A stretch of DNA of 37,577 nt from Acetobacteraceae bacterium (GTDB taxonomy: Bacteria; Pseudomonadota; Alphaproteobacteria; Acetobacterales; Acetobacteraceae), in the NCBI GenBank assembly GCA_947474705.1, contig CANJJS010000048.1:1-37577 (forward strand), read 5' to 3'. The notes below the pieces were generated by a model. It was not told the origin of the DNA and ran no database searches. It was given only the letters and a program-made list of their open reading frames with translations. Position numbers and translations under genes: made by a program. The stretch's first letter is position 1. Every line of letters starts with the position of its first letter. Below are positions 1-37,577 of the stretch, piece after piece.

Positions 1-1565
1 GTGACGACACCGCCAGCCAGGACATCGCTGGCCCCGGGGCTCAGCGCGACCTGAAAGGTCTCGTCGGCTTCGATCAGCCGGTCGCCCGCGACCTGGACGG
101 TGATGTATTTGGTGGCGGTCTCGCCAATCCCGAACGTGATCGTGCCGTGCGGCAACACACCGCCAACGAAATCGGCCGCGTTGGCCGGCGAAGCGCCTGT
201 GCCCGAAACCTGCCAGTTCACCGACGCGACCCGGTCGACATCGCCTTCCCGGTAGACGGCGTATTTGAATGCCACCGATCCGGTGTCGGGCTCGAACTGA
301 TAATCGCTCAGGGCATTCATCCGGATCACCGACTTGGCGTCGTCGTTGACGATCAGGCCTTCGACGGGAGCGGTCCCGATCTGAATGTCGCTGGCCGAAG
401 TGGTGAGCGCGACCTGAAACGCCTCGTTATTCTCGATCAGCCGGTCGCCCGCGGCCTTGAAGGTGACGGTTTTATGGGTCTCGCCGATGCCGAAGGTGAG
501 GCTGCCGGACGGCAGCACGCCGCCAACAAAATCGGCGCCGTCAACCGGCGTGGCGTCGTTCACATCCGTGGCGATCCCCGAGACCTTCCAGTTCACGGAC
601 GCGACCCGGTCGATATCGCCGGAGCGGACAACGTCGTAGGTGAACGTGACCGACCCGGTATCGCCCTCCCATTGAAACTGGTCATGGGCGTAAAGCGACA
701 CCACCGCCTTGGCGTCGTCGTGGACGATCAGGCCGGTGGCGACGCCGCTTACAATGGTGGCGTCGCTGGCGGAGGTGGTCAGCGCGACCTGAAAGGTCTC
801 GTCCGCTTCGATCTCCCGGTCGCCCGCGACCAGAACCGTGATGGTCTTGACGGTCTCGCCCGCCGCGAAAGAGACGGTGCCATGCGGCAACACACCACCC
901 GCGAAATCGGCGGCATCGGCTGGCGCGGCGCCGGTGCCAGAGACAGCCCAATCGACGGTCCCGGCGCGGCTGGCATCGCCCTCGCGGACGACGTCGTAAC
1001 GGAACGCCACCGCGCCGACATCGCCTTCCCACAGGAACGGGTCGCGGGCATGGATGGAGATCAGCGCCTTGGCGTCGTCGTTGACAATCGTGCCGGTGAC
1101 GGAGTCTGAGCCGATATGCACGTCGGCCGCGGAGGAGGTCAGCACGACGCTGAAGGTTTCATTGGTCTCCAGCAGGTGGTCGCCCGCGACCTGGACCGTG
1201 ATGGTCTTCATCGTCTCGCCGGCCGCGAACGCGACCGTGCCGAATGGCAACACTCCACCCACGAAATCTGCGCCGTTGGCCGCCGCCGCGCCGGTTCCCG
1301 CGACATGCCAGGTGGCGGACGCGGTGCGGCTGAGATCGCCGGAGCGGAAGACGGTGAACGTCATCGGCGTCGCGCCGCTCTGACCCTCTGGCCGCGGGCC
1401 GCTGAGGGTGCCGATCGACAGCACCGAAAACCCGCCCTGGAAATCCGTGCCGGGCGGCGCCACGAGGCCCGCCGGCGCCGCGCCCGCGGCGGGATCGGCC
1501 CCCGTCATATCATCCATTTCGAGAGCGGAGAATTTGTCGCGTTTTTGCGTGTTCGCGCGGATCAT
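1..1565 (-). CDS. Calx-beta repeat protein, N-terminal part (runs off window)
   Basis: The minus strand is open from the ATG at 1565 to the window edge (about 521 codons seen, C terminus missing). After a roughly 45-residue N terminus there are four tandem repeats of about 115 residues. Each carries the Calx-beta pattern: an ADFxGGVLPxGTxxFxxGET strand pair, a VAGDxxxExxETFxVxL strand and a closing VNDDAK or VHDDAK. Calx-beta domains bind calcium and are common in large surface or RTX-type secreted proteins. No signal peptide is visible at the start (MIRANTQKRDKF), so export by a type I system through an unseen C-terminal signal is a possibility, not something shown here. An AGGGAAG ribosome site lies about 8 bases before the ATG. 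The leader upstream is a duplicate of the one before the small exported gene at 1989-2225, implying co-regulation. Confidence 0.85.
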   Translation of the reverse strand, partial: MIRANTQKRDKFSALEMDDMTGADPAAGAAPAGLVAPPGTDFQGGFSVLSIGTLSGPRPEGQSGATPMTFTVFRSGDLSRTASATWHVAGTGAAAANGADFVGGVLPFGTVAFAAGETMKTITVQVAGDHLLETNETFSVVLTSSAADVHIGSDSVTGTIVNDDAKALISIHARDPFLWEGDVGAVAFRYDVVREGDASRAGTVDWAVSGTGAAPADAADFAGGVLPHGTVSFAAGETVKTITVLVAGDREIEADETFQVALTTSASDATIVSGVATGLIVHDDAKAVVSLYAHDQFQWEGDTGSVTFTYDVVRSGDIDRVASVNWKVSGIATDVNDATPVDGADFVGGVLPSGSLTFGIGETHKTVTFKAAGDRLIENNEAFQVALTTSASDIQIGTAPVEGLIVNDDAKSVIRMNALSDYQFEPDTGSVAFKYAVYREGDVDRVASVNWQVSGTGASPANAADFVGGVLPHGTITFGIGETATKYITVQVAGDRLIEADETFQVALSPGASDVLAGGVV

Positions 1566-1710
1566 GACGGGCTTCCCTGTGACAAGATGGAGCGGACTGT
1601 TTCCGCCCTCGACACCGTCAACATGACCCCCGAATGTTTCTGGATTATCCCGCGAAACACCCAATCGTGTTTCAATTGTCGCGGGCACGCGCGACAGACG
1701 CGACAATTCC
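1566..1710 (-). promoter_or_regulatory. Leader copy A, duplicated upstream region of the Calx-beta gene
   Basis: This stretch matches 2226-2370 base for base at a constant offset of 660. The core (about 1588-1710) is roughly 90% identical with no gaps, and similarity continues more weakly to the start codon. On the minus strand it holds, from far to near: a perfect inverted repeat AATTGTCGCG / CGCGACAATT (1674-1683 and 1699-1708, 15-base spacer), TTGAAA just after it, then GATAAT at 1649-1644, which ends 78 bases before the ATG. TTGAAA to GATAAT is 20 bases, too long for a standard housekeeping promoter, so the promoter assignment is tentative. The heptamer CGCGACA occurs twice directly and once inverted. 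Confidence 0.65.
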
Positions 1711-1873
1711 TGTCCCACGCCGCGCGGACGCGCCGTTCGCGCCGGACCGGTCCATGACCCGGCTTCCGGCGCGTCCTTGCCGCGCGAGATGGTCCCGACA
1801 AGACCCCGCCGTCCGGACCGACGGCTTTCTCCCGCCGGGACGTCACCCCGCCCGCCGCCGGGTCGCGCGAACG

Positions 1874-1920
1874 GAAAACGCCGCCGGTCTCCCATCCCCA
1901 AAGGACGGACACCGGCGGCG
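1874..1920 (-). terminator. Rho-independent terminator after the small exported gene
   Basis: A perfect 10-bp stem (1879-1888 with 1911-1920, CGCCGCCGGT / ACCGGCGGCG) encloses a 22-base loop and is followed on the minus strand by TTTT at 1878-1875. It lies 70 bases past the stop of the 1989-2225 gene, so it probably ends that transcript before leader A begins. The loop is long and the T run short, so strength is uncertain. Confidence 0.6.
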
Positions 1921-1988
1921 TGACATCGCATTGTGAGACAATGACCGGCGCGGCCCCCGCGGGCCCGGCGCCGGCACAAACACCCGGA

Positions 1989-2225
1989 TCAGCGCGGCAG
2001 GGGCATTTCGACCCCGATCACCCGCGCGCCCAGTCCCGGCCCTGGGCGCGCGCGATCGGCGGTCTCGGAAATCTTGACGCCGTTTTGAGTCAAAGCGTTT
2101 TCCGTCAGGGCGTTTTCCGTCAGGGCGTTGATGCCCAAACCGTTCTCCGTCAAAAATGCCGAAGCGGGCTGCGCCACGGCAAGCGTCAGGGTCAGAGCGG
2201 CGGCGGACAGAAAAAAGCGGGACAT
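1989..2225 (-). CDS. Small exported pentapeptide-repeat protein (78 aa), unknown function
   Basis: I do not recognise this gene. The start at 2225 is preceded by AAGGAA at a good distance and opens a clear Sec signal peptide (MSRFF, a hydrophobic run rich in Ala and Leu, then AQPASA as the likely cleavage site after residue 23). The mature part of about 55 residues begins with an imperfect repeat of the unit ALTEN: FLTEN, then NALTENALTENALTQNG. In the DNA this is a 15-base tandem repeat near 2095-2130. A basic, Pro/Gly-rich tail ends in EMPLPR. The same frame is open upstream to 2411, but the signal peptide and ribosome site fix the start at 2225. It shares its leader with the Calx-beta gene and has its own terminator, so it is probably a monocistronic exported peptide. 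Confidence 0.7.
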   Translation of the reverse strand: MSRFFLSAAALTLTLAVAQPASAFLTENGLGINALTENALTENALTQNGVKISETADRARPGPGLGARVIGVEMPLPR

Positions 2226-2370
2226 GACGTGGTTCCTTGTTGAACTGAAGGGCGGACCGTTTCCGCCCTCGACACGCACAACATGCCCCCCGAATGTTTC
2301 TGGATTATCCCGCGAAACCCCAAATCGTGTTTCAATTGTCGCGCGCCCACGCGACAGACGCGACAATTCC
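2226..2370 (-). promoter_or_regulatory. Leader copy B, duplicated upstream region of the small exported gene
   Basis: This is the partner of 1566-1710. It keeps the inverted repeat AATTGTCGCG / CGCGACAATT (2334-2343 and 2359-2368), the TTGAAA beside it and GATAAT at 2309-2304, at the same 78-base distance from the ATG as in copy A. Sequence around the ribosome site is also similar (AAGGAA here, GGGAAG in copy A). Differences between the copies fall mostly in the spacer of the inverted repeat and between GATAAT and the ribosome site. The aminotransferase gene starts divergently at 2512, so some of this region may also serve that gene. Confidence 0.65.
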
Positions 2371-2511
2371 CCGGTTTGGCCCCCCGGGGCGGCCATCGCC
2401 CGCGGGTCCAAGAGCGAACCAACGGCCCCGCATCGCCCGCGACGCCATCCGGTGTTAAGCCTGCCACCTCACACCGCGCCGCGACGGCGCGCGACAGCGG
2501 AGAGACAACGC

Positions 2512-3666
2512 ATGACAACGACCGGGGTAACCGACTTCGACATCGCCACGCTGCGGGCCCGCCGCACCAACAAATGGCACAAATTCCCCGCCGGCGTCCT
2601 CCCGGCCTGGGTTGCCGACATGGACTTCGGCGTCGCCCCGCCCATCGCCGCCGCGATGACCCGCCTGACCCAAAACCAGGAATACGGCTACGCCGCGCGC
2701 GAGGGCGTGCTGGCCGAAGCCTTCTCCCGCCGCATGGAACGCCGCTTCGGCTGGCGCACCGACCCCGCCGACGTCGTCGGCATCGGCGATCTGGTGCAGG
2801 CCAGCTTCTCCTCCGTCATGGCGTTCAGCGAGCCCGGCGACGCGATCCTGCTGCAACTCCCCTCCTACCCGCCCTTCATGCGCGCCATCGAGGACACCGG
2901 CCGCCGCCTGACCCCCAACCCGATGCGCGACGACGGCACGCGCTGGACACTCGACCTCGACGTCGCCCCCGATCCCCGCCTGCGCATGATGATCTTCTGC
3001 CACCCGCAAAACCCCACCGGACGCGCCTATGACCGCGCGGAACTGGAAGCAGTGGCCGCCTTCGCGATGCGCCACGACCTGATCGTGGTCTCCGACGAAA
3101 TCCACGCCGACATCGTCTATCCCGGCAACACGCATATCCCCCTGGCGTCGCTGAGCCCGGAGATCGCCGCGCGCACGATCACCATCACCTCCGCGACCAA
3201 AAGCTTCAATATTCCGGCCCTGCGTTGCGCTGTCATGCATTTTGGCGCCCCCGCCCTGAAGCAACACTTCGAAAAGCGCATTCCCTCCCGCCTTCTGGGC
3301 TCGCCCGCCGTGACCGGCGTCGACGCCACCGTCGCGGGCTGGGACGACGGTCAACCCTGGCTGGACGAAATCATGGCCCAGCTACAGACCAACCGCGACT
3401 GGCTCGCGGCCACGATCGCGGCCGAGCTGCCAGGCGTGACGTTCCGGGTGCCGGAAGCGACCTACCTCGCCTGGCTGGATTGCCGGGCGCTGAATCTTCC
3501 GGTCTCCGCCGGTCAGTTCTTTCTGGACAAGGCCAAGGTCGGACTGAATTTCGGCGAGACATTCGGGGCGGACTACGCCGGGTTCGCGCGGCTGAATTTC
3601 GCGACACCGGCGCCGATCCTGAAGGAAATCGTCGGGCGCATGGCGGACGCCGTGCGAAAGCGCTGA
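2512..3666 (+). CDS. PatB/MalY-type PLP aminotransferase (putative cystathionine beta-lyase)
   Basis: This is a 384-aa fold-type I PLP enzyme. Visible family features are an N-terminal KWHKFP...LPAWVADMDF segment typical of MalY/PatB C-S lyases, NPTGR, SDEIHADI with the Asp that contacts the PLP nitrogen, and SATKSFNIPAL with the Schiff-base Lys. The family cleaves C-S bonds of cystathionine, cysteine or related thioethers and is cytosolic. The start at 2512 follows GGAGAG by about 8 bases and fits the family N terminus; the open frame reaches back to 2128, but that part overlaps leader B and is not protein-like. The gene is followed after 76 bases by a CmcJ-type oxidase on the same strand. 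Exact substrate is not deducible; an aminotransferase role is the main alternative. Confidence 0.88.
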   Translation: MTTTGVTDFDIATLRARRTNKWHKFPAGVLPAWVADMDFGVAPPIAAAMTRLTQNQEYGYAAREGVLAEAFSRRMERRFGWRTDPADVVGIGDLVQASFSSVMAFSEPGDAILLQLPSYPPFMRAIEDTGRRLTPNPMRDDGTRWTLDLDVAPDPRLRMMIFCHPQNPTGRAYDRAELEAVAAFAMRHDLIVVSDEIHADIVYPGNTHIPLASLSPEIAARTITITSATKSFNIPALRCAVMHFGAPALKQHFEKRIPSRLLGSPAVTGVDATVAGWDDGQPWLDEIMAQLQTNRDWLAATIAAELPGVTFRVPEATYLAWLDCRALNLPVSAGQFFLDKAKVGLNFGETFGADYAGFARLNFATPAPILKEIVGRMADAVRKR

Positions 3667-3742
3667 AACCCCCCGGGCGTCACGGCCTGGAAAATCCACG
3701 CCGTGTGTGCCAAAATCGCACAAAGCCAAACGGAGGTGCGCC

Positions 3743-5008
3743 ATGAGCCAAACTGAAATCGCCGACCCCAAGGGCGCGCCGCCGCCCTACGTCCCATCGT
3801 TGCAACGCACGGCGGGACAACCGCCGCCCATCGCCGCGAACGGCGGCCTGTCCTATATGTCCTTCGACCGCGACGGCGACGCGGGCACCAACGCCGCGCT
3901 CGAAGGCGCGATCGCCCAGATCTCCGAAGGCGAGGGGAAGCGCATCGTCGACCTGATCGCCAACACACCGTCCGGGGAACCCGTCAAAACGAAATGGGGC
4001 CTCGCGTTCCGCAAATTCGAGGAATGCGCGGACTACATCCGTAAGAACAACGCCATCGCGGCACCCGAAGGCGGCCTCGCGCTGCCCATGCCCTATACCA
4101 TCTACGAGCAGCCGACCTACTCCGTCGTCCCATCCAATGCGGTCTGGCGCGACCCCGCGCGCGCCGATATGGCGAAAATCCTACGCGAGAACGAGGACGG
4201 CAACCGCCGCCGAGACCTTTGGTTCCCGCACACCATGCGCGACGCGAGGCGTATCGGCGATTACTACCCCGGCCTCAAACCCGACAGCCCCGAATGCATG
4301 GACAGGCTCGGCCTCTCGCTGGCGCATCTTGAATCGAAATGCGAGAATTTTTACGACGCCACCGAGGTGGAACGCGTGTTCTACCCAGAGATCGAGAAAC
4401 TCCTGCTGGAATTCTTCCCGGACGCGACCGACGCGCTGGTCTATAACCACGACGTCTTCGACAAGGACTATAAAGGCGATCGTACGGAAGACCAGGACAA
4501 TAAAAATCCCGGCGTCAACGCGCGTTACGCCACTCTTGTGCACAACGACCTGAACGACAACTCCGGCCGCGTCCGCTGCCGCGAACTCCTCACCAAAAAC
4601 CTCCGCAATTTTGGCCGCGAGCAACACTACACCGAGGCCGAAGCGGACGAGAAAATGTCGCGCCGGTTCGTCTCGATCAACCTCGCCAAACCGATGGAAA
4701 CGGTGGAACAGTTTCCGTTCGTGCTCTGCGCCTGGCCGTCCTTCGCCGACCAGCCTTATATCACGAACTACCGGATCTACGACGACCGCGTCGGCGAAAC
4801 CACCCGCTTCACCTTCCGCGCGGACCACGAGTGGTACTGGTTCCCCCGGCAGACGCCCACCGAGGTCTCGATGCTAAAATGTTACGATTCGGTGACCGAT
4901 GGATCCGTTTCGCGCTGGTCGTTCCACACGGCCGCTATCGACCCGACCGTGCCGATCGACGCGCCCTGCCGCAAGAACGTCGTCGTCCGGGCCTACGTCT
5001 TCTTTTAA
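3743..5008 (+). CDS. CmcJ/NvfI-family oxidoreductase
   Basis: This 421-aa protein resembles the family named after cephamycin CmcJ and the fungal NvfI enzyme, putative iron/2-oxoglutarate-type oxidases. Supporting motifs are LVYNHDVFDKDY near residue 245, ARYATLVHNDLNDNSGRVRC, VEQFPFVLCAWPSFADQPY, HEWYWFPRQTPTEVSMLKCYDS, and a C-terminal HTAAIDPTVP...VVVRAYVFF. The VHND and C-terminal HTA histidines are plausible metal ligands; that is inference. The start at 3743 has CGGAGG eight bases upstream and is preferred over the in-frame ATG at 3707. The N-terminal 40 residues are Pro-rich and probably disordered. It lies between a C-S lyase and a sugar-type ABC importer; the substrate is unknown. 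Confidence 0.8.
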   Translation: MSQTEIADPKGAPPPYVPSLQRTAGQPPPIAANGGLSYMSFDRDGDAGTNAALEGAIAQISEGEGKRIVDLIANTPSGEPVKTKWGLAFRKFEECADYIRKNNAIAAPEGGLALPMPYTIYEQPTYSVVPSNAVWRDPARADMAKILRENEDGNRRRDLWFPHTMRDARRIGDYYPGLKPDSPECMDRLGLSLAHLESKCENFYDATEVERVFYPEIEKLLLEFFPDATDALVYNHDVFDKDYKGDRTEDQDNKNPGVNARYATLVHNDLNDNSGRVRCRELLTKNLRNFGREQHYTEAEADEKMSRRFVSINLAKPMETVEQFPFVLCAWPSFADQPYITNYRIYDDRVGETTRFTFRADHEWYWFPRQTPTEVSMLKCYDSVTDGSVSRWSFHTAAIDPTVPIDAPCRKNVVVRAYVFF

Positions 5009-5288
5009 GGCGGCGAATTGTCTCCAACACCGCGGGCGGCCCGCCCGCGGTGCGACGCCGCCGCGACCCGTCTCGACCTCGGCCCTCACGGGGGCAGGGG
5101 TCGGGTTTACGACGCTCTCCCCATCCCCCGTCCCTGGTCCGCCTTCGCCCGCCTGTTGTGCGCCGGCCATAAACTTGACAGAGTCACGGCAACTCATCGA
5201 CCGGCCGTGCATTGGGACACGGACACGGTCCCCGGCGCGTGGCGGCTTATTGGCCGGCGGGCCGGAAACAGGAAAGGAACGTGCGAGC
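5009..5288. other. 280-bp intergenic region with a GC hairpin
   Basis: The region holds a strong perfect hairpin at 5029-5051 (10-bp stem ACCGCGGGCG / CGCCCGCGGT, 3-base loop), 21 bases after the oxidase stop. There is no T run, so it may stabilise the mRNA 3' end rather than terminate. A TTGACA hexamer at 5175-5180 could be a -35 for the ABC operon, but no convincing -10 follows. No small gene was seen. Confidence 0.45.
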
Positions 5289-6188
5289 ATGCCGATCGCG
5301 GCGACAATGGAGGCACACCCGGCGCGTCCGGCCAGCACGCGGCGGGGCGGTTTGTTCGTGGCGGATCGCTACTGGGCCGCGGCGTTCGCCACCCCGTACA
5401 TCGCCGTTTTCGCGGTCTTCGTGATTTATCCCATTTGCTACGGCGTCTGGCTCGGCAGCAATCCCGCCAGTTATCGCGCCTTGCTGGACGATCCGATTTA
5501 CCCGCGGACCATCGTCAACACCTTGCTGTATTTGCTGTTCGGCGTGAACCTGAAGCTCGCTTTGGCGATGGCCTTGTCCGGTTTTTTCACCCGCGCCGGA
5601 TGGTACTACAAAGCCCTCCTCCTCGTCTTCATGCTCCCCTGGGCGATTCCGGCGCTGCCGAGCTACCTCAGCATCAACTGGATGTTGAACGGGCAATGGG
5701 GGCTGATCAACAACATCGTCTGGGACCTGTTCCAGGTGGACGGCCCACCTTGGCTGGACAGCCCCAATTTGGCGCTGGGTTCCGTTATTTACGGCCATAT
5801 CTGGAAATGGCTGCCCTTCTGGACGCTGATCTTCCTGGCCGGCCGGCTGGCGATCCCGCGCGAGCTGTACGAAGCCGCGGACGTCGACGGCGCGACCAAA
5901 GCGCAAAAATTCGTCCATGTGACGATGCCGCTGATGGCGGGGCTGTACCTGGTCTGCACCTTGCTCTCCACCATCTGGGCCTTGGGCGATTTCAACGCCG
6001 TGCGCTTTATCTCGGGCGGAGGTCCGGCCCTGTCGACGCATGTGCTCGCCACGCTCGGTATTCGTAACGCATTCGAACTGGGAGACCCAGGCATGGGCAT
6101 GGCCACCGTCCTGACGGCGCTGCCGCTACTGATCCCGCTGGTGATTCTGTTGATGCGGCAACTTCGCCGCAATCAGGTGGCGGTATGA
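5289..6188 (+). CDS. ABC transporter permease, sugar type (MalF/UgpA family)
   Basis: This 299-aa inner-membrane protein has about six transmembrane segments and the cytoplasmic EAA loop that docks on the ATPase (ELYEAADVDGATKAQKF...MPLM, around residues 195-218). It belongs to the carbohydrate-uptake permeases that pair as MalF/MalG. An AGGAAAGGAA purine run precedes the ATG at 5289. It overlaps the next permease by 4 bases (ATGA), a sign of translational coupling. The N-terminal 25 residues are charged and cytoplasmic. The transported substrate cannot be read from sequence; oligosaccharides or glycerol-phosphate-like solutes are usual for the family. Confidence 0.9.
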   Translation: MPIAATMEAHPARPASTRRGGLFVADRYWAAAFATPYIAVFAVFVIYPICYGVWLGSNPASYRALLDDPIYPRTIVNTLLYLLFGVNLKLALAMALSGFFTRAGWYYKALLLVFMLPWAIPALPSYLSINWMLNGQWGLINNIVWDLFQVDGPPWLDSPNLALGSVIYGHIWKWLPFWTLIFLAGRLAIPRELYEAADVDGATKAQKFVHVTMPLMAGLYLVCTLLSTIWALGDFNAVRFISGGGPALSTHVLATLGIRNAFELGDPGMGMATVLTALPLLIPLVILLMRQLRRNQVAV

Positions 6189-7045
6189 GCCTCGCGCGCA
6201 CCGCCCGCCTGTCGCGTGGCGTCACGCACGCGACAGGGGCGATCGTCTCGATCGTGCTGCTGATCTGGACATTGTTGCCTATTTACAACATTATCCGCGT
6301 CTCCATGCAGGCGAAGGAGGAGGTCCTCAGCACCTCCGTCGTGCCGCTGGAGCCAACCCTGATCGCGTTTCAGACCGTCTACAACCAGTCCTACTGGCTG
6401 TTGAAATCGTTCTGGAGGCAGATGGGCAACAGCTTCTATATCGGTGTCACGGTGGCGCTGCTGACCCTGACAATCGGCACGCTGACCAGTTTCGTCATCG
6501 GGCGGATGCGCATTCGCAGCGGCTGGATGCTGACCAACGCGGCGCTGCTGACCTACACCATTCCGATGTCGTTTTTGGCGATTCCCTTTTACAGCATCAT
6601 GGGAAAATACGGCCTGACCAATAATCCGATCGCCGTGATCGCGGTCGAGGTCACCTTCGCCACCCCCTATGCGATCTTCATCTTCCAGCAATACGGCGCG
6701 TCCATCCCGATGGAACTGGACGAGGCCGCGCGTATCGACGGGGCCTCTCCGCCGCAGATCTTTTTCCGGGTTTATTTGCCGCTGATGGCGCCCGCGCTGG
6801 TCGCCATTGGCACCTATGCCTTGCTGCTGTCCTGGAACGAATATCTGTACGCGTTCCTGTTGCTGTCCGGCGGCAACGTCGTGACGGTGCCCGTCGCGCT
6901 GGGAAAATTCCTCGCGGGGGATGAGGCGCCGTGGAACCTGTTGATGGCGGCCGCCATTATTTACGCCATTCCTCCCTTGATTATTTATTACGCGTTTCGC
7001 CGGAAAATGACCGGCGGGCTGACCATGGGCGGGGTCAAGGGTTAA
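6185..7045 (+). CDS. ABC transporter permease, sugar type (MalG/UgpE family)
   Basis: This is a 286-aa inner-membrane subunit with about six transmembrane helices and the EAA loop ELDEAARIDGASPPQIFFRV near residues 178-197. It is the expected heterodimer partner of the preceding permease, whose stop codon overlaps its start by ATGA. The C terminus ends in MTGGLTMGGVKG, a typical MalG-like tail. The binding-protein gene follows after 36 bases, so all three are probably one operon. The ATP-hydrolysing subunit is not encoded here and must come from elsewhere, as happens when a shared MsmK/UgpC-like ATPase is used. Confidence 0.9.
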   Translation: MSLARTARLSRGVTHATGAIVSIVLLIWTLLPIYNIIRVSMQAKEEVLSTSVVPLEPTLIAFQTVYNQSYWLLKSFWRQMGNSFYIGVTVALLTLTIGTLTSFVIGRMRIRSGWMLTNAALLTYTIPMSFLAIPFYSIMGKYGLTNNPIAVIAVEVTFATPYAIFIFQQYGASIPMELDEAARIDGASPPQIFFRVYLPLMAPALVAIGTYALLLSWNEYLYAFLLLSGGNVVTVPVALGKFLAGDEAPWNLLMAAAIIYAIPPLIIYYAFRRKMTGGLTMGGVKG

Positions 7046-7081
7046 CAAGCGGCGATAACCTCTGGGTAAGGAAACGCAACG

Positions 7082-8455
7082 ATGACGCGAATCACACGAC
7101 GCCACGCGATGGCCGGTCTCGGAGCCGCCGGGTCCGTGGCTCTCGCGCGGCCCAATTTGGCCCGCGCCGCCAGCGGCGAGGTGAATGTCTGGTGGAGTCA
7201 GGGATTCTACGAGCAGGAAAACAAGGCCATTATCAACGCGATGGCCGATTGGGAAAAACGGACGGGGACGAAGGTCAACCTGTCGTTCATGACCGACCCC
7301 GATATGATCACCAAGTTGATCGCGGGCATGCAGACGGGCGACGTGCCCGACCTGGTCCACTGCGTCACCGCCGACCGGTTCCTGGTGCCGCGCGCGGCCT
7401 GGAACGATCAACTGGAAGATCTGACCGACGTTTTGGACACACAGAAGGCCGAGCTGGTTCCGACCGCGATCAAGGCGTGCCGGTATTACAACGCGAAGCT
7501 GAAAAAATATTCGAACTACAGCGTACCGATCAAATGCTCGACGCTGATGAACAATGTCTGGCGGCCGCTGGTGCAGGAGGCGGGGTTCAGCGACGCCGAT
7601 ATTCCGAAGACACAGGATGCGTATTACGATTTCTTCCAGACCGTGCAGGACAAATTGCGCGCCAAGGGCAAGCGGATCTTCGGTTTGGGTTATTCCATGG
7701 CGACCAAGGAGGCCGACAGCGGCAATTTGTTCGCGGCTTTCCTGCTTGCCTATGGCGGCGAGGCTGTGGTGTTGCCGGATGGCAAGCTGAACATCGACGA
7801 TCCCGGTGTGCGTAAGGCCGCGGCGAAGGCGTTGGACCGGCTGACCACCCCTTACAAGAAGGGTTATGTGCCGCCGGGCGCGATCAACTGGGGCGACGTC
7901 GACAACAACAACGCGTTCTATGCGAAACAGGTGGTGATGACGCCGAATGCGACGATTTCGATCGCCGTGGCGCAGTCCGACAAGACCGAGCAGTATTACA
8001 AGGAGATGATCACCCATGGCAGGCCGTTGGGCAATGACGGCAAGCCTTTGCTGGGGGTGCTGGCGGTGTCGCCGTGTCTGATCCCGAAGGGCGCGAAAAA
8101 CCTCGACGGCGGCAAGGCGCTGCTGCGCGACTTTATTCGTCCCGAGAGTCTGAACAGCTATTTGAAGGAAACGCGGGCGCGGTATTTGCCGGTGATGATG
8201 AAGAACATCAAGGAGGATCCCTTTTGGACCGATCCGGCCGATCCGCATCGCCCGGTCGCGGTTCAGGCGGGTCTGATCCAGCCGACGATCCCGAACTGGA
8301 TGAATCACAACCCGGCCTATGCGCAGGTATTGTCCGAGCAGGTGTGGATCCAGGCCGAGGCGAATATCACCCAGAAAAACATGAGCATCGACCAGGCATT
8401 GGACGAGGTCGCGGCGCGCATGAAGTCGATCTTCGAGAAGTTTCAGATCGGGTAA
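7082..8455 (+). CDS. ABC transporter sugar-type solute-binding protein
   Basis: This is a 457-aa periplasmic binding protein of the family-1 (MalE/UgpB-like) type. The N terminus RITRRHAMAGLGAAGSVALA is a twin-arginine-like signal with cleavage likely after ARA near residue 32; export folded through Tat is inferred. Mature features include VNVWWSQGFYEQENKAIINA and a later NMSIDQALDEVAARM, which matches the C-terminal helix of the family. It follows the two permeases with the same orientation and probably presents the substrate to them. The ATG is preceded by AAGGAAACGCAACG, a modest ribosome site. Confidence 0.88.
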   Translation: MTRITRRHAMAGLGAAGSVALARPNLARAASGEVNVWWSQGFYEQENKAIINAMADWEKRTGTKVNLSFMTDPDMITKLIAGMQTGDVPDLVHCVTADRFLVPRAAWNDQLEDLTDVLDTQKAELVPTAIKACRYYNAKLKKYSNYSVPIKCSTLMNNVWRPLVQEAGFSDADIPKTQDAYYDFFQTVQDKLRAKGKRIFGLGYSMATKEADSGNLFAAFLLAYGGEAVVLPDGKLNIDDPGVRKAAAKALDRLTTPYKKGYVPPGAINWGDVDNNNAFYAKQVVMTPNATISIAVAQSDKTEQYYKEMITHGRPLGNDGKPLLGVLAVSPCLIPKGAKNLDGGKALLRDFIRPESLNSYLKETRARYLPVMMKNIKEDPFWTDPADPHRPVAVQAGLIQPTIPNWMNHNPAYAQVLSEQVWIQAEANITQKNMSIDQALDEVAARMKSIFEKFQIG

Positions 8456-8959
8456 GAGCAACCGGTGTAACCAGCGACCGTCGCCGCGGTCGCGTCGATC
8501 CGTTGTCATGGCCGCCGAAGGGAGGCCATGACACCTTCGAGACGTGGATTTCGTGAACGTCGCGGATCGCCGGCTTCCGCCGGCGATGACGGGCCGTTTG
8601 CCCCGCCGGGACCAATGGTAACGCCTGTTGGGACAACACACGGGAGATCGCGCCAGGCGCGATCGGCGGGGCACGGATGTGCCGCTTTCGTCCGGTTGCG
8701 ACGTAGGCTGTTTGGTGGCGGGTGTGTTTCGGCGACCGGCGCGGCGATATGAGGCCGGTTCGCCGGACGTTCCTGGCGGTGCCATGGTGTCCGGGGCGAA
8801 ATGGCGCCACAATGGCGCACCCGCGACGCGAAAAGGATATCGATTTGTCTGGGCTTGCCGGCCGGATCGCCGGGGCGTGGAGGGCGCCTGGCTCTTGTTT
8901 GTCTCGACCGCGATGGATGCGATCCCGCGGCGGGGCGGGTATGTTTCGGCCTGAACGCG
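8456..8959. other. 504-bp intergenic region with a BIME-like hairpin pair
   Basis: No gene is convincing here. Two perfect hairpins lie at 8505-8532 (GTCATGGCC / GGCCATGAC, 10-base loop) and 8566-8587 (ATCGCCGGC / GCCGGCGAT, TTCC loop), separated by about 30 bases. Such pairs resemble bacterial interspersed mosaic elements and could also act as the 3' end of the ABC operon. The rest (8590-8959) shows open frames only by virtue of high GC; one of them runs into the exporter gene but reads as low-complexity Arg/Gly sequence. Confidence 0.5.
8505..8588. repeat. REP/BIME-like palindrome pair
   Basis: The two hairpins described here share the words GTCATGGCC and CATCGCCGGC with other gaps in this window (15.06, 12.2 and 19.33 kb). 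The linking segment with CCTTCGAGACGTGGAT resembles CCTTGAAGGCGTGGAT at 15107-15122. This recurrence is why I call it a dispersed element and not simply a terminator; there is no T run on either strand. Confidence 0.5.
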
Positions 8960-10465
8960 ATGTCTGACGCCGGGGTTGTCCGGCATCGGCGTGTGATCAC
9001 CGCTTCGGTGATGCTCGCGATTTTCGTGCAGACGCTGGATTCGACGATTTGCATTGTCGCGCTGCCGTTCATGCAGGGCAGTCTTTCGGCCAGTGCCGAG
9101 GAGGTGTCCTGGGTTTTGACCTCATCCGTGATCGCGTCCGCGATCATGACGGCGCCCGCCGCCTGGATGGCGCAGCGGTTCGGCCGCAAGCAGGTCTTCA
9201 TGGTCTGTCTTGGCGGCTTCCTGTGCATGTCGGTTTTCAGCGGGTTGTCCCGGAGCCTGGGGCAGTTGATTCTCTGCCGTCTGGTGCAGGGGATGTTTGG
9301 GGCCGCGCTGGCGCCGTTGTGCCAGGCCACGATGCTCGACATTTATCCGTTCGCGCAACGAGCCCAGGCGATGGCGATTTTCGCGGTGGGGATTTTGATG
9401 GGCCCGTTCATGGGCCCGGTGATCGGGGGATATTTGACCGACGCCTACCATTGGCGGCTGGTGTTTTTCGTGACGCTGGGGCCGGGGTTGCTGGCGTTGC
9501 TCGGGGTCGCGGTTTTTTTACCGAAAGTGCCGGCGCGAACGGCGTTGCGGTTCAATTGGTATGGGTTCGCGACCCTCGGGCTGGCGGTGGGGATGTTTCA
9601 GCTCGTGCTGGACCGGGGGCAGAAGCAGGATTGGTTCACCTCGACCGAAATCATCGCGGAGGCGACGCTTTCGGGCCTGTGTTTTTATCTGTTCGTCGTG
9701 CACATGTTCACCTCCGACAAGCCGTTTTTGTCGCCGGCCTTGTTCAAGGACCGGAATTTCGCGGCCGGCATCGTGATGGTGTCCTGTCTGTCCTCGGTGA
9801 TGCTGGCGACGGCGTCGTTGCTGGTGCCGTATTTGCAGCAGTTGGGTCATTATCCGGTGTTGGAGTCGGGGATCGCCATGGCGCCGCGCGGTTTGGGCAC
9901 GATGGCGGCGATGTTTGTCGCGAGTCGATTGGCGATGCGGTTCGACGAGCGCGCGATCATGGCGGCGGGTTTGTTGACGATGGGCTGGACGATGCTGGTG
10001 ATCGCCACCTGGACCCCGGATGTGACTCAGTTTCAGATGATGGCGGTGTTGCTGGCGCAGGGTTTCGCGATGGGGCTGGTGCTGAATCCGATGACGGTGA
10101 TGGCGTTCAGCACGCTGGCCGCGCATTTGCGGCCCGAGGGGGCGTCGGTGCAGTCGCTGGCGCGCAACATTGGCTCGGCCGTGGGGATTTCGGTGACGAC
10201 CTTCACCTTGTCGCGGAGCACGCAGGTCACGCACGCGGACATCGCGGCGGGGATAACGCCGTTCCGTCGGGGGTTGCCGGGCGCGGATGTCGCGGCGCAT
10301 TTGCTGGATCCGGCGACGCGGCATGGCGCGGCGATGCTGGACCAGATGGTGACGTATCAGGCGAAGATCATTTCGTACAACAACGATTTCCGGCTGATGG
10401 CGCTGACGGTGGTTCCGCCGCTGATTTTGTTGTTATTCCTGCGGCGGCCGGGCCGGGCGGCCTGA
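8960..10465 (+). CDS. MFS drug exporter, DHA2/EmrB family
   Basis: This 501-aa integral membrane protein has about 14 predicted transmembrane segments. It carries the DHA2 signature at the first helix (FVQTLDSTICIVALPFMQGS, residues about 20-39), motif A after helix 2 (MAQRFGRKQVFM), and a motif C-like GILMGPFMGPVIGGYL. The family exports hydrophobic drugs by proton antiport and often works with an EmrA-type adaptor and an outer-membrane channel; neither is present here. The start at 8960 gives the expected family N terminus although the ribosome site is weak; the frame stays open upstream into non-protein-like sequence. It may be co-transcribed with the flavin monooxygenase 53 bases downstream. 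Confidence 0.88.
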   Translation: MSDAGVVRHRRVITASVMLAIFVQTLDSTICIVALPFMQGSLSASAEEVSWVLTSSVIASAIMTAPAAWMAQRFGRKQVFMVCLGGFLCMSVFSGLSRSLGQLILCRLVQGMFGAALAPLCQATMLDIYPFAQRAQAMAIFAVGILMGPFMGPVIGGYLTDAYHWRLVFFVTLGPGLLALLGVAVFLPKVPARTALRFNWYGFATLGLAVGMFQLVLDRGQKQDWFTSTEIIAEATLSGLCFYLFVVHMFTSDKPFLSPALFKDRNFAAGIVMVSCLSSVMLATASLLVPYLQQLGHYPVLESGIAMAPRGLGTMAAMFVASRLAMRFDERAIMAAGLLTMGWTMLVIATWTPDVTQFQMMAVLLAQGFAMGLVLNPMTVMAFSTLAAHLRPEGASVQSLARNIGSAVGISVTTFTLSRSTQVTHADIAAGITPFRRGLPGADVAAHLLDPATRHGAAMLDQMVTYQAKIISYNNDFRLMALTVVPPLILLLFLRRPGRAA

Positions 10466-10518
10466 GGGGGCGACCTGACCTTGGGGCGCCGGTCTGCCTC
10501 GTCGAAGGAGGATGAACG

Positions 10519-11844
10519 ATGACGGAACGCAAGATGCGGCTGGGCCTGTCGATCCGCGGTCACGGGTATCATCCGGCCGCCTGGCGTCATCCGGATGCGC
10601 CCGCCGACGGTACGTTGCATGTCGAACATTACGTCCGGAGCGCCCAGATCGCCGAGCGCGGCAAGCTGGATATGATCTTCTTCGCCGACGGCGCGGGCAT
10701 CCGCCAGGACGATGTTCCCGCTGGTTCCTTGGCCCGGACCGGACGCGACATGATCGAGCTTGAGCCGACAATGTTGCTGCCGGCGCTGGCGATGGTGACG
10801 AAGCATCTCGGTCTCGTCGCCACGGCGTCGACCACGTATAATGAGCCGTATAATCTGGCGCGTCGTTTCGCCACGTTGGATTTGATCAGCGGGGGGCGCG
10901 CGGGCTGGAATGTCGTCGCGTCCTGGTCGGCGCTGGAGGCCCAGAATTTCGGGTTGGAGACGACGCTCGATTACGATACGCGGTACGCGCGTTCGGCGGA
11001 ATTCGTGGAGGTCGTGAAGGGGCTGTGGGATGGGTGGGAGGACGGCGCGCTTGTGCTCGACAAGGCGTCGGGCCGGTATTTCGACGAAACGAAGATGCAT
11101 GTGTTGGGGCATCGGGGGCGGTTTTTCCAGGTGCGCGGGCCGTTGACCGTGGCGTGTTTGCCGCAGGGGCATCCGGTGATCGTGCAGGCGGGCGCGTCGG
11201 AGCAGGGGCGGGAGCTGGGGGCGGCGACGGCGGATGTGATTTATTCGATTCACGACACCTTGGCGGGCGCGCGGGATTATTACGAGGATGTAAAGGGGCG
11301 GATGGCGAAATACGGCCGAGCACGAGACGATCTGAAGATCATGCCGGCGTTTTGTCCGGTCGTGGCGGGCACGCGGGCGGAAGCTCAGGCGAAATACGAT
11401 GCGTTGCAGGCGTTGTTCGATCCGCTGGCGGGGCTGGGTTCGTTGTACAGCACGTTCGGCGATTTATCTGGATATGCGCTGGACGAGCCGTTGCCGGATG
11501 GGGCTTTGGGGAATCGGGAACTCCGAAGTATCGCCGCGCGGCTGGCGGAGCGGGCGCGGACGGAAAAGCCGACGATTCGCGAGTTGTATTTGCGTTCCGG
11601 CATCACCGGTTCGGCGCGGATCGGGACGCCCGCGGATATCGCCGACATCATGCAGGAATGGTTCGAGGCGGAGGCCTGCGACGGGTTTAATATCGCGCCG
11701 GCCACGTTGCCGGGTGGGGGCGAGGATTTCGTGGAGATGGTGGTGCCGGAGTTGCGCCGCCGCGGGCTGTTTCGGACGGAGTACGAAGGGGCGACCTTGC
11801 GGGAAAATCTGGGGTTGCGGGCGGCGGTCAATCGTTACAGCTAG
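10519..11844 (+). CDS. NtaA/SnaA/DmoA-family FMN-dependent monooxygenase
   Basis: This 441-aa luciferase-like flavin monooxygenase belongs to the nitrilotriacetate monooxygenase component A group. Motifs include MRLGLSIRGHGYHPAAWRHP at the N terminus, the TYNEPYNLARRFATLDLISG core strand and helix, GRAGWNVVASWS, and VIVQAGASEQGRELGA. These enzymes use FMNH2 supplied by a separate reductase to oxidise organic substrates such as chelators, sulfones or desulfurisation intermediates. An AAGGAGG site lies just upstream of the ATG. No reductase partner is encoded nearby. The adjacent exporter may be part of the same transcription unit. The substrate is not predictable. Confidence 0.9.
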   Translation: MTERKMRLGLSIRGHGYHPAAWRHPDAPADGTLHVEHYVRSAQIAERGKLDMIFFADGAGIRQDDVPAGSLARTGRDMIELEPTMLLPALAMVTKHLGLVATASTTYNEPYNLARRFATLDLISGGRAGWNVVASWSALEAQNFGLETTLDYDTRYARSAEFVEVVKGLWDGWEDGALVLDKASGRYFDETKMHVLGHRGRFFQVRGPLTVACLPQGHPVIVQAGASEQGRELGAATADVIYSIHDTLAGARDYYEDVKGRMAKYGRARDDLKIMPAFCPVVAGTRAEAQAKYDALQALFDPLAGLGSLYSTFGDLSGYALDEPLPDGALGNRELRSIAARLAERARTEKPTIRELYLRSGITGSARIGTPADIADIMQEWFEAEACDGFNIAPATLPGGGEDFVEMVVPELRRRGLFRTEYEGATLRENLGLRAAVNRYS

Positions 11845-11946
11845 AGACGGCGCGCGCGCGGAATAATACCATCCGTCGAAACTGTAACCATTGACCCATC
11901 GCCGCGTCCTCTCCTCGTCATGGCCGGCCCCGTCTACGCGGGGGCA

Positions 11947-11973
11947 GGCCCGATCGGGCCACCGGGCGCGGCA
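11947..11973. repeat. Dispersed palindromic element, copy 1
   Basis: Positions 11951-11973 are identical over 23 bases to 30935-30957, another intergenic gap. Both include the GGGCC arm of a GGCCCGA / TCGGGCC palindrome, and both are preceded by a GTCATGG word. Two separate intergenic copies with a shared palindrome argue for a REP-like family. Confidence 0.5.
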
Positions 11974-12195
11974 CCGGCGGTTTGGGGGAGAGGCGCGTCT
12001 CACCGCGCGCCATGCTCCTACACCGCTCGGGGAGGCACAACCGCCGAGGACGCGGGGCAATAAGGGGATGCGAACTCAGAGCGTCGTACGTTCGTGCTTA
12101 TGGGGCTTTGCCCCTCGCGGGGGCCGGGGCGGAATCCCATGTGCTTCAGGTCAAGGCAACCGGGGAACCAAATCTGTCGCGACGCCGCCGGCCTC

Positions 12196-12316
12196 ATCGT
12201 CATGGTTCGGCCTGGCCGGACCATATCGCGTTTCTTGGCGCATTCGCCACGGAACGTGCTTGCCATCTTATCGCCATGTCGCATCCGATGGTCCGGCCAT
12301 GCCAAACCATGACGAT
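12196..12316. repeat. Large imperfect inverted repeat (29-bp arms)
   Basis: Arms 12196-12224 and 12288-12316 pair at 27 of 29 positions, with a 63-base centre. The arms begin with ATCGTCATGG and share the GTCATGG word of the other intergenic palindromes. The centre has its own small hairpin (TGGCG / CGCCA). It could be two REP units in head-to-head order, a BIME, or a minimal MITE; no target-site duplication was established. Confidence 0.6.
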
Positions 12317-12454
12317 ATCGGCGCCGGCGTTTACCCTCCCAGGACCGTGACCAGACACGCATGTGCCAAAGCCCCTGGGCTGTCTCTGCCGGCGGACGCT
12401 CGCGCACGCGCGTGGCACCCTGTATAGGCGGGCGGTTGGTTCGATTTTACGCTG

Positions 12455-14263
12455 GTGAACATGCCGCCTCCCTTGTTGTCGCTTCAGGATATCCATCTTT
12501 CGTTCGGGACCACGCCGTTGCTGGCGGGCGCGGCGTTGAGTGTCGCGCCCGGGGATCGCGTGTGTTTGGTGGGCCGCAACGGGTCCGGCAAATCGACGCT
12601 GTTGAAGATCGCGGGCGCGGAGGCGCGGGCCGATTCGGGCCGGCGGTTCGCGCAGCCCGGCGCGACGATCCGGTATTTGCCGCAGGAACCGGATTTTTCC
12701 GGGTACGCGACGACCCTGGCCTACGTCGAAGGCGGGTTCGACGAGGGCGCCGTGGGCGATCATTACCGGGCGTCCTATCTGCTGGAACAACTCGGCCTGA
12801 ACGGGACCGAGGAGCCTTCGCGCCTGTCTGGCGGGGAAGCGCGGCGCACGGCGCTGGCGCGGGTGCTGGCGCCGGAGCCGGATATTCTGCTGCTGGACGA
12901 ACCCACCAACCATCTGGATCTGCCAGGCATCGAGTGGCTGGAGCAGGAGTTGAACGGGCTGCGCTCCGGCATCGTGGTCATCAGCCATGACCGGCGGCTG
13001 CTGGAGCGGTTGTCGCGCGTCACGGTCTGGCTGGATCGCGGGATCACCCGGCAGCTCGACGCGGGGTTTTCCGGGTTCGAGGCCTGGCGCGACCAGGTGC
13101 TGGAGCAGGAGGACATGGACCGGCACAAACTGGGTCGCAAAATCGTCATGGAGGAGGACTGGCTGCGTTACGGCGTGACGGCGCGGCGGAAGCGGAACCA
13201 GAAGCGGCTCGGCGATTTGCATGCGTTACGCAAAAAACGGAAGGAACTGCGGGGCGCGCAGGGCGGCGTGAAAATGCGGGCGTCGGAGGCGGATTTGTCG
13301 GGCCGTCTGGTCGCGGTGGCCGAGGACGCTTCGAAGTCGTTTGGGGACCGGACGGTGGTGCGGGACTTTTCCACGCGGATTTTGCGTGGGGACCGGGTGG
13401 GGATTGTTGGGCCGAATGGGGCGGGGAAGACCACGCTTCTCAACATGCTGACGGGGGTGTTGGCGCCGGACACGGGCTCGGTCGCGGTGGGCACGAATTT
13501 GGAGCAGGTGACGATGGACCAGCGCCGCGATGTGCTGGACCCGGATTTGACCTTGATGCAGACTCTGACCGGTGGCGCGGGCGATCAGGTGACCGTGGGT
13601 GGGCAGAACCGGCATGTTATTGGCTATATGAAAGATTTTCTGTTCTCGCCGGAACAGGCCAATACGCCGGTGGGGGTTTTGTCGGGCGGGGAGCGGGCGC
13701 GGCTGACCTTGGCGTTGGCCTTTGCGAAGCCATCCAATCTGATGGTGCTGGACGAACCGACGAACGACCTCGATTTGGAAACGCTGGAGTTGTTGCAGGA
13801 GTTGCTGGCGGATTATCCGGGGACGGTGCTGCTGGTCTCGCACGATCGCGATTTCATCGACCGGGTCGTGACGTCCACCATCGCGACGGAGGGCGATGGG
13901 CGGTGGATCGAGTATGCCGGCGGTTATTCGGACATGCTGTCGCAGCGCGGGCCGTCGAAAGTGGCCGGGGCTGTCTCCGCGGCGCGGGAGAAGCCGAAAG
14001 TGGCCGGGGCGCCGAGGGCGAACGCGAAACGGATGACATTCAAGGATCGGCACGCGCTGGAGACGTTGCCCGCGCGCATGGACGCGTTGCGGGCGGAGGT
14101 CCAGAAGCTTTCGAAAGCGATGGAAGATCCCGATCTTTACACGCGCGATCCTCAGCGATTCGCCAAAATCATGGCGGCGCTGGACGAGGCCCGCGGCAAA
14201 CTGGACGCGGCTGAGGAACAATGGCTGGAACTGGAGATGTTGCGGGAGGAACTGGAGGGGTAG
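12455..14263 (+). CDS. uup: ABC-F family ATPase Uup
   Basis: This 602-aa soluble protein has two ABC domains and no membrane segment. Domain 1 shows Walker A GRNGSGKST (about residues 41-49), signature LSGGEARRTALA and Walker B ILLLDEPTNHLDL. Domain 2 shows GPNGAGKTT (about 320-328), LSGGERARLTLA and LMVLDEPTNDLDL. A Lys/Arg-rich linker between them and a C-terminal coiled-coil (about 530-600, ending LEMLREELEG) fit Uup, a ribosome-associated ABC-F protein also linked to DNA-transposition precision. The start is GTG at 12455 or the ATG at 12461; no strong ribosome site decides. It converges on the DUF1028 gene with a 3-base gap. Confidence 0.92.
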   Translation: MNMPPPLLSLQDIHLSFGTTPLLAGAALSVAPGDRVCLVGRNGSGKSTLLKIAGAEARADSGRRFAQPGATIRYLPQEPDFSGYATTLAYVEGGFDEGAVGDHYRASYLLEQLGLNGTEEPSRLSGGEARRTALARVLAPEPDILLLDEPTNHLDLPGIEWLEQELNGLRSGIVVISHDRRLLERLSRVTVWLDRGITRQLDAGFSGFEAWRDQVLEQEDMDRHKLGRKIVMEEDWLRYGVTARRKRNQKRLGDLHALRKKRKELRGAQGGVKMRASEADLSGRLVAVAEDASKSFGDRTVVRDFSTRILRGDRVGIVGPNGAGKTTLLNMLTGVLAPDTGSVAVGTNLEQVTMDQRRDVLDPDLTLMQTLTGGAGDQVTVGGQNRHVIGYMKDFLFSPEQANTPVGVLSGGERARLTLALAFAKPSNLMVLDEPTNDLDLETLELLQELLADYPGTVLLVSHDRDFIDRVVTSTIATEGDGRWIEYAGGYSDMLSQRGPSKVAGAVSAAREKPKVAGAPRANAKRMTFKDRHALETLPARMDALRAEVQKLSKAMEDPDLYTRDPQRFAKIMAALDEARGKLDAAEEQWLELEMLREELEG

Positions 14264-14266
14264 CGG

Positions 14267-14986
14267 TCAGCGCCGCAGCCGCAAATCCAGTCCGCGCGCG
14301 ATCCAGCCCGCGTCGATGGCGTCGAGATCGGTCAGCCCCGACGGATTGGCTTTCGAGGGGGCAACGCCGAGACGCGGCACGCCCTCCACTCGCCAGATGC
14401 CAAGCAGGCGGCGCAGTTCGGTCAGCGGGACGGCGTGATCGTCGACCCGTAGGTTCAGATCCGGAAAATCTTCGGTTGTGACCATGACCATGGCGGCGGA
14501 CTGGCGGCCGCGCCGGTCGCCGCCGGCGGTTTCGCCCGCGTCCATCGCGGCCATCAACCGTTCCGGCATCGGCAGGTTGCCGCTGGTGTTCCAACAACGA
14601 AACGTTTCGCGGATGGTGGCTTCGCCGGCGAGCATGTTGCCCGCGACGCCGATCCCCTCGCCGGACAGGGAGCCGCACCATTCCACGCAGTTCTGGCCGG
14701 TCCAGGCGGCGTGGCGGCCCAGGCGGTCGACGGCGTGGACCTGGCGCAGGCCGCGGCCTTCGTCGCCCGCCAGCGCGCCTTCGATGGCCGCGGCGGGAGG
14801 CAGGCCGCGGGCGAGTCCGTCCAGGATCGCGGGGCCCAGGTAACGGTTGGTCATGGATTGGGTGGAGACGGCGCCGACACCGGCGCGGACGAAGGGGCAG
14901 GATGCGCCGACGGCGAAGGCTTTGGTCGCGACCGCCACCGCGAAGGCGCCGGTGACGGGGTCATGGGCGACGATGGACCATGTCAT
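14267..14986 (-). CDS. DUF1028 family protein
   Basis: This 239-aa protein starts MTWSIVAHDPVTGAFAVAVA and continues with GASCPFVRAGVGAVSTQSMT and GEGIGVAGNMLAG, which are hallmarks of DUF1028. The family is placed in the N-terminal-nucleophile hydrolase superfamily, but no substrate is established. No signal peptide is seen, so it should be cytoplasmic. A GAGGAA ribosome site lies 7 bases upstream. It converges with uup, and the next gene upstream on its strand (ketopantoate-reductase homologue) is separated by 190 bases containing repeat-like sequence, so it is probably a separate unit. Confidence 0.87.
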   Translation of the reverse strand: MTWSIVAHDPVTGAFAVAVATKAFAVGASCPFVRAGVGAVSTQSMTNRYLGPAILDGLARGLPPAAAIEGALAGDEGRGLRQVHAVDRLGRHAAWTGQNCVEWCGSLSGEGIGVAGNMLAGEATIRETFRCWNTSGNLPMPERLMAAMDAGETAGGDRRGRQSAAMVMVTTEDFPDLNLRVDDHAVPLTELRRLLGIWRVEGVPRLGVAPSKANPSGLTDLDAIDAGWIARGLDLRLRR

Positions 14987-15054
14987 GGCTTGTTCCTCGC
15001 GGTGGGGGTGGCTGAACGGTCGCTGTTACCGGTGGCTTTTGGCGGGTTCCCCGA

Positions 15055-15165
15055 TCCGTCATCGCCGGGGGAGGCCGACGATCCACGGCTTTACCGAAGC
15101 AGCGGCCTTGAAGGCGTGGATGGTCCGCCTTCGCAGACCATGACGGGGGCGGGCGATGCGGTTTC
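15055..15165. repeat. REP/BIME-like intergenic element
   Basis: Between the DUF1028 gene and the ketopantoate-reductase homologue lie GTCATCGCCGG (15058 on), a CCTTGAAGGCGTGGAT linker and the hairpin ATGGTC / GACCAT (15120-15125 and 15136-15141). The order and words parallel the element at 8505-8588. The stems are shorter and less perfect here. Confidence 0.4.
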
Positions 15166-15176
15166 GCCGGTTGGTG

Positions 15177-16238
15177 TCAGGTATTCACCAAAACGTTTTC
15201 GGGGCGTGGCGGAATCTCGCCCTTTTCGACACGCAGTACCTGGCGGGTGATCATTTCATGCGTGGGTGCGGCGACGCCGACGCGGGCGCCTTCGCTGGCA
15301 ATGAAGCCGTTCATCAGCTCGATTTCGGTCCGGCGTCCTTTTTCCATGTCCTGCGCCATGGAGGGGCGCTGGTAGGAGGCGCGCAGGCCCTCGTCGGTGC
15401 CGCCAACCATCAACTCCTCGATCTCTTTGATCGCGGCGTTGTCGCCTTCCATGGCGCGGGCGAGGCTTTCCGGCGGCAGGGTGCCGATCGGGCCGAGTTT
15501 GTAGCCCAGGGCCTGGCCGACGCGGACGGATTCGCCGCCAAGGGCGACGCAGATGCGGCGGACGGCGTCGTGGCGGTCGCGGGCATTGCCGCCCATGCCG
15601 GTCGCGGCGGAGACGCCGTTGCGCATGCCGTTGACGCAGAGTTTGGTCCAGCGCTCGCCCCAAAGGTTGTCGGTGGCTTTCGCGGTGTCGCAATCGTTCA
15701 TGATGGCGGCGAGTTCGACGGCGCGTTTGGTGATGAGGCCGGAGGGTTCGCCGACATAGAACGAGGTCACATGCGGGCGTTTGGCATAGCCGCGGCGGAT
15801 GTGGCCGGGTTCGTAAAGATCGACGCCGACGCCGCCGCCAACGATGATGCCAAGGGTCCGGCCCCAGCCGGCGACGGAGGCGACGCGTTCCTCGTTGACG
15901 CAGTTTTGCATCGACACGACGATGCCGGACGGCGCCAGATATTGCTTGATCATCTGACAGGCCCAGACGGTGTCGTAGGATTTGACCGAGATCAGAGCGA
16001 TGTCGATGGGCCGCTGCTTGGCGAAGTTCTGCACTTCCGTGAGGTGAATGGCGGGGACCTTGACCGTTTTCCGCTCGGCGTCCGTCATGCCGTAGAGGTT
16101 CATGCCGTTCGCGCGGATGGCTTCCACGTTTTCGGGCCAGGGGTCGATCAGGGTGACGTCGTGTCCGGCGTGGTAGAGGCTGGAGCCGACATAGCCGCCG
16201 ACAGCGCCGGCACCGACGACGACGATACGTTTTTTCAT
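15177..16238 (-). CDS. Ketopantoate reductase (PanE/ApbA) family protein
   Basis: This 353-aa NAD(P)-dependent reductase has the Rossmann start KKRIVVVGAGAVGGYVGSSL, ALISVKSYDT at the end of the nucleotide domain, SMQNCVNEERVASV, and ERWTKLCVNGMRNGVSA with the conserved catalytic-type Lys near residue 192. PanE reduces 2-dehydropantoate to pantoate in coenzyme A synthesis. This protein is about 50 residues longer than E. coli PanE, and no other pantothenate gene is near, so it may act on another 2-keto acid. An AAGGAAAAGCGGA sequence precedes the ATG. It lies 87 bases downstream of the deaminase-like gene on the same strand. Confidence 0.85.
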   Translation of the reverse strand: MKKRIVVVGAGAVGGYVGSSLYHAGHDVTLIDPWPENVEAIRANGMNLYGMTDAERKTVKVPAIHLTEVQNFAKQRPIDIALISVKSYDTVWACQMIKQYLAPSGIVVSMQNCVNEERVASVAGWGRTLGIIVGGGVGVDLYEPGHIRRGYAKRPHVTSFYVGEPSGLITKRAVELAAIMNDCDTAKATDNLWGERWTKLCVNGMRNGVSAATGMGGNARDRHDAVRRICVALGGESVRVGQALGYKLGPIGTLPPESLARAMEGDNAAIKEIEELMVGGTDEGLRASYQRPSMAQDMEKGRRTEIELMNGFIASEGARVGVAAPTHEMITRQVLRVEKGEIPPRPENVLVNT

Positions 16239-16325
16239 TCCGCTTTTCCTTCAGGGATCCGTGCGGTGGAATTTAGCCAGGTTCGAGGGCGGCGCCAATG
16301 CCGGGGCCGCGTGTCGGTTTGTTCG

Positions 16326-16832
16326 TTAGCGGTATGTCCACACGCCCAGGTCCTGTAGTGAGATGGGGGTGACTTCTTTGTATTTTCCGACAAATTCCCG
16401 TAGTTCGTAATTCAGGCTCCACTCCGTCGATCCCATGCCTTTCGTGCTTTTGTAGGTCATTTCTCCGGCCCGGATTCCCAATGCGCCGAGAACGCAGGCG
16501 CACCGGACACAGCAAGGTTTTTCGTTGCAGGTCACGACGATGCCTTGTTCGGCATATGCCCGAAATGTTTCTATATCATAATTGCATTGAAGTTTGACGA
16601 ACTGGTGGAGCGCATGCATTTCCGCATGACCGTAACCCGAGCCCGTCGCGCCAAAAAACACCGATTTCTCCCAACGCGTGCGCGGGATGTATTCGAGAAA
16701 GGCGGAGCAGGATTCTTCTCCGTCCCCGACCGTGGAGATTTTCTCGACGGCGAAGTTCTCCCACCATTGGTTGAAATCGGCGGTCGAGGCAGGGGCGGAT
16801 TTCGCACGGGATCTGAATGAATAGGACGACAT
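16326..16832 (-). CDS. Standalone cytidine-deaminase-fold protein (putative nucleic-acid deaminase)
   Basis: This 168-aa protein carries the two zinc motifs of the deaminase superfamily: GYGHAEMHAL (H69, catalytic-type E71) and CNEKPCCVRCACVLGALGI (P106, C108 and C111 as a CxxC, plus C107). The spacing of about 37 residues between them, and the helix of small hydrophobic residues after CxxC, fit the AID/APOBEC-like and bacterial toxin deaminases better than nucleoside deaminases, though I cannot assign a named family. There is no signal peptide and no fused delivery domain. The start at 16832 has AAGGAG upstream; the frame stays open further back in sequence that does not read as protein. Codon use is visibly more AT-rich than in its neighbours, suggesting transfer. 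No immunity-like gene is adjacent. A metabolic deaminase is the main alternative. Confidence 0.7.
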   Translation of the reverse strand: MSSYSFRSRAKSAPASTADFNQWWENFAVEKISTVGDGEESCSAFLEYIPRTRWEKSVFFGATGSGYGHAEMHALHQFVKLQCNYDIETFRAYAEQGIVVTCNEKPCCVRCACVLGALGIRAGEMTYKSTKGMGSTEWSLNYELREFVGKYKEVTPISLQDLGVWTYR

Positions 16833-17259
16833 CGCGGCACTCCTTAATCGTCTCGTGGGGGTAGTCTTATCGACCGGGCTCGCCAGGACAGGAAGGCACG
16901 GCGGAAGCCATCCCGTCAATCGCGAGGCTTTCGCGGACCGGACAGCTCTGTCCAATGCCGGCTTGCGGTGTGGCGTGTTGGGGGCACCTCCATGATCGTT
17001 CAGGCGGTTGCTTCGGCCACGTGGATGGCCGCCGCCACAACCGCGCCGGAGAAAGCAATCGTGGTCACCGTGATGGAAAGGCCCCCTGGAAATCGTCACG
17101 GCCCGTTGCCGGGTCTTGTTCTCGCGGCGGAGAGTATCGGGATCTTGTTGTCGGCGTGAAAGCGCAGTCAGGTTCACATGAAATCACGGGAGCGGCAATA
17201 GGAGCCGCGATCGTGTAGAGTCACCGCCGCGATGGGCAGGTCCGGGAGGAAGCACGGCG
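16833..17259. other. 427-bp region without a convincing gene
   Basis: The region separates the deaminase-like gene from the divergent GST gene and must hold both promoters. A short plus frame at 16992-17159 and several minus frames exist, but none has a clear ribosome site plus protein-like composition. One minus-strand stretch near 17000-17090 reads as a hydrophobic segment (TIAFSGAVVAAAIHVAEA) before a stop, which might be a remnant of a membrane gene. Confidence 0.35.
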
Positions 17260-17856
17260 ATGGCGATACAGGTGTTCGGCGATTCGATTTCGGGGAACTG
17301 CCTGAAAGTGAAATGGGTTTGCGATGTTCTGAACATTCCCTGCCGCTGGGAAGAAGTCGATATTCTGAACGGCGAGAGCCGGGTGCCCGCGTTTCTGGCG
17401 ATGAACCCGGCGGGACAGGTGCCCGTGGTTATCCTGGAGGACGGGAGGGCCCTGGCGCAATCGAACGCGATCGCGATGTATCTCGCGGAGGGTTCGCGAT
17501 TGATTCCGGCCGATCGTTACGGCCGAGCGAAGGTGTCGGAATGGCTGTTCTGGGAGCAATACCGTCACGAGCCCTATATCGCCGTGGCGCGCTTCCAGGT
17601 GGTTTACCAGCACCGGACGTTCGCCGAACTGGAGCCGAAGTTGGTCGAGCGGGGTCACGCGGCCCTGTCGCGTCTGGAGGCCGCCACCGGCGAAAGCGCG
17701 TTCCTGGTGGGCGAGGCCCTGAGCCTGGCCGATATTGCTTTGGTCGCCTACACGCGGATGGCGGGCCAGGGCGGGTTCGATCTGAATGCCTACCCCGCCG
17801 TCCGGTCCTGGATTGGCCGCGTCGAGGGCGAACTGCGCCTCGATCCGCTGGTCTGA
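17260..17856 (+). CDS. Glutathione S-transferase family protein
   Basis: This is a 198-aa cytosolic protein with a thioredoxin-fold N domain (VFGDSISGNCLKVKW with a candidate Ser/Cys contact, then NPAGQVPVVILEDGRALAQS with the cis-Pro before VVIL and the glutamine-serine that binds the glutathione gamma-Glu) and an all-helical C domain ending FLVGEALSLADIALVAYTRM, the GST N-capping and hydrophobic staple region. Members conjugate glutathione to electrophiles or reduce peroxides. AGGAAG lies upstream of the ATG. The TIGR03084-type gene converges on it with a 10-base gap; that family includes maleylpyruvate-isomerase-like folds, but a functional link is speculative. Confidence 0.9.
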   Translation: MAIQVFGDSISGNCLKVKWVCDVLNIPCRWEEVDILNGESRVPAFLAMNPAGQVPVVILEDGRALAQSNAIAMYLAEGSRLIPADRYGRAKVSEWLFWEQYRHEPYIAVARFQVVYQHRTFAELEPKLVERGHAALSRLEAATGESAFLVGEALSLADIALVAYTRMAGQGGFDLNAYPAVRSWIGRVEGELRLDPLV

Positions 17857-17866
17857 CGGGCGCTGC

Positions 17867-18676
17867 TCAGGCCGCTGCGGAACGCCCCAGACGGGCGCCC
17901 GGTGCGGGCGGCGTTTCCGGCGGGCCGGCGAAGCATTGGGCGATGTCCATCCAGGTCCGCGCGGGATGGCCTGTGACGCACAGCGCGGTGTCGGCGACGT
18001 TGCGGGTCTGGGTGACGACCTGGCAGAAATCGAGTGCGCCGCCTTCGACGATGTTTTCCGGATTCGGATCGTTCCAGGTCCAGATGTCGCCGTCAGGGCC
18101 GGTCAGACGGACGTGCGGCGCGGGTCCCGGAACGTCCTGGCCGCGGTTCGCGAAAGTCCAGCCATAGGTGCGGACGCCGATTTCCGCGACGCTCCGCAGC
18201 CGGTTCGTGGGTTCGCGGGCGACGCCCATCAGGTCGTAGATCGCCTGGCCGTGGGACCATGTTTCCATTTGGCGCGCTGTGGTGAACATGCGGACGCCCA
18301 TGTCGGGACCGGCCCATTTCAGCCGCGTATCGGATGGCATGGCGGAGAGTTTTTCGCACAGGCCGTTCATCGTCGCGTGCCAGGTGTCCAGCAGGCGCCG
18401 CCCGGTCAGGCCGTTCATGCGTTCGCGGGTGGCCTCCAGGCGGGTCAGTCCGCCCGCGATCAGTGCCTGGCGCGCGGCGCGAAAGGCCGCGAAGTTCTCG
18501 GGACCGGCGACGGAGGCGGCGGCCATCAGGTCGCCATCGTGCAGGTGCTGGACGATGTCGTTCACGGTCCATTGTTTGAACAGGGTCGGACGAGCCCAGT
18601 CCGCCTCGGACAGCGTGGAAAGAAGCTTGTGCAGTTCGTCCGCTTCGGCGCGGAAATCGATGGCTTGCGGCAACAT
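17867..18676 (-). CDS. TIGR03084-type protein (maleylpyruvate isomerase / DinB-like fold)
   Basis: This 269-aa protein has the N-terminal four-helix metal-binding pattern of the mycothiol-dependent maleylpyruvate isomerase/DinB superfamily: WTVNDIVQHLHDGD (H44 or H46) and, about 110 residues later, ARQMETWSHGQAIYDLMG (ExWxH). These give a three-residue metal site. A C-terminal domain follows (about 185-269). I assign it to TIGR03084 from pattern memory; function is unknown. The start at 18676 follows a GGGGG run; an ATG at 18694 is an alternative. It follows the DUF29 gene by 31 bases on the same strand and may share its transcript. Confidence 0.75.
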   Translation of the reverse strand: MLPQAIDFRAEADELHKLLSTLSEADWARPTLFKQWTVNDIVQHLHDGDLMAAASVAGPENFAAFRAARQALIAGGLTRLEATRERMNGLTGRRLLDTWHATMNGLCEKLSAMPSDTRLKWAGPDMGVRMFTTARQMETWSHGQAIYDLMGVAREPTNRLRSVAEIGVRTYGWTFANRGQDVPGPAPHVRLTGPDGDIWTWNDPNPENIVEGGALDFCQVVTQTRNVADTALCVTGHPARTWMDIAQCFAGPPETPPAPGARLGRSAAA

Positions 18677-18707
18677 GGAACGCCCCCGGGTCATGGGCGG
18701 CATTATA

Positions 18708-19217
18708 TCACCGGGTAAGGCCGAGTGCCAGGCGCTGGACGAGCGCGGCGGGGTCGGTGGATTCGCGTAACACTTCGGCGAGAGGGATGGGGCAGGTTGT
18801 CCCGCGCAGCGCGCGCAGGCGGGTGGCGAAGGCCGGGTCCCGCGCCTGTTCCAAAAGGTCGAGTTCCGCCTGCCGGACCGCGCGGTCCCATAATGCGTCC
18901 ATATCGATCCGCCGATGCATGCTGGGGGATATCCGGTCTTCCAGATCGCCCTGCCAGTTATTGATTTCCACACGCCAATGGCGGACGGTCTGAGCCTCCG
19001 AATCCAAAACACATTTCACCGCGTGCCGGAGGATCAGCCGGATAAAACTCTTCACCGCGTTCAGTTCGCTGAGACCTAAATCCTCGATCTCCTCCAACAC
19101 ATGCGCGAGATCGAGGGCATTCGGCAGATCCCGCCGCCCAGACAATTCCCTCAGTGCGCCCGCCTGCTGTTCCGACCAGGCGAGAATATCGGTTTCGTAA
19201 AGATCGGTGCCGCTCAT
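18708..19217 (-). CDS. DUF29 family protein
   Basis: This 169-aa protein begins MSGTDLYETDILAWSEQQAG and contains LDLAHVLEEIEDLGLSELNAV and RLILRHAVKCVLDSE, which are the conserved DUF29 blocks. DUF29 proteins are small helical proteins frequent in cyanobacteria and alphaproteobacteria, usually of unknown function, and often found near mobile or toxin-antitoxin-like loci; nothing here indicates a partner toxin. No signal peptide or membrane helix is visible. It probably heads a two-gene unit with the TIGR03084-type gene. Confidence 0.88.
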   Translation of the reverse strand: MSGTDLYETDILAWSEQQAGALRELSGRRDLPNALDLAHVLEEIEDLGLSELNAVKSFIRLILRHAVKCVLDSEAQTVRHWRVEINNWQGDLEDRISPSMHRRIDMDALWDRAVRQAELDLLEQARDPAFATRLRALRGTTCPIPLAEVLRESTDPAALVQRLALGLTR

Positions 19218-19408
19218 CGCCGCCTCCGTCCCGTGCCAAAAAGGTTCATACCGCGCGCGCCACGGATGTGCCCATCACGGACCATATACCAGCACCATGC
19301 CGCTTCCGGTCCCCCGATTGCGCCGGGGATGACGGAGGAGGGGGCGCCACCGCTGACGCGATGGGCGTCATTGTCGCCGCCGGCGGCGTAACGGTCCAGC
19401 AAAACCCT

Positions 19409-20263
19409 TCACGCGTCGCGGTGGTCCAGCCCAATATCCAGCACCTGCGCGCTGTGCGTCAGCCACCCCACCGACATCAGATCGACGCCGGATTGCGCGA
19501 TCGGCAACGCCGTCTCGGGCCGGATGCGGCCCGAAGCCTCGGTGATCGCGCGTCCCGCGACGATGACGACGGCTTCCCGCAACATGTCCGGCCCCATGTT
19601 GTCGAGCAGCACGGCATCCACGCCCAGGTCCATGGCCTCGCGGAGCTGGTCCAATGTGTCGACTTCCAGTTCGATTTTCACCAAATGGCCGACACCTGCG
19701 CGGGCACGCTCGACCGCCGGTTTCACTCCACCCGCGATGGCGACGTGGTTGTCCTTGATCAGCACCGCGTCGTCCAAACCGAAACGATGATTCGATCCGC
19801 CTCCGACACGGACCGCGTATTTCTGCGCCGCCCGCAGGCCCGGCATGGTTTTCCGGGTGCAACAGACCTGCGCCTTATGGCCCGCGATCGCGTCCGCGAT
19901 GCCCCGTGTCGCGGAGGCCACGCCGGACAGATGCGACAAAAAATTCAACGCTACCCGCTCGCCCGTCAGAATCCCGCGCGCGGGCCCCGTGACGGTGGCG
20001 ATCAGATCGCCCGGCTTCAAACGACTCCCATCCGGCAACGCCACCTTCATCTCGATCCGCGGATCGATCAGCCGAAAGGCCCAATCGGAAAAATCGAGGC
20101 CGCAGACCACGCCTGGCTGCCGCGCGACCAGCGCGCAGGTTGTCCGCGCGTCCGCGGGCACGATCGAGTCGGTGGTGAGATCGCCGGCGCGGCCCAGATC
20201 CTCCAGCAGCGCGGCGCGCACGGAGGGTTCGATCATGATCGCCGGAAGCGGAGGGGTCGGCAT
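19409..20263 (-). CDS. nadC: Nicotinate-nucleotide pyrophosphorylase (quinolinate phosphoribosyltransferase)
   Basis: This 284-aa enzyme converts quinolinate and PRPP to nicotinate mononucleotide, the step after NadA in de novo NAD synthesis. Diagnostic motifs are EDLGRAGDLTTDSI, the ARGILTGERVALNFLSHLSG block, CTRKTMPGLRAAQKYAVRVG, GGSNHRFGLDDAVLIKDNH and the IELEVDTLDQL strand with barrel acidic residues. The length is normal. AAGGAG precedes the ATG at 20263. It follows nadA on the same strand after 220 bases and could be co-transcribed under the nadA operators. nadB, which normally sits between them in alphaproteobacteria, is absent from this locus. Confidence 0.96.
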   Translation of the reverse strand: MPTPPLPAIMIEPSVRAALLEDLGRAGDLTTDSIVPADARTTCALVARQPGVVCGLDFSDWAFRLIDPRIEMKVALPDGSRLKPGDLIATVTGPARGILTGERVALNFLSHLSGVASATRGIADAIAGHKAQVCCTRKTMPGLRAAQKYAVRVGGGSNHRFGLDDAVLIKDNHVAIAGGVKPAVERARAGVGHLVKIELEVDTLDQLREAMDLGVDAVLLDNMGPDMLREAVVIVAGRAITEASGRIRPETALPIAQSGVDLMSVGWLTHSAQVLDIGLDHRDA

Positions 20264-20483
20264 CGGAGAGCTCCTTGGGTTTCCTGGTTCGTATCGGACG
20301 GCGCGGGAGGCTTATAACCGCGGCCAGGGGCGCGCGGGATTGGCGGCCAGGCTCGCGTTGTGGGCCGGACACCGCGCTCACGCGAATGAAATACCGGCCG
20401 GTGCCCGCCCATCGGTGCGCTGGTCAAGAGAAATGCCGGAGGCACCGGATCGCCGCCGCAACGGCGATCCGGAAAGCGGAAAA

Positions 20484-21467
20484 TCAGGACGCCGCGAGCA
20501 TCCGTTCGACGGAGCGGCGGGCCGGGTCCATCAGTTCGGCGGGAATGGTGACTTCGTGCGTCATCGTCTCCAGCGCGCGCCGGATCTTTGGGAGTGTGAT
20601 CCGCTTCATGTGCGGGCAGAGGTTGCACGGCTTCACGAAGTTCACGTCGGGATGATTGACCGAAACGTTATCCGCCATGGAGCATTCCGTCAGCAGCACG
20701 ACACGCGCGGGCTTCTCGCGCCCGACATAATTCGACATGTCGGCGGTGGACCCGGTGTAGTCCGCCTCGGCGATGACGTCCGGCGGGCATTCCGGGTGCG
20801 CCAGGATGATGACGCCGGGGTGATCGGTGCGGAGCGCGCGGACCTCGGCGGGCGTGAAGCGTTCGTGTACCTCGCAGTGGCCGGCCCATGCGATGACCTT
20901 CACCTTGGTCTGCGCCGCGATGTTCTGCGCGAGGTATTCGTCGGGAAGCATGATGACTTCGGGCACGCCGAGCGATTCCACGATCTTCTTCGCGTTCCCG
21001 GAGGTGCAGCAAATATCCGATTCCGCTTTTACCGCGGCGGAGGAATTCACATAGGTCACCACCGGGCGGCCGGGAAATTTTTCGCGCATGAGGCGGACAT
21101 CGGCGGCGGTGATGGACGCCGCGAGGGAGCAGCCCGCTTCCAGATCGGGGATGAGTACCTTCTTCGACGGATTCAGCATCTTGGCGGTCTCCGCCATGAA
21201 GTGCACACCCGCGAGCACGATGACTTCCGCGTCCACTTTCATCGCCTCGCGCGCCAGCGCCAGGCTGTCGCCGACGATGTCGGCCACGCAATGGAAGATT
21301 TCCGGCGTCATGTAGTTATGCGCCAGGATCACGGCGTTGCGCGTCTTTTTCAGTTCCAGAATGGCTTCGACGTCGTCCGCGAACACCGGCCACTCGATGG
21401 GCGGGATGACGGACTTCACCCGTTGGTACAGCGGCGCGGTACGCTCCAGGACAGTGGATGCGGACAT
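20484..21467 (-). CDS. nadA: Quinolinate synthase A
   Basis: This is a 327-aa cytosolic [4Fe-4S] enzyme that condenses iminoaspartate with dihydroxyacetone phosphate to quinolinate. Cluster-ligand positions are seen as C113 ([10 protein letters not shown]), C227 ([10 protein letters not shown]) and the [10 protein letters not shown] pair at 281/284; substrate motifs include [21 protein letters not shown] and [20 protein letters not shown]. The length is typical. The start at 21467 has GGAGGATACCACC upstream. Transcription most likely begins at the promoter/operator region 21486-21541. An L-aspartate oxidase or aspartate dehydrogenase to feed it is not in the window. Confidence 0.97.
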
Positions 21468-21485
21468 GGTGGTATCCTCCGACTT

Positions 21486-21541
21486 ATGCTCTATATGAGC
21501 ATTTCCTGGGCTTATGCTAGAGGTGAGTATAAGTTTGTCAA
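21486..21541 (-). promoter_or_regulatory. nadA promoter with two palindromic operators (NadQ-like)
   Basis: On the minus strand TTGACA (21541-21536) and TAGCAT (21519-21514) are 16 bases apart, a good housekeeping promoter. Operator 1 is the perfect palindrome ATGCTCTATATGAGCAT (21486-21502). Operator 2, core ATGCTAGAGGTGAGTAT (21514-21530, extended to 21512-21532), is a weaker copy 28 bases away and overlaps the promoter spacer and -10. The layout predicts repression. The sequence resembles what I recall of the alphaproteobacterial NadQ motif for NAD genes; that match is from memory. No regulator gene of that family is in the window. Confidence 0.75.
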
Positions 21542-21625
21542 GCGCGATTCATGGCGGGGCTGCGTCGCGCGCCATGGCCCACCCGCCGGACCGCGTTCCG
21601 GCGGACGAGAACCGTTATGGCGCCG

Positions 21626-22243
21626 TCATTCCGATACGTCCGCGCCGGGTGCGGGACCGGCATCGTTCGGTTCCACCGCCCGCGCGCCGGACAACCACGC
21701 CGCGGCGTCATGTGCGCGGCCCAGGGCGGTGTCGAGCACGGCCATTGTGGCCGATAAGTCGTCGGAGTCATCGCGTTCGAAGGCGCGGAACGCCCAGAGC
21801 CAGACCGCGACCAGCCCTTGGATCCGCAGTTCGCCGCGCAGACCGTGCGTGGGTTCGCCGGCGGCGTTCAGCATCCACCGCATGCTCTGGCGTGTCGCAC
21901 AGGTCAGGTCGAGCGCCGCGGCGGGATCGCGTGGCAAATGGCGAATTAAGGCCCGCACCCCCTCCCGATACGGTTTCATCGCGTCGAACCGGCCCATGAG
22001 CAGGTCGAACAAGCGGTCGCGCACGGGCCCGTCCTGGCCGGCGGCGGCCAGTGCCTGTTCGTCCATCGCGGCACCGAAGCGGCGCAACAAAGCGCGTTTG
22101 CCGGGGAAGCGGCGCCGGGCGTCCGCGAGTGGAAGCCCGGCCTCCGTGGCCGCCGCGGCGATCGTCATGCGCGCCCACCCCCGGTCCGCCGCGAGGCGAA
22201 AAGCGGCGGCGATTAAGGCGGTGTCGAAATCCAGGTCTGACAT
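21626..22243 (-). CDS. TetR family transcriptional regulator
   Basis: This 205-aa protein has an N-terminal helix-turn-helix of the TetR type (about residues 8-50: AAFRLAADRGWARMTIAAAA, then TEAGLP and FPGKRALLRRF) and an all-helical ligand-binding remainder. The start at 22243 lacks a good ribosome site; in-frame codons reach 22303 but add non-family residues. It is divergent from the binding-protein gene at 22383, with 139 bases between them, so it may regulate that gene or itself. No clear palindromic operator was found in the gap. It is not obviously related to NadQ, so I do not connect it with the nadA operators. Confidence 0.85.
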   Translation of the reverse strand: MSDLDFDTALIAAAFRLAADRGWARMTIAAAATEAGLPLADARRRFPGKRALLRRFGAAMDEQALAAAGQDGPVRDRLFDLLMGRFDAMKPYREGVRALIRHLPRDPAAALDLTCATRQSMRWMLNAAGEPTHGLRGELRIQGLVAVWLWAFRAFERDDSDDLSATMAVLDTALGRAHDAAAWLSGARAVEPNDAGPAPGADVSE

Positions 22244-22382
22244 GGGAGAAGTGTGGCGAGACTCGCCGCATGCTTCAACCCGGGGGCATGGGCCACGTGA
22301 CAAAGGGCGGTGTTCGGGGCAGGGTTGGCGTGCTGGATCCGGCTGTTATCGGGCCCCGCCAAAAATCGAGGAACACGAGCCA

Positions 22383-23738
22383 ATGCCCAACATGAAATCA
22401 CCTGGGACATACCCTGGGACCTCCCTGGGGCGCCGCGGCGCTCTGACGCTCGCGGCCGCCGCCTTGCCGCTGGTGCATATTCGCACCGCCGCCGCCGCCG
22501 GAAAGCTGGCGATCATGGTCCCCGACCACTGGGTCCAGGAAGGCAACGTCGTCATGCGCCGCCAGATCGAGGCCTGGGGCGCCGAAAACAAGGTCGAGGT
22601 CCAGGCCGATTTTCTGACCGGTGTCGCCACCCGCACCACCATCGCGGCCGAGGCTTTGGGCAAATCCGGTCACGACATCGCGGTGCTGCCGGTCTGGGAA
22701 GTGCACAATAACATCGATTTTCTGGATTCGGCCGACGACATCATGGCGGCGCTGACAAAGCAATTCGGCCCGACCAATGAGATTTGCGAATATCTGGGAC
22801 GCGAACAAGGCGTCTGGCGCGCCGTGCCGATCAGCACGATGTCGTTCTATTACTGCGCCCTGGGACGGATCAGCGTTCTGAAACAGGCCGGTGTCGATAT
22901 TCTCGACATGTATCCCGTCCGCGCCGGCGGTTCCCCTTCCGCCGCCAACTGGAATTACGACACCTATTTGAAGACCGCCGAAGCCTGCCACAAAATGGGC
23001 ATGTCCTTTGGCACCGGGCTCGGCACCACCAGCGATTCCATCGGCTGGGTAGGCCAGATGTTCGCCTCCTTCGGCGCCGAACTGCTCGATCGCAACGGCA
23101 ATATCACGGTCGACAGCGACGGCGTGCGCCAGGTGCTGGAATACAGCAAACAACTGGTGAAATTTCTGCCAGAGAACGCGGTCGCCTACGACGACGCCTC
23201 CAACAACCGGGCCTATATTTCCGGCAAAAGCGCGCTGGTTTACAATCCGCCCTCGCCCTGGTCGGTCGCCAAACGCGAAGCTCCCGCCGTGGCGCTGGAC
23301 ACCTGGGTTTTTCCTTCGCCCGCCGGTCCGAAGGGGCGTTTCGAAACCTATTCCACGAATTTCTGGGGTGTCTGGAAATTCGCCAAAAACAAGAGCGCGG
23401 CCAAAGCGTTGATCACTTATTTGATGCAGCGCAAGCAGGTCGAGGAACGTTGTATCGCCACCATCGGTTACGACATTCCGCCCTTCGCCTCGATGGTCGA
23501 TTTCCCGATCTGGGATCAGGTCGGTCAGCCCGATGGTCTCTGCTATAATTACCCGTTGCGGCCGTTCCACAACGCGCGGCCTTATATCCCCATGTCGCCC
23601 GCGCCGCCCGGCATCGCCGTGAAAGCCTTTAACCGCGGCACCATGCCAACCATGCTTGCCCGCCTCCATGCCGGCCAGACCATCCCCCAGGTCATCGCCT
23701 GGGCCAAAGACGAACTGGCCGGGTTCGCGGAGCGCTGA
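22383..23738 (+). CDS. Orphan ABC sugar-type solute-binding protein
   Basis: This is a 451-aa periplasmic binding protein of the family-1 carbohydrate type. The start at 22383 is followed by a Tat-like signal (SLGRRGALTLAAAALPLVHI, then cleavage near TAAAA at about residue 39). Mature motifs include KLAIMVPDHWVQEGNVVMRR, AYDDASNNRAYISGKSALVY and FSTNFW-like YSTNFWGVWKFAKN. GAGGAA precedes the ATG. Unlike the binding protein at 7082-8455, it has no permease or ATPase next to it; a hairpin terminator follows directly, so it is transcribed alone. The frame stays open far upstream, antisense to nadC and nadA, but that part is not coding. Confidence 0.87.
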   Translation: MPNMKSPGTYPGTSLGRRGALTLAAAALPLVHIRTAAAAGKLAIMVPDHWVQEGNVVMRRQIEAWGAENKVEVQADFLTGVATRTTIAAEALGKSGHDIAVLPVWEVHNNIDFLDSADDIMAALTKQFGPTNEICEYLGREQGVWRAVPISTMSFYYCALGRISVLKQAGVDILDMYPVRAGGSPSAANWNYDTYLKTAEACHKMGMSFGTGLGTTSDSIGWVGQMFASFGAELLDRNGNITVDSDGVRQVLEYSKQLVKFLPENAVAYDDASNNRAYISGKSALVYNPPSPWSVAKREAPAVALDTWVFPSPAGPKGRFETYSTNFWGVWKFAKNKSAAKALITYLMQRKQVEERCIATIGYDIPPFASMVDFPIWDQVGQPDGLCYNYPLRPFHNARPYIPMSPAPPGIAVKAFNRGTMPTMLARLHAGQTIPQVIAWAKDELAGFAER

Positions 23739-23778
23739 ACCCGGCCGTCCGCGCGGCTTTCATCGGAGACAGGCGCGG

Positions 23779-23816
23779 TGCTGGCGCGACGCATACGCGG
23801 CCGCGCCAGCATTTGG
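23779..23816 (+). terminator. Terminator after the orphan binding-protein gene
   Basis: A perfect 10-bp stem TGCTGGCGCG / CGCGCCAGCA (23779-23788 and 23802-23811) with a 13-base loop is followed by TTT. It is 40 bases past the stop codon. The U run is short; the structure could also serve the converging regulator gene on the other strand. Confidence 0.55.
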
Positions 23817-23898
23817 CGTTATCGCCCAAGCATTGCGAGCCGGGGGGCGGGTCCTGCTGGGCATGAACCCAGGGACGGCGAGGTTCCGAAAAGGCGGA

Positions 23899-24573
23899 TC
23901 ACACCGCCAGCCGATACCCCCCCGCCTCCGTCACCAGCAAACACGCATTCGCCGGGTCCGCCTCCATCTTCCGCCGCAACCGGTAAATATGCGTCTCCAG
24001 CGTGTGCGTCGTGACAGCCGGGTTATACCCCCAGACCTCCCGCAGCAGTTCCAGCCGCGGCACCGCTCGCGTGCCCATCCGATGCAGGAACGCCAGGATC
24101 GCGGTTTCCTTTTCCGTCAACCGGATCCGCCGGTCCGCCGCCTCGTGCCGCAGCGCCTTTTCGCCGGAGTCGAATTCGTATGGCCCGATCGCGAACCGCA
24201 CCGGCGGCGGGTCGATGGCATGGGCGTCCAGCATCTCCCGCAGCAATCCCATCAATACGCCCAACCGGAACGGTTTCGCGATCGCCGCGGTCGCGTCGCC
24301 AGGATCGGGACGGCCGTTAAGAAGAATGACCGGGACAGCGAACCCATGCTCGCGCAACCAGTCGCGCACCGCGTGACCGTCCCCGTCCGGCAGCGCGGCC
24401 TCCATGATGACGGCGGCGGCGTCGAACGCTTCGTTGGCGAAACACGCTTCCACGTCCTGACGCGACGTCGCCTCGACCACCGAGAAAGCGCCATCGCGAG
24501 TCAGTTGCTCGCGCAGCGTCTCCCGCATCGCCGCGTCGCTGTCCACGATCAGGACCGCCCCCGAACCCGGCAT
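23899..24573 (-). CDS. OmpR/PhoB-type response regulator with degenerate receiver
   Basis: This 224-aa protein has a receiver domain (residues 6-115) and a winged-helix DNA-binding domain (about 125-224, with RLTEKETAILAFL, LLREVWGYNPAVTTHTLETH and IYRLRRKM). The receiver lacks key residues: the phospho-acceptor position in IMEAALPDGDG is E58 instead of Asp, the second acidic residue is S12 (VDSD), and the switch Thr is N86 (VILLNG). The conserved Lys (K100, AIAKPF) remains. Glu at this position can mimic phosphorylation, so DNA binding may be constitutive or controlled otherwise; that is inference. No sensor kinase is adjacent. The start at 24573 has GGAGGG about 10 bases upstream. It is divergent from ribA. 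Confidence 0.88.
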   Translation of the reverse strand: MPGSGAVLIVDSDAAMRETLREQLTRDGAFSVVEATSRQDVEACFANEAFDAAAVIMEAALPDGDGHAVRDWLREHGFAVPVILLNGRPDPGDATAAIAKPFRLGVLMGLLREMLDAHAIDPPPVRFAIGPYEFDSGEKALRHEAADRRIRLTEKETAILAFLHRMGTRAVPRLELLREVWGYNPAVTTHTLETHIYRLRRKMEADPANACLLVTEAGGYRLAV

Positions 24574-24689
24574 CCTCCGAACACCCTCCGTCGAAACCGT
24601 GGCGGCCGGGACTCCGGCCTTGTCCACGCCGCGCACGCTATAGCGCAATCGTGACGGAAAATGGGCCGGTATTGTTCCAAAGCGCGCCA

Positions 24690-24708
24690 ACCCCCACTAT
24701 CAGGGGGT
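24690..24708 (+). promoter_or_regulatory. Hairpin over the ribA ribosome-binding site
   Basis: ACCCCC (24690-24695) can pair with GGGGGT (24703-24708) around a 7-base loop, two bases before the ribA ATG at 24710. The G run is the only ribosome site available, so the hairpin could limit initiation. It is far too small for an FMN riboswitch aptamer, and none is seen in the 136-base gap. Confidence 0.35.
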
Positions 24709-24709
24709 C

Positions 24710-25828
24710 ATGACCTCTTCTTCCCCAGTCGCCACCGATCCCCTGACCCGAACCCTGCGGCGCGTGCACCGCGCGGCCTCCGACCTGCGCCGGGGTGTTC
24801 CCGTTCTTCTGGAGGGGCCCGAGCCCCTGTTGCTGCTGGCTTTGGAAACCGCCGGGGCCAGCGGGCTCGCCGAATACCTCGCCCTTGGCGCCACCCCGCC
24901 CTTGGCGCTGTTGGCGCCGGTTCGCGGCGCCGCCGTCCTCCGCCGCCCGATCGATGGCACCGTAGAGGTCGCCGCCGCCGTCCTGCCACCCGCCCTGGCC
25001 AATCCCGCCGCCTTGCGCGGCCTCGCCGATCCCACGGCGCCGCAACCCGCTTCCGCGACGCTGGCGATGGTGGACGCCCCCGAAGGCGCCGCCGCCGCCC
25101 TGGCACTGGCCAAGCTGGGCCGCCTGCTGCCCGCCGTCCTCGCGGTTCGCCCGCACCCGGACCTGGACCTCGCGGCACGCGACCTGATCTCCATCGCCGC
25201 CACCGATGTTCTCGCCTACCCCGGCATGGAAGGCGCGGGCCTGCGCATCGTCGCCTCCGCGCCCGTTCCCCTGCGCGACGCCCATGATTCCCGCGTCATC
25301 GCCTTCCGCGCCGAGGGCTCCGCGATCGAACACCTCGCCATCGTCGTCGGCCGCCCTGAAGACGAAGCCGCCCCCCTCGTCCGCATTCACTCCGAATGCT
25401 TCACCGGCGACCTCCTGGGCTCCATGCGCTGCGACTGCGGCGAGCAACTGCGCGGCGCCATCCAACGCATGTCCGAACACGGCGCGGGCGTGGTGCTGTA
25501 CCTCGCGCAAGAGGGTAGGGGCATCGGCCTCGCCAATAAACTCCGCGCCTACACGCTCCAGGACCGCGGCCTCGACACGATGGACGCCAACCGCGTTCTG
25601 GGCTGGGGCGCGGACGAGCGCAACTTTCTGGTCGGCGCCAACATGCTGCTGGAAATGGGAATACGTAAGGTGCGGCTGCTGACCAACAACCCCGACAAAA
25701 TCGCCGGCCTGACCGCCTGCGGCGTGGAGGTCGAGGGCCGCGAAGCCCATGCCTTCGCGTCCAACGAGGTCAACGACGCCTATCTCGCCACCAAAGCCGT
25801 GCGCTTCGGCCACATGCTGGACGAATAG
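24710..25828 (+). CDS. ribA: GTP cyclohydrolase II with N-terminal extension
   Basis: This 372-aa protein catalyses the first step of riboflavin synthesis, GTP to the diaminopyrimidinone phosphate. The C-terminal half (about 175-370) is a complete RibA: RIHSECFTGDLLGSMRCDCG with three zinc cysteines, YLAQEGRGIGLANKLRAY, LDTMDANRVLG and RLLTNNPDKI. The first roughly 170 residues are an Ala/Leu-rich domain without the acidic residues of RibB; such degenerate extensions are frequent in alphaproteobacteria. It lies 3 bases upstream of the YkuD gene, so the two are one unit. Function of the N domain is unknown. Confidence 0.93.
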   Translation: MTSSSPVATDPLTRTLRRVHRAASDLRRGVPVLLEGPEPLLLLALETAGASGLAEYLALGATPPLALLAPVRGAAVLRRPIDGTVEVAAAVLPPALANPAALRGLADPTAPQPASATLAMVDAPEGAAAALALAKLGRLLPAVLAVRPHPDLDLAARDLISIAATDVLAYPGMEGAGLRIVASAPVPLRDAHDSRVIAFRAEGSAIEHLAIVVGRPEDEAAPLVRIHSECFTGDLLGSMRCDCGEQLRGAIQRMSEHGAGVVLYLAQEGRGIGLANKLRAYTLQDRGLDTMDANRVLGWGADERNFLVGANMLLEMGIRKVRLLTNNPDKIAGLTACGVEVEGREAHAFASNEVNDAYLATKAVRFGHMLDE

Positions 25829-25831
25829 CGG

Positions 25832-26326
25832 ATGGAAGCCATCGTCCGGCCTTCGGGCCTTCTGATTTGGCGCGGCCAGCCGCTTCGGGCGGCTTTGGGA
25901 AAACACGGCGTGCTCCGGCACAAGGAGGAAGGCGACAGCGCGACCCCCGCCGGGCCGTTGCCGCTCCGCCGCGTTCTGTACCGCGCCGATCGCGTCCCCC
26001 CGCCGAAATGTTCCGTGCCGGTGGAGCCATTGGCGGCCACCGACGGCTGGTGCGACGACCTCGATCATCGCGATTACAACCGGCCCGTCCGTCTGCCGCA
26101 TGACGGACGGCACGAGGAACTCTGGCGCCGGGACGAGGTGTACGATGTCATCGGCGTGCTCGGCTGGAACGATTCTCCGGTGGTCAAAGGGCGCGGCTCG
26201 GCGATCTTCCTTCACGTCGCGCGCCGCGACTTCGACCCGACCGAGGGGTGTGTGGCGCTGACGCTGGCGGACCTGACGCGTGTTTTGGCGGAGGGTCTGA
26301 CGTCCCTTTGGGTTCTGGAAAGCTGA
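25832..26326 (+). CDS. YkuD-type L,D-transpeptidase family protein
   Basis: This 164-aa protein shows the YkuD catalytic block SAIFLHVARRDFDPTEGCVAL, with the His and the Cys nucleophile (HxnGC; C near residue 138), plus TPAGPLPLRRVLYR upstream. L,D-transpeptidases cross-link peptidoglycan or attach lipoproteins in the periplasm. No signal peptide is seen (MEAIVRPSGLLIWRG), so it may be anchored otherwise or act in another role; this short, unsignalled form is common beside ribA-like genes as far as I recall. Its start is 3 bases after the ribA stop, indicating coupling. Confidence 0.86.
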   Translation: MEAIVRPSGLLIWRGQPLRAALGKHGVLRHKEEGDSATPAGPLPLRRVLYRADRVPPPKCSVPVEPLAATDGWCDDLDHRDYNRPVRLPHDGRHEELWRRDEVYDVIGVLGWNDSPVVKGRGSAIFLHVARRDFDPTEGCVALTLADLTRVLAEGLTSLWVLES

Positions 26327-26393
26327 CGGTATCGCGGCGGATCGCGCGGGACGATTGCGAAACGGGCCGGACTCCGGGCAAAGAAGTGGAAGA

Positions 26394-27704
26394 ATGAGCA
26401 GGGTCCATGTCATCGGTGCCGGTCTCGCCGGTCTGTCCGCCGCCATCCAGGCGAGCGGCGCCGGGCGGGACGTGACGGTTTACGAAGCCACCGCCGCGGG
26501 CGGCGGCCGATGCCGGTCGTACCACGACCCGGAACTGGATATCCGCCTCGACAACGGCAATCACATGCTGCTGTCGGGCAATAAATCCGCCTTCGCTTAT
26601 ATTGCCGCGATCGGAGCCCAGGACCGGATCGTGGGGCCGAGGAAGCCGGTTTTTCCGTTTTACGATATCAAAAGCGGACGGGAATGGACGCTGCGTCCCA
26701 GCCGGGGACGGATTCCCTGGTGGCTGCTTTACGCGGACCGCCGGGTCCCCAAGACCACGGCGGGCGAGCATTTGGTCCTCCGCACGATCGGCCGCGAATG
26801 GGACGACACCGTCGTCACCGAGACGATGCGCCACACCTCGCTGTACTGGTTGTTCCTGGAACCCTTCTCGATCGCCGCGCTGAACACCCGCCCGCATGAA
26901 GCGTTGGCCTGCCTGTTCGGCGCCGTGATGCGGGAGACCATGTTGAAGGGTGGCAAGGCCTGCCTGCCGCGGATGGCGCGGGACGGTCTGTCCGACGCGT
27001 TGGTCGACCCGGCCATCGAGACGCTGGAGGAACGAGGCGCGGAAGTTCTGTTCAATCACCGGATCACCGGCCTGAAGTTTGAGAACGAGCGTGTCGTGGG
27101 ACTCGAATCCGCCGAGGGTCCGATTGCTTTGGACGACGGCGATTCGGTCATTCTCGCGGTTCCCCCCTGGATCGCCGGGGATCTCGTGCCGGATCTGGCG
27201 GTGCCGGATGCATTCGAATCGATCGTGAACATCCATTTCAAGATCCGTTTGGACCCGGAGGACGACGCGGCCGAAGCCGGTTTCGTCGGACTGGTGAACG
27301 GCCTCGCCGAATGGATCTTCATCAAGGAAGACCATATTTCCATCACCGTCAGCGCCGCGAACAAGGTCGTGGAGCGGCCCGCCGACGATCTGGCGGTGCA
27401 GGCGTGGCGGAACGTGGTCAAAGCCTTCGACCTGGAAGGGCCGGACGCCGAAATTCCGCCCTTTCGCGTCATCAAGGAAAAGCGCGCGACCATCGTCGCC
27501 AATGTGAAACAGGAAGAACTGCGTCCCCCCGCCGAAACCCGTTTCGCCAATTTGGTGCTGGCGGGCGACTGGACCGATACGCATCTGCCCGCGACCATCG
27601 AGGGCGCGATCCGGTCCGGCGTGACCGCCGCGAAGCTGGTGTTGAATCCTCCCAAACCGTCGCGGAAGCGGCGGCGCCGGAAGAAAATGTCCGATGACGA
27701 CTGA
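26394..27704 (+). CDS. hpnE: Hydroxysqualene dehydroxylase (squalene-associated FAD oxidoreductase)
   Basis: This is a 436-aa FAD amine-oxidase-fold enzyme. The N terminus RVHVIGAGLAGLSAAIQ (G8-x-G10-xx-G13) binds FAD, followed by VYEATAAGGGRCRSY; a C-terminal LVLAGDWTDTHLPATIEGAI is the second FAD contact and the HpnE-like ending. HpnE reduces hydroxysqualene to squalene after HpnD and HpnC. The tail is a Lys/Arg cluster (KRRRRKKMSDDD). Its last 11 bases overlap the squalene-hopene cyclase start, so squalene is made and cyclised from one transcript. hpnC and hpnD are not in the window. The start at 26394 is chosen for the Rossmann motif spacing. Confidence 0.92.
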   Translation: MSRVHVIGAGLAGLSAAIQASGAGRDVTVYEATAAGGGRCRSYHDPELDIRLDNGNHMLLSGNKSAFAYIAAIGAQDRIVGPRKPVFPFYDIKSGREWTLRPSRGRIPWWLLYADRRVPKTTAGEHLVLRTIGREWDDTVVTETMRHTSLYWLFLEPFSIAALNTRPHEALACLFGAVMRETMLKGGKACLPRMARDGLSDALVDPAIETLEERGAEVLFNHRITGLKFENERVVGLESAEGPIALDDGDSVILAVPPWIAGDLVPDLAVPDAFESIVNIHFKIRLDPEDDAAEAGFVGLVNGLAEWIFIKEDHISITVSAANKVVERPADDLAVQAWRNVVKAFDLEGPDAEIPPFRVIKEKRATIVANVKQEELRPPAETRFANLVLAGDWTDTHLPATIEGAIRSGVTAAKLVLNPPKPSRKRRRRKKMSDDD

Positions 27705-29631
27705 AACCGCTGTCGCGGACGTGGCGCCGGACGGACTGGACGAGACCATCGCGGACGCGGCCGATGCCCTGACCCGGCGGCGCCATGGCGACGGGCATTG
27801 GGTGTTCGAACTGGAGGCCGATGCCACCATTCCCGCCGAATACGTGTTGCTGGAACATTTTCTCGACCGTATCGATGCGCCGTTGCAGGCGAAAATCGGG
27901 GTTTATCTGCGCGCCACACAGGGCGCGCATGGCGGCTGGCCGCTGTTTCACGACGGGGCCTTCGATATTTCGGCGAGCGTGAAGGCCTATTTCGCGTTGA
28001 AGGCGATCGGCGACGATCCCGGGGCGCCGCATATGCGCCGTGCTCGGGAAGCGATCCTGGCGGCGGGCGGGGCCGAGCGCGCCAATGTCTTCACTCGCGC
28101 GCAATTGGCGTTGTTCGGTCAGGTGCCATGGCGGGCCGTGCCCGTCATGCCGGTGGAAATCATGCTGCTGCCGCGCTGGTTTCCTTTCCATCTGTCGAAA
28201 GTGTCGTATTGGTCGCGGACCGTGGTCGTGCCGCTCCTGGTGCTGATGACCAAACGCCCGATCGCCCGCAATCCGCGCGGCGTGCACATCCCGGAACTTT
28301 TCCGCACCCCGCCGGCGGACATTCGCGACTGGATCCGGGGTCAGTACCGGTCCTCCTGGGGAAAATTCTTCCGCCGGGTCGACCAGGTCCTGCGCGCCGC
28401 GACGCCGCTGTTCCCCGCCTTCGGCCAGCGCCGCGCGATTGAAAAGGCCGTGGCCTTCGTGACCGAGCGTCTGAACGGCGACGACGGTCTCGGCGGCATT
28501 TATCCGGCGATCGCCAACAGCGTCATGATGTTCGATACGCTTGGCTTTGCGCCTGACCATCCCGCCGCCGCGATCGCCTGGAAAGCTGTCCGCAAGCTGC
28601 TGGTGGAAACCGAGGACCGCGCTTATTGCCAGCCCTGCCTGTCGCCGGTGTGGGACACCGGACTCGCCGGACACGCGATGATGGAAGCCGGGTTCGGCGT
28701 GGACGAGTCCTGCCGGTGGTTGTTGGAGAAACAAATTCTCGACGTCGATGGCGACTGGACCGTGCGCCGGCCCGGTCTGCGGCCCGGCGGCTGGGCGTTT
28801 CAATACGAAAATCCGCATTACCCCGACGTCGACGACACCGCCGTCGTGGGCATGTTGCTGGATCGTGCCGGAGACCCCGCCTACACCGAATCGATCGCCC
28901 GCGCGCGCGAGTGGATTATCGGCATGCAGTCCAAAGGCGGCGGTGCCCTCGACGGCGGCTGGGGCGCTTTCGAACCAGAGAATATTCATCTTCACCTGAA
29001 CCATATCCCCTTCGCGGATCACGGCGCCCTGCTCGATCCACCGACCAGCGACGTCACCGCGCGCTGCGTGTCGTTTCTGGCGCAGATCGGCATGGGCGCG
29101 GACGATCTCGTCATGGTCCGCGCATTGGCGTTCCTCCGCCGCGAGCAGGAAACGGACGGAAGCTGGTTCGGCCGTTGGGGCACGAATTATATTTACGGCA
29201 CCTGGTCGGTCCTGTGTGCCCTGAACGCCGCCGGACTTGACCACGACGATCCGGCGATCCGCCGTGGCGCGGAATGGTTGCTCTCCGTGCAACGCGACGA
29301 CGGCGGCTGGGGCGAGGACGAGGAAACCTACGCCAACGCCCCCCCCGGCCATTACCGCTCCTCCACCCCGTCCCAAACCGCCTGGGCTCTCCTGGGTCTC
29401 ATGGCCGCGGGCGAAACCGGTCACTCCGCCGTCGCGCGCGGGGTCGCTTATTTGACCCGCACCCGCCGCGCCGATGGCGAATGGAGCGAAGAACCCTACA
29501 CCGCGGTCGGATTTCCGCGCGTGTTCTACCTCCGCTATCACGGTTACCGCCTGTACTTTCCGCTGATGGCGCTCGCCCGTTATCGCACGTTGCGAGACGC
29601 CAACACGAAACGGGTCCAACACGGATTCTAA
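27694..29631 (+). CDS. shc: Squalene-hopene cyclase
   Basis: This 645-aa membrane-associated enzyme cyclises squalene to hopene/diplopterol, the hopanoid core. The catalytic DVDD motif is at residues 378-381 (YPDVDDTAVVG). QW repeats are visible, e.g. QSKGGGALDGGWGAF, QETDGSWFGRWGTNYIYGTW and QRDDGGWGEDEETY, and the length fits the family. Translation overlaps hpnE by 11 bases. Downstream genes are not hopanoid-related (PrpF family after 16 bases), so the hopanoid unit ends here although transcription may run on. Confidence 0.97.
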   Translation: MTTETAVADVAPDGLDETIADAADALTRRRHGDGHWVFELEADATIPAEYVLLEHFLDRIDAPLQAKIGVYLRATQGAHGGWPLFHDGAFDISASVKAYFALKAIGDDPGAPHMRRAREAILAAGGAERANVFTRAQLALFGQVPWRAVPVMPVEIMLLPRWFPFHLSKVSYWSRTVVVPLLVLMTKRPIARNPRGVHIPELFRTPPADIRDWIRGQYRSSWGKFFRRVDQVLRAATPLFPAFGQRRAIEKAVAFVTERLNGDDGLGGIYPAIANSVMMFDTLGFAPDHPAAAIAWKAVRKLLVETEDRAYCQPCLSPVWDTGLAGHAMMEAGFGVDESCRWLLEKQILDVDGDWTVRRPGLRPGGWAFQYENPHYPDVDDTAVVGMLLDRAGDPAYTESIARAREWIIGMQSKGGGALDGGWGAFEPENIHLHLNHIPFADHGALLDPPTSDVTARCVSFLAQIGMGADDLVMVRALAFLRREQETDGSWFGRWGTNYIYGTWSVLCALNAAGLDHDDPAIRRGAEWLLSVQRDDGGWGEDEETYANAPPGHYRSSTPSQTAWALLGLMAAGETGHSAVARGVAYLTRTRRADGEWSEEPYTAVGFPRVFYLRYHGYRLYFPLMALARYRTLRDANTKRVQHGF

Positions 29632-29647
29632 TTCAAGGAGACCGTCC

Positions 29648-30793
29648 ATGCCCCTGCTGTCGCTCCCCGCCGTGTTCATGCGAGGCGGCACCAGCCGCGC
29701 GATCGTGTTCCATCGGAAGGACCTGCCCGCTCAGGCCGAATGGGATCCGATTTTTCTGGCCGCCATGGGTAGCCCCGATCCAAACGGACGGCAATTGAAC
29801 GGCATGGGCGGCGGTATCTCCTCGCTGTCGAAAGTCTGCGTGCTGTCGCCATCGGACCGCGCGGACGCGGACATCGACTACACCTTCGCGCAGGTCCAGA
29901 TTCGCGAGGCAAAGGTCGATTATCGCAGCATGTGCGGCAATATGAGTTCGGCCGTCGGACCCTTCGCGGTGGACGAAGGGCTGCTGCGTCCGAATGGCGA
30001 CCGGACGACGGTGCGGATTTTCAATACCAATACGAAAAAAATCGTCCATTCCACCTTCGGTCTGGTGGACGGGCGCGCGGCGGTGGACGGCGACATGGCG
30101 ATCCCCGGCGTGGCCGGCACCGGCGCGCCTGTGCGGCTGGATTTTCTGACGCCAGGCGGGGCGACGACCGGGACGCTGCTGCCAACAGGTAATGTCGTCG
30201 ACGAACTGATGGTGCCGGATGTCGGCACGATCCCGGTCTCGATGGTTGATGCCGCCAACGCCTGCGTGTTCGTACGCGCCGCCGACCTCGGGCTGACGGG
30301 ACGGGAATTGCCGGAGGTGCTCGACCAAAACACCGAACTTCTGGCGAAATTGCAAAAAATCCGGCGCGCGGCGTCGGTCGCCATAGGCATCGCGCGGGAC
30401 GAGGACGAAGCCCGGACCATCAATGGCGTTCCAATCATCGGTTTCGTGGCACCGCCCATGGACGCGCCAACCCTGTCCGGTGAGCCGATCGCGGCGGCGC
30501 AGGTGGACCTAACGGTCCGGTTTCTGTCGAACGGACAGCCGCATCGCGCCTTGCCGCTGACGGCGTCGCTATGCACGGGCGTCGCGGCACGCATCGCGGG
30601 GACGCTTGTGCACCAGGCGATGGGGCCGGACGCGGGGGCTTCCGTTCGGATCGGCATGCCATCCGGCATTCTGACCGTCGACGCGGATGTCGGACGCGAT
30701 CCCTTCGGCGCCTGGGTTGCCCACAGCGGCGCCTTTTACCGCACCGCGCGGCGCTTGTTCGACGGGCGGGTGTATTACCCGGTGCCGGGTTAA
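29648..30793 (+). CDS. PrpF-family isomerase/tautomerase
   Basis: This 381-aa protein belongs to the PrpF group (aconitate isomerase or 4-oxalomesaconate tautomerase GalD, diaminopimelate-epimerase fold). Signatures are the N-terminal VFMRGGTSRAIVFHRKDLP, NGMGGGISSLSKVCV, and the first active-site Cys in DYRSMCGNMSSAVGPFAV (C96); the second in LPLTASLCTGVAARIAG. AAGGAGACC precedes the ATG. It follows shc by 16 bases but fits better with the tctC/tctBA genes downstream, which import tricarboxylates. Whether the substrate is aconitate, methylaconitate or an oxalomesaconate cannot be told. Confidence 0.88.
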   Translation: MPLLSLPAVFMRGGTSRAIVFHRKDLPAQAEWDPIFLAAMGSPDPNGRQLNGMGGGISSLSKVCVLSPSDRADADIDYTFAQVQIREAKVDYRSMCGNMSSAVGPFAVDEGLLRPNGDRTTVRIFNTNTKKIVHSTFGLVDGRAAVDGDMAIPGVAGTGAPVRLDFLTPGGATTGTLLPTGNVVDELMVPDVGTIPVSMVDAANACVFVRAADLGLTGRELPEVLDQNTELLAKLQKIRRAASVAIGIARDEDEARTINGVPIIGFVAPPMDAPTLSGEPIAAAQVDLTVRFLSNGQPHRALPLTASLCTGVAARIAGTLVHQAMGPDAGASVRIGMPSGILTVDADVGRDPFGAWVAHSGAFYRTARRLFDGRVYYPVPG

Positions 30794-30879
30794 CGGCGCC
30801 GGCACATAACCGGCGCGCCCGCTCCACCCGGCGTCACCGCCTCTCCCACGCTCCGGCGGGGCCGCACACTTCCCCGGTC

Positions 30880-30965
30880 ATGGCACGCGCTTTCGCCGTC
30901 GTGGCCGCGCGGTCTCTCCCGACATGGCCCGACTCGATCGGGCCACCGGGCGCGGCATGACGATC
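30880..30965. repeat. Dispersed palindromic element, copy 2
   Basis: This gap element contains hairpin GGCCCGA / TCGGGCC (30926-30932 and 30938-30944, loop CTCGA). Positions 30935-30957 are identical to 11951-11973. Outer GTCATG (30883 on) and CATGAC (30956 on) words give it an overall inverted symmetry. It lies between the convergent prpF-family gene and tctC, so it may also assist termination. Confidence 0.45.
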
Positions 30966-31069
30966 GGCGGAGAGCCACTTGCCCATCCGCCGGACCACTG
31001 TTCCGTCCCCGAGAGCCCGATCGAATCGTAACCGGACCGAACAAAAATTATTTGTCCTCGCGACCGGCA

Positions 31070-32044
31070 TCACATCGATTTTTTCGCCCACTCGACATAT
31101 TTGATCGCCTGTGCGTGCTGAACCGCGAAATAATCCGCGAACACCTTGCCGGTCATGATCCGCACCTCCAAACCGACCTCGGCCATTTTGCGCATATGCT
31201 CCGGGTTCTCCATGGCTTTCTTCAAAGCCGCTTCCAAATAGGCCAGGGTCGCGGGCGGTACACCCTTCGGTGCCGCGATTCCGCGCGTCGAATTCGATTT
31301 GACCGTCGGAAAGCCCAGTTCCGCCGTGGTCGGCGAATCCGGCATCAGTTTCGAACGCTCATTGTCCATCACAGCTAAAACCCGCACTTCGCCCGACATG
31401 GCGCGCTTGCGGACACTGCCGACATTGTCGAACGCCACATCCACATGGCCACCCAGAATGGCGGTGAACTGCTGCGACGCGCCGTCGAAATGCACGACCC
31501 GGAATTTCGTGTTCGCCGCCTCCTCCAGCATCATGATCGCCAAATGATCGTCGCTGAGAATGCCGGTCGTGCAGGCCGACAACTTGCCTGGATCCTTTTT
31601 CGCCGCGGCCACCAGATCGGCCAGGGATTTGAAGGGACTGTCGGCCCGCACCCAAATCACCCCGGGGTCGAGCACCTGATTAATGATCAGCGTGAAACTA
31701 TCGAGCGTGAACGCGGCTTTCCGTTCCGTATCCAGAACCATGGTGTTCAGACCGGGCATGGTGATGTACCCGATCGTGTAACCATCGGGCCGCGCCCGCG
31801 CCAGTTCCGTTGTCCCCAACTGGGATCCCGCGCCCGGCTTGTTCACGACAACGACCGGCACGCCGATGTCTTTTTCCATGATGGAGGCCACGATCCGGGC
31901 GCCAATATCGGTCGGCCCACCCGCCGTCGCCGCCACGATCAATTGAATCGACCGTTTCGGAAAATCCTGTGCCTGGGCCAGACCAGCCGAGACCAGCGGG
32001 CTGGCCGCGAGACCGGTGCCAATAAGAGAGCGGCGGGAAAGCAT
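31070..32044 (-). CDS. tctC: Tripartite tricarboxylate transporter binding protein (TctC/Bug family)
   Basis: This 324-aa periplasmic receptor starts MLSRRSLIGTGLAASPLVSA (Tat-like or Sec signal, cleavage near AQA at residue 26) and has Bug motifs FPKRSIQLIVAATAGGPTD, VVNKPGAGSQLGTTELARA and FDGASQQFTAILGGHVD. Bug proteins bind citrate, tricarballylate, glutarate and similar acids. GGAGG lies upstream of the ATG at 32044. Here it is divergent from tctB-tctA rather than leading the operon, so the 175-base gap between them should hold both promoters. Substrate specificity is unknown; the nearby PrpF suggests an aconitate-like acid. Confidence 0.92.
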   Translation of the reverse strand: MLSRRSLIGTGLAASPLVSAGLAQAQDFPKRSIQLIVAATAGGPTDIGARIVASIMEKDIGVPVVVVNKPGAGSQLGTTELARARPDGYTIGYITMPGLNTMVLDTERKAAFTLDSFTLIINQVLDPGVIWVRADSPFKSLADLVAAAKKDPGKLSACTTGILSDDHLAIMMLEEAANTKFRVVHFDGASQQFTAILGGHVDVAFDNVGSVRKRAMSGEVRVLAVMDNERSKLMPDSPTTAELGFPTVKSNSTRGIAAPKGVPPATLAYLEAALKKAMENPEHMRKMAEVGLEVRIMTGKVFADYFAVQHAQAIKYVEWAKKSM

Positions 32045-32219
32045 AGGCGATCCTCCATGATTTGTTTGGCCGCACGCTATCCCGAAGGCGGGCACCAGGC
32101 CAGCCCCTGTGCGGCGGCGGGCGCGCCATTGGCAGGCGCGGCCAGGCGCCGCTATCATCCCGGCAACACGAAGGTCTCCAACGGCCTCATCGTCCCGCGA
32201 CCCAAAGGGGGGAAACAAA

Positions 32220-32693
32220 ATGCAATCTGGAATGCGCCGAGGATGGCAGCTCACCGGGCTTATCATGTTCGCGATCTGCCTCGCGACATTGTGGGAGTCC
32301 CGAAATCTCGCCTTGTTCGATCGCCTCGGACCGGGGTCGGGGTTCTTTCCGTTTTATCTTTCGGCGATCGGCGCGGTGCTCTGCGCGTTGATCCTGTTTC
32401 AGGTGACACGGACGCCCGTCGATACCGAACCGGGAGAGACGATTTTCCCGCGCGGACCGGTCGCATGGCGCGCCCTCGCGATTCTCGGGAGTTCCGCGCT
32501 GGCCACCATCATGATGGACTGGCTGGGGTTTCGCCTGGGGATGATGATTTTCAGCCTGATCCTGCTGCCCTGCCTTGGCGAACGGCGATGGTGGGCCATC
32601 GTCCTGTTCGCTGTCGTGGCGGGGTTTGGGTTGTTCTACATCTTTAACAATTGGCTCGACGTGCTGCTGCCCGTCGGCGTTTTCGGGATTTAG
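32220..32693 (+). CDS. tctB: Tripartite tricarboxylate transporter small subunit TctB
   Basis: This 157-aa inner-membrane protein has about four hydrophobic segments (residues 10-26, 44-62, 82-100, 108-140) and the TctB pattern SRNLALFDRLGPGSGFFPFYL, which is the GPGFFP-type periplasmic loop. It pairs with TctA to form the membrane carrier. The ATG at 32220 follows GGGGGG by 7 bases. tctA begins 4 bases after its stop. Confidence 0.9.
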   Translation: MQSGMRRGWQLTGLIMFAICLATLWESRNLALFDRLGPGSGFFPFYLSAIGAVLCALILFQVTRTPVDTEPGETIFPRGPVAWRALAILGSSALATIMMDWLGFRLGMMIFSLILLPCLGERRWWAIVLFAVVAGFGLFYIFNNWLDVLLPVGVFGI

Positions 32694-32697
32694 GGAA

Positions 32698-34197
32698 ATG
32701 GACGGTCTCGAACACCTCATCGGCGGCTTCATCGGCGCGCTGACCTTCAGCAATCTCCTTTACTGTTTCATCGGTTGCGTTCTCGGAACCTTGATCGGCG
32801 TCTTGCCTGGGCTTGGCCCGGCGGCCGGAACCGCGATCCTGATCCCCATCACCTTCAACCTGGACGCGACCGGCGCGATTATCATGCTTTGCGCCATCTA
32901 TTACGGCGCGATGTACGGCGGCACGATCACCTCCGTGCTCATCAACGTGCCAGGCGAGGCCGCGTCGGTCGTCACCTGTATCGACGGCCATCAAATGGCG
33001 CGGCAAGGCCGGGCCGGCGCCGCGCTCGCCATCGCCGCGGTCGGATCGTTCATCGGCGGCTGCATCGCCACCATCGCTCTGGCCTTCGTCGCGATCCCAC
33101 TGGCGAAACTCGCGCTTGGCTTCGGACCGGCGGAGTTCTTCGCGCTGATGACGGTCGGATTGTGTCTGGTCATCGGCCTCGCCGGCAAAAACCTCGCGGC
33201 GGCATTGCTGATGACCGTGTTCGGCCTGTTGCTGGCGATGATCGGCATCGACCCGGTGCGCGGCGCGCCACGCTTCACCGCGGGGATTCCCGACCTGTTC
33301 GACGGCATCGGATTCGTGCCGGTGGCGATGGGATTGTTCGGAATCGCCGAACTTCTGATCGCGGTCGAGCAATATAAATCCCAGGTCATCCGCGCCGACA
33401 TGACCAACCTCTGGCCAAAACGCGACGAAATCGGACCCTGCGTCAAAGCCATCCTGCGCGGCACCGGCATCGGCTTCGTCATGGGACTCATCCCCGGCGT
33501 CGGCGCGGTCATTCCCACCTTCATGTCCTATGTGACGGAAAAACGCCTTTCGAAGCACCCGGAACGTTTTGGCAATGGCGCCATCGAGGGCGTGGCCGGG
33601 CCCGAAACCGCCAACAACGCCTACGCCAACGCCTCCATGATCCCATTGTTCGCGCTGGGCGTGCCGAGTTCGCCAACCATCGCGGTGTTGATGGGCGCGT
33701 TCATCATTAATGGGCTGACGCCCGGCCCCTTTCTGTTTCAGGAACGTCCCGAACTCGTCTGGGCCGTCATCGCCAGTTTCTTCATCGGCAACGCGATGCT
33801 GCTGGCGCTGAACCTGCCGCTGGTGGGCCTGTGGGCGAAAATGCTGCGCATGCCTTTCAGCTATTTGTGCGTCGGCGTGCTGATCTTCTGCATTATCGGC
33901 GCCTACAGCCTGAAACAAACCGTGTTCGATGTCTGGGTCATGCTGGGCTTCGGCGTGCTGGGCTATGTCCTGCGTAAGCTCGAGTTCCCGCTGGCCCCCG
34001 CCATCCTCGCGATGATCCTTGGCCCGATGATGGAAAAATCCCTGCGCACGACACTGGAAATCTCGGGCGGCAGCTTCTCCATCTTCCTCGAACGACCGGT
34101 CGCCCTGTGCCTGCTGGCGGTCCCGGTCATCGTGTTCGCGGTGGTCGCGCTGCGCCCGAAGGCCCTCGATCCGTTGCGCGAGGCAGACGCGGATTAA
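32698..34197 (+). CDS. tctA: Tripartite tricarboxylate transporter permease TctA
   Basis: This 499-aa integral membrane carrier has about 11-12 transmembrane helices. Diagnostic repeats are [20 protein letters not shown] and [19 protein letters not shown], plus [20 protein letters not shown] and [20 protein letters not shown]. It takes up the acid delivered by TctC, driven by an ion gradient. It is translated directly after tctB (4-base gap, GGGAA before the ATG). Its stop overlaps that of the convergent rutA-like gene by 4 bases. Confidence 0.95.
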
Positions 34198-35261
34198 CCC
34201 GCGCGCGATCGCATCAAGGGCTGAATGCGCGTGCCGAACTGTTCCATTCCAACGATGAAGTCGTCGAAGGTCAGCATCGCGCCGCGCACGCCCGGCACCG
34301 CCCCCAGTTCGTCCAGCATCCGGGCGACGGAGGCATAGGACCCGATCAGCACACCCCCGGTCGTGGGCAACCCCTGCGTGCCGAGCGTGCGGCGCTTGTT
34401 CGGCCCCGCCAGAGGATCGCTGGTTGGGTCGTCGGCGAATTGCGCGTCGCGCCAGGCGATGGCCTCGTGGTCGGTGCCGGCCTTGTAATGCTCCCATTTC
34501 GCCATGGCGGCGGCATCGGTTTCGCCGGCGATGACCATGGTCAGCACCAGCGCGCCGCAGTCCTTTCCGGCGGCCTGGTTCGCGGCCACCAGACGGCCGA
34601 CGCTCTCGGCGACCCGCGTGGGTTCGTTGATCCCGGCGCTGGAGCGGAAATTGTAATCGGCGTGCTCCACGGCGTAGCGCGTCCCGGCCTCGCTCTGACC
34701 CGCCGAGATGATCGGGATGTTCGCCATCGGCAGCGGCAGGCAGCGGCAGTCGTCCATTTGGAAAAAATCGCCTTTATGGTTCGACCGGCCCGTCGCCCAT
34801 AATTCCTTCATGATGGAGACATATTCGGCGCAATATTCGTAGCGGCGTTTGTAGTGCTCGCTGCCCGGCCAGATCCCCATTTGCGCGTATTCGCGGCGCT
34901 GCCAACCGGAAATAATATTGACCCCGAAGCGCCCATGCGAAATCGAGTCGATCGTGACCGCCATCCGCGCCGCGAACGCCGGCGGCATCGTCAACACCGC
35001 GCAGGTCGCGAACAACCGGATGCGGTTCGTGACGGCGGCGAGGCCGGCCATGAGGGTGAAGGATTCGAGGTTGTAATCCCAGAACTCCGACTTCCCGCCA
35101 AACCCATGCAATTTGATCATCGACAGAGCGAAATCGAAATCGTACCGCTCCGCCATCTCGACCACCGCGCGGTTGAGATCGAAGGTCGGCTTGTATTGCG
35201 GCGAGGTCGTGGAGACCAGCCAGCCATTGTTCGCGATGGGCAAGAAAACACCGATTTGCAA
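34194..35261 (-). CDS. rutA: RutA-like pyrimidine oxygenase (LLM flavin monooxygenase), TTG start
   Basis: This 355-aa FMNH2-dependent enzyme closely follows the RutA pattern: QIGVFLPIANNGWLVSTTSP, FALSMIKLHGFGGKSEFWD, ARMAVTIDSISHGRFGVNII, GWQRREYAQMGIWPG, and AAMAKWEHYKAGTDHEAIAW. RutA opens the uracil ring between N3 and C4. The family N terminus aligns with a TTG codon at 35261 that has AGGAGG five bases upstream; the longer frame to 35450 adds foreign sequence. The other rut genes (rutB-G) are absent here; an alpha/beta hydrolase and a cupin lie divergently. A related oxygenase on another pyrimidine-like ring is the alternative. Stop codons of this gene and tctA overlap. Confidence 0.85.
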   Translation of the reverse strand: MQIGVFLPIANNGWLVSTTSPQYKPTFDLNRAVVEMAERYDFDFALSMIKLHGFGGKSEFWDYNLESFTLMAGLAAVTNRIRLFATCAVLTMPPAFAARMAVTIDSISHGRFGVNIISGWQRREYAQMGIWPGSEHYKRRYEYCAEYVSIMKELWATGRSNHKGDFFQMDDCRCLPLPMANIPIISAGQSEAGTRYAVEHADYNFRSSAGINEPTRVAESVGRLVAANQAAGKDCGALVLTMVIAGETDAAAMAKWEHYKAGTDHEAIAWRDAQFADDPTSDPLAGPNKRRTLGTQGLPTTGGVLIGSYASVARMLDELGAVPGVRGAMLTFDDFIVGMEQFGTRIQPLMRSRAG

Positions 35262-35370
35262 GGCTGCCTCCTGGCGTTGGACCGAACCCGCCGGGCGACG
35301 AACGAAACAAACGGCGGGCCGGCGGCATCGTGCGTGCCATGGGCCGCGAAGGCAAGATTCGCCGCCCGGA

Positions 35371-35398
35371 TTTGCCCGTGGCGCGCCGGGCGGGCAAA
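35371..35398. promoter_or_regulatory. Inverted repeat between rutA-like and hydrolase genes
   Basis: TTTGCCCG (35371-35378) and CGGGCAAA (35391-35398) form a perfect 8-bp inverted repeat with a 12-base centre in the 169-base divergent gap, 33 bases before the hydrolase ATG. It fits an operator for a dimeric regulator or a leader hairpin; no other evidence separates these. Confidence 0.4.
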
Positions 35399-35430
35399 CT
35401 TCGCCCATACGAAGCCAGAAGGACCCGCCC

Positions 35431-36276
35431 ATGACGCAGCCGGAAAGCAAATATTTCGAGAATGACGGGCTGCGCCTGCGCTACCTCGACTGGGGCAACG
35501 CATCCGCGCCGCCGCTGGTCTGCGTTCACGGCTATACCAGCAGCGCCGAGGCGTTCAACGGCTTCGCGCGGCGGTTCCGCGACCGGTTCCATATCGTCGC
35601 GCTGGATGTGCGCGGCCACGGCGAAAGCGCCTGGTCGCCCGGCGGTGCCTATACCTACCGCGACCAGGCCTCCGACCTCGCGGCCTTCGCGGACCAGCAA
35701 GGGCTGGGGTCCTTTGTGCTCGTGGGCACCTCGATGGGCGGAATTATCGCGATGACCTACGCGATGACGCACGGCGCGCGGTTGCGGGCGCTGGTCCTGA
35801 ACGATGTCGGGCCGGACATCGAAACCGGCAGCCATCGCATCACCCAAATGGCGGGGGCGCGTCCGGACTCGTTCCCAACGCTGGACGAGGCCTTGGCGTG
35901 GCGCCGCGCGGCCTCCCCCATCGTCGCGGCACGCGACCTCGCGGACCAGCGAGAACTCGCGCTTGGCCTGTTACGCCAACAACCCGCCGGCTCCTGGGCC
36001 TGGAAACTGGACCCCGCCTATATCCAACAACGCGTGGCCCATGGCGCGCCGGTCCGCCCCGACCTGTGGCCGGTGCTGAGCACGCTGGCCTGCCCGGCGC
36101 TGGTCGTTTGGGGCACCGCCAGCGACGTGCTGTCGGAAACACAGGCGCGCCGCATGGTGACCACCTTGCCAAAAGGCGAATTACTGGAAATCCCGGGAAC
36201 CGTGCACGCGCCCAGCCTGGTCGAGCCGGCCTCGGTTTCGGGTCTGGACCGGTTCTTGTCCGGCCTGGCAACCTGA
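35431..36276 (+). CDS. Alpha/beta hydrolase
   Basis: This 281-aa cytosolic hydrolase has a complete triad: nucleophile S101 in GTSMGG, D232 in VWGTASDVLS and H259 in GTVHAPS. HGYTSSAEAF forms the oxyanion region and a helical cap spans about 130-205. It resembles 2-hydroxymuconate semialdehyde hydrolase or esterase-type members; it does not read like RutD at its N terminus. AAGGA precedes the ATG. It is divergent from the RutA-like gene and followed by the cupin after 27 bases, suggesting one catabolic unit. Substrate unknown. Confidence 0.9.
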   Translation: MTQPESKYFENDGLRLRYLDWGNASAPPLVCVHGYTSSAEAFNGFARRFRDRFHIVALDVRGHGESAWSPGGAYTYRDQASDLAAFADQQGLGSFVLVGTSMGGIIAMTYAMTHGARLRALVLNDVGPDIETGSHRITQMAGARPDSFPTLDEALAWRRAASPIVAARDLADQRELALGLLRQQPAGSWAWKLDPAYIQQRVAHGAPVRPDLWPVLSTLACPALVVWGTASDVLSETQARRMVTTLPKGELLEIPGTVHAPSLVEPASVSGLDRFLSGLAT

Positions 36277-36303
36277 CCTCGCGCGCGGCCGGGAGAACGC
36301 GCC

Positions 36304-36693
36304 ATGGAAACGAAAACGCTGGGCCCGGCGCGCGACGCCGTGGCGCCGGACGGGTCTGACGTGCGGGTGCTGCTGGGGTTGAAGGGCGGCGGCATGGCGC
36401 ATTTCTCTCTGGCACCGGGAGAGGTTTCGACGGCGGTGCGGCACCGGACGGTGGAGGAAATCTGGTATTTTCTGTCAGGCCACGGGCGGATGTGGCGGCG
36501 GATGGGGGAGACCAGCACGATCGTGGAGGTCCGGGCGGGTGTTTGTTTGACGATCCCGCTGGGGGTGGAATTTCAGTTCCAGTCGGAGGGGACTGAGCCT
36601 CTGGAGGCGGTGGGGGTGACGATGCCGCCCTGGCCTGGGGAGGGGGAGGCGGTGGTTGTGGAGGGGGTTTGGGGGGCGACGGTGGGGAGATAA
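36304..36693 (+). CDS. Small cupin-domain protein
   Basis: This 129-aa protein forms a single beta-barrel. Motif 1 is recognisable (VRHRTVEEIWYFLSGHG: H47, the second His replaced by T49, E51/E52, G59). Motif 2 (VCLTIPLGVEFQFQS) keeps PxG but lacks the metal His (F in its place). Metal binding is therefore doubtful, and a sugar- or small-acid-binding or isomerase role is possible. GGGAGAACGCGCC precedes the ATG. It is likely co-transcribed with the hydrolase. Function is unknown. Confidence 0.82.
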   Translation: METKTLGPARDAVAPDGSDVRVLLGLKGGGMAHFSLAPGEVSTAVRHRTVEEIWYFLSGHGRMWRRMGETSTIVEVRAGVCLTIPLGVEFQFQSEGTEPLEAVGVTMPPWPGEGEAVVVEGVWGATVGR

Positions 36694-36795
36694 GGGCTGG
36701 GCGGGTCTGTCTGCGTCGATGTGCGGGGAATGTGGGGATCGAGCGACCTCAGCTATCGACAGAGTATATGCTCCGGGCAGGACGTGGCGGCGCGA

Positions 36796-37425
36796 TCATT
36801 CGGGAAAATCCTCAGGTTGCCAATGGCGAATCCCTTGGGATATATCCGTCGCCTTCTGAGTGAGCTTTCCTTTCACGAATGCAGCCGGGGATGAATCCAG
36901 CGAGTAAACGTATTCTTTAGCACACGCGATGGTTTCCTCGTTGATTACGTGAGTAAGCTTGCCGTAAGACATATTTCGCGTTTTGGCTCTCGTCGCGAGA
37001 CCGGCGGATGCAAAAAAGACCGTATTGGGTGCGATCGGCAAAATGACAAGGCAATCAGGCCTATCGAGCGGGATACCACAAGGATAGGGCATACGTGGCA
37101 TCGCAAGAAGAGGTCGATCACCGACCAAAATGTCGGTCCGATCAAGCCGACGCGTCCACCAATGCATTGCGCTAAACGACAGAATTTTCGTAGGATCGGA
37201 TGCCAGTTCCATGGCAATTTTCAGAGGAAAATTTCGTTCGAACTCCGGTGTTCTGGACTCCATTATCGACGTGACGACAGCTTCCACATCAGGTGGACCT
37301 GCCGCCCGTGTTTGTGCATCCCTGATACCTTTTCGAGTCTCGATTGGCCCCATCTCTCTTAACGTTTCTGGTGTCCGAACGCCCAATGAAACAATGAACC
37401 GCGCCCATGCATATCGCTGCTCGGG
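36796..37425 (-). pseudogene. DUF4238 gene, 5' end removed by an IS1595-like element
   Basis: The C-terminal part of a DUF4238 protein is intact: MHWWTRRLDRTDILVGDRPL, DCLVILPIAPNTVFFAS and NEETIACAKEYVYSLD, ending EDFPE at 36796. Reading upstream in the same frame the protein-like sequence continues through PEQRYAWARFIVSLGVRTPE as far as about 37425, past the TTG at 37386 that could be taken as a start, then meets a stop inside the transposon end. The N-terminal block that DUF4238 normally has (about 100 residues with an HHYVPQ-like motif) is missing. The region is clearly AT-richer than the rest, suggesting acquisition. A short residual protein from 37386 is possible but unlikely to function. 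Confidence 0.75.
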
Positions 37426-37577
37426 TAAAAGATTACCTGATTACCCATAAACCTCAGCTAACTTCAGGAGCCTGTATGGCATCGGCGGGGTCCGCGCGGC
37501 GGCCCAGCAAAGGCGAGGCACCATGGCGGCGAGATCGTATCGCCGGTTGAAGCGATACTCGAACTCGGCGAGGTAAC
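37423..37577 (-). mobile_element. IS1595-family insertion sequence, right end with transposase C terminus
   Basis: The minus strand from the window edge to the TAA at 37441-37443 encodes the last 45 or so residues of a transposase: YLAEFEYRFNRRYDLAAMV, then a Pro-rich PYRLLKLAEVYG end. The YxxEFxxRFNRR pattern is typical of the C-terminal DDE domain of ISXO2/IS1595-like transposases. The outer end appears to start near GGGTAAAAGATTACC (37423), 18 bases beyond the stop, where DUF4238 homology ceases. The exact terminal repeat and an 8-bp target duplication cannot be checked because the other end is outside the window. Confidence 0.75.

Follow-up and report, generated by a model that had tools for sequence, protein, structure and literature searches.

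Described systems and the present locus

Activators of the OmpR/PhoB type are expected to bind direct repeats, to have a proximal pair of half-sites that stands in for the -35 box, and to be joined to a self-controlled kinase gene. The half-site period across this family is near 11 bp. The promoter element described here appears from its sequence to belong to a direct-repeat regulon of this kind, with a receiver plus winged-helix regulator, direct-repeat half-sites and a site at the -35 position. PhoB-type promoters, with their Pho box, are alike in having an OmpR-family regulator and direct repeats, in using a site that replaces the -35 box with the -10 about ten bases below, and in spacing the proximal pair at 11 bp. 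The differences lie in the half-site, which here is GCGACA, and in a second pair spaced 9 bp and located 22 bp further up. The candidate regulator also scores far short of the PhoB equivalog cut-off, with 152.7 bits against 296.2.

The TorS–TorR and ArcB–ArcA phosphorelays offer a second comparison. Their kinase is tripartite, built of HisKA, ATPase, receiver and Hpt domains, and it is paired with an OmpR-type regulator, as in the system considered here. In contrast to those systems, the sensor part here is of the PAS/GAF kind, the targets are exported proteins, and scores fall below the NCBIfam cut-offs (158.4 against 275 for the regulator with TorR; 348.9 and 352.1 against 676.5 for the G233 and G388 kinases with TorS). 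Among the literature matches listed, no title describes this combination of promoter element and phosphorelay. A leader found twice in one Acetobacteraceae contig is, very probably, the activator-dependent promoter of a dedicated, self-regulated phosphorelay in which an OmpR-type regulator would bind the repeats.

The duplicated leader

The window is the whole stretch of 37,577 nucleotides that was analysed. Two minus-strand genes near its start carry the duplicated leader, and an earlier note on this DNA had taken them for a Calx-beta repeat protein and a tiny exported repeat peptide. Both identities were borne out. Gene 1 has four Calx-beta stretches and continues on contig C75, whose end overlaps it with identical residues (41/41). 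The gene 2 product is 78 residues long with a signal-peptide-like N terminus, and neither Pfam nor NCBIfam gave a match for the peptide at E ≤ 1. The Calx-beta proteins are probably secreted, judging from the absence of a signal peptide together with known relatives. The features of the two genes and their leaders are as follows.

3–1565, minus strand: gene 1, Calx-beta repeat protein; no signal peptide seen; truncated by the contig end and continued in C75
1610–1613, minus strand: predicted transcription start of gene 1 (element position 69 is base 1613; 48-nt leader), from 25 aligned elements
1620–1625, minus strand: predicted -10 hexamer CATGTT of gene 1, from the aligned elements
1635–1682, minus strand: putative four-half-site promoter element of gene 1 (GCGACA 1677–1682, GAAACA 1668–1673, GGGATA 1646–1651, GAAACA 1635–1640)
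1691–1705, plus strand: opposed half-site pair GCGACAGACGCGACA, upstream of the gene 1 element
1989–2225 including the stop codon, minus strand: gene 2, small exported repeat peptide of 78 aa with NALTE repeats
2270–2273 (base 2273), minus strand: predicted transcription start of gene 2, from the aligned elements
2280–2285, minus strand: predicted -10 hexamer CATGTT of gene 2, from the aligned elements
2295–2342, minus strand: putative four-half-site promoter element of gene 2 (GCGACA 2337–2342, GAAACA 2328–2333, GGGATA 2306–2311, GAAACA 2295–2300)
2351–2365, plus strand: opposed half-site pair GCGACAGACGCGACA, upstream of the gene 2 element

Elsewhere in the window, positions 23902–24573 encode a further OmpR-type response regulator whose recognition helix differs. 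At 26394–29628 a squalene-hopene cyclase gene lies beside an amine-oxidase-type gene, which we take to be the arrangement of hopanoid clusters.

The geometry that the earlier note gave for the leaders holds. The 660-base offset runs in register with both ATGs (1563–1565 and 2223–2225, minus strand), and the leaders are 87% identical over 147 bp by BLAST. The gap-free core, which had been put at about 122 bases and near 90% identity, measures 119 nt at 92%. Coding similarity is at background beyond about three codons, as is similarity upstream of 1710/2370. An inverted repeat (1674–1708 and 2334–2368) and the hexamer GATAAT (1644–1649 and 2304–2309) lie at equal distances from both ATGs, as claimed.

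A DNA search of the host genome with the whole leader found no long match beyond the two window copies, and a plain DNA search of 33 genus genomes gave, outside the window, nothing but short partial matches. Rfam returned no structured-RNA match for window positions 1400–2600 at E up to 1. The partial matches in the host genome sit ahead of other Calx-beta genes, and they pointed to the half-sites.

The window leaders are about 90% identical between the half-sites too, and the host genome has a second duplicated leader pair on contig C177 (83% over 102 bp). Both observations would fit a single leader having been duplicated recently, whether through gene conversion or through tandem duplication. 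That such a duplication occurred without any wider meaning is very improbable, as it leaves unexplained 12 other elements of the host genome (E ≤ 1e-6) and those of its relatives. Alignment of elements from the host genome and its relatives also shows that half-sites are conserved while the spacers diverge. Duplication is refuted as the full account and still explains the local 660-bp copy. Under the preferred reading as a regulated promoter, the window promoter would have been duplicated, leaving one copy for each of two neighbouring genes.

From palindrome to recurring element

The earlier note had also named the inverted repeat as something to look for across the genome. It is present at both leaders, but its exact form was found only at the two window sites in the host genome and in 0 of 298 other family genomes examined. 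The exact palindrome was ruled out as a regulon motif because the host genome has just the two window sites. It is formed jointly by the opening half-site of the sense array and the opposed GCGACA-N3-GCGACA pair (GCGACAGACGCGACA), and by its sequence it is a local side effect of two arrays that face each other. The hexamer GATAAT was likewise rejected as a -10; it overlaps half-site 3, and the -10-like columns read CATGTT in the window, starting 24 bases further on.

The feature common to the partial leader matches is the direct repeat GCGACA-N3-GCGACA. Exact copies of GCGACANACGCGACA number 13 in the 5.48-Mb host genome, where the reversed control has 0; allowing up to one mismatch gives 25 sites against 1. 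All but one of the exact sites are intergenic (12 of 13), and the thirteenth, on C91, is within a weakly scored frame. The 12 one-mismatch tandem sites divide into five that are intergenic and seven inside called genes; start codons and gene limits throughout come from a simple gene caller and not from an annotation.

The full element has four GCGACA-like half-sites starting at positions 0, 9, 31 and 42. Their spacing is fixed, with the interval between half-sites 2 and 3 one base shorter in 2 of 25 elements. The period of the proximal pair is 11 bp and that of the distal pair 9 bp, not the usual 11, with 22 bp between pairs. Mean matches to GCGACA for half-sites 1 to 4 are 5.55, 5.55, 4.40 and 5.26 of 6 over 42 distinct elements, a set that includes the 23 from which the score was built.

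Promoter signature

Downstream of the half-sites the aligned elements keep a second set of conserved columns, which lie beyond the reach of model R1, as that model ends at position 48. The alignment holds 25 elements (15 from the host genome and 10 from three relatives), and its column counts are not fully independent, as they include the near-duplicate host pairs C48a/b and C177a/b. Columns 57–58 read C-A, with A at 58 in 22/25 elements; T occupies position 62 in 17/25 and A position 69 in 16/25, followed by CG at 71–72 (19/25 and 18/25). Columns 57–62 look like a -10 hexamer, with position 69 as the predicted transcription start. Judged from the letters, the direct-repeat site occupies the -35 position at a fixed distance from this -10.

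Position 69 coincides exactly with the called ATG of the kinase gene in the host genome, G029 and G017, so leaderless kinase messages are predicted. Of the 12 host elements in the sense direction, eight end 67–78 bp ahead of a called start codon.

Where the element occurs and which genes follow

The element was found in three other species of the host genus and in seven other genera. A search of 33 genus genomes with R1 gave 14 host sites at E ≤ 1e-6, 13 of them members of the training set. Outside the host genome (G000), sites at that threshold came only from G029, G017 and G020, and the best of the rest stood at 0.007. The longer model R2 (78 positions) was run on 397 family genomes and reached E ≤ 1e-4 in 16 genomes from 8 of 102 genera; its filters were strict, and some weak matches were lost. 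Four of 20 family stretches (L219, L220, L224 and L229) have no element by the ungapped score, and the model matches there are probably gapped. A control set of 1,348,146 bases in 80 loci showed elements (score ≥ 20) only at the known G165 and G020 places.

Calx-beta genes are one class behind the element in the host genome. By tblastn there are ten Calx-beta loci, and seven have an upstream site (C48, C71, C2, C59, C36, C177 and, weakly, C11); C71 and C2 hold the tandem pair only. No upstream site was seen at the C128, C21 and C28 loci, the C128 gene beginning 165 bp from a contig end. Those 165 bp (L077:1–165, G000:C128) hold by eye a transposase-like tail of 41 residues directly upstream of the element-less gene, with no Pfam or NCBIfam match. 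It is a guess that an insertion separates this gene from the orphan C177b element, which reads into a contig end.

Small exported peptides form another class. The full element stands ahead of three different exported repeat-peptide genes of the host genome (window, C50 and C68), and it also precedes small exported-peptide genes in G327, G201 (weak) and G388 and four paralogues in G060. The G201 peptide has NALT-N repeats in common with window gene 2, and in G327 and G201 an ADYC-domain gene follows the peptide gene. Searches of the repeat peptides against Pfam and NCBIfam gave nothing above a family cut-off, with not every peptide run against both libraries. Further genes behind the element encode a globin, a DUF4189 protein, an RTX serralysin-like protein and hybrid kinases.

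The wider regulon that the earlier note had raised as a possibility can be recognised in this recurrence ahead of Calx-beta and exported-peptide genes, in the host genome and in relatives. Its regulatory cassette before genes for exported proteins gains from the spaced half-site element, the -10-like hexamer and the same recurrence, which together point to a promoter. Both proposals are supported, now with a candidate regulator.

Several copies per genome could also be expected of a transposable-element end or a dispersed non-coding repeat. That explanation is extremely unlikely. The elements keep their half-sites alone and have no conserved continuous end sequence, and the whole leader has no long match in the host genome beyond the window copies. 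The earlier note had asked about copies placed at random, inside genes or facing no start codon; 12 of 15 host elements face a called start codon, 21–138 bp off. The element also precedes a multi-PAS histidine kinase gene in matching placement in three species. Other placements do occur: no sense-direction start codon lies within reach of the C72 element, the nearest for the C91 element is about 410 bp away, and in G399 and G324 there is overlap between the element and called genes.

Two further arrangements were seen beside elements. At L156:3403–4692 and L148:3652–4962, from two species, the element, though oppositely oriented, lies 87–90 bp ahead of a gene that is CoA-transferase-like by eye. 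Tandem CCATTGGGCGCC-type repeats precede the kinase element by about 60 bp at L041:4140–4240 (G000:C27).

Candidate regulator and kinase

Six genomes (G017, G020, G060, G165, G233 and G410) have an OmpR-type regulator gene adjoining both the element and a hybrid kinase gene. In all six the kinase has HisKA, ATPase, receiver and Hpt domains; its sensor part has PAS in G017 (with GAF), G060, G233 and G410, and GAF in G020 and G165. A single hydrophobic stretch lies close to the N terminus of the G017 kinase (mean 2.04 at residue 16). The host kinase (L185:5849–11014, G000:C27) shows the same domains across two frames with an in-frame stop between them, and the G029 copy has frame breaks too, its intact first frame showing the PAS/GAF part only. 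In both, the breaks may reflect sequencing error or real decay. At L151:1–3061 (G017:C635), the element and the response regulator gene have as neighbours a SapC-family gene and another gene in which an LEPRVLL motif was recognised by eye.

The regulator of the host genome is encoded at C14:60945–61655. The G017 regulator, with Pfam Response_reg and Trans_reg_C domains, is 76% identical to it. Orthologues of at least 70% identity occur in exactly G000, G017, G020 and G029 among the 33 genus genomes (next best 61%), and the same four hold strong elements. Across the 397 family genomes, 18 score 424–470 bits for the regulator and the next scores 341. The element was found in 16 of these genomes and the orthologue in 18, with 15 having both (hypergeometric P 2e-23, ignoring kinship). 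Three genomes of genus g37 (G068, G202 and G302) have the regulator, yet the strict-filter scan gave no element for them at 1e-4, and the other three g37 genomes have one weak element each.

The recognition helix of the regulator is FDRAIDNRIMRLRRK. The readings, which leave out L164, L167, L169, L170, L178, L263 and L264 among others where the pattern was unmatched, gave IDNR[IV]M in 12/12 element genomes outside g37 plus G017, G020 and G029. The six g37 genomes have IDNRIL, and those of the next-scoring regulators that were read have IDLR or IDMR. The IDNR part alone is not diagnostic, since a distant regulator, L171 (50% identical), reads IDNRVS.

A paralogous PAS-kinase/OmpR-type pair in the same genus (G021, G025 and the host C7 regulator) provides a close comparison, its regulator being 54–61% identical. 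Kinase and regulator genes are likewise divergent in G021 and G025, and the fetched part of the G021 kinase has PAS, GAF, HisKA and ATPase domains. The paralogous pair differs in its helix, IDLR or VDLR instead of IDNR, and neither G021 nor G025 has an element better than E 0.09.

A different regulator could work the element, for instance as a repressor or through an extracytoplasmic sigma factor promoter, with the kinase and regulator pair merely one target. The host and G029 regulator genes have no element alongside, and G201 has an element (weak, of the GAAACA type) with no regulator at E 1e-60, as this alternative would allow. We consider it improbable given the adjacency of kinase, regulator and element in six genomes, the presence of a regulator orthologue in 15 of 16 element genomes, and the recognition helix common to element genomes. 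As for a repressor, direct repeats that end nine bases above the -10 would fit an activator better. The element is probably worked by its own pair of sensor and regulator proteins.

Proposed mechanism

The model for this pair starts from what was observed here: the element, its spacing, its gene contexts and its co-occurrence with the regulator. A hybrid histidine kinase with PAS and/or GAF, HisKA, ATPase, receiver and Hpt domains would respond to a signal and pass phosphate to the OmpR-type response regulator. The regulator would then bind as tandem subunits to the direct GCGACA half-sites. Of these, the pair at about -38 and -27 would replace the -35 box, the pair at about -69 and -60 would add occupancy, and RNA polymerase would use the -10 hexamer that follows nine bases after the last half-site. 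We infer the binding, activation rather than repression, the flow of phosphate and the signal. Predicted targets are the secreted Calx-beta proteins and the small exported repeat peptides. The kinase gene would be a further target, so that the loop would feed back.

Meaning for the family

The on-switch is newly recognised, and the type of bacterial control to which it belongs is well known. The promoter set should be useful for learning how the recognition helix of OmpR-type regulators (IDNRIM vs IDLRIT) fixes the half-site. The most interesting content of the system is its uncharacterised exported peptides. It is a tentative and rather doubtful possibility that a dedicated Acetobacteraceae phosphorelay commands previously unnamed tiny exported repeat peptides (NG, MHNAA, NALTE and GIRTDNGSLQNPN types) together with Calx-beta/RTX secreted proteins, the peptides being exported alongside as a structural or signalling component of a single surface system. 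Unnamed exported repeat peptides of several kinds share one promoter element and one candidate regulator with the Calx-beta proteins, and their function may therefore be approachable through a single deletion.
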